Below are positions 1 through 64,000 of a stretch of DNA of 64,000 nt, one piece after another. The notes below the pieces were generated by a model. That model had not been told where the DNA came from and ran no database searches. It worked only from the letters and a program-made list of their open reading frames with translations. The DNA comes from Verrucomicrobiaceae bacterium (GTDB lineage Bacteria; Verrucomicrobiota; Verrucomicrobiia; Verrucomicrobiales; Verrucomicrobiaceae), in assembly GCA_947466075.1 (NCBI GenBank), contig CANIBP010000022.1, positions 20,013 through 84,012 of the forward strand, written 5' to 3'. Numbering within the stretch: position 1 is the first letter of the stretch; the number at the start of each line of letters is the position of its first letter. A program made the translations under genes and the position numbers.

Positions 1-421
1 TCGCCACGCCGCGTTTTACATGATCATGATAAAGCTGCCCGCGTAATGCCGGTTTCAGCTCTTGGTTGTAGAGATAATACGAGGCTGCGTTGTAGGCCAT
101 GTGCCACGCTGCTTCTTCCCAATACCGTGAGTTGCGCGGCTGTAGGCGAGTCACCAGCTTGTAGAGGTTGTCCACCTTCGCCCAGTTCACGTAGGTGAAT
201 TCCACATGCGCGCGCAGTTGAAAAATGCACGCCGCCAGTCCACGCAGGCCACCGAGTGATGCTGCAATGCCCGCCTGTCCGAGATCTTCTCCCACGCCGA
301 GACGTATCGGCTCCTGCAGCATTCCATGCGCTCGCAAATCGCGCGTCACATGCTGCTCCAGTGGCAGTTTCACCACGCCAAAGATCAGCAATACCGCGAG
401 CGCCTGGAGTTTTCGATTCAT
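1..421 (-). CDS. Hypothetical membrane-anchored protein, 3' part cut by window edge
   Basis: This reading frame is not in the ORF track because it runs off the left edge. It begins with an ATG that overlaps the TGA of the ABC permease upstream (ATGA), so the two genes are probably translationally coupled. About 140 residues are visible. A short hydrophobic stretch near the N-terminus (LAVLLIFGVV) could be a membrane anchor or signal. Further on, NWAKVDNLYKLVTRLQPRN and WEEAAWHMAYNAASYY look like tetratricopeptide-type helices. Its place as the third gene after an ABC ATPase and permease suggests an accessory role to that transporter. No family is recognised with certainty. Confidence 0.6.
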   Translation of the reverse strand, partial: MNRKLQALAVLLIFGVVKLPLEQHVTRDLRAHGMLQEPIRLGVGEDLGQAGIAASLGGLRGLAACIFQLRAHVEFTYVNWAKVDNLYKLVTRLQPRNSRYWEEAAWHMAYNAASYYLYNQELKPALRGQLYHDHVKRGVA

Positions 422-1341
422 AGCTCCTTCTCCGCGAACACCAGATGGGTGATGAACATGTACACCGTCACATAGATCGCCGCGAGGCTTGTCATGTTGA
501 GCACCGCTGACCACGGCACAATCTCGCCGTTCACCACGCTGTCCACGATGTCGAACTGCGCCAGATCGGGGCAGATCGCAGCCAGCAGCAGTGCGGCCGC
601 ACGGCCAGTCATACCGGAAAGATTCGGCGTGAAGAAGAACTCGCGGATCAAAGCTTCGCCGTGGCCGATGATCGTGACGCAGAACGTGATGACGATGGTG
701 AACAGCGTCGAACTCGCGATGCTCGATAGCAGCAGCGCCACGGTGGTCACCACCGTCGCTTTCAAAAAAATCGCCCATACCGCCCAGTGCAAGTTCCAGG
801 TCAACCCCTGCCTTGCCACGATCTCACGCATCTGCGTCACCGCTTCTGCGGAATCCATTTTCTCCATCCGCAGATGGTTAACGGCTTCATCAAACAGCAG
901 CGACTGCCTCATCCACAGAATCAGACTCAAAATAGCATCCATCACAATCAAGCCGCCGCCGATCAGCATCAGCACACCGATCAGCTTGCCGAGCAGGTAA
1001 TCAAAGCGCGGCACCGGCTTCGACAGGATGGTGTAGAGCGTGCGATCCTCCAGATCCTTCGGCAGCAGCAACGCCGTGGAGACGACGCCAATCACGATGC
1101 TGAAAATCTGCAACGCTCCCAGTGTCACGCTTTTCAACAAGCTGAGCTGCTGCTCGGGATTGATGACGGAGAACGCAAAACCCGCACCGACCGCCAGCAG
1201 GCAGAATAGCACGAGAAACGCGAGAATCTTCATGCGGATGAGCTGCGTCACCGTCGCCATCGCCATGGTCCAGACACGCTGCGGCGAGAAGCGCACCTTG
1301 GGCGTTTTTGCAGCAGCAGAACTGGTTGTGGCGTCGCTCAT
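418..1341 (-). CDS. ABC-2 type transporter permease
   Basis: A 307-residue polytopic membrane protein, the likely membrane-spanning partner of the ATPase encoded just upstream. After about 30 polar residues comes a first hydrophobic helix (ILAFLVLFCLLAVGAGFAF). The segment LPKDLEDRTLYTILSKPVPR is the cytoplasmic coupling-helix region typical of ABC-2 permeases, and several more hydrophobic helices follow (LLGKLIGVLMLIGGG, TVVTTVALLLSS). The gene overlaps the ATPase stop by 4 nt and the next gene by 4 nt, so it sits in a tight operon. The substrate cannot be read from the sequence; export of a lipid, polymer or drug is possible. Confidence 0.85.
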   Translation of the reverse strand: MSDATTSSAAAKTPKVRFSPQRVWTMAMATVTQLIRMKILAFLVLFCLLAVGAGFAFSVINPEQQLSLLKSVTLGALQIFSIVIGVVSTALLLPKDLEDRTLYTILSKPVPRFDYLLGKLIGVLMLIGGGLIVMDAILSLILWMRQSLLFDEAVNHLRMEKMDSAEAVTQMREIVARQGLTWNLHWAVWAIFLKATVVTTVALLLSSIASSTLFTIVITFCVTIIGHGEALIREFFFTPNLSGMTGRAAALLLAAICPDLAQFDIVDSVVNGEIVPWSAVLNMTSLAAIYVTVYMFITHLVFAEKEL

Positions 1342-2201
1342 GACTTTTTCGCTTCGTTCGTGGCTTCGAGGAACAGTCGTTCCAGCGTTGTGCGCGGATG
1401 GCCACTGCGAAGCAGGCGTGTGTCACTGCCGGCGGCCTTCACCAGCGCATCAATCTGCGCGAGCAGGGCAGGGGAGGCGTTCTCGATGACCATCTCGGTT
1501 TGATTCTCCACCGCGATCAAATCCTCCAACCGTCCCTCACGCACCATGCGGCCATGCGCCATGATGCCCACGCGGTCGCATACCTCCTGCATCTGCTCCA
1601 GCAGATGCGAAGTGACGAGCACCGTGATGCCACGCGAGCGGAACTCGATGATCAAATCACGAATCTTCCGCGAACCCGCGGGATCAACGCCTGCCGTAGG
1701 TTCATCGAGCACCAGCAGGCGTGGCTCATGAATCAATGCCTGCGCTAGGCCGAGCCGTTGCAGCATGCCTTTCGAATAACCGCCCACGCGTCGTGTCGCG
1801 GCGTCTTCGAGGCCGGTCAGCGCCAGCATCTCGGAGGCACGCTCTTTGAGCTTTGCACCACGCATGCCGCACAGGCTGCCATAAAAGTGCAGCGTCTCGC
1901 GGCCGTTGAGGTGCTTGTAGAAATACGGGTTCTCCGGCAGGAAGCCGACATCGCTGCGGCTGGCCACTTCGGTGCTCGGCACACCAAAGATGCTGGTGTC
2001 GCCTTCGGTCGGCTTTAGCAGGCCCAGGATGACCTTCATCGTGGTTGATTTGCCCGAGCCATTCGGCCCGATCAATCCATAAACCTCGCCCGCCTTCACG
2101 GTCAGCGACAGATCATGCACCGCACGAAACGCCCCTTTCACCAAGGTGCCTTTGAAGACCTTGGTCAGATGGTTGACGGAAACAGCGGGCGTGTCGGACA
2201 T
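1338..2201 (-). CDS. ABC transporter ATP-binding protein
   Basis: A 287-residue ATPase subunit of an ABC-2 exporter. Walker A is GPNGSGKSTT (about residue 45), the signature helix is YSKGMLQRLGLAQAL, and Walker B is LLVLDEPTAGVDP, followed by the switch histidine in VTSHLL. The length and the C-terminal extension of about 70 residues are usual for CcmA/DrrA-type ATPases. It is encoded directly before the permease with a 4-nt overlap, and 15 nt after acylphosphatase. The assignment as an ABC ATPase is secure; the transported substrate is unknown. Confidence 0.93.
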   Translation of the reverse strand: MSDTPAVSVNHLTKVFKGTLVKGAFRAVHDLSLTVKAGEVYGLIGPNGSGKSTTMKVILGLLKPTEGDTSIFGVPSTEVASRSDVGFLPENPYFYKHLNGRETLHFYGSLCGMRGAKLKERASEMLALTGLEDAATRRVGGYSKGMLQRLGLAQALIHEPRLLVLDEPTAGVDPAGSRKIRDLIIEFRSRGITVLVTSHLLEQMQEVCDRVGIMAHGRMVREGRLEDLIAVENQTEMVIENASPALLAQIDALVKAAGSDTRLLRSGHPRTTLERLFLEATNEAKKS

Positions 2202-2216
2202 GGTGGTTGGGTGAAA

Positions 2217-2498
2217 TTAATCACGCACAATGCTGAATCCGCGCAAGCCTGTCTCCGCAGGCACCACTTTCATTTCTCGTTCCTTGATGTGCGATCCCAG
2301 GCTGCTCTGCTGAATGTCTTCGAGAAAGGCATCCAGCTCATCGGCCTCAAAAGCCTGCGCCATGAGATGCACACGGCCATCCGGCAGATTTTTCACCCAG
2401 CCGGTCACATCGAAGCCGGAAGCGATTCGTTTGGTGCTGTAGCGAAATCCCACGCCCTGGACGTGGCCTTTATAAAAAACTTGTTTGGCGGTCATCAT
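2217..2498 (-). CDS. acyP: Acylphosphatase
   Basis: A 93-residue cytosolic enzyme that hydrolyses acyl phosphates such as 1,3-bisphosphoglycerate. The family signatures are intact: GHVQGVGFRYSTKRIA, with the catalytic arginine in the phosphate-binding loop, and GWVKNLPDGRVHLMAQ, with the catalytic asparagine. Its length matches the family (about 90-100 residues). It overlaps the stop of the upstream coiled-coil gene by 4 nt and is followed closely by the ABC ATPase, so it is co-transcribed with them, although no functional link is evident. Confidence 0.92.
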   Translation of the reverse strand: MMTAKQVFYKGHVQGVGFRYSTKRIASGFDVTGWVKNLPDGRVHLMAQAFEADELDAFLEDIQQSSLGSHIKEREMKVVPAETGLRGFSIVRD

Positions 2499-3952
2499 TT
2501 CATCAAAAGCTTCAACGCGGCGCGTGCCTGCTCGCTCGCCACATCAATTAACACCACGCCGGCATCATCGCGATTGCGCAGCAGGCTCACGAAGCGGCCT
2601 TGCGCGGTGAATTCGGCCTCGCCTTTCGTGTCGTAGCGTTGTTTGAGCGAGTTCAGCATCGCCTTGTAAAACGCATCAGCGGACGACTTGTCCATGAACA
2701 GCGTCTGCCATGCCGCGTGATCTCGTTTTGCGCCGCCATCCGCCGCCCAGGCGAGGAAACGATCTGCCACAAGACCGCGCGTGCCTGCACCAGCGGCTTC
2801 ATCTTCGTTGTACATGCGCAGAGCCGTTGCACAGACGAATTTGCCAAGGCGGTCGTCGAGAATCGGCAGCACACCACTGAGCTTCACGTCATCCAGCTTG
2901 ATCTCCACCGGCGCAGGCCGTTCGGGATTGATATACACCTCGGGTTCGATCACTTCCGCCGTGCTGATCGGCGGGCGGCTGTAGGCGGCGTTCAACTGCG
3001 CGAAATTTCCCGCGCTGTGCAGCGTCTGCGCGAAATCAAAGCCACGGCTGAACGGGAACAGTGCCATCTCACGCAGAAAAGCCGGCATCGGCACTTGGTT
3101 CAGCGGATGATCCGGGTCTTCGGACGGCAGATCGTCCTTGGGAGCCGATGCTGGATTTTGCAGCGAGTGGAGAAAGCGCGTGAGCCCTGCATCGCCGCAG
3201 ATCAACGACTCGCGTGCCAGGCGCATGTCCGTCGTCAGCGGTCCGTGCTGCGGTTGAAACAACGTGCTGCCGTACTCGCGCAGCAACTGGCCGAAGGCGA
3301 TGCCCATCGGCTCGTTCGAGGTCACCGACGGACCGGAGGCTGTCGAAGGATCAACCGTGAGCATCGTTTCCGACTCCGCGTCATACCAGCCGCCGAGCTG
3401 GCGTGCCAGCAGCGCCGCGCGCAGCGGCAGCGGATCAATTGCTTCGGGAATCCAGCCGAGTGCCGCCAGACCGCGCGTGAGCTTCTTCGCCTCATCATTC
3501 GGCTGCTGCTGTTTCAACCACGCGAGGATCGCCTTTTCGACCTCTTCCTGGCTCACCGTCGTCGTCACCATCGGCAGCGCATGCAGCTTGCGCATCTTCA
3601 TCATCTCCAGGCCCATGCCGACAAAATCCGGGGCCACGCCATCGTCCTTCATGTCGATCTTCGGCACGTTTTTCATGCCCAGCGTGCCGAGCTTTTGCAG
3701 CAATTGCGCATTCTCATCCTTCAGCACGTCGTTCTGACCTTGCAGGTACTCGATCTGCCCTTGCAGCAGCACGATCTGCTTCTGCAAATCTTCCGCGCTG
3801 CCGTTGGTCACGTTGATGACATTGATCGGCGTCGCTTCCGGCTTGGCTGCCACCACCACCGGCTTTTCCGGCTTCACACCCGCCAGAAAAAACGCCACAC
3901 CTCCTCCCAGGGCCAGGAGAATGACCAGCAATGCGGCGGGGTTGAGCTTCAT
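2495..3952 (-). CDS. Membrane-anchored coiled-coil protein with a degenerate metalloprotease-like domain
   Basis: A 485-residue protein. Residues 5-25 form one hydrophobic helix (ALLVILLALGGGVAFFLAG), followed by a short linker and a coiled coil (about 52-92, LQKQIVLLQGQIEYLQ). The rest resembles bacterial zinc-peptidase-like proteins that carry HExxH, then an EGDA motif, then an 'AGG...N..Y..PP.ST..I.HPE.Y' block. The last block is recognisable (GNFAQLNAAYSRPPISTAEV and EPEVY), but HExxH is replaced by IAFGQLLREYG (about 218-228) and EGDA by CGDA (252-255). All expected metal ligands are therefore missing. I infer a non-catalytic periplasmic scaffold. It is the first gene of the acyP-ABC operon. 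Confidence 0.7.
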   Translation of the reverse strand: MKLNPAALLVILLALGGGVAFFLAGVKPEKPVVVAAKPEATPINVINVTNGSAEDLQKQIVLLQGQIEYLQGQNDVLKDENAQLLQKLGTLGMKNVPKIDMKDDGVAPDFVGMGLEMMKMRKLHALPMVTTTVSQEEVEKAILAWLKQQQPNDEAKKLTRGLAALGWIPEAIDPLPLRAALLARQLGGWYDAESETMLTVDPSTASGPSVTSNEPMGIAFGQLLREYGSTLFQPQHGPLTTDMRLARESLICGDAGLTRFLHSLQNPASAPKDDLPSEDPDHPLNQVPMPAFLREMALFPFSRGFDFAQTLHSAGNFAQLNAAYSRPPISTAEVIEPEVYINPERPAPVEIKLDDVKLSGVLPILDDRLGKFVCATALRMYNEDEAAGAGTRGLVADRFLAWAADGGAKRDHAAWQTLFMDKSSADAFYKAMLNSLKQRYDTKGEAEFTAQGRFVSLLRNRDDAGVVLIDVASEQARAALKLLMK

Positions 3953-4029
3953 GTGTCATTCATAGAACAGCCCGCCGATCATCTCCAGTTTTCTCGTTGG
4001 ACGCGGTCAATTTCGCGCCACCATGCCGC

Positions 4030-4872
4030 ATGCAGCACTGGCGCTTTGGTTCCCACGACCTCGATCTCACCGATCGCGGCCTCATCATGGGCATCGTCAA
4101 TGTCACGCCCGACAGTTTTTCCGATGGCGGCCGCTATCTCGACACCGGCCGCGCCGTCGAGCATGCGCTCGCCTTGATCGCCGAAGGAGCCGACATCCTC
4201 GACATCGGCGGTGAATCCACCCGCCCCGGCGCTGAACCCGTCGAGGAAGCCGAGGAACTGCGCCGCGTGCTGCCCGTCATTCGTGCCGTGCGTTCACAAA
4301 CACAGACGCTCATCTCCATCGACACCATGAAGGCCGCCGTCGCTCGTGCCGCGCTCGATGCCGGGGCCGACATCATCAACGACGTCACCGGCCTGCGTGG
4401 CGATGCCGCCATGCTGCGTGTCGCCGCCGCATCCAGCGCCGGCATCGTCGTCATGCACATGACCGGCACGCCGCAGACCATGCAGGCGAATCCGCATTAC
4501 GACGACGTTGTCACCGAAGTGCGTTCATGGTTTGAAAACCGCCTGCAACTGCTCGAAAAAGAAGGTGTCGCCCCCGAACGCGTTGTGCTCGACCCCGGCT
4601 TCGGCTTCGGCAAGACCCTGGAACACAACCTCACCCTCATGCGCGAGTTGCCGCAGATCTCCGTGTCAGACCGGCCGCTCCTCGTCGGCGTCTCCCGCAA
4701 ATCCATGATCGCCAAAGTGCTTCATTCCGATGCCATGGAAGACCGCTTCTGGCCCACCATCGCCCTCAGCGCCTACGCCTGCGAACACGGTGCCCGCATC
4801 GTGCGTGTGCATGACGTGAAGCCGAACCGCGAAGCGCTGCGGATGATGGAGGCGATTTTAGCCGGCGCGTGA
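4030..4872 (+). CDS. folP: Dihydropteroate synthase
   Basis: Condenses 6-hydroxymethyl-7,8-dihydropterin pyrophosphate with p-aminobenzoate in folate synthesis; a cytosolic TIM barrel. The diagnostic motifs are present: IMGIVNVTPDSFSDGG (pyrophosphate loop), DIGGESTRPGA, DIINDVTG, HMTGTP, LDPGFGFGKT and GVSRKS. From the ATG at 4030 the protein is 280 residues, the usual size; a TTG at 3997 in the ORF track would add 11 residues with no family support. The gene is divergent from the coiled-coil operon. Its last 92 nt are repeated in degenerate form at 6143-6234. Confidence 0.95.
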   Translation: MQHWRFGSHDLDLTDRGLIMGIVNVTPDSFSDGGRYLDTGRAVEHALALIAEGADILDIGGESTRPGAEPVEEAEELRRVLPVIRAVRSQTQTLISIDTMKAAVARAALDAGADIINDVTGLRGDAAMLRVAAASSAGIVVMHMTGTPQTMQANPHYDDVVTEVRSWFENRLQLLEKEGVAPERVVLDPGFGFGKTLEHNLTLMRELPQISVSDRPLLVGVSRKSMIAKVLHSDAMEDRFWPTIALSAYACEHGARIVRVHDVKPNREALRMMEAILAGA

Positions 4873-4892
4873 AACAGGCTGCTAGCCTGTTC
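4872..4892. terminator. Hairpin after folP
   Basis: An 8-bp stem (AACAGGCT / AGCCTGTT) with a 3-nt loop sits directly behind the folP stop codon and in front of the convergent gene's stop. It has no strong T-run, so it may be a weak bidirectional terminator. A similar hairpin lies behind the duplicated folP tail at 6231-6257. Confidence 0.4.
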
Positions 4893-4928
4893 AGAATACC
4901 GAACCACAGCCTAGCAGCAGGAGAAGAC

Positions 4929-5993
4929 TCATGGAACAATAGCCTTGGTCAGCGTAATTTTATGCTGTTTGCCCTCTGCATCGAGAAACAAAAAGGTGTT
5001 TGCCCCCTTTAGCCCGGCCAGCAGGGCGCAAAGCTTTGGGTAACCCAGCACGATCACGTTCGAGGCGTTGATCTCCAAAAGCTTCCAAGACTTCCGGACG
5101 GCTTTCAAAGGCGCGTCTGAGTTAATGACTATTTTATCGACTACGATGTCCTGGTTGACCTCTTGTAGAGAAAATCCAAACATTTCTCGATTCGTTTTGA
5201 ACTCCACCATTTCAGCAGCCTTCCAAGCTTCGCGGATTCGTTCTTTGTCCGCAGCGGCCAGTTCTTGCTTCAGCGTCTCTTCATCAGGCATTGTGAAACC
5301 TTCAGTTTGAAGTACATAAAGATAGGTCAGTCCGCCTTCATCGTATTGTTTGATGCCGTTTATTATAGAATCATCATCCCACGAGATAAGCACAGTGGAC
5401 TTTGGGTCTTTTTCGACAAATGGATAGAGTGTATATCCAGAGATCTCCAATTGTGTCGGCTGTCTTTTCAAGACCTGAGAAAACTCGGCATCAGCACTGG
5501 CAGCTTCTGCGAGTTTTCCATTTTTCAAATAGTTCTCCACCTGCGCAGTGTACCTCCCATTCAGTCTGTCCAGAGGTTCAAAACGGGCCAATGTCGTAAC
5601 CACTCTGTGCAGCAGCCTGTCATGGGTGACTCCTGATGTTGGGTGCCAGCCATCACTCCTTAATAGAAGCACCGGCTTGCCAGCCAATGCCCGCATATAG
5701 GAGATGAGCTTGGCCCCTTGGCTTCGAAGGTCGTTGATGTTTTTACCCGGCAGGTGAGCATAACCATCTCCATTCAGGCGGTGCCTCAGGATCGTTATCT
5801 CCTCCGATTGATTGTCGAAGATTGTGTTATCCACAAAAACACGTCCTTGGGAAATTTCATACCGCACTGAGCACATCTTTGTGGTGGCACCCCGGGCCAA
5901 AGCCTGCGCAAAGCACACGAAGACAACTGCAAACCAAAGAGGTGGGAAGAAGAATTTAATCACGCAGAACTTAACGGGCTGTGCTGACCCCAC
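4929..5993 (-). CDS. Hypothetical secreted protein, low GC
   Basis: A 354-residue protein (GTG start; an alternative GTG at 5963 would start right at the signal peptide). The N-terminus FFFPPLWFAVVFVCFAQALARGA is a convincing signal sequence, so export is likely. The rest is soluble, with alternating beta-like and helical stretches; I recognise no domain. RALAGKPVLLLRSDGWHPTS could be an ExbD-like periplasmic segment, but this is weak. Sampled GC is about 42-53 percent, clearly below folP and other neighbours. The gene lies between folP and a degenerate copy of the folP 3' end, suggesting that it arrived by insertion. Confidence 0.65.
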   Translation of the reverse strand: MGSAQPVKFCVIKFFFPPLWFAVVFVCFAQALARGATTKMCSVRYEISQGRVFVDNTIFDNQSEEITILRHRLNGDGYAHLPGKNINDLRSQGAKLISYMRALAGKPVLLLRSDGWHPTSGVTHDRLLHRVVTTLARFEPLDRLNGRYTAQVENYLKNGKLAEAASADAEFSQVLKRQPTQLEISGYTLYPFVEKDPKSTVLISWDDDSIINGIKQYDEGGLTYLYVLQTEGFTMPDEETLKQELAAADKERIREAWKAAEMVEFKTNREMFGFSLQEVNQDIVVDKIVINSDAPLKAVRKSWKLLEINASNVIVLGYPKLCALLAGLKGANTFLFLDAEGKQHKITLTKAIVP

Positions 5994-6142
5994 TTGTCAT
6001 CCAATAAGCGGAGAAAAAGCGATGGGCCGGCAGTTCGCCACATCGTGCCCTAACTCGCGCTGAAAAATGGAATCCCCAGCTTCTTCGCGAGACGCTTCGG
6101 CCTTCTCATCGCTTCTTCCATGCGCTGGGCTTCGTCGGCTTC

Positions 6143-6234
6143 GCGAACACGGTGCCCGCATTGTCCGTGTGCATGATGTGAAGCCGTACCGCGAAGCGCT
6201 GCTGATGAGGGAGGCGATTCTGCAAGCTGCGTAA
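6143..6234 (+). pseudogene. Degenerate duplicate of the folP 3' end
   Basis: These 92 nt align without gaps to the last 92 nt of folP (4781-4872), with 14 mismatches by my count (about 85 percent identity). In the same frame it reads EHGARIVRVHDVKPYREALL and ends in TAA; folP reads EHGARIVRVHDVKPNREALR. Nothing upstream resembles folP, so only the tail was copied. It is in the same orientation as folP and 1.36 kb downstream. Confidence 0.8.
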
Positions 6235-6257
6235 AACAGTCTGCCAGACTGTTTTAC
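6231..6257. repeat. Perfect 13-bp inverted repeat (terminator-like)
   Basis: GTAAAACAGTCTG is followed, after a single central base, by its exact reverse complement. The palindrome overlaps the stop codon of the duplicated folP tail and ends 17 nt before the stop of the convergent cytochrome gene. The T-rich arms on both strands fit a bidirectional terminator, although the near-absent loop makes a cruciform or protein-binding site possible. Confidence 0.6.
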
Positions 6258-6274
6258 GAAGGCATCATCGATGA

Positions 6275-6733
6275 CTATCGAATAATCTCCAGCATCCCTG
6301 ACGCGCCTGAAGGCCATGATGCACCTTCTTTGACCCACTTCGTGAGAATGGCGTACTCGTCCTTGGTCAGCCTCTCGCCCACGGCAGGCATGACGCTGAC
6401 GTTTTGATGGGTGGAAGCCGTATTGGCAACGAGCAGGCTCTTCTCCGGGTGCCCCGGCACAATGTAAGCACCCAAGGCTCCCGAACGCATCGCCTGCGTG
6501 CGGTTTTCGAGGCTCATGTGGCCTTTGAGTGCCTTGCGGTTGTGGCACATGACGCACTTTGCTTCCAACACCGGCTTTACATGCACCACGAAATCCACTG
6601 GGCCTGTCTTGGCCGCATGGATCGCTTCCTTGCTCAGCACGTTTTCGCCCAGCGGTTTTGTCTCGGGATCAGGCGGTGTAGCGCATGCGGCTATGAATAG
6701 GATGCAGAGTAGGTATAAAAAAACTGATTTCAT
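6275..6733 (-). CDS. Mono-heme c-type cytochrome domain lipoprotein
   Basis: I start at the ATG at 6733 because it opens directly into a lipoprotein signal, MKSVFLYLLCILFIAACATP, with a lipobox before Cys17. The mature part carries one heme-binding CVMCH motif in VKPVLEAKCVMCHNR and a likely axial methionine in SVMPAVGERLT. The layout matches the 'planctomycete cytochrome C' module, here stand-alone (about 152 residues) rather than fused to DUF1549/DUF1553. It probably sits on a membrane facing the periplasm and carries electrons. It has no obvious operon partner and is divergent from the next gene. Confidence 0.8.
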   Translation of the reverse strand: MKSVFLYLLCILFIAACATPPDPETKPLGENVLSKEAIHAAKTGPVDFVVHVKPVLEAKCVMCHNRKALKGHMSLENRTQAMRSGALGAYIVPGHPEKSLLVANTASTHQNVSVMPAVGERLTKDEYAILTKWVKEGASWPSGASGMLEIIR

Positions 6734-6879
6734 GGCGCGACAGAACAACAAATGATCGGGCATGCAATGTGTCTGTTTGTGCATTTTTTAAGTCATCGCA
6801 TTCCCAGCTGGAAATTAGTGTCCAATATCGGCGATCTAGAAGCTTGTGCTTGGGCTCCAACCTATCCTAGAATTCATCA

Positions 6880-8133
6880 ATGAACCGCCGCCACTTTATC
6901 CACTCCGCTGCCGCATTGCCATTCATCTCCGCCATTGCTGCGGAAAAACCAAAGCGGCTCATCCTACGATCTTCCTGGCAGACGGTGAATATTGGTGACA
7001 TCGCGCACACACCGGGAGTGCTGGCCTTATTGGAGAAACATCTGCCAGACGTCGAAGTGCGACTCTGGCCGAGCAAGGTGGACAATGGCGTGGAAGAAAT
7101 GCTCCGCGCACGCTTTCCAAAGGTGAAGATCATCCAGGGCGAGGAAGTAAAAACTGCTTTCGATGAGTGTGACTTCCTGCTGCATGGCTCCGGGCCATCG
7201 CTGGTAGCTGAAAAGGATGTGATCAAATGGAGCAAGGCCACTGGCAAGCCTTACGGCGTGTATGGCATCACGTTCTCGTCGCAGGGTTCTACGGCGACAA
7301 AGCCGTCGTCGGACAAATTCATCTTATCGACGATCGACGTGTTCAATGGCGCGAAGTTTGTTTATTTCCGCGATTCAGTGTCGCTGGAACTGGCGAAGAA
7401 AAAGGGCTGCACCTGTCCGCTGATGGAGTTCGGACCGGATGGCGCTTTTGCCGTCGATTTGAAGAACGATGCGAAGGCTGATGCCTTCCTGAAGGCCAAC
7501 AACCTCCATGATGGCAAGTTTCTGTGTTGCATCCCCCGCTTGCGATTCACGCCTTATTGGTCAATCCCCGAAAAAAAGGCGGAGAAAGACGAGGTGAAGC
7601 ACGCCCGCAACGAAGCGATGAAGGAGCACGATTGCAAACCGCTACGTGATGCGATTGTGAGCGTTATTCAAAACACGGACATGAAAATCCTGCTCTGCCC
7701 CGAAGATAAAACGCAGATGGCCGTGAACAAAGAGATGCTCTACGACAAGCTACCCGAAAACGTGAAGGCAAAGGTCGTCTGGCGCGAGACTTACTGGCTC
7801 TCGGATGAGGCTCTCAGCACTTACCGCCGCAGCGCGGGTCTCTTTGGCCACGAAATGCACAGCCCGATCATGTGCATCGGCAACGGTATCCCCGCCATCG
7901 TCTGTCGCTGGGCCGAACAAACGAGCAAGGGCTACATGTGGCGCGACATCGGCCTGAACGAGTGGCTGTTCGACCTCGACAAGGAGGACGAACTCGCCCG
8001 CGTTGCCGAAACAGTGCTGGCGATGGCGAAAGATCCTGTCGGATCGAAAGCGAAGGCTGCGAAGGCCCGTAACTTCGTGATGAACAGGTTCGCAGCGAGC
8101 ATGGGCCTGGTGAAAAACCATCTTTCCAAGTGA
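6880..8133 (+). CDS. Polysaccharide pyruvyl transferase family protein
   Basis: A 417-residue protein. The N-terminus [20 protein letters not shown] is a Tat-like signal peptide (NRRHF). The body has the NIGD segment ([20 protein letters not shown]), a glycine-rich [12 protein letters not shown] and, near the C-terminus, [20 protein letters not shown], which match the polysaccharide pyruvyl transferase superfamily fold. Family members transfer pyruvate ketals to sugars, but an exported version in Verrucomicrobiota is of unknown function. It is monocistronic. Its stop codon TGA is followed by another 68 open codons in the same frame. Confidence 0.8.
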
Positions 8134-8340
8134 TTTTGGCGTCATTACCGCCCGTATAACCTCATCAATAATCACACCGACGCAGTTCATGCGATCCCTG
8201 CACTCTGGCGAGGAGCAATGATCCCCGCCAAAATCGGCCAAATCTTCATCATCAAAGCCACGACTGGCGGTCAAGAACTGCAACGCCGCACAATCAGCAA
8301 GAAGCTGGAAGTGCTGAAACTGGGTGGAGCGCAGCAGTGA
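8134..8340 (+). other. In-frame open stretch after the stop of the pyruvyl-transferase-like gene
   Basis: Reading on in the frame of the previous gene, 68 sense codons follow its TGA before another TGA. The product contains HYRPYNLINNHTDAVHAIPA and KIGQIFIIKATTGGQELQRR, and base composition at third positions looks coding-like. An ATG at 8218 could start a 40-residue peptide. I do not recognise it. It could be a read-through extension, a small gene or the remnant of a displaced gene. Confidence 0.3.
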
Positions 8341-8345
8341 GGCGA

Positions 8346-9230
8346 TCAGGCGTGACGTCCTTTGAACGTCAGCTCGGCGACGCCTGATTTATCGAGACCG
8401 CCGAGGCCTAGCGTGACCATCTTTTCATATTGCGACTTCGTGGCTTTGTTGAGTGGCAGATTTAAGCCAACGGTTTCCGCGACATCGGCGGCGATGCCGC
8501 TGTCTTTGGCAGCGTGCTCGGCGGAGAACCAGCAGTCGTGTTCGCGGGCGACCATGTCGCCACTGTCGGTTTCCAAGACGCGGGAATTGGCTCCAGTTTG
8601 GCTGAAAACTTCGCGGATCATGTTCAAATCGTGACCAAGAGCTGCAGCGAGGCCTAAACCTTCGGCAAGACCGGCAGTGTTGATGTTCATGACCAAGTTC
8701 ACCAGAGCTTTCACTTCGGCGGCACGGCCTGGGCCGCCGATGAAGCGGCGGTTCACGCTCATCTGCTCGATCATCGGTTGGACTTGATGGTAAATGGCTT
8801 CATCACCGGCGAGCATGAGGTAAAGCTTACCTTCGCGTGCGTGACTGATGCTGGAGGCCATGCAGGCTTCCAGGCTGTGTGCACCAGCTTTTTCCGCCGC
8901 TGTATAGACCTCGCGATGGATTGCGGGCGAAAGCGTGGCGCAGTTGATGAAGATCTTGCCTTTGGCATTTGTGAGTAAGCTGTCTCCGCTGCCAAAAAAG
9001 ATGCCGCGCATGGAGGCGTCGTTGGTTACGACGGTGAAAATGACATCTGCGGCGGATGTGACATCGGCCAGCTTTGTGCAGGCTTTGCAGCCGAGTTCGG
9101 CGGCCAGATCAGCAGCGGCCTGCGTGTTCACATCAAGCACAGCGGTGACGCTGTAGCCGACCACTTTGAGACGACGGGCCATATTGGCCCCCATTTTACC
9201 GACTCCGACGAAAGCAACGGTTTGAGACAT
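8346..9230 (-). CDS. NAD(P)-dependent 3-hydroxyisobutyrate dehydrogenase-like oxidoreductase
   Basis: A 294-residue beta-hydroxyacid dehydrogenase. The N-terminal Rossmann motif is VAFVGVGKMGANMARRL. The C-terminal helical domain contains the conserved catalytic lysine in EVKALVNLVMNINTAG and SQTGANSRVLE. Members oxidise 3-hydroxyisobutyrate, tartronate semialdehyde or related short hydroxyacids; the substrate cannot be decided here. It lies 18 nt behind the metallo-beta-lactamase-fold gene on the same strand, so the two are probably co-transcribed. Confidence 0.88.
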   Translation of the reverse strand: MSQTVAFVGVGKMGANMARRLKVVGYSVTAVLDVNTQAAADLAAELGCKACTKLADVTSAADVIFTVVTNDASMRGIFFGSGDSLLTNAKGKIFINCATLSPAIHREVYTAAEKAGAHSLEACMASSISHAREGKLYLMLAGDEAIYHQVQPMIEQMSVNRRFIGGPGRAAEVKALVNLVMNINTAGLAEGLGLAAALGHDLNMIREVFSQTGANSRVLETDSGDMVAREHDCWFSAEHAAKDSGIAADVAETVGLNLPLNKATKSQYEKMVTLGLGGLDKSGVAELTFKGRHA

Positions 9231-9248
9231 GGTTAGGTTGCGATTTGG

Positions 9249-10073
9249 TTATTTGAATTCAGGGTAGAACGGATTGCGCGCCTTTTCCTCACCGACGGTT
9301 GTCAGCGGACCGTGTCCGGGGCAGAGCGCGGTGTTATCGGGCAAAGAGAAGATTTCTTTGCGATTGGTGGCAAGGGCATCGGCGAAGGAAACCATGCCGC
9401 CTCCCATGCTGGAGGCGAAGAGGGCATCGCCGACGATGGCGACTGGCTTGGACAAGCCACTGACAATATATGAAATTCCGCCCTTCGAGTGACCCCAGGT
9501 GCTGCGGGGTTCGATCTTCAGTCCGCCGCTCTGCCAGCAATCTGTTTCGTTCAGTTCAAAGGTTTTAGCGCCAGCACAAGCTTCACGCGCATGCACAAAG
9601 GCAGTCACGGCACCATCAGCGGAGAGTTTGGCCAAGTCCATGATGTGATCTGGATGCGTGTGAGTGAGGAAGATGAGGCTGAGGTTAAGATCGTTGTTCT
9701 GGATGAAATTGATCATCGGTCCAGCATCGGCACCAGTGTCAAAGGCGACAGCGTTCTTCGTTTCGGCATCCCACACGAGGTAGGCATTCACAGTCATGTC
9801 GTGATACGTTGTATTGAACTGCGCTAGGCCTGGCAGTTTCACCTCTAATGGGCGCCAAGCGTTGTGAGACATCGTTACGAGCGAAGGGCCATGCAGGTTC
9901 AGATGCGGGGCCAGTTTGAGGAGCAGGGCGTAGTCAGCGGAGCCTACTCGAGCATTTAGGATTTCATCCACCGTCAAACCGGACTGGGCGGCAAGCCGGG
10001 AATCGCTCAGGCCAAGTCCGCGCTGGGCCTTGGCGATGACATCACTGAATAGATCTTCGAGAGGAATTGACAT
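9249..10073 (-). CDS. HTH domain fused to metallo-beta-lactamase-fold hydrolase
   Basis: I use the ATG at 10073; the ORF-track start is a TTG 36 nt upstream. Residues about 14-60 (GLGLSDSRLAAQSGLTVDEI followed by LLKLAPHLNL) have the helix pattern of a Cro/C1-type helix-turn-helix. From about residue 85 a metallo-beta-lactamase fold follows: FDTGADAG, the metal motif THTHPDHIMD (137-146), IVGDALFASSMGGG, and a final CPGHGPLTT. The second half resembles glyoxalase-II-like thioesterase hydrolases. The fusion suggests a hydrolase with its own DNA- or protein-binding module. It is followed by the dehydrogenase gene. Confidence 0.82.
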   Translation of the reverse strand: MSIPLEDLFSDVIAKAQRGLGLSDSRLAAQSGLTVDEILNARVGSADYALLLKLAPHLNLHGPSLVTMSHNAWRPLEVKLPGLAQFNTTYHDMTVNAYLVWDAETKNAVAFDTGADAGPMINFIQNNDLNLSLIFLTHTHPDHIMDLAKLSADGAVTAFVHAREACAGAKTFELNETDCWQSGGLKIEPRSTWGHSKGGISYIVSGLSKPVAIVGDALFASSMGGGMVSFADALATNRKEIFSLPDNTALCPGHGPLTTVGEEKARNPFYPEFK

Positions 10074-10132
10074 GGGCGGCGATTCAATGCGGTCTGGCGG
10101 CGAAGGCAAGAGTTTATCGCAGATGGCCGATG

Positions 10133-12139
10133 CTACTGCTCAGCTAGCATCGCACGCAGACCGGAAAAGAAGTTGGTGTTTTCCTCCTGCGTGACGGTTT
10201 CATTCATGTGGCGGGTATAGTCGAGTTCTTCGACGTGCTTGCGATCCAGTTCCTTGAGGAAGAGACTGGGCATGCTGGTCTGCTTCTGGCCCCATTTCAC
10301 GCGAGTTCGCGTGTAGCTGATGGTGAGTTTCTGTTTGGCACGGGTGATGCCGACGTAGAACAATCGACGTTCTTCATCGACACGACCTTCATCGAAACTG
10401 CGCTTGTGGGGGAGAATACCTTGTTCAAGGCCGGGTAGATAAACGATTGGAAATTCGAGGCCTTTGGAGGCGTGCATGGTGATCAAGCACACACCTTTTT
10501 TCTTTTCGATATCGTCTTTCTCCTCTCGCTCATCATTGAGGCTGATTTCGTCGAGGAATCCGCCAAGGCCGTCGGCGCGATTGCGTTCTTCGTAGGCCGC
10601 AAGGCTTTTGAGGAGCTCCTTGAGCCCGTTTTCCCAGCCTGCGAAGTCTTCAGGCTCCTTAGCGGCTTTTTTGAGATGATCCATGTAGCCGATATCGAGG
10701 ATGAGCGCTTCGGTCATTTGCTCGAGTTGAGTGCCGTTGGTGTTCGCCGGGCCAGAAAATTTGGTGATGAGTCGTGTGAAGGTTCGGATGGCGTTGCGTG
10801 CTTTCTCTGGAATCTGGCGAAGGAAGTCTTCATCACAAAGGGCAACCCAGACGCTATGGTGTTTCTCCATGCTGCGTTCTCGGGCGAGTTCGGCAGTGGC
10901 GCTGCCAATGCCGCGGGTGGGCGTATTCAAAACTCGTAGCAGGCTGATGTCGTCATGAGGATTGTGCAGAACGCTGAGGTAGCAGAGAATGTCCTTCACT
11001 TCGCGACGATCAAAGAAGCTGCGGGCGCCGACGACACGATAAGGAATTTTGCGCTGACGGAAGGCTTGTTCCAGCACGCGTGATTGATCGTTGGTGCGGA
11101 AGAGCACAGCGAAATCCTCCAGCGGCTGTTTGTTCGAAAAATGGGCAGTTTCGACCTCTTTCGCGATCATATCGGCCTCTTCTTTTTCATCCTGCGTTGC
11201 GATGAGACGCACGGGTTCAGAACCGTTGTTGCGGCTCCAGAGCGATTTAGGACGGCGGCCAGCGTTGTTTTTAATGAGGCTGTTCGCGGTGTGAAGGATG
11301 GCCGTGGTGCTGCGATAATTTTCCTCCAGTTTGACGACGTGCGGATTGGGAAAGAAGTTTTCGAACTCGGTGATGTTGGTGATCTCGGCACCACGCCAGC
11401 CGTAGATGCTCTGGTCATCATCGCCTACGACGCAGACGTTGTAAGGCGCTGGCACGAGTGCTCGCAGGAGGCGCATCTGGAGAGAGTTGGTGTCCTGAAA
11501 CTCGTCCACCATGACGTAGTGATGCCGACTCTGCACGGTAGCGCGGACATCAGCGTGATCTTCAAGTAAACGCACACCGAGGACGAGCAGATCGTCGAAG
11601 TCCATGACGTTGAGGCCGCGCATTTCATCCATGTATTTCTCCATGACGGCGGCATCGAGGCTGTGCTGCGGGTCGCCAAGGCTTTTGCCGTCGTTCTTTG
11701 ATTTACTGATGCGCGACAGGGCGAGCGATGGATCAAGCGTTTCGTCTTTGACGAGGAGACCTTTGAGAACTTTTTTGAGCAAGCTTTCCTGCTCGCCCTG
11801 ACTGTAGATGACGAAGTTATTTTTATAGCCGACCTGCGAGGCGAATTCGCGCAGCAGTCGTGCGCAAAAGGCGTGGAAAGTGCCGAGCACGACTTTTTTG
11901 CCGAGTCCATCGCGAACCATGCCTTTGACGCGTTCGCGCATTTCAGTGGCGGCTTTGTTAGTGAAGGTGACGGAGAGGATGTTTTTCGGATCGATGCCTT
12001 CATTCACCATATAACTGATGCGCGCGGTGAGTACACGCGTCTTGCCCGTTCCTGCTCCAGCAAGAATAAGCAACGGGCCATGAATGTGTGTGGCCGCTTC
12101 ACGTTGTTGGGCATTGAGGGTGCCGGTGAAGGCGCTCAT
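10133..12139 (-). CDS. pcrA: ATP-dependent DNA helicase, UvrD/PcrA family
   Basis: A 668-residue superfamily 1A 3'-5' helicase acting in repair and removal of nucleoprotein from DNA. All motifs are visible: AGAGTGKTRVL (motif I), VMVDEFQDTN (II), GDDDQSIYGWRGA (III), LEENYRST (IV), LITMHASKGLEFPIVYLPG (V) and RRLFYVGITRAK (VI). The length is close to PcrA/Rep. Its ATG overlaps the stop of the RfaE2-PurN fusion gene by 4 nt, so both are transcribed together. Whether it is the PcrA, UvrD or Rep orthologue cannot be settled by eye. Confidence 0.93.
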   Translation of the reverse strand: MSAFTGTLNAQQREAATHIHGPLLILAGAGTGKTRVLTARISYMVNEGIDPKNILSVTFTNKAATEMRERVKGMVRDGLGKKVVLGTFHAFCARLLREFASQVGYKNNFVIYSQGEQESLLKKVLKGLLVKDETLDPSLALSRISKSKNDGKSLGDPQHSLDAAVMEKYMDEMRGLNVMDFDDLLVLGVRLLEDHADVRATVQSRHHYVMVDEFQDTNSLQMRLLRALVPAPYNVCVVGDDDQSIYGWRGAEITNITEFENFFPNPHVVKLEENYRSTTAILHTANSLIKNNAGRRPKSLWSRNNGSEPVRLIATQDEKEEADMIAKEVETAHFSNKQPLEDFAVLFRTNDQSRVLEQAFRQRKIPYRVVGARSFFDRREVKDILCYLSVLHNPHDDISLLRVLNTPTRGIGSATAELARERSMEKHHSVWVALCDEDFLRQIPEKARNAIRTFTRLITKFSGPANTNGTQLEQMTEALILDIGYMDHLKKAAKEPEDFAGWENGLKELLKSLAAYEERNRADGLGGFLDEISLNDEREEKDDIEKKKGVCLITMHASKGLEFPIVYLPGLEQGILPHKRSFDEGRVDEERRLFYVGITRAKQKLTISYTRTRVKWGQKQTSMPSLFLKELDRKHVEELDYTRHMNETVTQEENTNFFSGLRAMLAEQ

Positions 12140-13233
12140 GATGCTTCCGCACCTCGCACGGGCAATCCACGCTCACGCCATTCGTTCAATACCATAGGCA
12201 GGAGCTTGTGTTCTTCGATCTTGATGCGCGCGTGCAGAATTTCCGCAGTGTCTCCAGCAAGCACGGGAACCGTCGCTTGTGCGAGGATGCGTCCGGCATC
12301 GATTTCTGCGGTGACGAGATGCACTGTGCAGCCGGTTTCGCTGTCGCCAGCTTGAAGTGCGAGTTGCGGAGCATTAGCTCCTTTGTGTTTAGGAAGCAGG
12401 GAGGGGTGGACATTCACGATGCGACCGGCATAAGCGCTAATTACTGGCTCTTTGAGGATGCGCATGAAACCGGCGAGCACGACGACATCCACTCGCGCAC
12501 GTTCGAGATGCTCGAATATCTCCTTTTGCGCGGCTTCGCTAAGTTTGCGAGGATTGTCGCCTCCATTGACGAATTGTGCAGGCGATCCAGCATCACTAGC
12601 AATCTTGAGGAAATTGGAGTCAGCTTGATCACTGAGAGTGATGACGATTTCGGCATTGAGAGTGCCTGACTGGACTGCATGGATGATAGCAAGAAGGTTG
12701 GAGCCTTCACCCGATCCTAGTACGGCAATACGGAGGCGGTTTGCATCGTTACTGCCGAGCATCCTATTAATCGTCTTGGTGGTCGATTTACCAGGGACGA
12801 GCGGCAGAATGCGAATTTCCGTTCCTGCGTTTTCCAGTGCCCTGCGCTCCTCACGATTCAAAGAGTCGACAGTGTAATCGCCACCTTTAGCGTAAACGTG
12901 TGGACGAATGGCGTCGATAAGTGCGGTGGCACGTTCATCGTGAAACACCACGACCGCATCCACAGCGCGCAAGGCGGACATCACTTCAGCGCGGTCATTT
13001 TCGTTGTTGAGCGGACGATCCGAGCCTTTAAGAGCGCGCACCGATTGATCTGAATTCAAAGCAACGACTAAGGCATCTCCCAGAGCTCGCGCTTGGTCTA
13101 GATACCGCACATGACCAGCATGCAGCAGGTCGAAGCAACCATTGGTGAACACCAATTTGCGGCCCTGCTGGTCCAGATCGGCACGCAGACGCTGAACGTC
13201 GGCGATGCTCATGGGGGTGTAGTCAGCGGGCAT
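12136..13233 (-). CDS. Fusion of heptose-1-phosphate adenylyltransferase (RfaE2-like) and GAR formyltransferase (PurN)
   Basis: A 365-residue two-domain protein. Residues about 8-160 are an RfaE2/HldE-C type nucleotidyltransferase: FTNGCFDLLHAGHVRYLDQA (HxGH motif), KGSDRP and the KSTTKTI motif. They activate D-glycero-beta-D-manno-heptose-1-phosphate for LPS core synthesis. Residues about 167-360 are PurN: LGSGEGSNL, VVLAGFMRIL, VNVHPSLLPKHKG and VTAEIDAGRILAQ, with the catalytic Asn274, His276 and Asp312 all present. The linker is only about 6 residues. Both halves look active, so one polypeptide serves LPS and purine synthesis. It overlaps the helicase gene. Confidence 0.9.
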   Translation of the reverse strand: MPADYTPMSIADVQRLRADLDQQGRKLVFTNGCFDLLHAGHVRYLDQARALGDALVVALNSDQSVRALKGSDRPLNNENDRAEVMSALRAVDAVVVFHDERATALIDAIRPHVYAKGGDYTVDSLNREERRALENAGTEIRILPLVPGKSTTKTINRMLGSNDANRLRIAVLGSGEGSNLLAIIHAVQSGTLNAEIVITLSDQADSNFLKIASDAGSPAQFVNGGDNPRKLSEAAQKEIFEHLERARVDVVVLAGFMRILKEPVISAYAGRIVNVHPSLLPKHKGANAPQLALQAGDSETGCTVHLVTAEIDAGRILAQATVPVLAGDTAEILHARIKIEEHKLLPMVLNEWRERGLPVRGAEAS

Positions 13234-13305
13234 GCCTTGCTATTGGCGTGAACCAGCGCGGATGCAAGAAACGAGCGCTCTGAATTCAATGTGGCGAACG
13301 CTGCC

Positions 13306-13338
13306 AAAGAAAAAGCGGAAAGCTCACGCCTTCCGCTT
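13306..13338 (-). terminator. Intrinsic terminator
   Basis: On the minus strand a 7-bp stem (AGCGGAA / TTCCGCT) with a 10-nt loop is followed by TTTTC and TTT. It lies about 25 nt after the stop of the 13363-14157 gene and separates it from the RfaE2-PurN operon. Confidence 0.7.
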
Positions 13339-13362
13339 CGAGTGGAAATTTGAATGAAAGGA

Positions 13363-14157
13363 TCAGTTCTGTTTAACGACCACTTTGTCAGCAGTGTTTT
13401 CGAGAACAACGGCACCAGGATCACGAGTGAGCGGCCAATAAGCGTCCATATTGAGCTTCGTTGGCGGTTTCATTTGAAACTGTGTTCCGTCTTTGGCGGC
13501 GAAACCTTGGTAGGCCAGAGGCATGAGGGTCACACATACTCGCTCCTGGTCAAATTTTTGTACATGCAGGGCGGCGGCGAAGGTGCTTTTTTGGTCTAGC
13601 ACCAGTGTGTCACCCACTTGATAAGGATCGGCTTCGTCTTTGTTGCCAGGAAGCACAATTTCAATATCGACATCTTCAATGTCTGAGGAACGGGCGCGCA
13701 CTACCCAACCTTCTGTGATAACATCACCTGAGGTGAGAGGACGAGCGTTGATCACCTGGAAGCTGCCTTTGACGTAGAGCGGTTGTTCCTGTTTGTAATT
13801 ACGAATGTAGGAGCGCTTGAGAAGATCATTCTTCACAGCGAGTTGATCATGCGAGAATGCGTAGAACTCTGCGAGCAGATCACGTGCAGGAACAAATTTA
13901 CCCTGTGGCACAGTGTAGTTGGTGAATTTGCGAAGCGGATCAAGTTTATCGAAGCGTGCGAGGACGCGATAGTTGAAAGGCTTTTCAGGATGCGCGAACA
14001 CCATGATGCTGAAGAACCAGCAGAAGGTGGCGAAGCCCATGAGCAGCGTAATCAAGATCGTCCACCAAAAAATACCCCCAGAGTCTTTCTTCTTGGAAAA
14101 ACTCCCACCACCGTAAGAACGGTACTCGTTTCCATCGCTCAAAAATCGGATTTGCAT
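13363..14157 (-). CDS. Hypothetical single-pass membrane protein
   Basis: A 264-residue protein. About 30 polar residues (SYGGGSFSKKKDSGG) precede a single transmembrane helix (TILITLLMGFATFCWFFSIMVF); a soluble domain of about 200 residues follows, rich in beta-like segments (YVKGSFQVINARPLTSGDVI). The topology suggests the bulk lies in the periplasm. I recognise no family. Its own terminator follows and an AT-rich region (14158-14272), probably its promoter, precedes it, so it appears monocistronic. Confidence 0.65.
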   Translation of the reverse strand: MQIRFLSDGNEYRSYGGGSFSKKKDSGGIFWWTILITLLMGFATFCWFFSIMVFAHPEKPFNYRVLARFDKLDPLRKFTNYTVPQGKFVPARDLLAEFYAFSHDQLAVKNDLLKRSYIRNYKQEQPLYVKGSFQVINARPLTSGDVITEGWVVRARSSDIEDVDIEIVLPGNKDEADPYQVGDTLVLDQKSTFAAALHVQKFDQERVCVTLMPLAYQGFAAKDGTQFQMKPPTKLNMDAYWPLTRDPGAVVLENTADKVVVKQN

Positions 14158-14272
14158 GGCATTATTGCGAAAATTTTAATTTTTATAATTAAGAATGTTC
14201 AAATTCTACAAGATTGGCTGAATTTGAAAAGTAAATTTTGTGAATAAGTTGGCAGCATCGCTGCTGCATGAA

Positions 14273-14605
14273 TTAGGCGGTTTGGGGCTCAAAAGAGGTT
14301 CCGCACCCGCAGCTTCGAGCAGCGTTAGGGTTGGTAAGTTTGAAACCGGTATCAGAAAGAGCATCCACGTAATCAAGCTGGCAACCGCGCAGATAGCCGA
14401 TGCTTTCACGATCAATGATGATCGAAACGCCGTTTTGGGTCTGGATGGAGTCTTCAGTTTCAGATTCGTCCAGAGCCATCACATACTGCATGCCTGCACA
14501 GCCGCCTTTCTCCACGCGCAGACGTAATCCAGTGCCTGCTGCGGCATTTTTCTCTGCAATCAGAGATTTGAGATGTTCGATGGCGCTGGAAGTGAGGGAA
14601 ATCAT
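14273..14605 (-). CDS. HesB/IscA-family iron-sulfur cluster assembly protein
   Basis: A-type Fe-S carrier of 110 residues; the ATG at 14605 opens directly into the domain (MISLTSSAIEHLKSL), whereas the 287-residue ORF-track version extends over the mutL start and is not supported. The three ligand cysteines are in GGCAGMQY (Cys36) and SCGCGTSF (Cys99, Cys101). Such proteins hold and deliver Fe-S clusters to apo-enzymes. The neighbour mutL is divergent. Whether it is IscA, ErpA or SufA type cannot be told from context because no isc or suf genes are in the window. Confidence 0.92.
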   Translation of the reverse strand: MISLTSSAIEHLKSLIAEKNAAAGTGLRLRVEKGGCAGMQYVMALDESETEDSIQTQNGVSIIIDRESIGYLRGCQLDYVDALSDTGFKLTNPNAARSCGCGTSFEPQTA

Positions 14606-14741
14606 GCTTGAAAAGTATGTGTTTGTTTTGAGGAACAGTGCTTGAGGAGTGCGGGTATTGCAATTCCTCGCGCGGCGTCCAATGTGACATTTCCTTGGAG
14701 CAAAAGAGCTACGTCTGTTGTAGCGCACTTTATCGAAGTTC

Positions 14742-16568
14742 ATGTCCAAAATTCGCATTCTTCCAGACGCACTCGCCAGCCAGGTGGCAGCGGGAGAGGT
14801 TGTCGAGCGCCCGGCGGCTTTGGTCCGTGAACTGGTGGAAAACAGCCTGGATGCGGGGGCAAGGCACATCGAAGTCCACGCGCAGCGCGGCGGCATTGCC
14901 ATGATTCGCATCGTTGATGACGGCAGTGGTATGGATCGTGAGGATGCCATGTTGTGTCTCGAAAGACACGCGACCAGCAAGATTCGGACCAAGGAGGACC
15001 TCGGGGCCATTTGCACCTTTGGCTTTCGTGGCGAGGCGCTGCCCAGCATCGCCAGCGTCTCACGCTTTCGCCTCGCTACGCGTGAGAAGGAGGCGCTCGT
15101 AGGCACCGAAATCGAGGTGAACGGCGGTAAACTCATGGCGGTGCGCGATCATGGTGGTGCTCCCGGCACGGTGATCGAGGCTCGTTCGTTGTTCTTCAAC
15201 GTGCCAGCTCGCCGTAAATTCCTGCGCACCGAAAACACCGAGTTCGCTCACGTGGAGCAGCAACTTCGCCTACATGCCATCGCCAATCCTCAGGCGGCAT
15301 TCACTTTGACGCACAATGGCGAACTCATACTGCATCTTCCGGCTACTCGTGATATGCTGGAGCGCATTCGCGGGCTAGTGGGCGATGAACTCGCCTCACG
15401 TCTGCTCAAAATCGAAGAAACGACACTGCATGGCGTGACAGTGACCGGTTACATTGGTGGTCCAGGCATGAGCCGCTCCAATCGTCAGATGCAGACGACC
15501 TATCTCAATGGGCGCCCCATCGAAAGCCCCAGCATTTCGTATGGCCTGCGTGAGGGCTATCACACCGCGTTGATGAAGGGGCAATATCCCGTCACATTCC
15601 TGTTCATCCAGATGGATCCCACGGCCTTCGATGTGAATGTGCATCCAGCAAAGAAGGAGGTGCGGTTTCACGATGGCAATGGTGTGCGCGATGCCATCGC
15701 TCGTTGCGTGAGTCGCACGCTCGAAAACGCCGCCAAGCTTCCCAGCGGACATGCGCCAGCACGCTCTGTTCCTGTTGTTCCAGCGGTGGAAACCACACGG
15801 CAGGAGCAGTTTGCCATGCCAATGGCGATTTCTTCCGCACCTTTACGACTGGTTGAATCTACCGTTCCGGCAACAGTGGCGCTTCAGAAAATCCTTCCGA
15901 ATGTAGAACGGCCATCAGTTGAAATTGCTTCCCCGAGGCAAGTCGAGAAGCCCCAGCCAGAATCCCAAGGGCAGCCCACAGCGTCCGACTTCCGCATCAT
16001 CGGTGTTTTGCAGAAACTCTATGTGCTCATGGAGGGCAAAGAGGGGTTGGTGATGATGGACCAGCACGCAGCGCATGAACGCGTGAACTTTGAAAAATTC
16101 CGCCGCGCTCTCGAAACTGGTGGGGTGCCATGCCAGCGCCTGCTGATGCCCATCAATCTGCAAACCACACCGCGTGATGCCGATCTGCTGAAGCAAAATC
16201 AGACTGTGCTTAGCCGTTTGGGCATCGAGATCGAACCCTTCGGCCCGAACATCTTCAAGGTCGAGGCGCTGCCAGCTTTTTTAAAAACCGACGACCCCGC
16301 AGCATGGCTTGATCAGGTCATCGAGGAACTGAGCAGCCTGAGCGCGAAATCATCCTCGCTGCGCCTCAGCGAAGACGCCATAGCCACCACTGCCTGCCGT
16401 GCTTCTGTGAAAAGCAACGACGTGCTTTCCATTCCCGAGTTGCAGGCGCTGCTCAAAGACCTCCTCGCCTGCGAAATGCCCTACTGCTGCCCACATGGCC
16501 GTCCCACGCTCGTGCAAATCTCCACCGCCGAAATGGAGCGTAAATTCGGCCGCAGAGCGCCAGGGTAG
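14742..16568 (+). CDS. mutL: DNA mismatch repair protein MutL
   Basis: A 608-residue GHKL ATPase that couples mismatch recognition by MutS to strand removal. N-terminal motifs: ELVENSLDAGA, DDGSGMDREDA and HATSKI followed by TFGFRGEALPSI. A variable linker covers about residues 335-410. The C-terminal domain carries the endonuclease metal motif DQHAAHERVNFE (DQHA-x2-E-x4-E), plus ACRASVKSND and CPHGRP. It is thus the nicking type of MutL found in bacteria without MutH. It is divergent from the IscA-like gene. Confidence 0.96.
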   Translation: MSKIRILPDALASQVAAGEVVERPAALVRELVENSLDAGARHIEVHAQRGGIAMIRIVDDGSGMDREDAMLCLERHATSKIRTKEDLGAICTFGFRGEALPSIASVSRFRLATREKEALVGTEIEVNGGKLMAVRDHGGAPGTVIEARSLFFNVPARRKFLRTENTEFAHVEQQLRLHAIANPQAAFTLTHNGELILHLPATRDMLERIRGLVGDELASRLLKIEETTLHGVTVTGYIGGPGMSRSNRQMQTTYLNGRPIESPSISYGLREGYHTALMKGQYPVTFLFIQMDPTAFDVNVHPAKKEVRFHDGNGVRDAIARCVSRTLENAAKLPSGHAPARSVPVVPAVETTRQEQFAMPMAISSAPLRLVESTVPATVALQKILPNVERPSVEIASPRQVEKPQPESQGQPTASDFRIIGVLQKLYVLMEGKEGLVMMDQHAAHERVNFEKFRRALETGGVPCQRLLMPINLQTTPRDADLLKQNQTVLSRLGIEIEPFGPNIFKVEALPAFLKTDDPAAWLDQVIEELSSLSAKSSSLRLSEDAIATTACRASVKSNDVLSIPELQALLKDLLACEMPYCCPHGRPTLVQISTAEMERKFGRRAPG

Positions 16569-16653
16569 GGGAGTGCGGTAGATTTGAAATCTCGTGATAA
16601 GTCCGAAGGGCAGCAACGTTAAAGGGCGAACCTCCCCCAAACCCACTCTGCTC

Positions 16654-17937
16654 ATGAATCCCTTCCGCAACGATCTTTCCCGCCGTGCCTTCGTTTCCGG
16701 CGCAGCCAAGACATTTCTCGGCGTCAGTGCCGCCTCCCGTGTCATTGCCGCGCCTGGCATCGGCACCTCGCCACTCAAGCAGGCTGCCACGGCACGCAAC
16801 GTCATCTATTTGTATATGACCGGCGGCATGAGCCACCTAGACACCTTTGATCCGAAGCCTGGAAAGACCGATATCATGGGTCTTACTAAAGTGATCAACA
16901 CCAACGTCGATGGTGTTCGCGTTTCAGATAGCATTCCACTCATTGCCCGGCAGATGGACAAGCTTGCCGTCGTTCGCAGTATGATGACCACGCAGGGAGC
17001 CCACGAGCAGGGGCAGTATTATCAGCACACCAGCTACACGCAGCGCAGCAGCATACGCCATCCCACCATGGGTGCATGGCTACAAAAGTTCCAGGACCGT
17101 GGCAATCCCACGCTTCCGGGTAGCGTCATGATAGGCAACGACAGCCGTCATCCTGGTGCGGGTTTCTTCGAAAGTCGCTTCGCGCCGCTCATGATCAGCG
17201 ACCCCGAGAACGGCATCAACAACGTCAAAACCAACTCATGGTTCACCGAAGAGCGCTTTAACAGTCGCCTTGCCACGGCCAAGCAACTCGACCGCCAGTT
17301 TGCTGAAACCTATAACGTCAAAAACGTCCGCGCCTATGCCGACATGTATGACGATGCGCTCAAGATGATGAAGAGCGAAGAATTGAAAGCATTCGATCTC
17401 AGTGACGAACCTGAGGCTCTGCGTGCCAAATACGGCAAAGACACGTTTGGCCAAGGTTGCCTGCTTGCTCGGCGCCTCGTTGAGCATGGTGTGCGCTTTG
17501 CCGAGGTTTCCTTCGGTAGTTGGGACACACACAATGCCAACTTCACTCGTGTGCCTGAGCTTTGTGACGAACTCGACTCCGCACTCAGCACCCTGTTACA
17601 GGATCTCGAATCCCGCGGATTGTTGCAGGAGACGCTCGTCGTTCTCGCCACTGAATTTGGCCGCACGCCTGAGATCAACGCCAATGATGGCCGCGACCAC
17701 CACGCAACTGGCTTCACCTGCCTCATGGCGGGCGGCGGCGTTCGCGGTGGACAGGTTTATGGTGCCACCGACGAAATCGGCAAAAAAGCCGTCGAAAATG
17801 TGGTCACCATCCCTGACTTCAACGCCACCATTGCCTATGCCCTCGGCATCCCGCTTGATCAGGTGCTATACAGCCCCAGCAAGCGTCCGTTCACAGTTGC
17901 TGACAAAGGGAAACCGATTACTGCGCTGTTTGGGTGA
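16654..17937 (+). CDS. DUF1501 domain-containing Tat-exported protein
   Basis: I start at the ATG at 16654, giving MNPFRNDLSRRAFVSGAAK, a twin-arginine signal (SRRAF). About 427 residues. The DUF1501 (alkaline-phosphatase-superfamily-like) features are YLYMTGGMSHLDTFDPKPG, GSWDTHNAN and ATEFGRTPEIN with GRDHHATGF, where the Asp and His residues would bind metal. These proteins are abundant in Planctomycetes and Verrucomicrobiota and are thought to act in the periplasm, possibly as sulfatase-like hydrolases; no reaction is established. Unlike the other two copies in this window, it has no DUF1549 partner beside it. Confidence 0.9.
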   Translation: MNPFRNDLSRRAFVSGAAKTFLGVSAASRVIAAPGIGTSPLKQAATARNVIYLYMTGGMSHLDTFDPKPGKTDIMGLTKVINTNVDGVRVSDSIPLIARQMDKLAVVRSMMTTQGAHEQGQYYQHTSYTQRSSIRHPTMGAWLQKFQDRGNPTLPGSVMIGNDSRHPGAGFFESRFAPLMISDPENGINNVKTNSWFTEERFNSRLATAKQLDRQFAETYNVKNVRAYADMYDDALKMMKSEELKAFDLSDEPEALRAKYGKDTFGQGCLLARRLVEHGVRFAEVSFGSWDTHNANFTRVPELCDELDSALSTLLQDLESRGLLQETLVVLATEFGRTPEINANDGRDHHATGFTCLMAGGGVRGGQVYGATDEIGKKAVENVVTIPDFNATIAYALGIPLDQVLYSPSKRPFTVADKGKPITALFG

Positions 17938-18128
17938 TTGATCGGTGATTTCGTGAAGTCTTAGATTCGGCATGGTGGTAGCTTCTGCGCTCCAACATGG
18001 CGCATGTCCTGCTTTGGTCGTAAAACTACCGTTTGAGCGGCTGCTGCATCCGTGTATGAAGCCCGCTCCCCCGGAAATTTCTGGAAACCTTCTTGAAAAA
18101 TCCCAATTAATTAGCAAAACTTAAATAA

Positions 18129-19424
<1,296 letters not shown>

Positions 19425-19430
19425 GACCCG

Positions 19431-19757
19431 ATGAACTACCGAGAAGTGCGCGCATCCGAACCCCAGACCCCCTGGGAATTCTGGATGCGCGCCCTCCTTA
19501 AGGTCGCCAAGTTCATCCTCCTGCTGCTCGTTGTCCCCGTAATCTATGTCCTGTGTGACAACCCGATGGACACGCAGATGGCCATGCGTACGAAGCTTGA
19601 TCAACTCAAAGTGCAGCGTGACACGCTCAAAACTGATCGCGATAAACTCCTGCGCCGCATGGAGTGGATCAAAAACGACAACGCCTACCTCGAAATGGCC
19701 GCCCGCGACCGCCTGCACCTCCAGAAGGAAGGCGAGTACGTCCTGCGGTTTGAGTAA
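19431..19757 (+). CDS. Septum formation initiator (FtsB/DivIC-like) protein
   Basis: A 108-residue protein with a short cytoplasmic N-terminus, one membrane helix (FILLLLVVPVIYVLC), a coiled coil (MRTKLDQLKVQRDTLKTDRD) and a C-terminal AARDRLHLQKEGEYVLRF. The last segment matches the conserved 'AR..L....GE.V' ending of the FtsB/DivIC family, which joins the divisome with FtsL. Its position 6 nt after eno repeats the eno-ftsB order of gammaproteobacteria, supporting the call. Confidence 0.85.
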   Translation: MNYREVRASEPQTPWEFWMRALLKVAKFILLLLVVPVIYVLCDNPMDTQMAMRTKLDQLKVQRDTLKTDRDKLLRRMEWIKNDNAYLEMAARDRLHLQKEGEYVLRFE

Positions 19758-19776
19758 GTCACCATCTTCGTGATGT

Positions 19777-20070
19777 TTAACCGAATAGGGGCAGCAATGC
19801 GCCGATCATAAAAATGATCAGCAGCGCCAGGGCCACCCACCACCAGAGATTCGCTGTCAGCGGCTGCTTCGAGCTTTTGCCGCCGAATTCACGGGCGATG
19901 AAGTCGTCGTAATCGAACTCGTCATCGGGAAGGTCGAGGCCATCGGCATGCGTGTCACCGCTCCAGCCGGAATTGGCACAGGCGCCGCAATCATCACAGG
20001 CGGCGGCTCCGCGTGGCACCCATTCGCCGCAGGCCGGGCATTGGCCGGGAGGTTTGAAGGCCACGCTCAT
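19777..20070 (-). CDS. Small zinc-ribbon membrane protein
   Basis: A 97-residue protein with an N-terminal zinc ribbon (CPACGEWVPRGAAACDDCGAC), an acidic middle (DLPDDEFDYDDF) and a C-terminal membrane helix (LWWWVALALLIIFMIGALLPL). It is probably a tail-anchored inner-membrane protein with the ribbon in the cytoplasm. The function is unknown. Its ATG overlaps the stop of the preceding gene by 4 nt. Confidence 0.72.
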   Translation of the reverse strand: MSVAFKPPGQCPACGEWVPRGAAACDDCGACANSGWSGDTHADGLDLPDDEFDYDDFIAREFGGKSSKQPLTANLWWWVALALLIIFMIGALLPLFG

Positions 20071-20336
20071 TCGGCGGGCTGCGAGATCGTTTGGATCTGC
20101 GGCTTACGGCTCAGCGGGGCAGTGCTCGCTGCATGTGCCGCAGGAGAAACACTCAAACGGTGAAAAGCCGCCGTGTCAGCCACACCACTGGTATTGAGGA
20201 GCGGTGCTAATCCTGCTTGTCGCGAGTGTGAGCCCACTGGCCCCGGACGCAGTGGTGCGAGCATCACCAGCACGGCCATGGCGATAACACCGGTGGCTAG
20301 AAGTTGGCTGGTGGTGATGGGTTGCTGCCTTCTCAT
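20067..20336 (-). CDS. Hypothetical small membrane or secreted protein
   Basis: An 89-residue protein with an N-terminal hydrophobic helix (LLATGVIAMAVLVMLAPL), then a proline-, serine- and alanine-rich tail without recognisable domain. It is coupled by a 4-nt overlap to the zinc-ribbon gene and divergent from the glycosyltransferase gene. The reading frame is supported mainly by this overlap. Confidence 0.55.
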   Translation of the reverse strand: MRRQQPITTSQLLATGVIAMAVLVMLAPLRPGPVGSHSRQAGLAPLLNTSGVADTAAFHRLSVSPAAHAASTAPLSRKPQIQTISQPAE

Positions 20337-20429
20337 GGCATGGAGAAAATAGTTAACATAACTAAAATAATACGATCAACGCCTCTATCCAAGCCTTTTT
20401 GCTTGTTTTGCTGCTTTTTTCCGCCAGCG

Positions 20430-21539
20430 GTGCGCCGCGTGATTTTGCTCCTAACGGCTGGCTTTGGCGATGGACACAACACCGCCGCGCGTTCCGTGGC
20501 GGAGGCGCTTGAACGTCTGTGTCCCGGTGAAACCATCGAGGTGAGTGATCTCATCAGCGAGGCGATGCCGCGGCTCTCGGACGTCAGCAAGGCGCTCTAC
20601 CAGCTTGCCATCACCCACTGGCCCGCTGCTTGGCGTGTCACGTATGAGTTGATGGGCAAACGCAGCGTCACTGGCCCGGACTCCAAATGGCAGACTGGCC
20701 TGATCAATGCCCTGAAGCAGCGCATCGCTGAGAAGCAGCCGCGACTCATCATCAGCACGTATCCGCTTTACGCCGTGCTCTTGGAGACACTCGGACATAC
20801 GCAGAAGGTGCCGCCGCTTGCCACGATCATCACCGACTCCATCAGCGTGAACCGCATCTGGGTCATGTCTGGCAGTGATCTGTTTTGCGTCGCCGATGAG
20901 GAGACGAAGAAAGTCGTCATCGGTTTCGGCGTGCCGGAGTCAAAGATACGCGTCACGGGCTTCCCAGTCAGTCTTGCCTTCACTGAGCCGCTGGCAGAGA
21001 CACCTGCGCATGTCGGCGCACGCATTCTGTATCTGCCATCGACCACCGGCCGTCGTGTGGCCGCCACACTGGAGGCTTTGAAGCCGATCCTGCTTGCTGG
21101 AGCCAAGCTCACGCTGCCTGTCGGTAAGCATGCTTCGCGTCTCCATCATGTTTTGCGCCGCTTCACCGATGCGCTCCCGCCCGACACGGTGGACATCATT
21201 GGCTGGACGAAGCGCATTCCCGAGTTTCTCCGCACGCACGATGTCGTCATCTGCAAAGCCGGTGGTGCCATCCTGCATGAGGTGCTCGCGGCGAAGATCC
21301 CCGCTGTCATTGATTACGTCGTCCCTGGCCAGGAGGAGGGCAATGCCGAGGTGCTGACCAAGTGCGGCGGTGGCATTGTCACCCACACAGCCCAGCAAAC
21401 CGCCGACGCCGTTGCCAGCATCCTTACCAACGACGGTGCCGTTGGCCGCCGCATGCGTGCCAGCATGGCGAAGCTCAGCGTGCCTGATGCCGCCCTGCGC
21501 ACCGCCAAGGCGTCACTTGCCGTCGCGGATGGAAAGTAA
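20430..21539 (+). CDS. MGDG-synthase-like glycosyltransferase
   Basis: GT28-type (MurG-like) enzyme. The N-terminal domain is VRRVILLLTAGFGDGHNTAA, the signature of monogalactosyldiacylglycerol synthases and processive diacylglycerol glucosyltransferases. The C-terminal UDP-sugar domain includes ICKAGGAILHEVLAAKIPAV and VPGQEEGNAEVL. I prefer the GTG at 20430 (369 residues) because the domain starts there and the 90 nt before it are AT-rich and promoter-like. An ATG at 20340 or the track start at 20304 would add unrelated residues. It likely makes a membrane glycolipid. It overlaps the Nudix gene by 11 nt. Confidence 0.82.
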   Translation: MRRVILLLTAGFGDGHNTAARSVAEALERLCPGETIEVSDLISEAMPRLSDVSKALYQLAITHWPAAWRVTYELMGKRSVTGPDSKWQTGLINALKQRIAEKQPRLIISTYPLYAVLLETLGHTQKVPPLATIITDSISVNRIWVMSGSDLFCVADEETKKVVIGFGVPESKIRVTGFPVSLAFTEPLAETPAHVGARILYLPSTTGRRVAATLEALKPILLAGAKLTLPVGKHASRLHHVLRRFTDALPPDTVDIIGWTKRIPEFLRTHDVVICKAGGAILHEVLAAKIPAVIDYVVPGQEEGNAEVLTKCGGGIVTHTAQQTADAVASILTNDGAVGRRMRASMAKLSVPDAALRTAKASLAVADGK

Positions 21540-21924
21540 TCCGCCAGTTCCCGTCGTCTGCGCCATCATCGTGCGTGATGACTTGGTCATGCTCGCGCAG
21601 CGTCCACCGGACAAAAAACTGGGCGGCCTGTGGGAATTTCCCGGCGGCAAAGTTGAAGCGAATGAGTCTGCCGAAGCCGCCTTGCATCGTGAACTTCACG
21701 AAGAACTCGGCTGCACCGTGCGCATCACCCGCACGCTGCCATCCTTCGTTCACGCTTACTCGTGGGGCAGCATCGAACTCATTCCGTTTCTTTGTGAACT
21801 TACCGCTGATGGCCCCGAACCGCATCCGCATGAGCACACCGCCCTCGTCTGGGTTGAACGTGAACAACTGCGTGCCTACGAACTCGCGCCCGCCGATGTG
21901 CCACTGCTCACGGCTTTACTTTAG
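21529..21924 (+). CDS. mutT: MutT-type Nudix hydrolase (8-oxo-dGTP diphosphatase-like)
   Basis: A 131-residue protein. The Nudix box is GGKVEANESAEAALHRELHEELG (GX5EX7REXXEEXGU pattern), preceded by RPPDKKLGGLWEFP, which is typical for MutT proteins that sanitise oxidised nucleotides. The ATG at 21529 lies inside the end of the glycosyltransferase gene (11-nt overlap). The ORF-track start at 21370 only reads that gene in another frame. Its 3' end overlaps the convergent thermonuclease gene by 17 nt. Confidence 0.9.
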   Translation: MESNPPVPVVCAIIVRDDLVMLAQRPPDKKLGGLWEFPGGKVEANESAEAALHRELHEELGCTVRITRTLPSFVHAYSWGSIELIPFLCELTADGPEPHPHEHTALVWVEREQLRAYELAPADVPLLTALL

Positions 21925-22552
21925 ACGGGGCACGCTTCGGTTTGCCCCACGCACCGCATTTAGCGGCCTTAGCATCACGCTCCAATGAGCGTAGGCGGTT
22001 CTCGAAGTCGAATTCACGCTGTCCATCTGGCATCACCGTGCCCTTGGTATGAATCCGGCACAGGCCAGCCTTCACCAATTTCTCCGACAATTCCTCGCCA
22101 TCGTCAAAGAACACCAGCGCATACGAGCGTGCACTGTCATACACACGCTCCCAGCGTGTTTGGATCGTGAATCGCTGCTCACGCAGTAGTTTTTCCGTGA
22201 ACGCCTTTGCCTCCATGCCCGTGGCCACGGTTTGCGGAATGCTCAAGCCGCCGAAATAGCCTGCCTGATCCTTCAACCGGTCATTCACCAGCGAATACTG
22301 CCGTTTCTCCGGGCAATCGACGAAATACAGCCGCAGCACCTGCTCGCCGCCGTCATGCGTAATCTTGAAACTATCGCCATCGTTGTTCGCATCATCCACC
22401 AAACGCGCATGTTTCAGCACCACGAAGCTGCCATCATGTTCCGGCCTCGGTGGCGCTGGTTTGTCGCGAAAATGCTGCCACGCCTGCAGCAGCGCGACAC
22501 TCAGCCACACCAGCAGCCACAGATTGCGCGAGAGCTTCGACCGCGTCTTCAT
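21908..22552 (-). CDS. Thermonuclease (SNase)-like protein
   Basis: A 214-residue protein with an N-terminal membrane helix or signal (LWLLVWLSVALLQAW) followed by a staphylococcal-nuclease-type OB fold: NNDGDSFKI, LRLYFVDCPEKRQY, EAKAFTEKLL, DSARSYALVFFDDGEELSEKL and a final CGAWGKPKR. The acidic (DGDS, VDCPE) positions expected for calcium binding are present, so nuclease activity at the cell envelope is plausible. It overlaps the queE stop by 4 nt at its start and the mutT end by 17 nt. Confidence 0.82.
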   Translation of the reverse strand: MKTRSKLSRNLWLLVWLSVALLQAWQHFRDKPAPPRPEHDGSFVVLKHARLVDDANNDGDSFKITHDGGEQVLRLYFVDCPEKRQYSLVNDRLKDQAGYFGGLSIPQTVATGMEAKAFTEKLLREQRFTIQTRWERVYDSARSYALVFFDDGEELSEKLVKAGLCRIHTKGTVMPDGQREFDFENRLRSLERDAKAAKCGAWGKPKRAPSKVKP

Positions 22553-23244
22553 GTCCCGCGCTTGTTGCCAAACAAATCAATGTGCAGCCGCGGTGAATAG
22601 CGCCAACCGGTCTGCTTGCAGACTTCCACCAGCCAAGCCTGCCGCAAGCGCAGCACCTCGGGTTGTATGCCCTCCGGCATGAGCAGAATTTGTTCCGGTC
22701 TCACCGGCACACCGATCGAATCCACCACCGCGCGCACCTCTTCGACATCCGCCTCGCTCGCGACGACGAATTTGAGCTGAAACTCATACGCCGAGCACCA
22801 CGCTCGCAACACCTCCGGCTGCAAGCGAAGCCGCTCATGCTTCTCCACCCACGCTTTGCCCGCCAAGACTTCATCTGGCGTCGAATGCGCCAGTTTCGGA
22901 CTGATCGAGGCCAGATCACACGCCACACCCTCCGGCGCAATCGTTCCTGCCGTTTCAATCGTGATATGCTTCCCAGCCTCACGTAGTTTGGATAACAACA
23001 CCGCCATCTCCTTCGCAATCATCGGCTCCCCACCCGTCACGACGACAAAACGCGTCGGATGCTGGTTCACCGCAGCGAGAATGGCCGCCACGCTCATCTC
23101 ATCGCCTTCCGGCTTCCACGACGCATAGGGTGTGTCACACCATCCGCAACGCAGGTTGCACCCCGAAGTCCGCACAAACACCGACGGTGTCCCAATGAGC
23201 GATCCCTCGCCCTGCACGGAATAAAAGATCTCGGAGATCAGCAT
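22549..23244 (-). CDS. queE: 7-carboxy-7-deazaguanine synthase
   Basis: Radical SAM enzyme that contracts carboxytetrahydropterin to 7-carboxy-7-deazaguanine for queuosine synthesis. The ATG at 23244 (MLISEIFYSVQGEG) opens directly into the family N-terminus. The cluster motif is CNLRCGWCDTPYASW (CxxxCxxC) and the SAM-binding glycine motif is VVTGGEPMI; the final residues match the family. About 231 residues. It overlaps the end of the aminotransferase gene by 7 nt. No queC, queD or queF is in the window. The ORF-track extension to 23343 reads only the aminotransferase gene. Confidence 0.93.
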   Translation of the reverse strand: MLISEIFYSVQGEGSLIGTPSVFVRTSGCNLRCGWCDTPYASWKPEGDEMSVAAILAAVNQHPTRFVVVTGGEPMIAKEMAVLLSKLREAGKHITIETAGTIAPEGVACDLASISPKLAHSTPDEVLAGKAWVEKHERLRLQPEVLRAWCSAYEFQLKFVVASEADVEEVRAVVDSIGVPVRPEQILLMPEGIQPEVLRLRQAWLVEVCKQTGWRYSPRLHIDLFGNKRGT

Positions 23245-24581
23245 GGAGCTTTCCATTCCGCCGCGTGGCGGGCAAAAGCAAGTGAAGCAAGCTTCAGTGT
23301 TTCGTCGATGTCGGCCTGCGTATGAGCGAGGCTGATGAACCACAGGCCACGTTCGATGGCGCGGACGCCTTCTTCGAGGAGGCAGCGGCGCAAGTGCGCC
23401 CAGCGTGGGGCGTCGTGGCGCTGAACGTAGTCGCGGTAGTCCAGAATGGGGCCTTCCTCGACATCGGGCTTGAGCATGGTGCAGTGGAAGACGAGGCCGA
23501 AGCCCTGCGGCAGGACGGGAACCTCATGCTGCTGGGCGAGCTGGCAGAGGCCGGCCATCAACTGCTCGCCGAGGTGAATCATGCCTGCCGGATGCGTGTC
23601 GCCGAGGGCGATGACTTGATCGAGGCACCATTTCGCAGCAGCGAGGCAGAGCGGATTGGCGTTCAAGGTGCCGGCATGCACGACCTGGCCGCTGATGATC
23701 TTGGCGAAGAACTTTTCTTTGCCGACGAGCGCGGCGAAGGGGACACCGCCGCCGACGGCCTTGCCGAGAATGGTCAGATCGGGAACGAAGCCGAGGAATT
23801 TTTGGGCGCAACCGGCTCCGAAGCGGAAGCCGGTGATGGTTTCATCGGCGATCATGACGATGCCGTTTTCGTCGCACAATTCGCGGATGGTGTCGATCAT
23901 GCCGGGCACGGGCGGCATGCAGCCGGTGTTGCAGAGCACGGGTTCAAAGATGATCGCGGCGATCTGGCCGTGATGTTCCTTCACTCGCTGACGCAGATGC
24001 TCAGGATCGTTCCAGCGGGCAACCACAAAAGTGTTCAGCACCTCGGGGATCACGCCTTGGCTCGGATGCAGCCGCGTGGGGTCGTCCTCGCTGCCCCATT
24101 GGTCTGGCGGCGGAGCAAAACCGACGAGTCCTTCATCGCTCCAGCCGTGATAATGGCCTTCAAACTTCAACACCAGCGGTCTGCCAGTATGCGCCCGCGC
24201 CAGACGCAGCGCGGAGAGCACGACCTCGGTGGCGGAATTGTTGAAGCGCACCCGTTCGGCACCGGGGATCATCTTTTGCAGCCGTTCCGCCACTTCAATC
24301 TCCAATTCGCTCTGCGCCGCCCAGTGCGTGCCTTTGTGAGCCTGCTCGGCGATGGCATCGGCCATGCCTTTCGGCGCATGACCATAAAGGATCGCGCCCT
24401 GGCCGATCTGGAAGTCGATGTACTCGTTGCCATCGACATCAAAGAGCCGCGAGCCGCTGCCGTGGTCGAAATACAGCGGCACGGGGGCCTCCATCTTGCG
24501 GATGCCGCTGTTCACGCCAGCGGCGATGCTGCGCTGGGCTCGGGCGAAGAGTTCGACGGACTTCGGGAAGACGTAAGACAT
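23238..24581 (-). CDS. Glutamate-1-semialdehyde 2,1-aminomutase-like class III aminotransferase
   Basis: A 447-residue PLP enzyme, started at the ATG at 24581 (MSYVFPKSVELFARAQ). Features: the N-terminal IAAGVNSGIRKM, FNNSATEVVLSALRLAR, GHYHGWSDE, IMIADETITGFRFG-like (residues IVMIADETITGF) and the PLP lysine in LTILGKAVGGGVPFAALVG. The fold and length match HemL, but the usual NSGTEA loop reads NSATEV. It may therefore be a HemL paralogue acting on another amino compound rather than the tetrapyrrole enzyme. It overlaps queE, with no heme genes nearby. Confidence 0.85.
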   Translation of the reverse strand: MSYVFPKSVELFARAQRSIAAGVNSGIRKMEAPVPLYFDHGSGSRLFDVDGNEYIDFQIGQGAILYGHAPKGMADAIAEQAHKGTHWAAQSELEIEVAERLQKMIPGAERVRFNNSATEVVLSALRLARAHTGRPLVLKFEGHYHGWSDEGLVGFAPPPDQWGSEDDPTRLHPSQGVIPEVLNTFVVARWNDPEHLRQRVKEHHGQIAAIIFEPVLCNTGCMPPVPGMIDTIRELCDENGIVMIADETITGFRFGAGCAQKFLGFVPDLTILGKAVGGGVPFAALVGKEKFFAKIISGQVVHAGTLNANPLCLAAAKWCLDQVIALGDTHPAGMIHLGEQLMAGLCQLAQQHEVPVLPQGFGLVFHCTMLKPDVEEGPILDYRDYVQRHDAPRWAHLRRCLLEEGVRAIERGLWFISLAHTQADIDETLKLASLAFARHAAEWKAPC

Positions 24582-24597
24582 GGCGGTTGGATGGGAA

Positions 24598-24906
24598 TCA
24601 ATGCAGCGGCGAGCTGTCATAGATCACCACGCGATCCCAGAACGTCTTGCACGCAGCAACGAAGCGTAAATGCTTGGGGCACTCTTTCTGGTAGAACACA
24701 TGATCCGCCATGTTTTTGAAGTGCAGCGTCAGCGAGTAAGTGAACGAGTGGTCGCAGACGGGCCGCCTCTCCGTATCCGCTGGCTTGCCGACGAAGGCGT
24801 GAACGAGATAATCAATTTCAAGCAGGTGCATCAGCTCGGCTTCGAAAGTGGCACGTTGTTCGGAGGTGAGGTCGGCTTTGAGCCAGAAATAGACGTTATG
24901 AATCAT
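24598..24906 (-). CDS. Dabb (stress-responsive A/B barrel) domain protein
   Basis: A 102-residue protein starting at the ATG at 24906 (MIHNVYFWLKADLTSEQRAT). This opening and the HSFTYSLTLHFKNMADHVFY block, ending in VIYDSSPLH, match the dimeric ferredoxin-like Dabb family. The function of bacterial members is mostly unknown. It is 16 nt upstream of the aminotransferase on the same strand and probably co-transcribed. The ORF-track start at 25017 adds unsupported sequence. Confidence 0.85.
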   Translation of the reverse strand: MIHNVYFWLKADLTSEQRATFEAELMHLLEIDYLVHAFVGKPADTERRPVCDHSFTYSLTLHFKNMADHVFYQKECPKHLRFVAACKTFWDRVVIYDSSPLH

Positions 24907-25097
24907 GGTGGCGGAATGGGTAAGTCGCAGAAATCTCATGTGCAATGCTAATGATGACGGTTTCGATGCGTTTAGTTGCCTGAAGATGTGGTGCCCATGA
25001 GGCATCCGCCTCTTCACTCAACGGACGATGGCCCCACTGGGAACGACTGAAAGTCCGCGTTGCACGTCAACACTAACAATGCAAACCTAGTACCATC

Positions 25098-25358
25098 ATG
25101 ACCACCCCCACCATCCTCGCCATCGGTCCCCTCGGCACGCCCGAGATGATCATCATTGGAATCCTCATCCTCGTGCTGTTTGGCGCGAAAAAACTGCCCA
25201 CCTTTGCCCGCAGTCTCGGCAAAAGCATGGGTGAGTTCAAAAAGGCCCGCACGGAGTTCGAAGCCGAACTTCACAACGCTCAGGAAGAAGTCGAGCGTCC
25301 GAAAATCTCGTCCCCGCAGGAAAAGCGCCAGCCGGTCTCCAGCGTCGAGGATTCCTAA
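25098..25358 (+). CDS. tatA: Sec-independent protein translocase TatA/Hcf106
   Basis: An 86-residue TatA. It has a short N-terminal membrane helix (MIIIGILILVLFGAKKLP), the FGAKKLPTFARSLGKSMGEF hinge and amphipathic helix, and a charged C-terminal tail. It forms the pore component of the twin-arginine pathway, which this organism needs for the several Tat-type exported proteins in the window. No tatC is present nearby. Confidence 0.95.
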   Translation: MTTPTILAIGPLGTPEMIIIGILILVLFGAKKLPTFARSLGKSMGEFKKARTEFEAELHNAQEEVERPKISSPQEKRQPVSSVEDS

Positions 25359-25368
25359 CTCAAACGGC

Positions 25369-26316
25369 ATGTCTCTCTGGCATTTCATCACGCGGCGGGT
25401 CATTGGACCCGCCGTTTTCGTTCTCACGGCGGCGCTGTTGTCTGCCGCCGAGCCGGAGCGTCTCACGTTCTGCTCCTACAACCTCAAGAACTGGCTCACG
25501 ATGGACCGGTTCGACATGCAGACTTATAAAACGCTGCCTTCGGCCCCCAAACCCGAGGACGAACGCGTGCGCGTGGTGAAGATCCTCGCTGCCATCAAGC
25601 CCGACATCCTCGGTGTCTGCGAAATTGGCACCGCTGATGATCTCGCGGATCTGCAAAAGCGCCTCAAGGCGGCTGGAATCGACCTGCCGCACACGGAACT
25701 CGCCCATGGTGGCGATCCGGTGCGCCGCCTCGCGTTGCTGTCGCGTCTGCCCATCAAGGCGCGCAATTCGCAGACGGATCTCAAATATCAGCTCGGCGAT
25801 CAAACGCTGCCGTTTCAACGTGGTATTCTCGATGCCACCATCGCCATCACGCCCACCTTCGATCTGCATCTCGTGGGCGTGCATTTGAAGTCGAAACGCG
25901 AAGTCACCGAGTCCGACCAAGCCCAGATGCGCCGCAATGAGGCCCGGCTGCTGCGCAAGCACCTCGACTCCATCTTCACCAAGGAACCCGGCGCGCGCAT
26001 TCTCGCCTACGGCGACTTCAACGAGCACCGCAACGAACCTGCCATTGGCGACATCATGGGCAGTCCGCGCACCAGCGACACCGCAATGCAGGATGTCTGG
26101 CTGAAGGATGTGGACGGCGAGGTCTGGACCCACTTCTGGGACGCGGCAGACACCTACTCACGCCTCGACTACTGCTTCGCCAGCCGCCTGCTGCGCCCGC
26201 ATCTTGACTATCGAAGCTGCTTCATCTACTCCGCACGTGACTTCGACAAAGCGAGCGATCATCGCCCGCTGGTCATCAAGATCAGCCCGGAGCCGATCTT
26301 GAAGAAGGAAGAGTAG
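25369..26316 (+). CDS. Secreted endonuclease/exonuclease/phosphatase-family protein
   Basis: A 315-residue protein beginning at the ATG at 25369, 10 nt after tatA, with a signal peptide (ITRRVIGPAVFVLTAALLSA). EEP-fold motifs: FCSYNLKNW, IKPDILGVCEIG (metal-binding Glu), LVGVHLKSK, ILAYGDFNEHRNEP and the final KASDHRPLVIKI. Members are DNases, phosphodiesterases or lipid phosphatases; export suggests a nutrient-scavenging role. The ORF-track start at 25156 reads tatA out of frame. Confidence 0.9.
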   Translation: MSLWHFITRRVIGPAVFVLTAALLSAAEPERLTFCSYNLKNWLTMDRFDMQTYKTLPSAPKPEDERVRVVKILAAIKPDILGVCEIGTADDLADLQKRLKAAGIDLPHTELAHGGDPVRRLALLSRLPIKARNSQTDLKYQLGDQTLPFQRGILDATIAITPTFDLHLVGVHLKSKREVTESDQAQMRRNEARLLRKHLDSIFTKEPGARILAYGDFNEHRNEPAIGDIMGSPRTSDTAMQDVWLKDVDGEVWTHFWDAADTYSRLDYCFASRLLRPHLDYRSCFIYSARDFDKASDHRPLVIKISPEPILKKEE

Positions 26317-26318
26317 GC

Positions 26319-27089
26319 TCAGAGCACGTTCACCGCTGCGCCGCCATCGACGACGATGGTCTGGCCGGTGATGTAGCTGCCGGCTTCGCTGGCGAGCATG
26401 AGTGCGGGACCGGCGAGTTCGCGTGGTGCGGCCCAGCGTTTCACCGCGGTGCGGTCAGCGAAGTATTGCTTCTCCTCGTCGTTGAGGAGCTTGCCGGGCA
26501 TGTCGGTGAGGAAAGGACCGGGGCAGAGGCAGTTCACGGTGATGCCGTAAGGGCCGAGATCGAGCGCACTGGCACGCGCGAGACCGATGAGCGCGGCTTT
26601 GCAGGCGCAATAGACGTTGCGCTTCAAACGACCACCAACGCCGAGCACGCTGGAGATGTGAATGACGCGGCCCCACTTGCGCGCCTTCATGCCGGGCACC
26701 ACAGCGCGGGTCAGGCTCATCACGGCCGTGAGATCGACCTCGACATTGCGATCCCAGACCTCATCGGTGATCTCATCGATCGCCTGCGGGTTGTTGATGC
26801 CGGCGTTGTTGACCAGAATGTCGATCTTGCCGAGGCGTTTCTCGGCTTCGACCGCCAACGCTTTGACAGCGGCACGGTCCGCCATGTCCGCGACCATCCA
26901 TTCCACTTTGACGCTCAACCCCTCACCGATTTCAGCAGCGGCGGCCTTGAGTTCATCCGCATTGCGGCTGGAGATGAAGACATCAGCGCCTGCTTCCGCG
27001 AAACCGCGTGCCATCGCTTTACCGAGACCTTTGCTACCGCCAGTGACGAGTGCTGCTTTGCCGGAGAGATTGAAGAGGGGTGAGGACAT
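26319..27089 (-). CDS. SDR family NAD(P)-dependent oxidoreductase
   Basis: A 256-residue classical short-chain dehydrogenase. Cofactor motif ALVTGGSKGLGKAMARG, NNAGINN, catalytic serine in IHISSVLGVGG, catalytic YCACK and the C-terminal YITGQTIVVDGGAAVNVL. It resembles gluconate 5-dehydrogenase and 3-oxoacyl-ACP reductase-like enzymes; the substrate is unknown. It is convergent with the EEP gene, with only 2 nt between the stops. Confidence 0.93.
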   Translation of the reverse strand: MSSPLFNLSGKAALVTGGSKGLGKAMARGFAEAGADVFISSRNADELKAAAAEIGEGLSVKVEWMVADMADRAAVKALAVEAEKRLGKIDILVNNAGINNPQAIDEITDEVWDRNVEVDLTAVMSLTRAVVPGMKARKWGRVIHISSVLGVGGRLKRNVYCACKAALIGLARASALDLGPYGITVNCLCPGPFLTDMPGKLLNDEEKQYFADRTAVKRWAAPRELAGPALMLASEAGSYITGQTIVVDGGAAVNVL

Positions 27090-27364
27090 GCGCGCGGTTT
27101 AGCATGTGTCCATGAACTGCGCGAGCAGAAAGCGCATCAAGCCACCCGGTGTGGCACGTTGCTGATGCCGTCGTTGTCAGTGCCTCGTGGGTTAGTTAAA
27201 AACAGGCCTGCATACCGCTGTGGCTGATCTCAGGTTATTCGGCCAACCCACAATGGAAAACCTGCCTGCTCGGGTTCTTCGCGATTTAGTTTGTCAGCCA
27301 GTTGCAGCCTGACATTTTCCAAAGCAGCAGTCGCAAAGCACTGCTGACCAGGATGGCAGCAGGC
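27090..27364. other. Non-coding stretch, nothing recognised
   Basis: About 275 nt between the SDR start and the end of the frameshifted gene. I see no credible gene, tRNA fold or strong hairpin. It presumably holds the SDR promoter. Confidence 0.5.
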
Positions 27365-28322
27365 CTACGGCATCAGCTCTGGCGGGCCACCCACAGGAAC
27401 ATCGGAGATGCCACCGGAGCCGGGCGGCCATTCACAGTCCTGCTTGTAAAGCAGACGCCAGAGCTTCTGCTGCACACGGCCTTGTTCGCCGTCAGGACGT
27501 GTGAAGGGCTGCGGCCAGGACTTGAGATAGAGGTAGTGTGGAGTGTCGCGCTTCTCGATGAAGAAATCAGCGGCCAGTACTTCCTCTTTGGTGCAAGGCG
27601 CATACGTCCAGAAGTGAGGACCGATCCACATCTCCGAAGAAATGCTATGGGGCTGGTTCTGTGTGCCGCGTCGGGAGCCGGGATTCAAACTCGTGTCTAG
27701 CACATGCACATCATCTAAAGGGGGGGGCTTCGATTGTTTTGTCTCTAAACCCGTCAATCGAGCCGTATTTCCGAGCATACGACTTCTTGTCTGTCGTGAC
27801 CTGCCATCCGACATAAAGAGGACAACTAACAGATGCTAGGCACAGACGACCTATGCTTGCCATGTGTGCAACAAACTCGCCATAATCAAGCGATGCAGGC
27901 ATCCGGTCACTGGTCAATCCAAGTGAACCCAGGCCACCCGTGGGTGGAAGTCCTGGGACGGAGGAATCGGGGACTTCACTGTAATGGATCATTGGCAGCT
28001 TGTAATTGCAGTCCAGCCAAAAGCTCATGGCATTGTCTTGTATTAGCAGCTTCCCGATATCTGCAAGAGCCAGCAATTCTGTCCACTCCCTGTCTTCGCC
28101 GTATTCGTTGAAAACCTTTCGAAACAGCCGGTAACGATCTGCACCCAGTCCGAGCTTCTCCCAAAACTGAGTCGAGGACCGGAACATTTCCAGCGCACTG
28201 ATGGAAACTGAGGCCCAGAAAATACCAATTCCAAAACTTGGTGGTGGTTTCATGATCATGGCATAAAGACAAAGGGAAAACGGGGTCAGGCTGCAACTCC
28301 ATGACAAAATTCTGGCGTTCAT
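27365..28322 (-). pseudogene. Hypothetical gene split by a frameshift at a C8 tract
   Basis: Two ORF-track entries (27711-28322 and 27365-27814) form one gene. The first reads to DKTIEAPPFR then TGA; just there the minus strand has eight C residues (27720-27727). Removing one C gives APPLDDVHVLDTSLNPGSRR and joins it to the second frame, which continues to YKQDCEWPPGSGGI. The combined product is about 295-318 residues (start at 28322 or, better, the ATG at 28253). The N-terminal half has FWEKLGLGADRYRLFRKVFN and the second half WIGPHFWTYAPCTKEE; no domain is recognised. It may be a sequencing error, a phase-variable gene or a decaying one. Confidence 0.6.
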
Positions 28323-28378
28323 TTTTTACAGAATCGCGGAAGCATAAATGAGTTTTAAGGTGCAACTAAATGACAAAA
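28292..28378 (+). repeat. Pair of 18-bp direct repeats
   Basis: TGCAACTCCATGACAAAA (28292) and TGCAACTAAATGACAAAA (28361) match at 16 of 18 positions and are 69 nt apart. They lie just upstream of the frameshifted gene in a low-GC patch. They may be the ends of a lost small mobile element. Confidence 0.45.
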
Positions 28379-28512
28379 AACGCTATCATCATTACGGCAT
28401 ACAACATTTGTTACCTAGCTACACACTGGCCCTTCTTCGTTTGCCCGTATCAACTTCGCGCGCGGAAAACGCATCACGTCACTCGGCGTGGCGCTTGCGG
28501 TATTTTGGAGGG

Positions 28513-28548
28513 ATAAAAAAACGGAGTGATGCGAGGCACCACTCCGTT
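28513..28548 (-). terminator. Intrinsic terminator of the Gld-like operon
   Basis: On the minus strand a 9-bp stem (AACGGAGTG / CACTCCGTT) with an 11-nt loop is followed by seven T residues. It lies 23 nt after the DUF4340 stop and ends the four-gene ABC operon. Confidence 0.85.
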
Positions 28549-28570
28549 CGTTGATTGGATGGAAGCGAGA

Positions 28571-29950
28571 TTACTTTTTCGCGTCTGCTGCTGGCTTGGC
28601 CGGTTCCGCTGGCTTCTCGCCGGTGACGGGGTTGGCATTGGCCGCAGGAGCGGGTTTGATCTCGGTCTTGGGAGTTTCGGGCAGCGGAGATGAAGGGGCG
28701 GAGAGTGCAGGTGCAGTGGGAGCGGGCTTCAGGCCTTGGAGCATTTTTTGCACGTTGGGCAGGCCGCCCGTGGTGGCATCTCCAGGGGCTGCGGTGGGTT
28801 CTTTCTTCTCGGGTTCGGCGAGGATTTCGCTGCGCTTCTTGAGGAGGCTGCTGATGGTGTATTCCGTGACTTCATAGACCCAGCCGTTGAGCTTCTGCTC
28901 GGCGGCGAGCTTCTCGGCGAGCTTCTTCTTTTCCTCGGCGAAGGCGTCGTCGTTTTTCTTTTTGTCTTCGGGTTTCTCATCCTTCACGGCAGCGCGCTCC
29001 TTGGGCAGTTCGGCGCTGACGGCGACGGTGAGGTAGTATTTGTCACCGCTGCCATCCTTGCCGGCCTGTTTCACGGCCTGCACGGCGTAGGTGAAGCCAT
29101 CGAAGGTGGTGATCTTGGCCTTCACGGCGTCTTTCATGAGTTCGGCCGCTTTGTCTTTGCCCAGCACGTCATTGAAGGTGGGGCTGGAGAGCAGGGTGGC
29201 GATGGAGACCTTGGCGGTGTCGATGCGTTCGCCGGGTTTGGCACCTTCGAGTGGAAACTCGGGTGCTTCGGCATCTGCACGGGCAGCTTTCCAGGAGTCT
29301 TCGGGCTTGGGGGCGGTGACTTCGATGGCTTTGATCTTCTGCACGTCGAAGAAGGCCTTTTCGATCCAACTGTCGGCTTTGGTGTCGAGGTCCTCGAAAG
29401 TGTTGCCGATGGTCCAGATGGTGTCGCCATCTTCGGGAATGCGCACGAGGCGCTCGCTGCTGCCGCTCATGGGCGAGGCGTTGGGATTGCCGGAGCTGGT
29501 GATGCTGCCGCCGAGGACGAGGGACTTCTTGATGTTGCCTTTGCCATCGAGCAATTCGACGAGGGTGCCGATGCCGTAGGCGTTGGGTTCGCCGGGAGGC
29601 TGGACACCGATCTTGCCCCAGGATTCTTTACCGACGCGCTGCTTGCGGGCGATTTTCTGCTCTTTCAGGGCCAGCAGGGCACGGCTGATCTTCTCGAAGC
29701 TGGCTTCGTAGCCGCCACGTTCCGCGAGGGTCCAAACGGTGCCGTTGAGAGCGACGTTGACCTCGTTTTTCTCGTCTTTGAGGCGGATTTTCTGCACGCT
29801 GTTCACGTCGAGGTCTGGCAGGAGCATCTCGCGCGAGGGAGCGCCGATGCGGGAGCCGGAGCTGAGGCGGGAACTGCGGTCTTTCTGCTGATAAAGAGCG
29901 GCTCCGACGAGTGCGACGAGCACGGCGGTCAGGATGATGATCTTTTTCAT
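28571..29950 (-). CDS. DUF4340 domain-containing protein
   Basis: A 459-residue protein with one N-terminal membrane helix (IIILTAVLVALVGAALY) and a long periplasmic part: DLDVNSVQKIRLKDEKNEVN, VALNGTVWTLAERGGYEA and GGSITSSGNPNA-like strands typical of DUF4340. A charged linker (EEKKKLAEKLAAEQKLNGWV) and a Pro/Ala-rich C-terminus follow. DUF4340 genes regularly sit behind Gld-type ABC transporter genes, as here. A structural role around the GldG-like protein is inferred; no activity is known. Confidence 0.88.
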   Translation of the reverse strand: MKKIIILTAVLVALVGAALYQQKDRSSRLSSGSRIGAPSREMLLPDLDVNSVQKIRLKDEKNEVNVALNGTVWTLAERGGYEASFEKISRALLALKEQKIARKQRVGKESWGKIGVQPPGEPNAYGIGTLVELLDGKGNIKKSLVLGGSITSSGNPNASPMSGSSERLVRIPEDGDTIWTIGNTFEDLDTKADSWIEKAFFDVQKIKAIEVTAPKPEDSWKAARADAEAPEFPLEGAKPGERIDTAKVSIATLLSSPTFNDVLGKDKAAELMKDAVKAKITTFDGFTYAVQAVKQAGKDGSGDKYYLTVAVSAELPKERAAVKDEKPEDKKKNDDAFAEEKKKLAEKLAAEQKLNGWVYEVTEYTISSLLKKRSEILAEPEKKEPTAAPGDATTGGLPNVQKMLQGLKPAPTAPALSAPSSPLPETPKTEIKPAPAANANPVTGEKPAEPAKPAADAKK

Positions 29951-29983
29951 GGGTGGTCGATGAGGTTGGAAATGGAGGGAAGG

Positions 29984-32107
29984 TTAGACGGCGGCGGTGG
30001 CGGCACGACGGCGGATGGCGAGGAGCATGCCGACGCAACTGACAAGCAGAGGGACGCCAAGGAAGTTCAACCACTTGAGGGTGGTTTTGGTGAACTCGAT
30101 TTCTTTGTTTTGCTCTTTCTTGATGTCACGCACTTTGCGGGAGAGATCGACATCGTTCTGCATCATGGCTTCGAGGTCTTTCTGCTGCTGTGGATCGACG
30201 ATGAAGCCCTTACCTTTGGCATCACGCTTCAAACGCAGCGCGCCCATTTTCTCGGCGATTTTTTGGCGTTCGGTTTCGAGCGACATGAGCTGAGGGCGGA
30301 AGCGGTTTTCCACTTTCTCGCGCATTTCCTTGAGGGTGGAGAAGGGGCGGACGGCGGACTTGCGGTTGCGAACCTGGAGGAGATCGCCGCCGCCGGAGAG
30401 GACTTCGATGGCGTTGAGGATCATGGGTAGATTGCCGGTGCGGGAAACGAGCATGCCGGTCATGGGGTCCTGCTGCACGCAGAAGGCATCATAGGCCATG
30501 TCCACATCCGAGAAGAGAATGACGGCACCTTCATTGTTGCTGGATTCCTTGAGTGAGCCGTCATCCTTTGGCGCTGGAGGTGCCGCTGGGGCGGGTGCGG
30601 AAGCCGCAGTGAGTGTTGGTGCTGCCGGTGTGGTCGCGGGAGCGGTGGCGGCAGGCACTGATACCGGAGGTGTCGTGACCGAAATGGGTGGAGTGGTTAC
30701 GGTCGTGGGAGCAGGCGCTGCGGCGGGTGGGGATGCAGCCGTAGCAGCAGCGGTGGGTTTGGCTTCATCCTGCGCACCACCGGTGTCAGGTTTGCCGGCT
30801 GCCTTGACGGGTTTGCCACCGGGGAAGGCGGTTTTGAATTTGCCGGTGAGGCGCAGGCCGAGGATTTGCTTGCGACCGCTTGAATGGAAGCCGCTCATGC
30901 CCTGTGGCGAACGAGCTTTTTCCGCCTCTGCTTGATCGATCAACTCGGACTCCTCTGAACTGCTGGCGAGCGTGTTGGCATCAATGCCTTCACGCTTGTC
31001 GATGCTGAAGGCACCGGCGGTGACCATGGTGAGCGAGTTGAGGCCGGAGGTAATGCGGTCTTCACGGTTGATGGCAGCGGCCGGCAGTTGCAGCGCGGTG
31101 GGATTGTTGCGGCCCTGCAGCATGCCACGGTAGTTCATGTCGGCGACGATTTGGTCGCCCTTGTAACCGACACCCCATGCCTTAAAGAGGTTCTTCAGAT
31201 CAGAGACGGTGTTGATCGCGCCGCCGGGCTGACCAGTCATGGGGTTCTGCTGGCCGCTGAAGGCCTGCGCGACGACGCTGTTGGGATCAACAAAGGCGAT
31301 GACCTTGCCACCACCGAGCAAGAACTGGTCGATGGCATATTCGGCGCTCTCGCTGATGTCGGCGGCATGCAGGACGAGGAGCACCTTGATGTTGGTGTCG
31401 ATTTTATCGGTGCTCAGCGGGACTTCGACGACTTCATAGTCGGCACGAAGCTGTTGAATGATCACCCATGGCCCCTGACCTTGCTGCTTTTGGAAAGGAT
31501 ACATCGGTGATCCCATGACCGGGATGGAACTCATGACGCCGACGACGTTTTTGGCGGGTTTGCTGACCTTGGAAATGGCGCGAGCGATGTCGTATTCGAC
31601 TGCGGAGCCTTCATTGGGTGCAGGCGGATTCAGGAAGGGAATGACTTCCTTCTGACCCAGGCACTCAATGGCGAGACCGAGGTAGATTTTGTCGCCCTCT
31701 TGATTCACGGGGCCCATGTCCTGAATTTCATCAGCGCGGGCCTTGTCTTCGTCCTCGGTGTTTGGATTGGGGTTGATGGTTTCGAGGATGATCTTGTCGC
31801 CGGAGGCTTTGACCAATTCCAGCAGCAGGTCTTCGACGGCACGCACATGCGGTTTGAGCACGTTCGGCATCACGCGGTCATCCGTGGTATAATAGTAACG
31901 GATTGTGACGGGTTCATCCGCATTGAGGCGGCTGAGGATAGTCTTGGTGCCCGGTGAGAGGGTGTAGATTTTATCCTGTGTGAGGTCGATGCGGAAGTTG
32001 CCGAAGCCGAGACCGCCGACAAGGAAGTTCAGGACGACGACAATGGCGATCACCAGGATGGCGGTGATGCCGGTGGCGGCTTGTTTGCTGTTTAGATTTA
32101 CGCTCAT
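29984..32107 (-). CDS. GldG-family ABC transporter auxiliary protein
   Basis: A 707-residue protein: N-terminal membrane helix (ITAILVIAIVVVLNFLVGG), then RIDLTQDKIYTLSPGTKTIL, the hallmark opening of the ABC_transp_aux/GldG family, and further family blocks (VTIRYYYTTDD, FVDPNSVVAQ). An Ala/Pro/Thr-rich low-complexity insert of about 70 residues interrupts the middle (about 30560-30770). The C-terminus has a coiled region and a last membrane helix (FLGVPLLVSCVGMLLAIRR). In Bacteroidetes the homologue acts with GldA and GldF in gliding; here the substrate is unknown. Confidence 0.88.
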   Translation of the reverse strand: MSVNLNSKQAATGITAILVIAIVVVLNFLVGGLGFGNFRIDLTQDKIYTLSPGTKTILSRLNADEPVTIRYYYTTDDRVMPNVLKPHVRAVEDLLLELVKASGDKIILETINPNPNTEDEDKARADEIQDMGPVNQEGDKIYLGLAIECLGQKEVIPFLNPPAPNEGSAVEYDIARAISKVSKPAKNVVGVMSSIPVMGSPMYPFQKQQGQGPWVIIQQLRADYEVVEVPLSTDKIDTNIKVLLVLHAADISESAEYAIDQFLLGGGKVIAFVDPNSVVAQAFSGQQNPMTGQPGGAINTVSDLKNLFKAWGVGYKGDQIVADMNYRGMLQGRNNPTALQLPAAAINREDRITSGLNSLTMVTAGAFSIDKREGIDANTLASSSEESELIDQAEAEKARSPQGMSGFHSSGRKQILGLRLTGKFKTAFPGGKPVKAAGKPDTGGAQDEAKPTAAATAASPPAAAPAPTTVTTPPISVTTPPVSVPAATAPATTPAAPTLTAASAPAPAAPPAPKDDGSLKESSNNEGAVILFSDVDMAYDAFCVQQDPMTGMLVSRTGNLPMILNAIEVLSGGGDLLQVRNRKSAVRPFSTLKEMREKVENRFRPQLMSLETERQKIAEKMGALRLKRDAKGKGFIVDPQQQKDLEAMMQNDVDLSRKVRDIKKEQNKEIEFTKTTLKWLNFLGVPLLVSCVGMLLAIRRRAATAAV

Positions 32108-32146
32108 GGTGTCAAAGCAGGTTGGAAGGTTGATTTGAGGCCAGGA

Positions 32147-32905
32147 TCAAGCGCGCTTGGCACGCAGCGCCAGATTGGTGATGATGAGGGTCACGATGAT
32201 GACGGAGAGGAAATAGAACACGTCACGGAAGACGAAAATGCCTTTGGTTAGCTCAAAGAAGTGATCCATGAAGCTGAAGTAGCTGACAAAGCGGACGAAG
32301 CCCGCCGCCCAGTCCGGTGTGGTGCTGACGATGGTGTGCGTGACGCCGGGGTCACCGATGAGGGCGATGACAATGCAGAAGGCCACACTGACAATGAAAC
32401 ACACCACCTGACTGCGCGTGATGGCGCTGATGGCGGAGGTGAGTGCGAGGCAGGCCAGCGCGTAAAGATAGCTGGCGATGTAACCGCTCATGATCGGCCC
32501 CATATCGGGATAACCGAGATAGCACACGGTCCAAACGATGGGGAAGGTCAGCGTGAGGCCGATGAGCCAGACACAAGAGGCGGCGAAGAATTTACCCAGA
32601 ATCGCCTGCCAGGGTGACACGGGCATCGTCAGCAGCAGCTCAATGGTGCCGAGGCGATGCTCTTCCGACCATAGACGCATGCCGACAGCGGGTGCGAGCA
32701 CGGTATAGATCCACGGATGCCAGACAAAGAAGCGTTCCGTGAGCGAAACGTCTTCGCTGTCGAGAATGCGCGAGAAGAAGAAGGGGAAACCCATCGCGGC
32801 CAGCAGGAAGATGACGACGATGACGTAGAGTACTGGCGAATTGAAGTAGGCCAGGAACTCGCGCTTGAAGACGGCCTTGGTGTTCTGGATGTCTCGGTTG
32901 CTCAT
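32147..32905 (-). CDS. ABC-2 type permease (GldF-like)
   Basis: A 252-residue, six-helix membrane protein. It opens with AVFKREFLAYFNSPVLYVIV, a family signature for GldF/NosY-like permeases (the cytoplasmic elbow helix before helix 1), and has RLWSEEHRLGTIELLLTMPV, the coupling segment. It lies between the ATPase (36 nt upstream) and the GldG-like gene (39 nt downstream) on the same strand. Confidence 0.92.
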   Translation of the reverse strand: MSNRDIQNTKAVFKREFLAYFNSPVLYVIVVIFLLAAMGFPFFFSRILDSEDVSLTERFFVWHPWIYTVLAPAVGMRLWSEEHRLGTIELLLTMPVSPWQAILGKFFAASCVWLIGLTLTFPIVWTVCYLGYPDMGPIMSGYIASYLYALACLALTSAISAITRSQVVCFIVSVAFCIVIALIGDPGVTHTIVSTTPDWAAGFVRFVSYFSFMDHFFELTKGIFVFRDVFYFLSVIIVTLIITNLALRAKRA

Positions 32906-32941
32906 GTTGTTTGGAATTGGGGTTGGGAAATGAAATGCGGT

Positions 32942-33682
32942 TTAAGCAGCATGCTTGTGCGCCGTATCGGGCTTGGTGATGCTGCGGAAGACCTCGTCGA
33001 GTGACTTTGCGCCGGGAACGAGCTTCTTGAGGCTTTCTGGAGTGCCGTCAGCCACGACTTTGCCACGATCAATGATGATGGCGCGTGAACAGGCGGCCTC
33101 GACTTCTTCAAGAATGTGCGTGGAGAAGATGATGGCCTTGTTCTGGCCCATGCGCTTGATCATGCCACGCACTTCATGTTTCTGATTGGGATCAAGGCCG
33201 TCGGTCGGTTCGTCGAGAATGAGCACATCGGGATCGTGAATGATGCTTTGTGCGAAGCAGGTGCGGTGACGGTAGCCTTTGGAGAGCGTGTCCACACTCT
33301 GATTGCGCACGCTGTCGAGGAAGCAGAGGTCGAGCACGCGGTCGATGGCGCGGGTGCGGTCGGCACCATGGAGGCCGCGCAATTCGGCGCAGAAACCGAG
33401 GAAGCTGGCCACCGTCATGTCGGAATAGAGCGGAGCGTTTTCGGGCAGGTAGCCGAGGCGTTGCTTCGCCTGTTCGGGTTCTTCCAGCATGTTGATGCCG
33501 CACAGACTCACGCTGCCGCTGGTGGGGCGGAAGTAGCCCGTGACCATGCGCATGGTGGTGGATTTGCCGGCGCCGTTGGGGCCGAGGAAGCCTAGCACTT
33601 CACCTTTTTCCACGGAGAAGGAGACATCATCGACTGCCACCTTGGTGCCGAACACTTTGATGAGGTTCTTAACTTGGATCAT
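32942..33682 (-). CDS. ABC transporter ATP-binding protein (GldA-like)
   Basis: A 246-residue ATPase and first gene of the operon. Walker A GPNGAGKSTTMRMVTGY, signature LSKGYRHRTCFAQSI, Walker B VLILDEPTDGLDPNQ and the H-loop FSTHILEEVEAACSR. The signature reads LSKGYRHR rather than the common LSGGxxQR, a pattern seen in GldA/CcmA-type subunits. It powers the permease encoded next. Promoter elements should lie in the 245 nt before it, shared with the divergent gene. Confidence 0.93.
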   Translation of the reverse strand: MIQVKNLIKVFGTKVAVDDVSFSVEKGEVLGFLGPNGAGKSTTMRMVTGYFRPTSGSVSLCGINMLEEPEQAKQRLGYLPENAPLYSDMTVASFLGFCAELRGLHGADRTRAIDRVLDLCFLDSVRNQSVDTLSKGYRHRTCFAQSIIHDPDVLILDEPTDGLDPNQKHEVRGMIKRMGQNKAIIFSTHILEEVEAACSRAIIIDRGKVVADGTPESLKKLVPGAKSLDEVFRSITKPDTAHKHAA

Positions 33683-33792
33683 AACGTCGTTGGATCAGAT
33701 GGGTTGGGGGAGAAAGACGCCAGATGGGGACGGGTCTGGTTGTTCGCCCCCTCCGGACGTTCAATCGCGGGTCGCTAATTTAGGAGGTATGA

Positions 33793-33879
33793 ATGACTTT
33801 TCAACTGAATTTTCTGCCAGAGACAAGCCGCATTAACGCAGTGGTTAACAATCAGGCGGTGAGAAAATTTTCAACGTGA
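33793..33879 (+). CDS. Candidate 28-residue small ORF with strong ribosome binding site
   Basis: AGGAGG is followed by a 5-nt spacer and ATG, an ideal Shine-Dalgarno arrangement that most genes in this window lack. The ORF begins MTFQLNFLPETSRINAVV and ends 48 nt before the large helical-repeat gene. A second ATG 4 nt upstream in another frame gives a 15-residue peptide but lies too close to the SD. It may be a leader peptide for the next gene or chance. Confidence 0.35.
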   Translation: MTFQLNFLPETSRINAVVNNQAVRKFST

Positions 33880-33927
33880 CGGGGCATCCCGATCACCTAC
33901 ACTCCGCACTCCCAGTCGCCGAACTCC

Positions 33928-35790
33928 ATGCTTTGGAATCAAAACATCGACCCCAACAAGGATCCGTCGCAGAAGCCTTTCATTCTGTGGCGGCCCTTTA
34001 TCATGGCCTGGGAGTGGCTGGTGCCCCCGACGGTAGCGCACCGCGACCGCCAGTCACCGCTGGCGCGTTGGATCGCCTCTTTCGTCATCATCAGCATCTC
34101 CACCGCGCTACTCATCCTTGGCATTGTTTATGCCCGGCCGCTGAAGAACTCCTACAAGAACATGCGCGCAGAGAGCATGGTAAAAGAAGCGCGGCGCATG
34201 GCGGAAAATGGCCAGGTCGTCAATGCGGTGATGAAAGCCCAGGAGGCCTACACGAATGCACCCGAAAGCGTCGAGGCAATCCGTCTGAACTTTGAATACT
34301 TCACGCAGATGAAGCGTGATACGGCACTCTATTTCTATGACAAGCTGAAGCAGTTAGAAGTGCTCACTCCAGCAGACGAGCAGATGCATGTGCGCTGTCT
34401 GATGAACCTTGGCAGACCGAAGGAAGCCTCCGTGATGTTGGAAAAACTGATGCGGGTGGAGCAGCCCAGTGAAGCGCTCATGAAATTGGCCGAGGATGTC
34501 TGGGGCCAGCGAGAGCAGAACAAACCGCTGCTCAATGTGCTGCGTAATTACACAAAGGCGCATCCGGAGGACAAGGTCGGCGCCTTGCGCTTTGCCAAAG
34601 TGCAGATGGCATCCAGCAATCCATCGGAAGTCGGTCTGGGCATGGAGTTACTCTGGAAGTTGGCTGCTCAGGACGACGGTTTGGGACTGCAAGCATTGGA
34701 GTTTATCAACGGCCTGCCAACATTATCTCCGGCGGATGCGGCCAAACTGATTCAGCGCCTGAAGACGCATCCCAAGGCGGGAGAATCCCATTACGTTGCA
34801 GCCTTGAAACGCGAGGTGCTGCTGGCACCGGAACGCAAAAAAGAAATCGTGATGGATGCCACGGCGAAGTATCGGGACAAAAAGCGCGACCAACTGCTGC
34901 CCTTTGTACGCTGGTTGGTCGAGCAGGGTGAATTCCTTCAGGTGCTGACGATCCTATCGGAGGAAGATGCCAAGACCCATCAGGGCTTGTTAGAGAACTA
35001 CCTGAACGCGCTCACGATGCTTCAGCGCTTCAGCGATGTGGAGCGCTTAGTGTATGACCCGAAGGTCGCGGATATTCTGGACCCCACTACGGTGGCGATG
35101 TTTCGGGCGCACTTGGCCTATGTATTAAAGAAACCTTCCGAGGAGTTACGTTCCAAGCTGATCGCAGCCAAGGATGCCGCTCAGGCCAATGGCCGCTATG
35201 CTGCCTTGCTGCGCATCGCTCAGTATGGCGAAGAGCGCGGTCACTTCGACATTGCCGAAGATGCCTATCGTCTTGCCATCAAGGCGGCGCAGCGTGCCTC
35301 GGCCTCGGCTAACATCGAGCGTGAGGCTTTTACGGGCCTCATCAAGGCATGCGAGTCCAATCAAAACACTGAATCCATGCTCGTGGCCACGCTGAATGCG
35401 ATGCAGCGCTGGCCAGATGACAACACATTCATCGAGCGGCATCTCTATGCCAGCTTGTTAGCGGGTCGAAATATGGAGTTGTCTCTGTCCAACTCCCAAA
35501 AACTCTTGCGCGTCCAACCGAAGGACAATGTGCGCAAACTCACCGTCGCGTTGGCACATTGGCGCTTACAGGATCTCCAGCAGGCGGTTTCCTACCTTCA
35601 GTACATTGATTTGAATCCGCTCACCGAAGGACAACGCGCCGTGTTTGCCGCCATTGCAAATAGCGGCGGATTTCACAATGAAGCTGTTGGCGTGGTCAAG
35701 GCCATCAATCCCAAAGCGAGCATGCTGCCGGAGGAACGGCGCTGCTTTGAACTTGTCATGAGCACGCCCGGCTCAGTCGTCCGGCCATAG
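33928..35790 (+). CDS. Large membrane-anchored helical-repeat (TPR-like) protein
   Basis: A 620-residue protein with a cytoplasmic N-terminus of about 50 residues, one membrane helix (WIASFVIISISTALLILGIVY) and about 540 residues of helical hairpins. TPR-like units include MAENGQVVNAVMKAQEAYTN, LGRPKEASVMLEKLMRVEQP and AHWRLQDLQQAVSYLQYIDL. It probably acts as a protein-binding scaffold at the membrane; no enzyme motif is seen. Its end overlaps the convergent MGMT gene by 18 nt. It is divergent from the Gld-like operon. Confidence 0.75.
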   Translation: MLWNQNIDPNKDPSQKPFILWRPFIMAWEWLVPPTVAHRDRQSPLARWIASFVIISISTALLILGIVYARPLKNSYKNMRAESMVKEARRMAENGQVVNAVMKAQEAYTNAPESVEAIRLNFEYFTQMKRDTALYFYDKLKQLEVLTPADEQMHVRCLMNLGRPKEASVMLEKLMRVEQPSEALMKLAEDVWGQREQNKPLLNVLRNYTKAHPEDKVGALRFAKVQMASSNPSEVGLGMELLWKLAAQDDGLGLQALEFINGLPTLSPADAAKLIQRLKTHPKAGESHYVAALKREVLLAPERKKEIVMDATAKYRDKKRDQLLPFVRWLVEQGEFLQVLTILSEEDAKTHQGLLENYLNALTMLQRFSDVERLVYDPKVADILDPTTVAMFRAHLAYVLKKPSEELRSKLIAAKDAAQANGRYAALLRIAQYGEERGHFDIAEDAYRLAIKAAQRASASANIEREAFTGLIKACESNQNTESMLVATLNAMQRWPDDNTFIERHLYASLLAGRNMELSLSNSQKLLRVQPKDNVRKLTVALAHWRLQDLQQAVSYLQYIDLNPLTEGQRAVFAAIANSGGFHNEAVGVVKAINPKASMLPEERRCFELVMSTPGSVVRP

Positions 35791-36087
35791 CCGTGAGGGG
35801 TCTGTTAGCTTGCCGTCCGTGAATTCCACGCCTTCGGCTTTTAGAAGCGCGATCTTTTCACGCACCTTTGCCCCCGAGGTCTTGCCGAAATAGCCGCCGA
35901 AAGTCAGGTCCGCACGGATCACGCGATGGCAAGGCACCTCGGGAGATAGCGGATTGCGTTTGAGTGCCTGTCCGATGGCCTGTGCTGAGCGGCAGTGCAA
36001 CGCGTTGCCGATACGAGCATACGTCGTCACACGACCGCGTGGGATTTCGCGGATGAACTCATAGACGCGCTGTTGGAAGGGTGTCAT
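35773..36087 (-). CDS. MGMT-family methylated-DNA cysteine methyltransferase-like protein
   Basis: A 104-residue protein from the ATG at 36087 (MTPFQQRVYEFIREIPRGRV). It has the active-site motif PCHRVIRADLTFGGY with the acceptor cysteine, and ATYARIG-like helix residues (VTTYARIGNALHC). The N-terminal domain of Ada/Ogt is missing, as in alkyltransferase-like proteins, but these usually have Trp instead of Cys. It could repair O6-alkylguanine or flag it for excision repair. The ORF-track start at 36168 runs into the tRNA gene and is wrong. Confidence 0.88.
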   Translation of the reverse strand: MTPFQQRVYEFIREIPRGRVTTYARIGNALHCRSAQAIGQALKRNPLSPEVPCHRVIRADLTFGGYFGKTSGAKVREKIALLKAEGVEFTDGKLTDPSRLWPDD

Positions 36088-36094
36088 GCCACAT

Positions 36095-36123
36095 GAAAAA
36101 AGCCGCCTGAAACAGGCGGCTTT
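36095..36123 (-). terminator. Intrinsic terminator after tRNA-Asp
   Basis: Minus strand: 10-bp stem (AAGCCGCCTG / CAGGCGGCTT) with a TTT loop and a run of T residues, starting 9 nt after the tRNA 3' end. It ends the tRNA transcript just upstream of the MGMT start codon. Confidence 0.85.
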
Positions 36124-36131
36124 GGAATTCA

Positions 36132-36208
36132 TGGCGGAACGGACGGGACTTGAACCCGCAACCTCCAACGTGACAGGCTGGCGCTCTAACCAATTGAGCT
36201 ACCGCTCC
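36132..36208 (-). tRNA. tRNA-Asp (anticodon GTC)
   Basis: The minus strand folds as a complete 77-nt tRNA. The acceptor stem is GGAGCGG / CCGTTCC with discriminator G and an encoded CCA. The D arm is GCTC...GAGC, the anticodon arm CCAGC-CTGTCAC-GTTGG with anticodon GTC, and the T arm GCGGG-TTCAAGT-CCCGT. It has its own promoter and terminator. Confidence 0.95.
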
Positions 36209-36229
36209 CTAACCAAGAATTGGGCCGCG

Positions 36230-36257
36230 ATACTAAACGCATGCCTTGCGCTGGCAA
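36230..36257 (-). promoter_or_regulatory. Sigma-70-like promoter of tRNA-Asp
   Basis: On the minus strand TTGCCA (-35) and TAGTAT (-10) are separated by 16 nt, followed by a GC-rich discriminator (CGCGGCC) and the tRNA about 21 nt after the -10 box. The GC-rich discriminator is typical of stable RNA promoters under stringent control. Confidence 0.6.
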
Positions 36258-36317
36258 ACGGAAACTTCTTTGTGCGCCTATTTTATCAGCCATCGCGCAA
36301 GACCTTGATAACAGCAT

Positions 36318-37229
36318 TCACGGCACTTCTTCGCCGGAACCGATAAAAAACCAGCCTTGCACACGGCCATTGACCACGAGCGCTTGTGCCTCTGCTGGCT
36401 GTGGCCCGAAGACCGTCTTGGCATTGAAACTTACCTTCACGGCCCAGCCGTTTTTGCCCAGCAATGTGGCCGGCTGCGCTTCCTGCCAGCCGGTGACGTT
36501 GTCGGGTTTGATTTCGGTGACCTGACCACGCTTCATGCTGGCAATAAGCAGCGGGAAACTGCCATCAGCGGCACGCACTGGTTTACCACTCGAATCTACT
36601 TCGCTGCTGGAAGGTGCAGATGCGGTAGAGGCAGAAGGCGACGCCGTTTGCTGCTGTTTCTTGGCCGCGATGGCCTTGAGTTCCTCGGCTCGCACGATCT
36701 TCCATTTCTCATAGGATTCATTCAGCTGTGCTTTCAAGTCGGTGCCGTCGACGGGCAATTGTGCCCGTGCCGGTGAGGTGGCTGTAGGAGCGAGAGTGAG
36801 CATGCCATTCTCAGCACCAAGGGCGATTACTTTAGCACCTGCGCTGATCTTGCTCGCACCCACGCTCATCTTAAACATGGCGTCCTGCGTCAACTTCACC
36901 TCACGCGGGAAGGCGGATGGCGGGATGTTGAGCCAGTTTCCGGTGAGCGCCTCGATCGGATCGAACTTTGGGCCGGATGACGCTGCCACAGCTGCCGGCG
37001 CTGCGGGTTTGGGAGTTGCCACCACAGCTGGCATGATCGGAGCTGGTGGCGGCGTTGCTTCGACGACAGTAGGCTTCTCTTCTATGGTCGTTTTTAATGG
37101 CGCGGTCTTTACCTGCTTGGGCGGGTTCAGGCTTTTAAAGATGATTTTTCTTCCCGGTGGATTGAGGAAGTAATCGTAACCGGCAACGATGCTGCCGAGA
37201 ATGAGGAGGGTGTAGAAGAGGGATTTCAT
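36318..37229 (-). CDS. Hypothetical membrane-anchored protein
   Basis: A 303-residue protein: N-terminal membrane helix (LFYTLLILGSIVAGYDYFL), a Pro/Ala-rich linker (about 40-85), then a mixed domain with NWLNIPPSAFPREVKLTQDA, a helix YEKWKIVRAEELKAIAAKKQ and a C-terminal domain NVTGWQEAQPATLLGKNGWA that ends in VNGRVQGWFFIGSGEEVP. I recognise no family. It is monocistronic, and divergent from the pdxJ operon. Confidence 0.68.
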   Translation of the reverse strand: MKSLFYTLLILGSIVAGYDYFLNPPGRKIIFKSLNPPKQVKTAPLKTTIEEKPTVVEATPPPAPIMPAVVATPKPAAPAAVAASSGPKFDPIEALTGNWLNIPPSAFPREVKLTQDAMFKMSVGASKISAGAKVIALGAENGMLTLAPTATSPARAQLPVDGTDLKAQLNESYEKWKIVRAEELKAIAAKKQQQTASPSASTASAPSSSEVDSSGKPVRAADGSFPLLIASMKRGQVTEIKPDNVTGWQEAQPATLLGKNGWAVKVSFNAKTVFGPQPAEAQALVVNGRVQGWFFIGSGEEVP

Positions 37230-37385
37230 GGGAGTGTTTTTGATGAAACATGCATCACTGCATAGGTAAGCGATGATGTATTGAGACTTCTTGGGCTAAC
37301 AGTTACACTTTTCTGTAAAGATTACGCAAAAAGCGCGCCAAGACACGCCGCTTGCGGGCTGGTTTGAGTTCGCTACATAACGCCC

Positions 37386-38141
37386 ATGCCCCAACCCAAC
37401 CTGCTCCTCGGAGTGAACATCGACCATGTCGTTACCCTACGTCAGGCACGGTATCGTACGATGCTGGCGTCGCCGAATGCCGAGCCGTCCGTGCTGGCTG
37501 CGGCACTGGAGGCTGAAAAGGCTGGGGCTCATTCGATTACGGTCCATCTGCGTGCTGATCGCCGCCACATTCAGGACGCAGACGTGTGGCTGCTGCGAAA
37601 GCACATTGGCACGAAGTTGAATTTGGAAATGGGCAACACGCAGGAGATCCTCGCTATCGCCCTGGACGTACGGCCCGATTTCGTCTGTATGGTGCCGGAG
37701 AACCGAGAGGAAGTGACGACCGAAGGCGGCCTCGATGTTGCGGGCCAGCGTGAAGCTTTGCAAAGCACGGTGAAGGCACTCAGCGCCAATGGCTCCCGTG
37801 TCAGCATGTTTATTGACCCCGACCTCAATCAGGTGCGTGCCAGCGCTGAAATTGGTGCGGCGATGATCGAACTGCACACCGGCACCTTTGCCAATCACAC
37901 CGGTGTGGAGCTAGAAGCCGAAGTGCGGCGCTTGTCTGCGGCCGCAGAATTGGGGCATGCATTAGGACTTCAAATCAATGCCGGGCATGGATTGACGACG
38001 AAAAATCTGCCCGATCTCTGGACTGTGCCGCATCTGGCCGAGTTAAACATCGGCCACCACATCGTCTCTCGGTCCCTATTTGTGGGTCTGCGGACAGCGG
38101 TGCAGGAAATGCTGGCGGTCATGGCCTCCTACCGCGATTGA
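37386..38141 (+). CDS. pdxJ: Pyridoxine 5'-phosphate synthase
   Basis: A 251-residue TIM-barrel enzyme that condenses 1-deoxyxylulose 5-phosphate with 3-amino-2-oxopropyl phosphate in DXP-dependent vitamin B6 synthesis. Motifs: LGVNIDHVVTLRQARYR, HSITVHLRADRRHI, NLEMGNTQEIL, CMVPENREEVTTEGGLDV, SMFIDPD, IELHTG and NAGHGLTTKNL. It is followed after 6 nt by acpS, the classic pdxJ-acpS pairing. Confidence 0.97.
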   Translation: MPQPNLLLGVNIDHVVTLRQARYRTMLASPNAEPSVLAAALEAEKAGAHSITVHLRADRRHIQDADVWLLRKHIGTKLNLEMGNTQEILAIALDVRPDFVCMVPENREEVTTEGGLDVAGQREALQSTVKALSANGSRVSMFIDPDLNQVRASAEIGAAMIELHTGTFANHTGVELEAEVRRLSAAAELGHALGLQINAGHGLTTKNLPDLWTVPHLAELNIGHHIVSRSLFVGLRTAVQEMLAVMASYRD

Positions 38142-38147
38142 TTCGCC

Positions 38148-38519
38148 ATGAAACTAACTGGCATCGGCATTGATCTTGTGGAAGTGCCGCGTATCCGCGA
38201 GATGCTGGAGAAGCACGGGCAGCGTTTCAAAGAACGCACCTTCACGGCAGCGGAAATCGCTTACTGCGACGCCTGCGCTGAGCCTGCGATGCATTACGCA
38301 GCCCGCTTTGCCGCCAAGGAGGCTGTCGCCAAGGCCCTCGGCACTGGAATCTGGGCTGAAGGTGTGAGTTGGACGGATATCGAGGTTGGGCGTGAGGCCA
38401 GTGGCAAACCGGTGATCATCCTGCATGGCATGGCCAAAGAGCATGCCGGGGAGGCCGCCTGTCTTGTCAGTCTGACGCACACACGAGATCTTGCCATGGC
38501 TCAGGTATTTCTAGCGTGA
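38148..38519 (+). CDS. acpS: Holo-[acyl-carrier-protein] synthase
   Basis: A 123-residue 4'-phosphopantetheinyl transferase that activates ACP. Motifs: GIGIDLVEVPRIREML (metal-binding Asp), ARFAAKEAVAKALGTGI (Glu/Lys) and a C-terminal VSLTHTRDLAMAQV. The usual length for trimeric AcpS. It lies between pdxJ and coaD, linking phosphopantetheine supply (CoaD) and its use. Confidence 0.96.
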   Translation: MKLTGIGIDLVEVPRIREMLEKHGQRFKERTFTAAEIAYCDACAEPAMHYAARFAAKEAVAKALGTGIWAEGVSWTDIEVGREASGKPVIILHGMAKEHAGEAACLVSLTHTRDLAMAQVFLA

Positions 38520-38571
38520 GCTTTTGCTTTTCACGTGTTCCCCCAACCGCTAGACTTAGGTCCATTAAATC

Positions 38572-39054
38572 ATGCGACGCGCGATCTATCCCGGCAGCTT
38601 CGATCCCATCACCAACGGCCACCTTGACGTGCTCCAGCGGGCGGCGGGTATTTTTGACAATCTCATCATCGCGGTAGCCCGCGATAACGCGAAACAGAGT
38701 CTTTTTAGCGTCGAAGAACGTGTCGAACTCATCCGCAACGCCACCGCCGATATCGAAGGCATCGAAGTCATGCCCTTCGACGGCCTATTGGTCAATTTCG
38801 CCCGCCAGCACAACGCCATCGCTCTCGTGCGCGGCCTACGTGCCGTGTCTGACTTCGAATTTGAGTTCCAACTCGCCCTCATGAATCGTAAGTTAGAACC
38901 GAACTTAGAAACCTTGTTTCTTATGCCCCGCGAAGAGTACACCTACATCAGCAGTCGCTTGGTAAAGGAAATTTGCCGTCTCGGCGGTCACATTGAGCAA
39001 TTTGTCCCGCCCAACGTCGCCGATGCCCTGCGGTCAAAGCTTCAGCACTCCTGA
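38572..39054 (+). CDS. coaD: Phosphopantetheine adenylyltransferase
   Basis: A 160-residue enzyme for the penultimate step of coenzyme A synthesis. Motifs: AIYPGSFDPITNGHLDVLQR (T/HxGH), FDGLLVNFARQ, IALVRGLRAVSDFEFEFQLA and YISSRLVKEICRLGG. It matches the family length and is in the pdxJ-acpS-coaD-yceD-rpmF string on the plus strand. Confidence 0.97.
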   Translation: MRRAIYPGSFDPITNGHLDVLQRAAGIFDNLIIAVARDNAKQSLFSVEERVELIRNATADIEGIEVMPFDGLLVNFARQHNAIALVRGLRAVSDFEFEFQLALMNRKLEPNLETLFLMPREEYTYISSRLVKEICRLGGHIEQFVPPNVADALRSKLQHS

Positions 39055-39065
39055 CCACCACCCCT

Positions 39066-39545
39066 ATGCATCGCCCCCTGCACATTGATATGCGTTCCCT
39101 GCCAGACAGCGGCAAGGATATCGCTGGTCACGAACCAGCCGCCATCTTCGGTTTGGCGGAAAAAGACCCTGTCCGGGCCATCTCCCCACTGGATTATGAC
39201 CTCCACATTGAGCGAGACGACGGCGAACTTATCGTCACCGGCACCCTGGCGGCTACTTTTAGCCTCGAATGTGGCCGTTGCCTGGAGCGTTTCGAGCACC
39301 GCCTCGAGATTGCCGATTACGCCACCGAATTGGAGTTTGAGAAGGATGCTACGATCAACTTGACGGATACCATCCGGGAAGATACTCTCCTAGCCCTTCC
39401 GAGCTACCCACGCTGTGAGGACGGCAATGTCCGGCCTCGTCAGTGTCCCGCCGAAGGTAGGTTTGAAACCGTGCTGGAAACAGCCGCAGACGAGCCTCAA
39501 AGTGCGGGTCAGGGTGTGTGGGAAGCATTGAACAAGTTGAACTAG
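39066..39545 (+). CDS. YceD/DUF177 family protein
   Basis: A 159-residue protein of the YceD (large ribosomal RNA accumulation) family. It shows DGELIVTGTLAATFSLECGRCLERF, the CxxC segment that defines the family, and an acidic ending. YceD is usually encoded immediately before rpmF, as here (26-nt gap), and is needed for normal 23S rRNA accumulation. It is cytosolic. Confidence 0.9.
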   Translation: MHRPLHIDMRSLPDSGKDIAGHEPAAIFGLAEKDPVRAISPLDYDLHIERDDGELIVTGTLAATFSLECGRCLERFEHRLEIADYATELEFEKDATINLTDTIREDTLLALPSYPRCEDGNVRPRQCPAEGRFETVLETAADEPQSAGQGVWEALNKLN

Positions 39546-39571
39546 ACCAGACCCCCCCACCCGATACTCTC

Positions 39572-39760
39572 ATGGCCAATCCGAAGCGCAGACAATCCAA
39601 GAGCCGCCAACGCATGCGTCAAGGCGCTAACCGCTGGAAAGCGCCCACACTCAAGAGCTGCCCAGAATGCGGCACTACCGTCCCCGGCCACGTCGCCTGC
39701 CCCTCCTGCGGTTACTACCGTGGTCGTCAGGTGATCAGCAAGGTCGCTGGCGAAAGCTAA
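39572..39760 (+). CDS. rpmF: 50S ribosomal protein L32
   Basis: A 62-residue ribosomal protein from the ATG at 39572 (MANPKRRQSKSRQRMRQGAN). The zinc ribbon is complete (CPECGTTVPGHVACPSCGYY, four cysteines), so it is the zinc-binding (C+) form. It ends the operon; the plsX-fabH genes that often follow rpmF are absent and a terminator lies directly behind. Confidence 0.96.
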   Translation: MANPKRRQSKSRQRMRQGANRWKAPTLKSCPECGTTVPGHVACPSCGYYRGRQVISKVAGES

Positions 39761-39786
39761 GCTCTCCGATTCGTCCCTTTTCAATC

Positions 39787-39823
39787 ACCCCGCTGTGTCT
39801 CACGACGCGGCGGGGTTTTTGTT
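39787..39823 (+). terminator. Intrinsic terminator after rpmF
   Basis: A 7-bp GC-rich stem (ACCCCGC / GCGGGGT) with a 16-nt loop is followed by TTTTT-G-TTT. It lies 26 nt behind the rpmF stop. Confidence 0.75.
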
Positions 39824-39878
39824 TAACCAGTCGGATGGACCTTCAAAACGACAGAAATCGCCATACAGGACGCTTCAT

Positions 39879-42089
39879 TTAGCAAACCGTTGGTTCGATC
39901 TCATCACAGCAGCCTGCGATGAGAGTCAGGCAGACGATGCTGGGGTCCTGCAGCGGGTAGGTTTGGGTGCCAGTGAACTGCGCAGCTTTACCAGATGGGA
40001 AGGATGGGTTCAGGCTCGTGTCAAAGGTGAGCTGCCAGCGAGTACTTTGTGTTCCTGGAAGTACAAATGCATGCGGCTCCAAGCCGTTGTTGAATAACAG
40101 CAAGAGCGGCTTGGTTGAATCTTCGTCTGCACCCAGCAGCGCACCGAAGTGGCGGCGATTGGGATTGTGCCACTCTTCATGGCAAAGCAGGGTGCCATCG
40201 CCTTCGAGCCAGGAGACATCAGGTAGGCCGGTGGCGTGGTTGGGGTTGCCGTCAAAGTAGGTGCTACGTCGCAGGATAGGATGGCTGCGGCGGAAGGCGG
40301 TTATCCGCCGCGTGAAGTCGAGCATGTCCACATCACAGCTGCTCCAATCTAGCCAAGTGAGGGCGTTGTCGTGACAGTAGGCGTTGTTGTTGCCCTGTTG
40401 GGTGCGGCCACGTTCATCTCCCGCAGTGAGAAACGGCACGCCGAGTGAGCACATCATGGTAGCGATCATGCCACGGCGTAGTTTGGCCCGTGTTTCGAGG
40501 ACTTTTAGGTCCGTAGTGGGACCTTCGACGCCGCAGTTGGTGCTGTGATTGCTGTCGTCGCCGTCACGATTGCCCTCGCCGTTGGCCTCGTTGTGTTTGT
40601 GCTCGTAGCTGACGAGATCCAGCAGCGTGAAACCGTCGTGCGAAGTGAGGAAATTGATACTCGTCTGCGGTGAGCGTTGATTCCAGGCATAGATGTCCTG
40701 ACTGCCGCATAAACGCTTGGAAAACTCAGCAGTACTGCCTGAGTCAGCTCGCCACCAACTGCGCACAGTGTCGCGATATTTGCCATTCAGCTCACGCCAC
40801 GGCTTGGGGAACTGGCCCACCTGATAGCTGTCCATGCGCGAGATGTCCCAAGCTTCGGCGATGAGTTTCACCCGCGACAGCACGGGGTCCTGCGATACGG
40901 CGCTAAGGAACTGCGATTGTGAGTGAAAGCTGTGCGTCTCATTGCGTGCCACTGTCACGGCAAGGTCAAAACGGAAGCCATCCACGTGCATTTCCGTGAC
41001 CCAGTAGCGCAGGCTGTCCATGATCAAGCGCAGGCCGCAGACGCTGGCGGAATCCACCGAGTTGCCGCAGCCAGTGACGTTGATGTAGCTCGCGCCGCTG
41101 GCCCCGTAGTAATGGCGGTAGTAGCCGTAGTCGTCGAGACCACGAAACATCAGCATGGGACCGCGCTCATCACCCTCGGCCGTGTGATTGTAAACGACGT
41201 CGAGGATGACCTCGATCCCGGCAGCGTGCAGTGCTTTCACCATCGCCTTAAACTCACGTACCTGCTCCTGCGGTGAACTGGCGGCGGCGTAGGTGTTGTG
41301 CGGTGCAAAGAAACTGATGGTGTTGTAGCCCCAGTAATTCGTGAGTTTTTTGTCCAGCAAGAAGCTGTCATCGAGATGCTGATGCACTGGCAGCAGTTGC
41401 ACGCTGGTGATGCCGAGATCGCGCAGGTAGCCAGTGACAGCCGGGTGGGCGAGGCCCGCATAGGTTCCACGTAGATTGGCAGGCACATCGGGATGCGCCT
41501 GTGTAAAGCCCTTCACATGCATTTCGCAGATTACTGTGTCGCGCCAAGGCACCTGCGGGGCGTCGTCGTCGGACCAGTCGAAAGACTCGTCGATCACGAC
41601 GCTCTTCAAAGCCGTCGTGCCATTGTCGATGCTACCCGGCGGGTGCTGCGGATCAGGCACGATCCGCATGTTTTCCGCTGCATCGGGCGTGCCGTGGATC
41701 GCCCGCGCATAAGGATCGAGCAGCAGTTTGTACGGATTGAATCGCATCGTGTGCTCCGGGACCCATGGGCCGTGTGCTCGGTAGCCATAGAGTGTGCCGG
41801 GACCGGCGTTGCGCACTGTGACGTGCCAGAGGTCGTTTTCACTACGCTGCAGGCGCACGCGAGCGGTCTCGCGAGTAGCGTCTTGCGGATCGTAGAGGCA
41901 AAGATCAATGGCGGTCGCATGCCTTGAATGCACTGCGAAACGCGTGCCATCAGGACCTAGGCTGACACCAGGAATCGATGGCAGATCACGTTCATCCAAG
42001 GAAACAGCGGCGGCCGACACCACCGGCTTGGCGGACTTGGGCGTTGAAGGGGCAAATTTTCGTTTCCAGCTTCGGAGCAATGGTTGCAT
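39879..42089 (-). CDS. glgX: Glycogen debranching enzyme GlgX (isoamylase type)
   Basis: A 736-residue GH13 enzyme hydrolysing alpha-1,6 branches of glycogen limit dextrins. N-terminal CBM48 domain: GVSLGPDGTRFAVHSRHATA and LYGYRAHGPW. Catalytic blocks: DVVYNHTAEGDERGP, DGFRFDLAVTVAR (nucleophile Asp), LIAEAWDISRMDSYQVGQFP (acid Glu) and FLTSHDGFTLLDLVSY, with GDERGRTQQGNNNAYCHDN. The ATG at 42089 (MQPLLRSWKRKF) is more likely than the track start 36 nt upstream. No other glycogen genes are near; it is followed only by the rpmF terminator. Confidence 0.94.
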   Translation of the reverse strand: MQPLLRSWKRKFAPSTPKSAKPVVSAAAVSLDERDLPSIPGVSLGPDGTRFAVHSRHATAIDLCLYDPQDATRETARVRLQRSENDLWHVTVRNAGPGTLYGYRAHGPWVPEHTMRFNPYKLLLDPYARAIHGTPDAAENMRIVPDPQHPPGSIDNGTTALKSVVIDESFDWSDDDAPQVPWRDTVICEMHVKGFTQAHPDVPANLRGTYAGLAHPAVTGYLRDLGITSVQLLPVHQHLDDSFLLDKKLTNYWGYNTISFFAPHNTYAAASSPQEQVREFKAMVKALHAAGIEVILDVVYNHTAEGDERGPMLMFRGLDDYGYYRHYYGASGASYINVTGCGNSVDSASVCGLRLIMDSLRYWVTEMHVDGFRFDLAVTVARNETHSFHSQSQFLSAVSQDPVLSRVKLIAEAWDISRMDSYQVGQFPKPWRELNGKYRDTVRSWWRADSGSTAEFSKRLCGSQDIYAWNQRSPQTSINFLTSHDGFTLLDLVSYEHKHNEANGEGNRDGDDSNHSTNCGVEGPTTDLKVLETRAKLRRGMIATMMCSLGVPFLTAGDERGRTQQGNNNAYCHDNALTWLDWSSCDVDMLDFTRRITAFRRSHPILRRSTYFDGNPNHATGLPDVSWLEGDGTLLCHEEWHNPNRRHFGALLGADEDSTKPLLLLFNNGLEPHAFVLPGTQSTRWQLTFDTSLNPSFPSGKAAQFTGTQTYPLQDPSIVCLTLIAGCCDEIEPTVC

Positions 42090-42162
42090 GCGAACTATCA
42101 CGCACAACGTTTGCCATGCCGCCATGAATTATCGTTCACAAGCCTGCCTTTTTTTACTGCTC

Positions 42163-42744
42163 TCAACCATGCTGAAGGCCCAGCGCATGTGCCATTGCCT
42201 GAATCAGGCTGTAAAACACCCAAGCGTAGAACGCCCAGCCGATGAGTAGCAGTAACGCGATCAATGCTAGAAGGATGAAGATGCCGAGGTAGTAGTGCAG
42301 AGTGCTACGCTTCACCTTGTCTTGATGTCCGGCCTGCCAAGCGGTGAGGAGCTTCAGATTGCGGGTGTTGGACTTGAAAAAAACTGAGGCAACAGCACCA
42401 GCACCGGGGATGAGGCCGATGAGGAAATTGAGGCCCATGTTTACCGCCATGCGCAGAAACGTCGGGATTGGAATGCCGCTACGCAGTGCATCGAGCAGGA
42501 TGATGACACCGGCACCTGAGGCCACGGTATCGCCCACGCCGGGAATCAGTGCGAGGATGGGATCGAGCCCGACACGGACGTTTGTGCCAGGAACGCGCAT
42601 CAATTCATCGAGATACCTCGCGAGGATGCGTGCACTGGCGCGGTCGGTGGGATCTTTGCTCACGGCGAGTTGTGCAGCGATAGGATTGATCGCAGGCGGT
42701 GCCACGACCGCATCCACTTTGAGTTCTGGCGTTGGAAGCGACAT
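42163..42744 (-). CDS. DUF4112 domain-containing membrane protein
   Basis: A 193-residue protein. The DUF4112 core is LARYLDELMRVPGTNVRVGL, DPILALIPGVGDTVASGAGV and GLNFLIGLIPGAGAVASVFF, two glycine-rich hydrophobic hairpins, plus a C-terminal membrane helix (LIALLLLIGWAFYAWVFYSL). The function of the family is unknown. It lies between rho and glgX on the same strand. Confidence 0.9.
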   Translation of the reverse strand: MSLPTPELKVDAVVAPPAINPIAAQLAVSKDPTDRASARILARYLDELMRVPGTNVRVGLDPILALIPGVGDTVASGAGVIILLDALRSGIPIPTFLRMAVNMGLNFLIGLIPGAGAVASVFFKSNTRNLKLLTAWQAGHQDKVKRSTLHYYLGIFILLALIALLLLIGWAFYAWVFYSLIQAMAHALGLQHG

Positions 42745-42788
42745 GGCGCAGGTTCGTCATTCTGATTTTGTCATTCCAGCAAAACACG

Positions 42789-44468
42789 TCAGGTCTTGCT
42801 GGGCAGATCGACGAGCATCTGGGCGTTGCTGGGATAGCGTTCGAGCAGGGAAATAACGCGTTGGATGGCTTCGATAGGTTTGTGACCGGCGAGACCACGA
42901 CGCAGCATGTGAATTTTGTCGAGTTGGAAGGTCTGGAGCAGCAGTTCCTCACGACGGGTGCCGGATTTGAAGATGTTCACGGCTGGGAAGACGAACTGCT
43001 CGGCGATGCGGCGGTCGAGCACGAGTTCCATGTTGCCAGTGCCTTTGAACTCTTGGAAAATGAGGTCGTCCATACGGCTGCCGGTTTCGACCAGTGCGGT
43101 GCCCAGGATGGTGAGCGAACCGGCAGTGCGCGTGTTGCGTGCAGCAGCAAATAGACGACGTGGAATCTCCAGCGCACCGACACCGACGCCACCGCTCATG
43201 GTGGCACCACTTTTGGCGGTGTTATTGAAGGCGCGGGCCATGCGGGTGATGGAATCCATGAGCATGAAGACGTGATCACCGCACTCAACGAGGCGCTTGG
43301 CACGCTCAATGGCGAACGCGGCGATGCGTGTGTGGTTTTTGACGTCCTGGTCGTTGTTACTGGCGAAGATTTCGGCCTGCGGCAGGATGCGTTTGAACTC
43401 AGTGACTTCTTCCGGCCGTTCATCGACGAGCAAGATCATGAGATGCGTGCCAGGATGATTTTCGACAATGGCCTCAGCGATATGCTGGAGGATGGTGGTC
43501 TTACCAGCACGTGGTGGGGCGACAATCAAACCACGCTGACCGCGGCCGACGGGCGTCATCATGTCGATGACGCGGGTGGTGAGGCGATCCTTGGTGGTTT
43601 CAAGCTGGTAGCGCTTGTTGGGATTGATCGCCTTGAGTTCTTCAAACAATGGCAAATCACGCATGGCTTGCGGATTGCGCGCATTGACCTCGGTAATTTC
43701 GGTGACCTGTGGGCCGCGGCCACCTTTGCACTGCACGCCGGCAATGTGCATGCCCTCACGCAGGCCGTATTTGCGGATGAATTCAGGCGGAATGAAGGCA
43801 TCGAGCGGATGCTGCGCATAGGAACGATCTTTTTGGCGCAGAAAGCCATAACCCTTCGGCGACATTTCGAGAATGCCATTTGCAGGTTCCGGCGGGCCGA
43901 GCGGCACTTCCTGCACGGGTTCATGGCGTTGACCATGTCCAGCATTGCTGGCGGGATGTTCGCCATTGCCGTTTTGCTGCTGTTGATTCGGATCACGCTC
44001 GCCACGTTCACCGCCGCCGCGACGTTCGGCCCGGCGCTGCTTCCAACGCTCAAACTTCATCTTACGGCGTTCTTTGGCTGTCATCGACCGTGGCTGTCCG
44101 TTTTCATCGAGAATGACGTGACGGGGAGCGCCAGAATCGTTACTGGAAGTCTGCGGCGCTTGATTTTCGCTGCGTGGCGCAGATGCGGGAGCTTCTGCGG
44201 TCGTGGCAGCTTCAGTAGGCTGGATATCAACGACAGTGGGGGCTATTTCAGCCACAGGCGTCGGTATCTCCACGACAGGTGCGACTTCAGCCTCTGCCTC
44301 AGAAATTGTTTCGGCTTCAGGTGCTTCAGCGATCTGCTTCTTCGTGGTCTTGCGTGCCACTTTGGTAGCAGGCTTTTTCACGGCAGCTTTTTTAGCGACA
44401 GCTTTCTTGGCCGGGGCTTTGCGTTTGGGCTTGGGCTCTTCAACCTCGGCGATGAGTTCTTCGGACAT
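42789..44468 (-). CDS. rho: Transcription termination factor Rho with long basic N-terminal extension
   Basis: A 559-residue hexameric RNA helicase, about 140 longer than E. coli Rho. Residues 1-195 are low complexity: a Lys/Ala-rich H1-like part (KKAVAKKAAVKKPATKVARK), an acidic Pro/Ala part, and Arg/Gly and Gln/Asn-rich stretches. The cold-shock RNA-binding domain is at about 198-260 (GILEMSPKGYGFLRQKD). ATPase motifs: APPRAGKTTILQHIA (about 318), ILLVDERPEEVTEF, FMLMDSITRMARAFN and EEFKGTGN-type FQEFKGTGNMELVLDR. The Q-loop reads SGATMSGGVGVGALEIPRR, unlike the usual SGKxLTGGVDANAL. The yebC gene is 21 nt upstream. Confidence 0.96.
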   Translation of the reverse strand: MSEELIAEVEEPKPKRKAPAKKAVAKKAAVKKPATKVARKTTKKQIAEAPEAETISEAEAEVAPVVEIPTPVAEIAPTVVDIQPTEAATTAEAPASAPRSENQAPQTSSNDSGAPRHVILDENGQPRSMTAKERRKMKFERWKQRRAERRGGGERGERDPNQQQQNGNGEHPASNAGHGQRHEPVQEVPLGPPEPANGILEMSPKGYGFLRQKDRSYAQHPLDAFIPPEFIRKYGLREGMHIAGVQCKGGRGPQVTEITEVNARNPQAMRDLPLFEELKAINPNKRYQLETTKDRLTTRVIDMMTPVGRGQRGLIVAPPRAGKTTILQHIAEAIVENHPGTHLMILLVDERPEEVTEFKRILPQAEIFASNNDQDVKNHTRIAAFAIERAKRLVECGDHVFMLMDSITRMARAFNNTAKSGATMSGGVGVGALEIPRRLFAAARNTRTAGSLTILGTALVETGSRMDDLIFQEFKGTGNMELVLDRRIAEQFVFPAVNIFKSGTRREELLLQTFQLDKIHMLRRGLAGHKPIEAIQRVISLLERYPSNAQMLVDLPSKT

Positions 44469-44489
44469 AAATGGGAAAGGGGAAGGGGA

Positions 44490-45239
44490 TTAGTCGAGTT
44501 GCTCGGCGATGGCGTCGTCGATTTCGAAATTGGCGTGGATGTGCTGTGAGTCGTCGTAATCGTCGAGCAAGTCGTAAAGGCGAATCAGTGACTTGGCTGT
44601 GTCCAGATCACTGACGGTGACGGTGGTCTGTGGCTGGTAAATGAGGTTCTGCGTGCGTGAGGCGAGATTCTTCTCGCGCAGGGCACCGGCCACTTGGAAG
44701 AGCTGATCCGTGGCGGTATAGACGACCCAATCGTCACCTTCTTCCTGAATGTCTTCGGCACCAGCGTCGAGCGCGATTTCCATGATCTGGTCCTCGGTGG
44801 CGCTGGTTTTATCAAGGCGGATTTCACCACGACGTTTAAAGAGGTAAGACACGCTGCCTGAATCTGCGAAAGTGCCCTGGTTCTTGCCGAGGAGGACGCG
44901 GATGTCGTTGGCGCTGCGGTTGCGGTTGTCGGTGACGATTTCGATCATCATGGCGACGCCACCGGGTGCATAGGCTTCATACAGGATTTCTTCGAGCTGT
45001 GCTCCCGCGAGTTCACCGGTGCCTTTTTTGATGGCGCGGTCGATGTTGTCGTTTGGCACATTGGCGGCGCGTGCGGCGAGAATGGCACTACGCAGGCGGG
45101 CATTGGAGTCGGGGCTACCGCCGCCTTGCTTGGCAGCAAGGGTGATTTCTTTGGCAAGTTTGCTGAAAGCGTTGCCGCGTTTGGCGTCAACGATTGCTTT
45201 ACCACGCTTGATCTTGGACCATTTGTTGTGGCCGGCCAT
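44490..45239 (-). CDS. yebC: YebC/PmpR family protein
   Basis: A 249-residue protein from the ATG at 45239 (MAGHNKWSKIKRGKAIVDAK), the family's invariant opening; the ORF-track extension to 45374 is unsupported. Further blocks: NARLRSAILAARAANVPNDN, YEAYAPGGVAMMIEIVTDNR and FADSGSVSYLF. YebC/PmpR proteins were described as transcriptional regulators and more recently as factors relieving ribosome stalling at proline-rich stretches. It precedes rho in the same direction. Confidence 0.96.
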   Translation of the reverse strand: MAGHNKWSKIKRGKAIVDAKRGNAFSKLAKEITLAAKQGGGSPDSNARLRSAILAARAANVPNDNIDRAIKKGTGELAGAQLEEILYEAYAPGGVAMMIEIVTDNRNRSANDIRVLLGKNQGTFADSGSVSYLFKRRGEIRLDKTSATEDQIMEIALDAGAEDIQEEGDDWVVYTATDQLFQVAGALREKNLASRTQNLIYQPQTTVTVSDLDTAKSLIRLYDLLDDYDDSQHIHANFEIDDAIAEQLD

Positions 45240-45542
45240 GATTGAGGTGCGATGTCGGGTGAAAACAGCGTACGGAAAGGCCAATGACGGCGGGCATCCG
45301 TGCGGTTGTGATTTGGAAGATGTGGGTGGGAAAGCGGCCTTGCCGCGGTGTGTTCCAGAAGGATTGACGGCCACGCAACGAGTGCGGGGGCGCGTTTCAT
45401 CAGCACGAAAGGCTGGGGAAACATCGGCAAACCTGCCGGGGACAACACCAAGTGTTCACCAAGTTGAGAGAACTTGGAACGGTGCAGAGTGTGCGGGAGA
45501 GGAGGCGCTCTTGCAAGATGTTTTTCATGCGCCGGTTCAAGA
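45240..45542. other. Divergent intergenic region
   Basis: About 300 nt between yebC (minus) and the DUF1549/DUF1553 gene (plus). ORFs listed here are shadows or N-terminal extensions without support. I see no RNA or strong hairpin; promoters for both genes should lie here. Confidence 0.5.
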
Positions 45543-47657
45543 ATGCGACCGCGAGGGCGTATTGGGGAAGTGATTTCGCGCCGCATAGCCTGGTTCTGCC
45601 TGCCCGTACTGGCGACGGCTGCCGTGCCGTCGGCGGAACCGCTGTGGTCGCTGCAGCCCTTCGCGCTTCAGCCATTGCCGATGGTGAAGCAGCAGAACTG
45701 GCCGCGCTCGCGTGTGGATCATTTCATTCTGGCACGGTTGGAGAAGGAAAGTCTCACGCCGAATGGCGATGCGGATGCAGCCACTTTGTTGCGGCGGGTG
45801 TACTTTGATTTGATCGGCCTGCCGCCATTGCTGGAGGAGATCGAGAGTTTTGATATGTCCAAATTCGCCGCCGTGGTGGACAAGCTGCTCGCCTCGCCCG
45901 AGTTCGGTGCCCGCTGGGGCCGCCACTGGCTGGATGTGGCGCGCTACGCGGAGACCAGCGGCAACACCCGCAACATGGCCTACGTGCTGGCTTGGCGTTA
46001 CCGGAACTATGTCGTTCGTGCCTTCAACCGCGACACGCCCTTTGATGAATTCATCCGTGAGCAGATCGCAGGCGATCTGCTGCCACCGGCGGACGAGTTG
46101 GTGCGGCGAGACGATCAACTCCTCGCCACCGGCTTTCTCAATATCGGCGTGAAGTCGCTCGGCGAGCAGGACAAGGATCTCTATGACATGAACGTAGCCG
46201 ACGACCAGATCGACGCGACCTGCCACGCGTTTCTGGCCTTGAGTGCGAATTGCGCGCGCTGTCATGACCATAAGTTCGATCCCATTCCCACCACCGATTA
46301 CCACGCGCTGGCGGGCATCTTCCGCAGCACGCAAAACCTCTCCGGCGTCGAAACGAATAACGTGCTCAAAGAGGCGGAGGCGATGCCGTTGGGCAAAAAC
46401 GGCATGCAGCGCATGGCGGTGGTGAAGCAGCATGAGAAAGATGTCGCTGACATGCAGAAGGACTACCTGGAGGTGGCGAAGAAGTGCAGCACGGTGCGTG
46501 AAGAGCTGATCAAAGCGGGCATTGATCCCACCAAGAAGTCTGGGGCGATGCCGAAGGAGATGGTGGAGAAGATGACCACGCTCGGCGTGCTCGAACAAGA
46601 CGTGACAACGTGGCAGAAGAAGCTCGCGGAGAAGCAAAAGAGCGCGCCAACTCCACCGCCGCTCGGCATGTCCGTGCGTGATGGCGAAACGCCCATCGAC
46701 TGTCCGGTCTATGACAAGGGCGAGATCAAAAAACCTCTCGCACCCGTGAAACGCGGCGCGCTGTCGGCCATTCCAGTCAAGCTGGCCGCGATTGGACCGA
46801 AGGAGAGCGGACGCCGTCAACTCGCCGACTGGATTGCGAGTCCGCAGAATCCGCTGACGGCCCGCGTCATCGTGAACCGCGTGTGGCTGCATGTGTTTGG
46901 CCGTGGCTTGGTCGAATCACCCGATGATTTTGGCAAGATGGGCATGAATCCTTCGCATCCTGAGTTGCTGGATGATTTCGCCGCGAGATTTGTGAAGGAT
47001 GGTTGGTCGATCAAGAGCCTGATTCGCGAGTTGGTGATGAGTCGAGCTTATCAGATGAGTTCAGCAACGCCGGCGCAGTCGAGTGATCCCGCCAACATCC
47101 TGCTATGGCGGGCGAATCGGAAGCGCCTCGAAGCAGAGCCGCTGCGTGATGCGGTTCTTTATCTCGGCGGCACCCTCGATTACACGCCGCGTGAAGGTTC
47201 GCCGGTTGCCGACAAGGCGCAGGCGATCAAGCCAGCGGGACGTGAGGTGGGAAGGAAGCATTTCCTCAATGACCTCAAGGACGACACCACCCATCGCAGC
47301 ATCTACCTGCCCATCGTGCGCGGGGCGCAGTTGCCGATGATGCAGTGCTTCAACGCCGCCGATCCCGGCCTCGTCATCGGCAATCGCTCCGCCAGCATCA
47401 CGCCCATGCAGTCGCTGCTGCTGATGAACAGCGATCAAATCATGGCGCAGGCACAAAACTTCTCGAAACGGCTGACCGGGACGACTCTTGATGCGCGCAT
47501 CATGCATGCCTGGCAGATGGCCTGCTGTCGTCTGCCCACCACGCAGGAGCTTGAAGCCTTGCGTGGCTTCATCTCGGCTGCGGGTGACACTGACGAAGGC
47601 TGGACGCAGCTCTGCCACGCGGTGCTGCAAAGCGGGGAGTTTCAAACCGTTTACTAA
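45543..47657 (+). CDS. DUF1549/DUF1553 (PSD1-type) secreted protein
   Basis: About 704 residues from the ATG at 45543; a GTG at 45570 would start nearer the signal peptide (SRRIAWFCLPVLATAAVPSA). DUF1549: LLRRVYFDLIGLPPLLEEIE and FGARWGRHWLDVARYAETSG, with the heme-binding-like CARCHDHKFDPIPTTDYHAL. A coiled segment lies in the middle, then DUF1553: RRQLADWIASPQNPLTARVI, NRVWLHVFGRGLVESPDDFG and RSIYLPIVRGAQLP. These proteins are thought to work with a DUF1501 partner on unknown substrates in the periplasm; the partner follows after 7 nt. No N-terminal cytochrome domain is fused. Confidence 0.9.
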   Translation: MRPRGRIGEVISRRIAWFCLPVLATAAVPSAEPLWSLQPFALQPLPMVKQQNWPRSRVDHFILARLEKESLTPNGDADAATLLRRVYFDLIGLPPLLEEIESFDMSKFAAVVDKLLASPEFGARWGRHWLDVARYAETSGNTRNMAYVLAWRYRNYVVRAFNRDTPFDEFIREQIAGDLLPPADELVRRDDQLLATGFLNIGVKSLGEQDKDLYDMNVADDQIDATCHAFLALSANCARCHDHKFDPIPTTDYHALAGIFRSTQNLSGVETNNVLKEAEAMPLGKNGMQRMAVVKQHEKDVADMQKDYLEVAKKCSTVREELIKAGIDPTKKSGAMPKEMVEKMTTLGVLEQDVTTWQKKLAEKQKSAPTPPPLGMSVRDGETPIDCPVYDKGEIKKPLAPVKRGALSAIPVKLAAIGPKESGRRQLADWIASPQNPLTARVIVNRVWLHVFGRGLVESPDDFGKMGMNPSHPELLDDFAARFVKDGWSIKSLIRELVMSRAYQMSSATPAQSSDPANILLWRANRKRLEAEPLRDAVLYLGGTLDYTPREGSPVADKAQAIKPAGREVGRKHFLNDLKDDTTHRSIYLPIVRGAQLPMMQCFNAADPGLVIGNRSASITPMQSLLLMNSDQIMAQAQNFSKRLTGTTLDARIMHAWQMACCRLPTTQELEALRGFISAAGDTDEGWTQLCHAVLQSGEFQTVY

Positions 47658-47664
47658 ATCAGTG

Positions 47665-49068
47665 ATGAACACGCACTTTAATCGCCGCCAACTGCTCAGC
47701 GCCTCCAGCGCAGGGTTTGGCATACTGGCGCTGAAAGGATTGTTCGCCAGCAACGCGCAGGCGGCGCTGGTGAATCCGCTGGTGCCGACGAAGACGCATT
47801 TTCCGGCGCGGGCGAAGCGGGTGATCTTTTTGTTCATGCAGGGCGGGCCGTCGCAGGTGGACACGTTTGATTTCAAGCCGGCGCTGACCAAGCAGCACAA
47901 TGTGCCAAACGCAAAGGGCAGCCCGAACGTGTTTTATCAGTCGCCGTGGGAGTTCAAGCCGCGTGGCAAGAGCGGCTTGCTCGTTTCCGATCTGCTGCCG
48001 AACATCGCGCGGCATGCGGATGATCTGTGTGTGATCAATTCGATGCACACGGACCACAGCGCACATCCACAGGCGATTTTGCAGATGAACACGGGCAGTT
48101 TTGCCTTCACGCGGCCCAGCGTGGGGTCGTGGTGTGTGTATGGGCTCGGCACGGAGAATCAAAACCTGCCGGGCTTTGTGACGATCAATCCGTCGTTCTC
48201 CGGCGGAGGGCCGTTGAAGTATGGCAGTGCGTTTTTGCCATCAGTTTGTGCGGGAACGCCGATTGGGCAGGACAGTGGCAATGGCTCGAGCCCCGATTCT
48301 CCCGCGACTTCACTCAAAGACATCCAACTGCCGTTCATGAAGAATGCGCGCATGGATGCGGCGGCGCAACGGAGGCAGCTTGATCTGGTGCAGTCACTGA
48401 ACCGGCATAAACTGGCGCAGGATGGCAGCAACGAGGCGCTGGAAGGTTTGATCACATCTGCCGAACTCGCCTTCAACATGCAGCGCGAGATGCCGGACGT
48501 GATGAACTTGAAGACGGAGAGCGCCGCGACGCAGGAGATGTATGGCATCGGCGATGGGAAAGCGACGGATCAGATCGGCCGTGCGTGTTTGATGGCGCGG
48601 CGCTTTGCGGAGGCCGGTGTGCGGTTCATCCAGGTGAATCATGAGTTCTGGGATGATCACAGTGATATTTTCAAAGGTCACCCACAGCATGCGCTCGAAA
48701 CGGATCAGCCGGTGGCGGCGCTACTGACCGATTTGAAACAGCGCGGCCTGCTGGAAGACACGCTGGTACTCTGGGGCGGCGAATTTGGTCGCCCGCCATT
48801 CCTGAACAAGAACAAGGGCCGTGATCACGACAACCTGGGTTTCACGATGTGGATGGCCGGCGGCGGCGCGAAGCCGGGCATCCGCTACGGCAGCACCGAT
48901 GAAACGGGCTTCAAAGCAGAGCAGAACAAAGTTCATCTGCACGACTTGCATGCGACCATGCTGCATCTGCTCGGGCTCGATCACGAAAAGCTCACTTATC
49001 GCTACGCCGGCCGCGATTTCCGCCTCACCGATGTGTTTGGCGACGTGAAACGCGGGTTGATCGCTTAA
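47665..49068 (+). CDS. DUF1501 domain-containing Tat-exported protein
   Basis: A 467-residue protein from the ATG at 47665 (MNTHFNRRQLLSASSAGFGI), a twin-arginine signal peptide. DUF1501 blocks: VIFLFMQGGPSQVDTFDFKP, RHADDLCVINSMHTDHSAHP, FIQVNHEFWDDHSD and LWGGEFGRPPFLNKNKGRDH. It follows the DUF1549/DUF1553 gene by 7 nt and is certainly co-transcribed with it. The ORF-track start at 47488 reads that gene out of frame. Its stop codon shares TTAA with the stop of the convergent TPR gene. Confidence 0.92.
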   Translation: MNTHFNRRQLLSASSAGFGILALKGLFASNAQAALVNPLVPTKTHFPARAKRVIFLFMQGGPSQVDTFDFKPALTKQHNVPNAKGSPNVFYQSPWEFKPRGKSGLLVSDLLPNIARHADDLCVINSMHTDHSAHPQAILQMNTGSFAFTRPSVGSWCVYGLGTENQNLPGFVTINPSFSGGGPLKYGSAFLPSVCAGTPIGQDSGNGSSPDSPATSLKDIQLPFMKNARMDAAAQRRQLDLVQSLNRHKLAQDGSNEALEGLITSAELAFNMQREMPDVMNLKTESAATQEMYGIGDGKATDQIGRACLMARRFAEAGVRFIQVNHEFWDDHSDIFKGHPQHALETDQPVAALLTDLKQRGLLEDTLVLWGGEFGRPPFLNKNKGRDHDNLGFTMWMAGGGAKPGIRYGSTDETGFKAEQNKVHLHDLHATMLHLLGLDHEKLTYRYAGRDFRLTDVFGDVKRGLIA

Positions 49069-51680
49069 CGCGATTTTTTCTTCGTGCTCTTGGTTGCTGG
49101 CTTGTCAGACGGGACTGGCTTCTCTTCGATTTTTCCATCGAATTTCAGCACCTTGGGCGGCGTGGGGGGCGGACCATTCCAGAGGAAGTGTTCGAGGCGA
49201 ATTTTGGTCGCACGTTCGCGTGCTTCCACTGCGCGATCACCAGGGCGCTGGGCGATTTGTTCCGCGAGACGTGCCGCAGGCTCCCATTGACGCGATGCTT
49301 CGAGGAGATCGATGCCGAAGAAGCCTGCCTTGGAGAACCACACGTAATCTGCCGGACCCGAAGGCGGCGTCATGTCGGCGGCACGCAGCACATTGTAGCA
49401 GGCTTCGAGCGCCTCAGTGTCACGTTTCGCGTCATGATGCGCGGAAGCGAGCGTGAAGCCGGCGCGAGCCTGCCACAGGAAGGGCAGGGTCTTGTCGGCG
49501 AGGAATGCATCGAGCAGATCGGCGGCGGCATCGAGACGTGCGGCATCGTTTTTACCCAGCAGCAGCAGCACCTCCGCTTTTTCGCATAGGGTGAGACGGC
49601 GCTGTTCAGGATCGAGTGATTTCATGGCCAGCACCTTGTCCAAGGCCGTGAGGGCGGGGACGTGGTTGCCTTGCAGGCGTTCAGACAAGGCTTGCTGCCG
49701 ACGTGCGGCCACCGCGAGCGGGCCATTCTTTTGCGCGAGTTCCTCCCAGATCGCGAGTGCGCGGGTGCGGCCTTCCAGGCTCATCACTGAGGAGGCGGAC
49801 ATGGCGGCGAAGTAGAGCGCAGTCTCTGCATGCGGCGTGTCAGGATAATCGCGGGCGATGATCTCGAACTCAGTGCGGGCATTGGCAAAGTCCTCAAGCC
49901 GGAAATACGCGCTGGCGATTTTCATGCGCACCTCTGGCAGCAAGTTGCTTTGCGGCCAGGCTTTGAGGAACGCTGCGCCGTCAGTGACGAGAGTCTTCAA
50001 ATCTCCTGCCACATCGCGCAGCCAGAGCCGCGTGTAGTCGATGCGCTGCCGTTGTGCGAGAGTGAGTTCGGCGGCGGTGGCGCTGTCGAGGGTTGTTAGC
50101 GCATCCTGAATGCGTGGTGGCACCGCCATGAGCATCCACTCGGTCAGGGCGATGCAGGCATCGGCGAAGCGCGGATGTGCTGGATGCGCGCGGATGAAGG
50201 CACGCAGGCTGGCTTCCGCCTCGGGCTTGCGGCCAGCGGCCAGGAACAGCGCTTTTTCGAGTTCCAGTGTGGCGGCGGAGTCGTTGCTTTCTTTGCCAAT
50301 GGCGGCGGCGTTCGACACGATCTCGAGCTGGCCGAGGAGGCTGGTGTAGAGCGTGAAATCACTGGCGAGGATGGCCGCGACTGCCGCATTGAACAGCGCA
50401 CGGCGGCGTTCCGTGAGCGTGGTGGCAATGTTGGCGGCGTTTTGAAACAACTGCAGCGCCTGCCGATGATCTCCCCGGCGGAACAAAATGCTGCCGGCGG
50501 CGAAATCGACTGTTGCAGAGGCATTGCTGAACTGTTTGCGCCAAGCCTCGGCAAGCGCGAGCACGCGGGCATCGATCTTGTGCTCTGCATAGATTTCCAT
50601 CGCCAGACGCATCGCATCGCTGAGGCGCGGATGGCCGGGATGAAGCTGGAGCAGGGCTTCGAGCAGGCTGACGGCTTCGTCATCACGTTTTTCAGCAGCC
50701 AGCCACTTCGCGGTGAGATAGATCGCATGGCCGCGAAAATCAGCAGCGGCAGCAGCGAGAACGGGGGACGGCTCCGGCTGCTGCTGGGCGGTGTTGCCGG
50801 CGGAAATCCAGCGCAGCACAGTTTCAGGCAGAGTGCGCGGTTCTTTAAGGCTTTGATGCGCGCGATCCAGCAGATCAAAGGCCTCCAGCCACAAACTGCT
50901 GTCAGCGGTGGCATCGAGAAACTTCAGCAGATGGGCATGCGCCAGGAGGGGCTGCTGCTCTTGCAGCAATGCCCCGGCTTCCAGCAGGATGGCGGCGTGA
51001 TGCACGCGTTCGCCGCCGCTGGCGGAAGCCATGACGGTTTTCAATGCCTCTTGAGCGGCAGGAGTCTGACCGTTTTGCAGCAAGGCGCGGGCGCGTAGAA
51101 ACTGGGTGACGGTATCATCGGTTGCTGCTGGCATTGCCGCCGCAGTTTTGCCTTCGTTGATGGCGATTTCGTGTTGCAGCAGTTGCGCCCGGGTGCGCAA
51201 AGCTGCGTCGGTCGAGGCCGGCAACAATGCGAGCTCGGCTTGTGCGGCGGTAGTTTCACCGAGATCGGCCAGCACCTGGGCCAGCAGTAGATGCGTGCGC
51301 GGCTGGCGCGGGGATTGATCATCCTCCGTCAGAACTTTGCGTGCCGCATGTAGATCACCGTTCAAGGCCAGCGCCTGACCGCGCCAGAACACTTCGTCAT
51401 CGAGGTCATGTGCGTCCGCGAGTGCCAGCACACGCTCACCATCCTGAGATCGGGTCCAGGCTTCGGCGGCAAAGGTGGCGAGCTGGCGTGTCTCCGTGCG
51501 GTTCCAGCCTTTCTGCTTCAGCAGCCGCTCCGCTTTCACGCCGGCCACGCCCGGCAGTCCATCCGCGAGCGCCTGTCGTGCCGAGACAAATTCCGCCGCA
51601 TCATCCAAACCCGCCGCGAGGAGTACGGCAGGGGTCAGTAGGGCGGCGGTGAAAAGGAACAGGCGGCGAAGCGAAGGCAT
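49065..51680 (-). CDS. Large exported tetratricopeptide-repeat protein
   Basis: An 871-residue protein from the ATG at 51680 (MPSLRRLFLFTAALLTPAVL), a Sec signal peptide. The mature part is almost entirely helical repeats of TPR type, for example LALNGDLHAARKVLTEDDQS, LLEALLQLHPGHPRLSDAMR, KIASAYFRLEDFANARTEFE and YPDTPHAETALYFAAMSASS. The C-terminus is basic and Pro/Lys-rich (KPATKSTKKKSR). It is probably a periplasmic or outer-membrane-associated scaffold similar to YbgF/BamD-like TPR proteins, but much longer. No partner is evident. Confidence 0.82.
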   Translation of the reverse strand: MPSLRRLFLFTAALLTPAVLLAAGLDDAAEFVSARQALADGLPGVAGVKAERLLKQKGWNRTETRQLATFAAEAWTRSQDGERVLALADAHDLDDEVFWRGQALALNGDLHAARKVLTEDDQSPRQPRTHLLLAQVLADLGETTAAQAELALLPASTDAALRTRAQLLQHEIAINEGKTAAAMPAATDDTVTQFLRARALLQNGQTPAAQEALKTVMASASGGERVHHAAILLEAGALLQEQQPLLAHAHLLKFLDATADSSLWLEAFDLLDRAHQSLKEPRTLPETVLRWISAGNTAQQQPEPSPVLAAAAADFRGHAIYLTAKWLAAEKRDDEAVSLLEALLQLHPGHPRLSDAMRLAMEIYAEHKIDARVLALAEAWRKQFSNASATVDFAAGSILFRRGDHRQALQLFQNAANIATTLTERRRALFNAAVAAILASDFTLYTSLLGQLEIVSNAAAIGKESNDSAATLELEKALFLAAGRKPEAEASLRAFIRAHPAHPRFADACIALTEWMLMAVPPRIQDALTTLDSATAAELTLAQRQRIDYTRLWLRDVAGDLKTLVTDGAAFLKAWPQSNLLPEVRMKIASAYFRLEDFANARTEFEIIARDYPDTPHAETALYFAAMSASSVMSLEGRTRALAIWEELAQKNGPLAVAARRQQALSERLQGNHVPALTALDKVLAMKSLDPEQRRLTLCEKAEVLLLLGKNDAARLDAAADLLDAFLADKTLPFLWQARAGFTLASAHHDAKRDTEALEACYNVLRAADMTPPSGPADYVWFSKAGFFGIDLLEASRQWEPAARLAEQIAQRPGDRAVEARERATKIRLEHFLWNGPPPTPPKVLKFDGKIEEKPVPSDKPATKSTKKKSR

Positions 51681-51729
51681 GCGCCCGCAGCTTATCGCAG
51701 CCTTCATGGAGAATCCAGAAGCAGATGCA

Positions 51730-52251
51730 TCAGTGAACCATGCCGGCTTTCATGGCGGCGGACGCACCGAAAGCGACGAAACCGATGATGAGAATTATGT
51801 AGGCACATTTCATGACGATCACCAAAATGCCAAAAAACTTCCAAAACTGCCGCTGCTGGTTCAATGCAGCGTCGAGATCGGCAACAGAGCGTGTCGAAGC
51901 CAGAGAGCCGATGCGGTTGGCAAACGACCAGAGTTTCACTGCTGGGTAAACATAGAGCAAGGACATCACGGCATAAATGATGGCGATGCCGATAAGCGGA
52001 ATGCCACCAAAGGCCCCTGATTTCTTAATTGCAGCATCAACCTCACCGCCCATGGACCCCACAATTCCGATGCCCGTAGCAACGAGAAGCATGAGGCCGA
52101 CTACGATCCACATCATGACCGACAAGTAACGTACCCAGGGCTTGGTGCCGGCGAGCTGGGCGAGCGTTCCGGGCGAGACGGCCTCAGTGCTCGTGCCGGA
52201 GGCGGCACCGTAGAGATTGGCGGCAGGAGCAGAGTAGGGATTGGCTTCCAT
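51730..52251 (-). CDS. DUF5362-like membrane protein
   Basis: A 173-residue protein. The N-terminal MEANPYSAPAANLYGAA is the 'NPYxxP' start common in this group, followed by WVRYLSVMMWIVVGLMLLVA (helix 1), LIGIAIIYAVMSLLYVYPAV (helix 2), an amphipathic NRIGSLASTRSVADLDAALN and QRQFWKFFGILVIVMKCAYI (helix 3). This matches small membrane proteins often annotated DUF5362. It is divergent from the RDD gene, with a G-rich 84-nt gap that contains a run of G residues (52270-52276). Confidence 0.75.
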   Translation of the reverse strand: MEANPYSAPAANLYGAASGTSTEAVSPGTLAQLAGTKPWVRYLSVMMWIVVGLMLLVATGIGIVGSMGGEVDAAIKKSGAFGGIPLIGIAIIYAVMSLLYVYPAVKLWSFANRIGSLASTRSVADLDAALNQQRQFWKFFGILVIVMKCAYIILIIGFVAFGASAAMKAGMVH

Positions 52252-52371
52252 GATGGGGTGGTGTTTTTTTGGGGGGGAATGCAGGCCGGAAGGAATTCCC
52301 GGTGATTAATGGAGGCTACGAAATAAATTCGGTGGTTGTCAAAACCAAACGCACCCGCTTCATTGATCAGA

Positions 52372-53139
52372 ATGCTGGCAGCACGCGCGGATACCTTGCA
52401 ATCAGTCGAACTCGCGGACGGCGTGGAGATCCAACTCCGCGTCGCTGGGCCGGCGGTGCGCAGCATGGCCTACACGATTGATCTGCTCATTCGCGTCGGC
52501 ATCGACATCGGTTCCGCACTGCTCGCCTACTGGTTCCTGCCTGGTATGATCGGCGAGGAGATGACGAATGGATTGCTGCTGCTGTTCATCTTCTTCATGG
52601 AGTGGTTTTACAATGTGCTCTTCGAAGCCGGGCCGCGTGGCGCCACGCCGGGACAGAAGTCGATGGGACTGCGTGTGATGAGCGTGACCGGCGGGCCGGT
52701 GACACTGGCGCAGGCGGTCATGCGCAATTTTCTGCGCGTGGTCGATTTCATGCCCGCGTTCTACCTCACCGGCATTGTGTGCATGCTGTTCACGAAACGT
52801 TTCCAGCGTCTCGGTGATCTGGTGGCCAACACGGTCGTGACCTATGCCGATCCGCCGCCTGCCATCACACCGAATGTCGAGGTGCGTGCGCCACGCCGCG
52901 CGCCGCCGCAGGTGCTCACCCGCGAGGAGCAGTCGGCGCTGCTGCAGTTCATGGAACGTGCGCCGCTGTGGGCGGATGAGCGCCGCATTGAGCTGGCAAC
53001 GCTGGCGGAGCCGCTGACGCAGGCACCGGGCATGGAAGGGCTGCGCCGTCTCTGCGGCATGGCGCTGTGGCTGCAGGAGCCGGAAGAAAAACGCGGCACG
53101 CCGCCACCGGTGAAGGGAGCGCCGCTGTTCCGCTCATGA
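52372..53139 (+). CDS. RDD family membrane protein
   Basis: A 255-residue protein from the ATG at 52372 (MLAARADTLQSVELADGVEI). The RDD domain spans about residues 25-160: RSMAYTIDLLIRVGIDIGSA (R and D of helix 1), TPGQKSMGLRVMSVTGG and VMRNFLRVVDFMPAFYL (the second Arg-Asp pair). A cytoplasmic tail follows (LTREEQSALLQFMERAPLWA). RDD proteins are thought to be transporters or channels. It is first in the SpoIIM/DUF4129/DUF4350/MoxR/DUF58 operon and overlaps the next gene by 4 nt. The ORF track uses a TTG 36 nt upstream. Confidence 0.9.
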   Translation: MLAARADTLQSVELADGVEIQLRVAGPAVRSMAYTIDLLIRVGIDIGSALLAYWFLPGMIGEEMTNGLLLLFIFFMEWFYNVLFEAGPRGATPGQKSMGLRVMSVTGGPVTLAQAVMRNFLRVVDFMPAFYLTGIVCMLFTKRFQRLGDLVANTVVTYADPPPAITPNVEVRAPRRAPPQVLTREEQSALLQFMERAPLWADERRIELATLAEPLTQAPGMEGLRRLCGMALWLQEPEEKRGTPPPVKGAPLFRS

Positions 53140-54107
53140 CTCCGGCCCAGTTTGAAAAGCACATCGAGCCGCGCTGGCAGAAGCTGGAGAAGCTGCTGAC
53201 CGATGTGGAGAAATCGCAGCCCGCTGCGGATGTGGATGAACTGCCCGCCACCTTCCGCCAGGTCTGCCATGACCTCAGCGTGGCGCAGCATCGCATGAGC
53301 CCGCAGCGGCTCACACAGCGGCTCAATGCGCTGGCGATTCGCGGTTATCGCGTACTGGAGCGCCGGAGTTCAGGTGGCTGGGAGTCGTTTGTGCGTCTGC
53401 TGCTGGTGGAGTTTCCACAAGGCGTGCGCGCAGAAGCAAAACTGTTTTGGTGGTGTACGGCCTTGTTCTATGTGCCTGCGGTGGTGATGGCCGCACTCAC
53501 GCCGTCGCATCCAGAGTGGGCGATGGCGCTGCTCGGGCCGGACGGCATGGCGCAGATCGAGGGCATGTATGGCGAGGACAGCTCCCCTGGTGAGTTCATG
53601 CGCGACAAATTTGGCTCCAACTTCGCGATGTTCTGCTTCTACATCTGGAACAACGTCAGCATCAATTTCAAAACCTTCGCCGGGGGCATGCTGGGCGGTG
53701 TGGGTTCGCTTGCGGCACTGCTGTTCAACTCGCTCTTCCTCGGTGCCGTGGCGGGCTACGTTCACTACTCGGGTAATCCACCGACGTTGTATTCATTCGT
53801 GGCCGGTCATTCCGCACCAGAGCTGACGGGCCTCGTGATCTCGGCGATGGCGGGCATGCGGCTGGGCCTGTCAGTGCTGCGTCCGGGCAGGCTGGAGCGT
53901 CGTGCGGCGCTCGTGCTCGCAGGACGCAAGGCGCTGCCGCTGCTCATCGGCGCTGCCACGTTGACCTGCATCGCGGCGGTGATCGAAGGCTTTTGGTCCG
54001 CGCAAAATTTTGCACCAGCGATCAAATACACGTTTGGCGCGATCAACTGGCTGCTGCTGGCGGCGTTCCTGTTTTTCAGCGGAAGGGGGCAGGCGCATGC
54101 GGCTTGA
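53136..54107 (+). CDS. Stage II sporulation protein M family membrane protein
   Basis: A 323-residue protein from the ATG at 53136 (MTPAQFEKHIEPRWQKLEKL). After a cytoplasmic helical part of about 90 residues come membrane segments: AKLFWWCTALFYVPAVVMAA, NFAMFCFYIWNNVSINFKTF, GGMLGGVGSLAALLFNSLFL and YSFVAGHSAPELTGLVISAM. These match the SpoIIM family outside sporulating bacteria, where it accompanies RDD and MoxR/DUF58 genes. It overlaps the RDD gene by 4 nt and the next gene by 11 nt. Confidence 0.9.
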   Translation: MTPAQFEKHIEPRWQKLEKLLTDVEKSQPAADVDELPATFRQVCHDLSVAQHRMSPQRLTQRLNALAIRGYRVLERRSSGGWESFVRLLLVEFPQGVRAEAKLFWWCTALFYVPAVVMAALTPSHPEWAMALLGPDGMAQIEGMYGEDSSPGEFMRDKFGSNFAMFCFYIWNNVSINFKTFAGGMLGGVGSLAALLFNSLFLGAVAGYVHYSGNPPTLYSFVAGHSAPELTGLVISAMAGMRLGLSVLRPGRLERRAALVLAGRKALPLLIGAATLTCIAAVIEGFWSAQNFAPAIKYTFGAINWLLLAAFLFFSGRGQAHAA

Positions 54108-55542
54108 GGACATGACCGTCACACTGCGTCCGCGTCAGCCGTGGGAAGCTGTCGATCTCGGCTGTGCGATGGTGCGGCGTGATTTTGGCCGGCTCATGGC
54201 CTTGTGGGCGAGCACGGTGCTGCCGCTGTGGATCGTGGTGTGTGTGATCTTCCGCGACATGCCGGTGTGGATTCCGCTCGTCGTGTGGTGGTTGAAGCCG
54301 CTGTATGATCGCGTGCCGTTGTTTTTCCTCAGCCGTGCCGCGTTTGGCGTGCGTCCTGGCTTTGCTGAAACGTGGCGGGCCTGGCCGCGGCTGATGTTCA
54401 CGAATTTCCTGCCTGCATTGCTGTGGCGGCGTTTTTCCTTCATTCGCAGCTTCGCGTTGCCGGCACAGTTGCTGGAAGGTCTGCGTGGTGCGGCGGCGAA
54501 TCAGCGTGTCAAAACGCTCGCGATGGAAGGCGGCGGCTCCGGTGCATCGCTGACGTTTGCGTTTTCCAGCATCGAGTTGTTTCTCTGGCTCGGTCTGATG
54601 TCGGGAACGTATGACCTGCTGCCTGAAGCGGCCACGCCCGACTGGTTTGGCATTTTCCAGGCATTCGATTTTGAAAATACCATTCCTGCCGGCTTCCTCT
54701 GGTGGGGCGCGGGCTGCCACATGGTCATCATCACGTTGATCGAGCCGTTTTATGTTGGTGCGGGCTTCGCTTTGTATCTGAACAGCCGAACGCACCTCGA
54801 AGGCTGGGATGTGGAACTGGCTTTCCGCCGCATGGCCACACGACTGACCGCCGCTGCGGCGCTATTGATAGCCGTGTTGTTTGTCTTCGGCATACAGTCT
54901 CCCGCGCAGGCGGTAGCGGGTGATGGTGCCGCCAAAGTTGTGCGTGAGGTGCTCAAGGATCCTGAGTTTGAGATTCACAAGGTCAAGACTCAGCGTTGGA
55001 AGCCGGACTTCCCCGAGAAAAAAGAAGATGATAAAAGCGACACTCCGTATCTCACCGCAGTGGGAGACATCAGCCAAGTGTTGTTCTGGATGATTGTTGT
55101 CGGACTCGTGACGTGGCTGGTTGTTTATCTGGTGAAGAATCGCCATCTTTTCATCTCGCGTGGCGTCAGCAAGGCGAAGGTGCAGGCACCGAAGGTGCTC
55201 ATGGGCATGAACATCACGCGCGAGAGCCTGCCTGATGACATTGTCGCCGCTGCGCGTGCCGCTTGGGCTGCGGGTGATGTCAAAGAAGCGCTCAGCCTGC
55301 TTTATCGCGGTTCGTTGTCATGGCTGGTCACACGCCGTCGTGTTCCCATCACCGACAGCGACACGGAAGAAGACTGCCTCATGCATGTCGTTGGTGCCGG
55401 GCAACAAGTGGAAGCCGATTACTTCCGCCATCTCACCGGAGCCTGGGTTCAAGTCGCGTATGCCTGCCTGCCCACGTCAGATGCCGAGATGAACGTGCTG
55501 TGCGATCAATGGCCCTTCGTGGAGAAAGGAGGCGCGGCATGA
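54097..55542 (+). CDS. DUF4129 domain-containing membrane protein
   Basis: A 481-residue protein from the ATG at 54097 (MRLEDMTVTLRPRQPWEAVD), preceded by GGAAGGGGGC as a Shine-Dalgarno. The N-terminal half has several membrane helices (LMALWASTVLPLWIVVCVIF, MVIITLIEPFYVGAGFALYL), then an extracytoplasmic loop, a helix (VLFWMIVVGLVTWLVVYLV) and the C-terminal DUF4129 domain, DIVAAARAAWAAGDVKEALS and LLYRGSLSWLVTRRRVPITD. DUF4129 is related to transglutaminase-associated domains in bacterial membrane operons. It overlaps both neighbours. Confidence 0.88.
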   Translation: MRLEDMTVTLRPRQPWEAVDLGCAMVRRDFGRLMALWASTVLPLWIVVCVIFRDMPVWIPLVVWWLKPLYDRVPLFFLSRAAFGVRPGFAETWRAWPRLMFTNFLPALLWRRFSFIRSFALPAQLLEGLRGAAANQRVKTLAMEGGGSGASLTFAFSSIELFLWLGLMSGTYDLLPEAATPDWFGIFQAFDFENTIPAGFLWWGAGCHMVIITLIEPFYVGAGFALYLNSRTHLEGWDVELAFRRMATRLTAAAALLIAVLFVFGIQSPAQAVAGDGAAKVVREVLKDPEFEIHKVKTQRWKPDFPEKKEDDKSDTPYLTAVGDISQVLFWMIVVGLVTWLVVYLVKNRHLFISRGVSKAKVQAPKVLMGMNITRESLPDDIVAAARAAWAAGDVKEALSLLYRGSLSWLVTRRRVPITDSDTEEDCLMHVVGAGQQVEADYFRHLTGAWVQVAYACLPTSDAEMNVLCDQWPFVEKGGAA

Positions 55543-56828
55543 ATGAGTTTGTAGCTCGAGCTTCAGCCCGCTTCCTCATGCTCAGCGCGGCTGCTCTCGT
55601 CCTTTGCGGCTGCGACGGGCACTGGGAGGATTATGAAAAGACCCTCGGCTATCGCGGCAAAGCGCGGGTGAATCCGTTTCTCGCCGCCGAGCTGCTGCTC
55701 AAAGAGCTCGGCCACAACGCGCACGCTGTAAAGTCGCTCACCAAGCTGCCATCGCATGACAGCATCATCCTCATCTCTGGTGAAAACGGCCTGCCCGATG
55801 GCCGTGCGAAGCAACTGCTGCGCTGGAGCTTCAGCGGCGGCCATCTCATCTACTGCCTCGATGGTGCGCGAGCCTACAATGATTTCGAAACTCAGTTCGG
55901 CACGTTCATTTCCTCGTTGCTGCTGGAGGAAGAAAAGGATCCGATCCTCGATCAGCTCGGCGTGAGCGCGGTGAAACGTCTGCCCAAAGAAGAGCTGGCG
56001 GAACTCGCCAAGGATATGCTGAACGATCCTGCGCCAGACGGTGAGAAAAAGGCTGAGCCGAAGAAGAAACAGAAGAAAAAGACTGACGACGAGGAAGACG
56101 ATGATTCCTGGCTCGAATCAGTGCAGGAAGTGAAATGGAACAGCAAAACCTATCAGCTCAGCCTCGGTGGCTACCAGCATTTGATTCTCAAGCGTTCACT
56201 GCGTGTGGGTGAATTCGCCGCCGGGCCGAAGGATGCGGCGCTGGCGCTGCATTTGCAGCATGGCATGGGCAAGGTCACGCTGCTGGCGCATGCACGGCCG
56301 TTTCGCAATCGCTGGATTGGTGAGCGCGATCACGCGCGCTGGTTGTCGGCGCTGGTCGGTGAGCATGGTTCCAAAGAAGTGCTGTTTGTCGCCAGTTCAG
56401 CGGGCAGTTTCCTGGCCTTGCTGTGGCAGCATGGCTGGATGGCGCTTGTCGCATTGGCGGTATACCTGATTTTCTGGCTCTGGCAGCAGATGCCGCGCTT
56501 TGGTCCGCTGGCCGAGGTGGAACTCGATTCCACGCGGCACTTCTCCAGCCACATCGGCGCGCTGGGCGAATTCTTCTGGCGCATGCGGCGTGGCGGCATG
56601 CTGGTGACTGCCGCACGTGAAGCTGTGTGGGAGCGCGTGCGCGAACGCCATCGCTCACTCGATGATGGCAGCCGCCACATGAATGATCATCTCGCCGCCG
56701 AAATCGCCCGCCGTACCGGACTGACCGAGAAACGCATCTCCGCCGCCTTCGACGTGGCTCCACCTGAAACTGGACACAACTTTGTCACCCTCATGCGTGA
56801 TCTTCAGTCCATCCGTCGTGCACTTTAA
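55539..56828 (+). CDS. DUF4350 domain-containing lipoprotein-like membrane protein
   Basis: A 429-residue protein from the ATG at 55539, which overlaps the previous stop by 4 nt and is preceded by AGGAGG. A lipoprotein-like signal is present (FLMLSAAALVLCGCDGH). DUF4350: SIILISGENGLPDGRAKQLL and RWSFSGGHLIYCLDGARA, a ThuA/GATase-like fold. A strongly charged insert (KKKQKKKTDDEEDDD) sits at about residue 175-190; later a membrane helix (HGWMALVALAVYLIFWLW) and a cytoplasmic tail with a helical MNDHLAAEIARRTGLTEKRI follow. The role is unknown; it is part of the MoxR/DUF58 operon. Confidence 0.87.
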   Translation: MNEFVARASARFLMLSAAALVLCGCDGHWEDYEKTLGYRGKARVNPFLAAELLLKELGHNAHAVKSLTKLPSHDSIILISGENGLPDGRAKQLLRWSFSGGHLIYCLDGARAYNDFETQFGTFISSLLLEEEKDPILDQLGVSAVKRLPKEELAELAKDMLNDPAPDGEKKAEPKKKQKKKTDDEEDDDSWLESVQEVKWNSKTYQLSLGGYQHLILKRSLRVGEFAAGPKDAALALHLQHGMGKVTLLAHARPFRNRWIGERDHARWLSALVGEHGSKEVLFVASSAGSFLALLWQHGWMALVALAVYLIFWLWQQMPRFGPLAEVELDSTRHFSSHIGALGEFFWRMRRGGMLVTAAREAVWERVRERHRSLDDGSRHMNDHLAAEIARRTGLTEKRISAAFDVAPPETGHNFVTLMRDLQSIRRAL

Positions 56829-56846
56829 ATTATCATCCACACATCC

Positions 56847-57848
56847 ATGAACCCGATCCCACCTCAAACTCCCAGTGTTTACGCACCACCCGCGGCCCCC
56901 AAAAGCACGGCGATCTTCCAGCAGATTCATGCGGCCGTCTCGCAAGTTTTCGTCGGACAGCCGGAAGTGCTGCATCAAGTGCTCGCAGCGTTGCTGGCCG
57001 GTGGGCATGTGCTGCTCGAAGGCAAGCCCGGTCTCGGTAAAACCCATCTCGTGCTCGCGCTCTCGCACACGTTCGGCGGCACCTTCCGCCGCATCCAATT
57101 CACGCCCGATTTGATGCCCTCCGATGTCTGCGGCCACACGCTCTTTGACATGAGCAGCAGCACCTTCCGCGTGCGCCGTGGCCCGGTGTTTGCCAATCTG
57201 CTGCTGGCGGATGAAATCAACCGCGCTCCGGCCAAAACGCAGTCTGCGTTGCTCGAAGTGATGCAGGAAACGCAGGTCACGATTGATGGCGAGAGCCACA
57301 AGCTCGCGCCGCCGTTCATGACATTCGCCACGCAGAATCCTATCGAGCAGGAAGGCACTTATCCGCTCCCCGAAGCGCAGCTCGACCGCTTCCTGCTCAA
57401 GGTGCTCATCGACTACCCTGATGTGGCGAATGAAACCTGGATTGTGAAGGCCGTGTCCTCGCGTGCGTCAGGCGGTGGCCTTTCGACAGCTTCTGTACCG
57501 CAAATTTGCAGCCCCGAAGACATTCTAGCCGCTCAAGAAGAAGCGGCGGCGGTGCAGGCGGTCGAGCAGGTCGTTGATTACGCCGTGAGCATCGTGCGTG
57601 CGACCCGCCAGCACAGCGCCATCTCGCTCGGTGCCGGCACGCGCGGTGCCATCAGCCTCGTGCGTGTCGCGAAGTCGTATGCGCTGCTCGAAGGCCGCAG
57701 CTACATCACGCCTGCGGATGTAAAACGCGCCGTGCTGCCCGTGCTGCGTCATCGTGTGCAGCTTGCACCCGAGATCGCCATCAGCGGACAAACCGTGGAT
57801 GACATGCTGACCTCGTTGCTCAAGACCGTCGAAGCCCCTCGCGTCTGA
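56847..57848 (+). CDS. MoxR-family AAA+ ATPase
   Basis: A 333-residue cytosolic AAA+ ATPase. Walker A LLEGKPGLGKTHLVLALS, the MoxR-specific RIQFTPDLMPSDVCG, Walker B LLLADEINRAPAKTQSALLE, sensor 1 FATQNPIEQEGTYPLPEAQ and the arginine finger region LDRFLLKV. MoxR proteins act as chaperone-like ATPases for cofactor insertion or complex assembly, usually with VWA/DUF58 proteins; a DUF58 gene follows 5 nt after. Confidence 0.95.
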   Translation: MNPIPPQTPSVYAPPAAPKSTAIFQQIHAAVSQVFVGQPEVLHQVLAALLAGGHVLLEGKPGLGKTHLVLALSHTFGGTFRRIQFTPDLMPSDVCGHTLFDMSSSTFRVRRGPVFANLLLADEINRAPAKTQSALLEVMQETQVTIDGESHKLAPPFMTFATQNPIEQEGTYPLPEAQLDRFLLKVLIDYPDVANETWIVKAVSSRASGGGLSTASVPQICSPEDILAAQEEAAAVQAVEQVVDYAVSIVRATRQHSAISLGAGTRGAISLVRVAKSYALLEGRSYITPADVKRAVLPVLRHRVQLAPEIAISGQTVDDMLTSLLKTVEAPRV

Positions 57849-57853
57849 TTTTC

Positions 57854-59158
57854 ATGCGCCCGACCGCCCTGCTGCTCAAACTGCTCACCGCCTGGCTCGT
57901 GCTGGCGGTGGCGGCGTGTGTGTGGACTTCGTTTGTCATACTGTGGCAGATCACCGGCGGCTTGCTGCTGTTCGTAATGCTCGTGGACATGTTCACGCTA
58001 CCGCGTCGCGGACGCATCACGGGGAAACGCTCAGTTCCGGGACGCTTTGCCCTCGGTGTCAAATCGCAGGTGACGGTGACCATCACGCATGCGGCGAGTC
58101 GGCCGCTCTCGCTGGAAGTATTCGACGGCATTCCTACTGCTGCGGAGGCCGAAGGACTGCCGCATCAGGTCAGCGTGCCACCGGGTGAGTTCGCAGCGAT
58201 CACGTATGAAGCGCGCTTCGTGCGTCGCGGTGAGCATGCGTTCACTCCTGCACATGTGCTGGCGGATTCGCTGCTTGGACTGTGGCGCAATCGCCATTTC
58301 GTCGCGGGCGAGAGCCAGACGAAGGCCTATCCGAACTACGAACCCGTCGTGCGCTTCGCCATGCTGGCGATGGCGAACCGCGTTGAGACGATGGGCATCG
58401 TCAAACGCCGCCGCATGGGCGCTTCGCTCGATTTCCATCAACTGCGCGACTACCAGGACGGCGATGTGCTCTCACGCATCGACTGGAAGGCCACATCGCG
58501 CCGCTCCACGCTCGTGAGCCGTGATTACGAGGAGACACGCAATCAAACCATCCTCCTCGTGCCCGACTGCGGCCGCCGCATGCGTGCGCTGGATGGCGGT
58601 CTCAGTCAGTTCGACCACTGCTTGAACGCGATGCTCTTGATTGCCTTCATTGCACTGCGTCAGGGCGATGAAGTCGGCGTGGTAGGCTTTGGTGGCGTGC
58701 AACGCTGGCTGCCGCCGGTCAAAGGCGCGCATAGCATGCCGAAGATCCTCAACCATCTCTACAACTACGAGGCGAGTGGCGAACCAAGCGATTTCATCGA
58801 AGCCGCCGAACGCGTGATGACGCTGCAACGCCGTCGCGCACTCGTGATCCTGCTGACCAACCTGCGCAGCGAGGACGGCGCGACGCTTGCATCCGCCGTC
58901 AGCGCCATGCAGCGCCGTCATCTCGTGCTGGCCGCCACCTTGCGCGAGCAGGAGCTCGAACAGCGTGCTGAGGCACCCATTGATCATCTCCACGACGCCC
59001 TGCAATACGGCGCGCTCACCCATTATTTCACCGAGCGCCGCCGTCTGCTGGAATCTCTGCGCTCAAAGCGTGTGCTGACCGTTGATGAATCCGCTCAAAT
59101 GCTGCCCGTGGCGCTGGCGAACAAGTATCTCGATGTGAAAGCCGGCGGATTGCTCTGA
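57854..59158 (+). CDS. DUF58 domain-containing protein
   Basis: A 434-residue protein with two N-terminal membrane helices (LLTAWLVLAVAACVWTSFVI, GGLLLFVMLVDMF), a beta-rich segment (FALGVKSQVTVTITH) and the DUF58 signature DFHQLRDYQDGDVLSRIDWK, followed by a VWA-like fold (LLVPDCGRRMRALDGGLSQF). DUF58 proteins are the usual adaptors for MoxR ATPases. It ends the six-gene plus-strand operon; the WD40 gene behind is convergent. Confidence 0.93.
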   Translation: MRPTALLLKLLTAWLVLAVAACVWTSFVILWQITGGLLLFVMLVDMFTLPRRGRITGKRSVPGRFALGVKSQVTVTITHAASRPLSLEVFDGIPTAAEAEGLPHQVSVPPGEFAAITYEARFVRRGEHAFTPAHVLADSLLGLWRNRHFVAGESQTKAYPNYEPVVRFAMLAMANRVETMGIVKRRRMGASLDFHQLRDYQDGDVLSRIDWKATSRRSTLVSRDYEETRNQTILLVPDCGRRMRALDGGLSQFDHCLNAMLLIAFIALRQGDEVGVVGFGGVQRWLPPVKGAHSMPKILNHLYNYEASGEPSDFIEAAERVMTLQRRRALVILLTNLRSEDGATLASAVSAMQRRHLVLAATLREQELEQRAEAPIDHLHDALQYGALTHYFTERRRLLESLRSKRVLTVDESAQMLPVALANKYLDVKAGGLL

Positions 59159-59165
59159 GCAGCAC

Positions 59166-60179
59166 TCACGCCTCAAACAAATGCAGCGGCGAGGTGTTGG
59201 TCTTGTACTGACCGTCCTTGCCCAGTGATTTGCCGTTGCCGTTGCTGTCGCGATTGGTGGAGGTGACGACGAAGTGTTTGCCGTCAGGATGAAGCGCGAG
59301 GCTGTGGCAGTTCGCCATTTTGGTGTTCACATGGAACGGCTCTTTGTCCGCCGGATTCAGCAGGAAAAGCATGCCGCTGCCAGGTGTTCCTGAACTCACG
59401 GCCATCAGGCAGCCGCTCGGATGCTGCACGAGGTCATGGATGTAGCCTTCCTTGTTCGTGCCATGCGTCACGGTCTTGGTGAGTTTACCGCTGGCGGTGT
59501 CGAAGAACAAGATCGTTGGAATGCTTTGCGGCGTCGCACCATTCTGCGGCGTCGTGCCGGCGGCGAGCAGCGTCTTGCCTCCGTCGATGAACAGCAGCAC
59601 GCGCAAGCCGCCGAGATCTTGAATGCGATCCAGTTTGTAGAGAACGGTGGCGTCGAAAGAGCGCTGCTTCTTCTTCAATTCGAGATCCCATGTCTCAATG
59701 CGACCCCGCATGTCACCGAAGGTGATGGTCGTGTCCATCGTCAGCGCATAGATATCCTCGCCAGCATCGCGCTCGGCCAGGTTCTTGCCACTCGCCGAAT
59801 CCCAGACGCGAATAAAGTGATCTTTGCCACAAGTCGCGATGCGCTTGCCATCGGGTGAAACTGCAATCTGCCGCAGCCAGCCATCATGCGCCGTTTCATG
59901 CTGCCAGATGGACTTTTCGCCTTCGCAGCAGCGGAGCTGGCCCCAGGAGTCGGCGCAGAACAGATGCGGCTGCTGTGAATGAAACGCTAGCGCCGTGCTG
60001 TAGCCGTGAAATCCGTTCAGCGAGGGCAGGGGAGCCAGTGTTTTGCCATCAAACTGCCACCGCCGCACCGCAGGCTCGTATCCGGCCGCCGCAAGGATGC
60101 TGCCGTCATGATTGAAGCGCGCCGCCGTGATCTGACGCTCCGATGGGAACTCAGTGAGTTGTTTGGGTTCCAGTTTCAT
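59166..60179 (-). CDS. WD40-repeat beta-propeller protein
   Basis: A 337-residue protein from the ATG at 60179, which overlaps the stop of the DUF1501 gene by 4 nt (ATGA). WD40-type repeats are visible: ITAARFNHDGSILAAAGYEP, LRQIAVSPDGKRIATCGKDH, FIRVWDSASGK, and HSLALHPDGKHFVVTSTNRD. No signal peptide is seen, so it may be cytosolic, unlike its operon partners. Verrucomicrobial and planctomycetal DUF1501/DUF1549 clusters often carry WD40 genes; the role is unknown. Confidence 0.88.
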   Translation of the reverse strand: MKLEPKQLTEFPSERQITAARFNHDGSILAAAGYEPAVRRWQFDGKTLAPLPSLNGFHGYSTALAFHSQQPHLFCADSWGQLRCCEGEKSIWQHETAHDGWLRQIAVSPDGKRIATCGKDHFIRVWDSASGKNLAERDAGEDIYALTMDTTITFGDMRGRIETWDLELKKKQRSFDATVLYKLDRIQDLGGLRVLLFIDGGKTLLAAGTTPQNGATPQSIPTILFFDTASGKLTKTVTHGTNKEGYIHDLVQHPSGCLMAVSSGTPGSGMLFLLNPADKEPFHVNTKMANCHSLALHPDGKHFVVTSTNRDSNGNGKSLGKDGQYKTNTSPLHLFEA

Positions 60180-61435
60180 CACGCCAGCGCCTCCTTGATG
60201 GGCAGCATGTCATCGTGGGCGATGGGCAGCGGTTGTCCGGCGTTGTCGAACTCGGTCTTCATCGGATCAATGCCCAGCGCGCGATACCAGGTGTGAAACG
60301 CCGCGCCGATGTCATGCGGCTGCGATTTTACTTCGGTGCCGCGCTCATTTGTCTCGCCCACAACCGTGCCGTGCTTCACGCCGTGGCCCGCCATCGCGAT
60401 GCTCCAGGCCTCCGGCCAATGATCGCGGCCCACATGGCCGTTGATGCGTGGTGTGCGGCCAAATTCGCTCAGGCAGATCACCAGCGTGGTTTTGAGCAGT
60501 CCGCTCGCTTCGAGATCTTCCAGCATGGCGCTGAATGCCTGGTCAAACTTCGGCACCATCGTGGCGTGCGCGTTGAAGTTGTCGCCATGCGTGTCCCAGC
60601 CGTAGCTTGTCACTTTGACGAAACGCACCCCTGCTTCGAGCATCTGCCGCGCCACGAGCATGTGCTGGCCGAAATCGTGCCTTCCGTAGCGGTCGCGATC
60701 ACGCTCCGGCAGTTTCGAAGTGTCGAAAATGTCCGCGCGAGCCATCAACTTCTCCGCCATGTCGAACACGGAGGCGTTCGCTTCCACCACACGCTTCTCG
60801 CGCTGTTTCGCAAAGCGTTGATCAAGCATCTGGCGCAGTTCATTGCGCGCGGCGTCCTGCTCCGCGCTGATGTCGGGATGGCGCAGCAGATTCTCCGGCG
60901 GCTTGCCATCGCCAAAGGCCAGCGAGCCGTATTTCGGCCCGAGAAAGCCCGCATCCTCGGCTCTGAAACCACCACTGCCCGGTTTGATCCACACATAGGG
61001 CGGCAGTCCGCTTGATCCCGGCCCCAGCAGCTTCGCCACGCCCGCACCGAAGTGCGGATACGGCACGCCGCGATTCTTTGGATCACCGCGCTGAATGCGA
61101 TCCACGCCAGACGAATGCGCGTTGTCCTTGGTACACATGCTCCGCACGACGCAGAGCTTGTGCATCTGCTTTGCGAGCTTCGGCATCAGCTCACAGAAAT
61201 GCACGCCTGGCACCGAAGTCGGAATGCTGCGAAACGGCCCGCCAAATTCCGTGTTCGGCTTCGGATCCCACGTTTCGAGCTGCGACATCCCGCCATCCAG
61301 CCACACGAACAGCACCTGCTTGTCCCGCTGCTTCATCGCCTCCGCGAACAGCGGCGACGTCAGCAGGCCTAGTCCGCCGCCGAGGAAGGCGCGGCGCGAG
61401 AAGGTGTGATCGCGTGGGGTGCAGAGTGGGTTCAT
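60179..61435 (-). CDS. DUF1501 domain-containing Tat-exported protein
   Basis: A 418-residue protein. N-terminus with twin-arginine motif (FSRRAFLGGGLGLLTSPLF). DUF1501 blocks: VLFVWLDGGMSQLETWDPKP, KQMHKLCVVRSMCTKDNAHS, FVKVTSYGWDTHGDNF and CLSEFGRTPRINGHVGRDHW. It lies 4 nt behind the DUF1549 gene and overlaps the WD40 gene. Third DUF1501 copy in the window. Confidence 0.92.
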   Translation of the reverse strand: MNPLCTPRDHTFSRRAFLGGGLGLLTSPLFAEAMKQRDKQVLFVWLDGGMSQLETWDPKPNTEFGGPFRSIPTSVPGVHFCELMPKLAKQMHKLCVVRSMCTKDNAHSSGVDRIQRGDPKNRGVPYPHFGAGVAKLLGPGSSGLPPYVWIKPGSGGFRAEDAGFLGPKYGSLAFGDGKPPENLLRHPDISAEQDAARNELRQMLDQRFAKQREKRVVEANASVFDMAEKLMARADIFDTSKLPERDRDRYGRHDFGQHMLVARQMLEAGVRFVKVTSYGWDTHGDNFNAHATMVPKFDQAFSAMLEDLEASGLLKTTLVICLSEFGRTPRINGHVGRDHWPEAWSIAMAGHGVKHGTVVGETNERGTEVKSQPHDIGAAFHTWYRALGIDPMKTEFDNAGQPLPIAHDDMLPIKEALA

Positions 61436-61439
61436 GATG

Positions 61440-62990
61440 TTAGTGATTCACAAAAAACTCGGTCGAACTGAGCAAGGCCCAGGCATAGTCGGCAATTGCC
61501 TGCGTTTTGTCGGCAGCATGAGCCTTGAGCCATGACTGTAGCTCGGTTTTTTCTTCGTTGGTCGGGAGGCGTGTCAGTGTCGTGAGATACAGTTCTTCGG
61601 TGGGATCGGGCAGCTTCGTGAGATGGTCGATCAGGTTGCCTGCGCGCGGTTTCAGCGCCCATTGGACATGATCGCTGTTGCGGAAGAACAAGGCGCTGCG
61701 CAGCGAGGGATTGGCGGCGAGTTCAGGTTCCTTGGCGGGATTGGCCAGCGCGGCGGCAAAGGCTTTTTCGAAGTCGGCGAGGCTGTATTTGAGCGCATCG
61801 ACCTTCACATCGGGTTTGGAGTTCTTTTCAAGGCGCTCTCGCTCGCCAGTGGCGATGAGGAAGGCGCGGAGCTGCTGCTCGGCGGTGAGATGGCGCTGAT
61901 GAGCACCGGACTGCTGATAAGCCTGCGTGTGGGCGATTTCGCGAATCAGCCAGCGCAGGTCGAAATGATGTGCGGTGAGTTCTTTGGCGAGCAGATCAAG
62001 CAACGCGGGATGCGCGGGCGGATTCTCGGTGTGATGCAGGTCCAGCGGCTCGACGATGCCTTTGCCGATGAGCAGAAACCACACGCGGTTGGCGATATTC
62101 TTGGCAAACAATGCGTTCTCCGGCGCTGGCACCCGTTGCGCGATCTCGTGCAGCGGACTGAAATTCGGCTGACCGACTTCCTTGGTTTTGCGGTCGGGTT
62201 TGACCAGCCAGCCGTCATCGGTGGTGGAGACGGGAATCATGACTTCTTCGCCAAACGGAATGCGCGGCGCGGTCTGCGCCTTCTTGCTGGTGAGCACGGA
62301 GGCAAACTCATATTTCGCCGTGACCAGTCCCTCGCTGACCCACGGCGTCTTGTGTTTCTCGTCGGCGGGCTGGAGCTTGAGGTTCTGATAGACGGTGTAG
62401 AGGCCGCTGAAGTCGATCTGCTTATAATCATTCACGCTGAGATGCCGGTGGCACTGGCAGCACTGCAAGTCGATGCCCATGAACATGCGTCCCACATCGC
62501 GGGTGAGGCCCGGGTAGTCCGTGTCCTGCTGCCCCACCTTCTCCAGCCGTCGGGTGATGAAATAACCGGCCCCGCGCTGCTTCTCGTTGAGGAAATCTGG
62601 TGCCAGCATCTCCCGCACCATCGCATCCCACGGCTTGTTCGTTTTGAAACATTCCACCAGCCACGCCTTCCACGCCTCATTCTCGCCCCGGCGCTCCATC
62701 AGCATCACGTTAAACGCATCCGCCGCCCGCACCGCAAAGCGTGGAGCCGCGATAAGCTTGTTGATCAACTTCGCACGCTTGTCCGGCGTCTTGTCGGCCA
62801 GGAAAGCCCGCGCTTCCTCTGCCGAGGGAATGCCACCGTCGAAGTCGAGCCACACACGGCGCAGAAACTCCGCGTCATCGGCATGAGCTGGCTTTGCGAC
62901 CTTCGCGAACAGCAATGCGTCGATCTTCGGCGCAAGCGCTGCCTCCTCCGCCCAAGCGGTGGCAGTCAGAGCCAGAAGACAAACGATCAT
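61440..62990 (-). CDS. DUF1549-type (PSD1) secreted protein
   Basis: A 516-residue protein with a Sec signal peptide (MIVCLLALTATAWAEE). DUF1549: EFLRRVWLDFDGGIPSAEEA, RGAGYFITRRLEKVGQQDTD and a CxxCH-like motif CCQCHRHLSVNDYKQIDFSG. A DUF1553-like part follows: ENALFAKNIANRVWFLLIGK and DLRWLIREIAHTQAYQQSG. It is shorter than the 45543 paralogue (about 700 residues) and only distantly similar. First gene of the DUF1549-DUF1501-WD40 operon. Confidence 0.9.
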   Translation of the reverse strand: MIVCLLALTATAWAEEAALAPKIDALLFAKVAKPAHADDAEFLRRVWLDFDGGIPSAEEARAFLADKTPDKRAKLINKLIAAPRFAVRAADAFNVMLMERRGENEAWKAWLVECFKTNKPWDAMVREMLAPDFLNEKQRGAGYFITRRLEKVGQQDTDYPGLTRDVGRMFMGIDLQCCQCHRHLSVNDYKQIDFSGLYTVYQNLKLQPADEKHKTPWVSEGLVTAKYEFASVLTSKKAQTAPRIPFGEEVMIPVSTTDDGWLVKPDRKTKEVGQPNFSPLHEIAQRVPAPENALFAKNIANRVWFLLIGKGIVEPLDLHHTENPPAHPALLDLLAKELTAHHFDLRWLIREIAHTQAYQQSGAHQRHLTAEQQLRAFLIATGERERLEKNSKPDVKVDALKYSLADFEKAFAAALANPAKEPELAANPSLRSALFFRNSDHVQWALKPRAGNLIDHLTKLPDPTEELYLTTLTRLPTNEEKTELQSWLKAHAADKTQAIADYAWALLSSTEFFVNH

Positions 62991-63114
62991 GTGTTGTATT
63001 TAGCCTATACGGGAGGCGGGGCGGCGGTATTGCAAACTAAAGTGGGCAGGACTCGGGCTAGCTATGCCGATGAAAAAGTGGCAGACCATTTTCCGACTCG
63101 TGCTATGGGTGCGC

Positions 63115-63450
63115 ATGATTGCCACTTTCGATGACCTCATTGACGCCGTACTGCACCTGCCCAAGGGGGACCAGATGCGCATTCTCTCGGTGGTGGCGAT
63201 GGAGGTGGCGGATGCGCATCCGGGGATTGATTTTCAAGACAACGTTTGCGGCGGCGCGGCCCGCATCATTCGCACGCGCATTCCCGTCTGGCTGCTGGAG
63301 GCGCTGCGTCGCCAGGGAAAGACGGATGCCGAGCTGCTGGCGGCCTATCCGACACTGAACGCGGAAGACCTTGCCAATGCCTGGAACTACGCCCGTTCCC
63401 ATCGCGAGGAGATGGACCGCGAGATCGCGGCCAATGGTGATGAGTCATGA
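63115..63450 (+). CDS. DUF433 domain antitoxin-like protein
   Basis: A 111-residue protein from the ATG at 63115; an ATG at 63064 would add 17 hydrophobic residues. An N-terminal helical part (TFDDLIDAVLHLPKGDQMRI) is followed by a DUF433 domain: HPGIDFQDNVCGGAARIIRT, RIPVWLLEALRRQGKTDAEL and AAYPTLNAEDLANAWNYARS. DUF433 proteins are VapB45-like antitoxins paired with DUF5615 toxins. Its stop overlaps the start of such a gene (ATGA), supporting a toxin-antitoxin pair. Confidence 0.85.
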   Translation: MIATFDDLIDAVLHLPKGDQMRILSVVAMEVADAHPGIDFQDNVCGGAARIIRTRIPVWLLEALRRQGKTDAELLAAYPTLNAEDLANAWNYARSHREEMDREIAANGDES

Positions 63451-63788
63451 TCGCACGGCTGTATTCCAACGAGAACTTTCCTCTGCTCGTGGTCGAGGAA
63501 CTTCGCCGCTTGGGGCATGACGTGCTCACCACCCGCGATGCGGGCAAATCGAATGAGGGCATCCCGGATGAAGAGGTGCTGCGTTTCGCCGCAGAGAGTG
63601 GCCGCGCTGTCATCACCCACAACCGTCAGGATTTTATCCGTCTGCATCGCCAGAGTCCCGACCATGCCGGGATCATCGTCTGCACCGACAATCCCGACTT
63701 TCCCGCACTCGCCGCCAAGGTGCATGCGCAGCTTGAAGCGCTGGAATCGCTTCAAGGCCAGTTGGTGCGGGTCAATCGTGGTGCCTGA
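63447..63788 (+). CDS. DUF5615 PIN-like toxin
   Basis: A 113-residue protein with the PIN-like DUF5615 fold (VapC45-like): ARLYSNENFPLLVVEELRRL, GHDVLTTRDAGKSNEGIPDE, AESGRAVITHNRQDFIRLHR and GIIVCTDNPDFPALAAKVH. The first acidic position reads NEN instead of the more common DEN. It is presumably an RNase neutralised by the overlapping DUF433 protein. The pair lies next to a transposase fragment at the window's edge. Confidence 0.85.
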   Translation: MIARLYSNENFPLLVVEELRRLGHDVLTTRDAGKSNEGIPDEEVLRFAAESGRAVITHNRQDFIRLHRQSPDHAGIIVCTDNPDFPALAAKVHAQLEALESLQGQLVRVNRGA

Positions 63789-63824
63789 GTCGATTCAAGG
63801 CTTCCCATCGCAGGAGACGAAACC

Positions 63825-63856
63825 GCGATAGAGGGACAAACTGCGATAGAGGGACA
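63825..63856 (+). repeat. Two 14-bp direct repeats near insertion-sequence end
   Basis: GCGATAGAGGGACA occurs at 63825 and again at 63843, an 18-nt period. They lie between the toxin stop and the transposase stop, where an insertion sequence end would be expected. Confidence 0.55.
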
Positions 63857-63874
63857 GACATGAATGGCACTCGG

Positions 63875-64000
63875 TTAAGCAGCAGCACGGTAGCGTTCAC
63901 GATGGGGGATTTCTTGGAACTTGTGGCGCGGGGCAGTTAGTAATTGATAGGACTTCGGCCTTCGTTTTTTGGCGCGCGGTTCGCGTCGATCAGGACGTAA
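63875..64000 (-). CDS. Transposase C-terminal fragment, cut by the window edge
   Basis: The last 41 residues of a minus-strand frame run in from the right edge and include RAKKRRPKSYQLLTAPRHKF and QEIPHRERYRAAA. This basic 'RRPK.Y.LLT.PRH' ending resembles C-termini of IS4-family transposases in Planctomycetes and Verrucomicrobiota, as I recall them. It is not in the ORF track. Completeness cannot be judged; the short repeats just beyond its stop may mark the element's end. Confidence 0.55.
   Translation of the reverse strand, partial: LRPDRREPRAKKRRPKSYQLLTAPRHKFQEIPHRERYRAAA

Follow-up and report, generated by a model that had tools for sequence, protein, structure and literature searches.

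What kind of protein is encoded by the gene at positions 2495 to 3952 of the window (the whole 64,000-nucleotide stretch of Verrucomicrobiaceae DNA that was analysed), and what might it do next to the genes of an ABC exporter? An earlier note described it as a membrane-anchored pseudo-metalloprotease and suggested that such a dead protease might act as a scaffold or regulator of the exporter. The ORF is real and encodes 485 amino acids on the minus strand, running from 3952 down to 2495 (ORF coordinates), a point that the earlier note left unstated. The gene is present as a single copy in its own genome.

An HExxH-type domain on a membrane anchor

The protein consists of three predicted parts. 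Residues 5–25 (3878..3940, minus strand) form a helix in the AlphaFold model, made from the hydrophobic sequence PAALLVILLALGGGVAFFLAG, that would cross the membrane; a hydrophobic N-terminal helix is also found in members across the order Verrucomicrobiales. It is followed by a long helix predicted to form a coiled coil (residues 53–91; 3680..3796, minus strand), so that both N-terminal elements proposed from the sequence recur in the model. Matches to the MreC, FtsB and leucine zipper profiles are confined to this N-terminal part, and a sequence search against solved structures returned only coiled-coil or chance matches. The remainder, residues 110–485 (2498..3625, minus strand), is a single domain modelled with pLDDT mostly above 90; for the protein as a whole, the mean pLDDT is 90.2, with the membrane helix, the coiled-coil helix and the domain all confident.

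This domain is homologous over its full length to the Hvo_1808-like superfamily of HExxH proteins. A profile of the family, aligned with hhalign to a profile of six HExxH proteins, matched over 364 columns with 99.7% probability and an E-value of 2.5e-25, bearing out the HExxH-like block order that had been recognized by eye. A profile made from 22 family members alone (A1) detects HExxH relatives from other classes of the phylum Verrucomicrobiota at E-values of 1.8e-27 to 6e-13. The NCBIfam model of the Hvo_1808 family surface protein, NF038145, matches residues 238–351 with E 3.5e-10, at 39.7 bits against a curated cut-off of 200 bits, which no protein of the same genome exceeds; the HExxH relatives match the same model at 1e-19 to 1e-43. 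Together, the A1, hhalign and NF038145 searches place the homology far above chance. No Pfam family covers the domain. The late block NAAYSRPPISTAEVIEPEVY (residues 321–340; 2933..2992, minus strand) aligns with “PPQSTEQVLHPEK” of the intact relatives, as had been proposed, with Glu336 replacing the His of LHPEK, and GLVADR (residues 393–398; 2759..2776, minus strand) matches their conserved GWxGDR.

An AlphaFold model of one HExxH relative (L135; pLDDT 82, made from six sequences) has the helices and strands of the domain in the same order as in our protein, the two models being compared by element order. The earlier note expected a gluzincin-like fold. When such a gluzincin- or thermolysin-like fold was sought with Foldseek, neither model had a match in the PDB at E ≤ 0.001, so the models neither support nor exclude the gluzincin label; the weak matches returned were to PknH/TiME domains and, for the HExxH model, to 3cmn.

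Loss of the metal site across the Verrucomicrobiales

The state of the metal site was counted in a 67-row alignment of six HExxH rows and 61 diverse rows from the Verrucomicrobiales. The six sampled HExxH relatives all have HE[LF]xH, with the first His in column 218; at this place our protein has IAFGQ (residues 218–222; 3287..3301, minus strand). Where all six have the Glu of EGDA, the likely third metal ligand, it has Cys252 in the sequence CGDA (residues 252–255; 3188..3199, minus strand). This Cys is nearly private to the source species, most relatives having Ala or Gly.

The question raised in the earlier note, whether orthologues also lack the ligands, can be answered for the order as a whole: the metal site is lost in all 61 rows. 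His218 is kept in two of them, Glu219 in seven, and His222 and Glu252 in none, so that a complete HExxH occurs in 0/61; Tyr301, present in 6/6 intact rows, is kept in 3/61. Eleven other positions (D242, A246, G253, P290, G304, P328, G370, D397, W415, A425 and F428) are kept in 92–100% of rows. Predicted ligands that are lost while structural-looking residues stay are the pattern of an old pseudoenzyme, unlike that of random decay.

The loss also appears to be stepwise, with intermediates visible among the aligned sequences. Relatives outside the Verrucomicrobiales carry an intact HExxH. Inside the order, one protein (L123) reads HELARALADQHF, in which the first His and the Glu remain; this intermediate (L123:6216-7652) has HELAR, and its second His and the Glu of EGDA are gone. 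Others (L125 and L131) retain ALQDQHF or AIQDQHF with the His pair absent; ALQDQHF is what members of family f81 other than L123 keep. The His of LHPEK is present in 19/20 rows of families f81, f82 and f84 and in 0/32 rows of the protein’s own family, where Glu or Asp takes its place.

A maximum-likelihood tree separates the HExxH rows from all others by a branch with support 98/88. The tree is midpoint-rooted and has long branches; a single loss is consistent with it if the root lies on the HExxH side. Most likely, there was one loss of the metal site, no later than the base of the Verrucomicrobiales. No close member with an intact HExxH was found among 240 genomes of the order, nor was any orthologue in the same operon with an intact HExxH, the finding that the earlier note had named as grounds for dropping its claim. 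One genome of the order does encode an HExxH protein of a remote subfamily (L181:4694-6310; HELTH, with AHELTHALQDQ and IEGHA; E 1.8e-9 to the 67-row profile). An intact paralogue in the same genome was considered as well and rejected, the only candidate being a remote HExxH ORF of 291 amino acids and of another kind (L150).

The metal-site-free form is the rule in the order, not an isolated dead copy: orthologues are present in 62 of the family’s 68 genomes, and 113 of the 240 order genomes have matches. By Nei–Gojobori counting against nine relatives, dN/dS is 0.05–0.26 for the whole gene and 0.04–0.22 for the domain only, the ratios for the last three relatives being rough because dS exceeds 1. 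These values indicate strong purifying selection. The missing motif and the weak, below-cut-off match to NF038145 might suggest a decaying or accidental ORF, or a chance resemblance to HExxH proteins. Such an explanation is highly improbable, being contradicted by the strong purifying selection, the orthologues in 62/68 family genomes, the hhalign E-value of 2.5e-25 and the high-confidence fold. Since the loss is common to the whole order, the gene is better seen as a long-kept non-enzyme than as a broken gene.

The term pseudopeptidase is thus well supported on sequence and model: the HExxH-family fold is predicted to be kept, the catalytic residues are lost and the gene is maintained. The original description as a membrane-anchored pseudo-metalloprotease holds, given the homology to HExxH proteins, the loss of all predicted ligands, the order-wide extent of that loss and the purifying selection. 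“Dead” here rests on loss of the motif, because the HExxH relatives are themselves only putative peptidases.

The neighbouring exporter and a second dead branch

The acylphosphatase gene acyP (2217..2498, PF00708, E 5.4e-21) starts four bases inside the end of the pseudopeptidase gene, and is followed on the same minus strand by an ABC exporter ATPase (1338..2201, PF00005, E 3.9e-31) and an ABC-2-like permease (418..1341, PF12679, E 2.6e-3, under the Pfam cut-off) whose orthologues are present in 226/240 genomes of the order. The acyP and exporter genes named in the earlier note are thus there, the permease with a match under the cut-off. Next comes the start of a helical-repeat-like protein (1..421, minus strand) that runs off the window; it has no confident Pfam match and belongs to a conserved neighbour cluster (c7) that comes after the permease in several genomes. 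On the other side is a divergent folP (3997..4872, plus strand), a dihydropteroate synthase-like gene named from its sequence, which starts 45 bases from the pseudopeptidase gene and, by synteny, is kept there in many relatives.

At other loci too (L123, L144, L054), the genes follow one another as folP, pseudopeptidase, acyP, ABC ATPase, ABC permease and repeat protein. This arrangement is probably ancestral, because it is found in distant families (L123 and L144 in f81; L053/L054 in f1). Of the 96 distinct loci that extend far enough to show it, 57 have acyP directly downstream; since the 96 also include loci of HExxH proteins and paralogues, true orthologues have it more often than this.

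A few other genes were seen around these loci. A secreted protein of about 200 amino acids with tyrosine/aspartate-rich, repeat-like stretches and no Pfam match is encoded between folP and the pseudopeptidase in other Verrucomicrobiales families (L116:5051-5704, L117:7550-8305, L123:7668-8324, L138:4781-5431, L144:4982-5665) and is absent from the pseudopeptidase’s own family; its apparent clustering with the pseudopeptidase was an artefact of overlapping and antisense ORFs that joined clusters. In several families (L144:9932-11689, L123:1383-3206, L054:9021-10750), the genes for the ABC permease and the repeat protein are followed by genes for metallophosphatase-like and glycosyltransferase-9-like proteins, so named from sequence. 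At 6275–6784 of the window, on the minus strand, is a small lipoprotein-like, cytochrome-like protein with a CxxCH haem-binding motif (CVMCH).

Does the pseudopeptidase, then, specifically serve the ABC-2 exporter encoded downstream, as a partner or regulator that works on the periplasmic face of its permease? The shared strand, the four-base overlap with acyP, the ABC genes that come next and the identical, probably ancestral order in the distant families f81 and f1 speak for such a role, as does a dead paralogue that adjoins an exporter of another type. However, orthologues keep the ABC linkage only in part: the permease is adjacent in 23/60 family genomes that hold both genes, a lower bound because some unlinked cases are split over different contigs of fragmented assemblies, and in four genomes (G016, G017, G060 and G061) the two genes share a contig but are separated by 26 kb to 2.8 Mb. 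Moreover, the permease is found in 226/240 genomes of the order and the pseudopeptidase in 113/240; therefore, the exporter cannot depend on the pseudopeptidase in general. The constant linkage or co-occurrence expected of an accessory subunit was not found. The pseudopeptidase has a real but loose connection with the exporter next to it, the proposal of a scaffold or regulator of the ABC-2 exporter is weak on these counts, and a dedicated partnership appears rather unlikely.

The paralogue belongs to a second branch, in which the same domain, also without HExxH, is fused to an N-terminal DUF3299 (L061:5087-6970, L143:2083-3807, L187–L193). It adjoins a MacB/FtsX-type ABC permease, an ATPase and a small lipoprotein-like protein (L061, L143). 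Close relatives occur in 10/240 genomes of the order, and among the ten loci inspected the neighbouring permease is on the same strand in eight and on the other strand in one, the remaining locus being cut by a contig end. The branch thus shares with the pseudopeptidase the dead domain and the ABC link, but differs in its DUF3299 domain, its exporter type and its restriction to about ten of 240 genomes. Because this second dead branch also lies beside an exporter, metal-site-less Hvo_1808-like domains might be a recurrent building block of bacterial ABC exporters, with an ABC-2 and acylphosphatase branch and a DUF3299 and MacB/FtsX branch that would both provide periplasmic non-catalytic subunits. 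We consider so general a role doubtful.

Proposed function and comparison with known systems

The reading that we favour, and consider fairly probable, is that the pseudopeptidase works without catalysis as a scaffold or binding protein, anchored in the membrane and facing the periplasm. Its domain would descend from an Hvo_1808-like HExxH protein whose metal site was lost in an ancestor. The C-terminal domain would have kept the fold of such a protein while losing its metal site; the N-terminal helix would anchor it in the inner membrane; the coiled coil would either oligomerise the protein or keep the domain at a distance from the membrane; and the former peptidase domain would bind peptide, protein or envelope as a scaffold or adaptor. 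Sequence and model provide the evidence for the anchor and the coiled coil; the location in the periplasm, the oligomerisation, the binding role and the single loss we infer.

Newly conserved polar residues (D281, H312, H412, R259 and R410) could point to a new active site instead of pure scaffolding. The protein might then be a new, non-peptidase enzyme, or bind another cofactor through newly conserved residues of the old cleft, consistent with a DPDxP motif and with a set of family-specific, nearly invariant polar positions (D109, D281, R259, H312, H412, R410 and Q319). Most of these residues are, however, absent from the other dead families of the order (H412 being partly common), and Foldseek returned no PDB fold match that points to an enzyme, making a new activity improbable next to the scaffold or binding role proposed above.

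Hvo_1808 of Haloferax is a secreted, cell-associated lipobox protein for which no enzymatic test was reported (PMC2945643). Its family (NF038145) shares the homologous domain and block order with the pseudopeptidase, and the extracytoplasmic location of the Haloferax member agrees with the one proposed here (PMC2945643), but the pseudopeptidase lacks HExxH and EGDA and has a membrane helix and coiled coil as anchor in place of a lipobox signal. The HExxH relatives from other classes of the Verrucomicrobiota (L134, L135, L136, L137, L139, L141 and L182) have the domain and its G, P, GDR, W and F positions in common with it. Unlike the pseudopeptidase, they keep HE[LFY]xH and mostly also EGDA and the STEQxLHPEK block, and they have neither the long coiled coil at the N-terminus nor adjoining acyP or ABC genes. 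A shared exporter linkage in HExxH members was considered and rejected, the ABC ATPase near L139 and L141 being sugar-importer-like and not adjacent.

Bacterial pseudopeptidases are little described. The inactive metallopeptidases covered by a 2024 review are mostly eukaryotic cases (PMC11266112), and no case from the Verrucomicrobia was found in the literature library searched. The order-wide series of metal-site loss is graded: other classes have HELxH, some families retain HELAR or ALQDQHF as remnants, and in the pseudopeptidase’s own family nothing is left. Data on synteny and selection accompany this series. Tests in a cultivable group can draw on the likely point of loss, on the intermediates and on a possible partner exporter.

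Several known pseudopeptidases pair with an active homologue (PMC11266112), whereas the genome studied here yielded no close homologue with an intact site. The known examples, such as the inactive ADAMs, FtsHi, Gone early and MPP alpha, belong to other peptidase families and are mostly eukaryotic, but like the protein described here they have lost their metal ligands and kept the fold, and they serve binding, scaffolding and regulatory roles (PMC11266112).

Follow-up and report, generated by a model that had tools for sequence, protein, structure and literature searches.

Does a gene tail repeated on both sides of a foreign-looking gene mark an old integrase-borne island, or can it arise in another way? 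This question is raised by a locus in the 64,000-nt stretch of Verrucomicrobiaceae DNA analysed here (the window), where the 3' end of folP occurs a second time downstream and a single gene stands between the two copies (Table 1). A sequence-only reading of the locus had offered two explanations, an old, decayed integrase island at folP or a duplication of the folP tail that trapped a foreign gene. The window genome (G000, 120 contigs) and its sister (G017) are apparently draft metagenome assemblies.

Table 1. Features of the two-tail locus in the window and content of the folP-X slot in relatives
Feature	Position	Strand	Basis or content
folP (dihydropteroate synthase), intact	4024-4872	+	Pfam Pterin_bind, 1.7e-93
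Tail 1, functional folP 3' end with hairpin 1	4781-4891	+	Direct repeat with 6143-6253
Hairpin 1, 3' of folP, ACAGGCTGCTAGCCTGT	4868-4900	+	Fold -11.2 kcal/mol, z -2.7
Orphan cargo ORF, 354 aa	4929-5993	-	Low GC, probable signal peptide, no family match
X 3'-end remnant	6056-6145	-	92-96% DNA identity to X of G008 and G067
Junction X / folP tail, putative illegitimate join	6139-6149		Short shared sequence
Tail 2, probable displaced original folP 3' end, decaying	6143-6234	+	Alignment, site patterns
Hairpin 2	6227-6261	+	Inverted repeat, 17-nt arms; 6228-6262 folds at -17.1 kcal/mol, z -6.3
cytC (PSCyt1-type cytochrome c), right flank, conserved neighbour	6275-6784	-	Pfam PSCyt1, 2e-9
Slot of G004			Empty; X ends 25 nt after folP
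Slot of G008 and G067			FHA protein
Slot of G028			Beta-helix protein
Slot of G013	L072 2253-4129		Type II restriction-modification pair
Slot of G015	L171 1155-3025		HEC-01 genes; HEC-01A and HEC-01B models both matched
Slot of G011	L074 5565-6689		ATPase of HEC-01 kind
Slot of G031	L079 554-1411		DUF2971/PDC-S31 protein
Slot of G001, G002 and G030			Small protein, 125-127 aa

The repeated folP tail and its hairpins

Alignment of the two copies (tail 1 and tail 2) gave exactly the repeat that had been described from the sequence: 4781-4872 and 6143-6234 lie on the same strand and align without gaps, with 78 of the 92 positions identical and 14 mismatched. The similarity reaches 111 nt, into the hairpin (85-87% identity), and its E value of 4.9e-30 rules out a chance resemblance. 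A search of the whole genome with the second copy revealed no third one. Tail 2 carries the replacements N>Y, R>L and M>R at residues kept in nearly all relatives, as expected for a non-functional remnant, in line with its earlier description as degenerate.

The hairpin that had been noted after each tail was recovered in both places by folding. The motif of hairpin 1 is rare, being found at 3 places in the 6.37 Mb genome (with at most one mismatch); this rules out a common genomic repeat and indicates that the hairpins belong to the duplicated folP end. A sequence similar to hairpin 1 is also present 3' of folP in G011, and hairpin 2 has its collinear counterpart in the folP-cytC spacer of the sister.

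The folP genes of the window and of the sister share 93% DNA identity, which falls to 78% across the last ~50 nt, and the last ~15 nt of the window gene, together with the hairpin 3' of it, are unlike the sister lineage. The FolP C-terminus is highly variable in the genus, in the last 2-10 residues that follow MMEAIL. Species with the same cargo can share a FolP ending (AAES in G001, G002 and G030, all with the 125-127 aa protein); the endings of G011 and G015, both with HEC-01, are not shared.

The folP-X-cytC slot and its cargo

A FolP-type match at E 1e-40 or better was obtained in 47 of the 48 genomes of the genus searched. In the nearest clade, folP is followed by variable cargo and then by gene X and cytC, both in the opposite orientation. 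Gene X, conserved and about 378 aa long, stands beside cytC in the relatives and has no match in Pfam or NCBIfam; the cytC protein is 89% identical (aa) in G017. The distance between folP and cytC ranges from 47 nt (G017) to 6.2 kb across the loci, and the folP-X slot itself from 0 to about 2.2 kb. The locus thus combines conserved flanks with cargo that differs between genomes, as hotspots do, and remoter members of the genus carry other genes 3' of folP. Recognised defence genes occupy the slot in four genomes (G015, G011, G013 and G031); the window cargo is not among them. The FolP of record CAMCWM010000236.1 (L086, titled Akkermansia muciniphila), probably a misnamed MAG, is 88% identical to that of the window.

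In the sister G017, whose FolP is 97% identical, a single tail is present at this place and both X and cargo are missing, which makes it a relative with one tail and without the gene, of the kind that the sequence-only reading had proposed to look for. From tail 2 through hairpin 2 to the spacer before cytC, the window sequence runs parallel to the folP end, the hairpin and the spacer of this genome. The other kinds of relative envisaged there, with larger islands or an integrase between two tails, were not seen: none of the 37 other folP loci of the genus has a second folP tail within the stretch compared.

The ORF between the tails has a GC content of 0.487 and a GC3 of 0.54, the lowest of the eleven genes compared, against 0.54-0.64 and 0.62-0.79 in the ten neighbouring genes, which alone served as the reference for base composition; the claim of one gene of clearly lower GC between the tails is thereby borne out. 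The interval 4873-6060 does not match the folP loci of the relatives. No family match of the orphan protein was found in Pfam, PADLOC (which includes known defence families), NCBIfam or PHROGs, and no relatives of it in overlapping samples of 55 other genomes from the genus, 383 from the class and 387 from the phylum, or among genome contigs, viral contigs, plasmids and phages. Two matches at E 0.003-0.006 were judged to be due to chance, and a fold search was disregarded, the quality of the protein model being too poor (pLDDT 38). Export, which had been stated as a property of the gene, is backed as far as a plausible signal peptide goes, recognised by eye as a hydrophobic stretch ending in AQALA; that the product is an exported accessory protein is our guess. 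The gene appears to be carried cargo, with at most a putative link to the recombination event, and a role in defence or competition is possible, given that the folP-X slot holds defence genes in four relatives.

A feature missed by the sequence-only reading adjoins tail 2 on the left. This segment is the 3' end of gene X (matching residues 337-377 of the X copy found elsewhere in the same genome), and it retains the ancestral orientation and order between folP and cytC. Its closeness to X of G008 and G067 as donors was not significant (p 0.09), and a donor identification from the remnant was dropped. At the right join, comparison of the X alleles of G008 and G004 with folP of G017 revealed a match of 4-7 nt, namely CGCG with X of G008 and CGCGAAC shared by X of G004 and folP; if the donor X was like that of G004, the microhomology would be CGCGAAC. 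A divergent X (73% identity) is located elsewhere in the window genome and the sister (G000:C2:160374-161486 and G017:C48:3219-4331) and, of the four genomes checked, only in these two, G008 and G067 being without it. This distribution suggests that X was lost at the folP locus in both genomes, where the divergent copy may serve. It is as though a distant version had taken the place of X.

Origin of the two-tail locus

A mirror case bears on whether folP acted as an attachment site. In G021 (L076) it is the 3' end of cytC that is duplicated (75% identity over 110 nt), and the two cytC tails, at 3398-3504 and 7497-7606 in folP orientation, bracket three inserted genes, one with a NUDIX domain and two without family match. 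The copy beside X aligns with the relatives through the stop codon into the X spacer, and the intact cytC, which borders the three inserted genes, has different last codons; a comparable duplication therefore arose independently at the opposite flank. That it hit cytC instead argues against a single att site.

An integrase island at folP would have required an element that used the folP 3' end as att site, supplied a tail itself and lost the integrase afterwards. The geometry, an intact gene with replaced last codons and a displaced original tail, does fit a gene-end att site, and the cargo is low in GC and foreign; a gene-end repeat flanking an insert and an empty site in a relative agree as well, although other recombination routes also give both. 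However, no integrase is present, the only long ORF in 4873-6142 being the orphan, which has no integrase match, and none was found among the cargo genes of the relatives scanned. The single tails at the 37 other loci speak against recurrent att use, and on the right the insert is bounded by the 3' end of the chromosomal neighbour X, whose position and orientation are the ancestral ones, and not by the terminus of a mobile element. With no integrase, no repeated att use and an X remnant inside, the decayed island was given up as first choice and is regarded as very unlikely. The alternative named in the sequence-only reading, a duplication of the folP tail that trapped a foreign gene, fares well, as the sister site is empty with one tail and the gene is absent from relatives; such a duplication is real, and its mechanism can be proposed.

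We consider it probable that the two-tail locus is a recombination scar at a gene-turnover slot that works without an integrase. Judged from the X remnant and the collinear empty site of the sister, the insert resembles part of the folP-cargo-X interval of a relative. In the ancestor of both genomes, X and cargo would have been lost here, leaving the folP-hairpin-cytC form in which the sister still stands. DNA of a relative, with a folP end, hairpin 1, the orphan gene and X, would then have entered. On the left, homologous exchange within the conserved 3' end of folP, some 15-18 nt short of the stop codon, would have given folP the last codons and the hairpin of the donor; on the right, the donor X would have been joined illegitimately to the resident folP tail at the 4-7 nt match. 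The resident tail, displaced in this way, would have remained on the right with hairpin 2 and cytC, where it is decaying. The direction of the event would be as given here, and the event presumably depended on RecA. Its form may have been linear homology-facilitated illegitimate recombination (HFIR), a single crossover with a fragment that had become circular, or template switching, each of which fits the sequence. No donor carrying the orphan gene was found in the collections searched, for which reason the import from a relative is only inferred.

Tail 1 itself is a mosaic, with a switch ~15-18 nt before the folP stop within the 92 nt, consistent with homologous exchange at one end. In nt 1-77, the window tails agree with each other against G017 at 7 informative sites, tail 2 agrees with G017 at 2 and tail 1 with G017 at 4, and in nt 78-92 the respective numbers are 0, 7 and 1 (Fisher p 0.003, for a small sample of 92 nt and a breakpoint picked post hoc, after inspection). 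According to these counts, tail 1 follows the window lineage as far as about nt 75 and continues from there as another folP end with its own hairpin, while tail 2 keeps the original folP end of the lineage. Later gene conversion between the tails could mimic such a mosaic.

The same sites bear on the main rival, in which the two-tail form would be ancestral to both genomes, having arisen by a rearrangement within the lineage in which most of X disappeared and a copy of the folP tail was placed next to cytC; recombination between the tails would later have removed the interval from the sister. Recombination is possible between direct repeats as long as these, and the sister tail indeed has the end of tail 2 and the same cytC spacer. 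In nt 1-77, however, 7 states are common to the window tails and differ from the sister, against only 2 that tail 2 has in common with the sister, so that the tails look younger than the split, unless they were converted later; a separate origin would moreover be needed for hairpin 1 and for the final codons of tail 1. The site pattern thus mildly disfavours a deletion in the sister, which we hold to be unlikely.

Tail 2, pseudogene-like and in the same orientation as folP, could also suggest that folP was duplicated in tandem, that everything but the tail of one copy was lost and that an unrelated gene was captured. Its collinearity with the sister's folP end, together with hairpin 2 and cytC, identifies tail 2 rather as the original folP end, and a duplication of folP was rejected on this ground; only the tail is present, moreover, with no upstream folP sequence, and X sequence is joined straight to it, so that this course is highly improbable. 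Finally, in a 120-contig draft, strains of the long and the short form may co-occur and give rise to a chimeric assembly. The tails, however, share short identical runs only, and the right join rests on 4-7 nt, lengths that are probably below assembler word sizes, and the changes in tail 2 are unlike those of a functional allele, so a chimera is barely credible.

Returning to the recombination scar, the locus would be a readable footprint of gene uptake by an integrase-free hotspot, in which both joins, the displaced tail, the remnant of the neighbour gene and the empty sister site are preserved together. It also makes folP-X-cytC a place in which to seek accessory and defence genes that are not yet described, in a genus that has received little study. 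In a bolder, quite doubtful extension, the 3' ends of folP and cytC would be recurrent entry points of a genus-wide exchange slot, where incoming cargo takes the place of the flanking gene's last codons and the old tail stays behind, and the slot orphans, the gene of the exported 354-aa protein among them, would in that case serve defence or competition without having been recognised as such.

Comparison with known systems

Where an integrase island sits at a gene end, the far end of the insert carries a repeat of part of that gene; the present locus illustrates that a repeated gene tail alone is no proof of such an island. Islands at dusA enter a defined place in a conserved gene (PMC4482086), and the window insert likewise lies at a defined spot in a conserved gene; unlike these islands, it has no integrase, its site is not used as att by other species and it contains sequence of a chromosomal neighbour. 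A limited literature search gave nothing relevant on folP as an integration site. Core defence hotspots of Pseudomonas aeruginosa are chromosomal sites at which defence systems are exchanged (PMC10250203); the folP slot differs in that it holds defence genes in four genomes only and none in the window.

HFIR and single crossover of fragments are known from S. pneumoniae, Acinetobacter, P. stutzeri and E. coli, with joins at 3-10 bp of microhomology, and single crossovers of circular molecules produce duplications of 109-950 bp of the homologous stretch (PMC3240628). The window insert is similarly joined by homology at one end and by a 4-7 nt match at the other. In contrast to those experiments, it is one natural scar read from sequence, with a duplication of about 92-111 nt, and classical HFIR usually deletes recipient DNA (PMC3240628), whereas the window shows a duplication, which counts against the recombination scar.

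The locus also resembles integrase-free hotspots, whose turnover is linked to recombination in the flanking core genes (Oliveira et al. 2017, PMC5635113). Conserved flanks, fast-varying cargo and the lack of a recognisable integrase are common to both. Signs of recombination in the flanking core genes are seen here in one folP tail and one cytC tail; the folP slot differs in being small and in extending across the species of a genus rather than within one species. The two-tail locus is explained here as a probable recombination scar at a small integrase-free hotspot.
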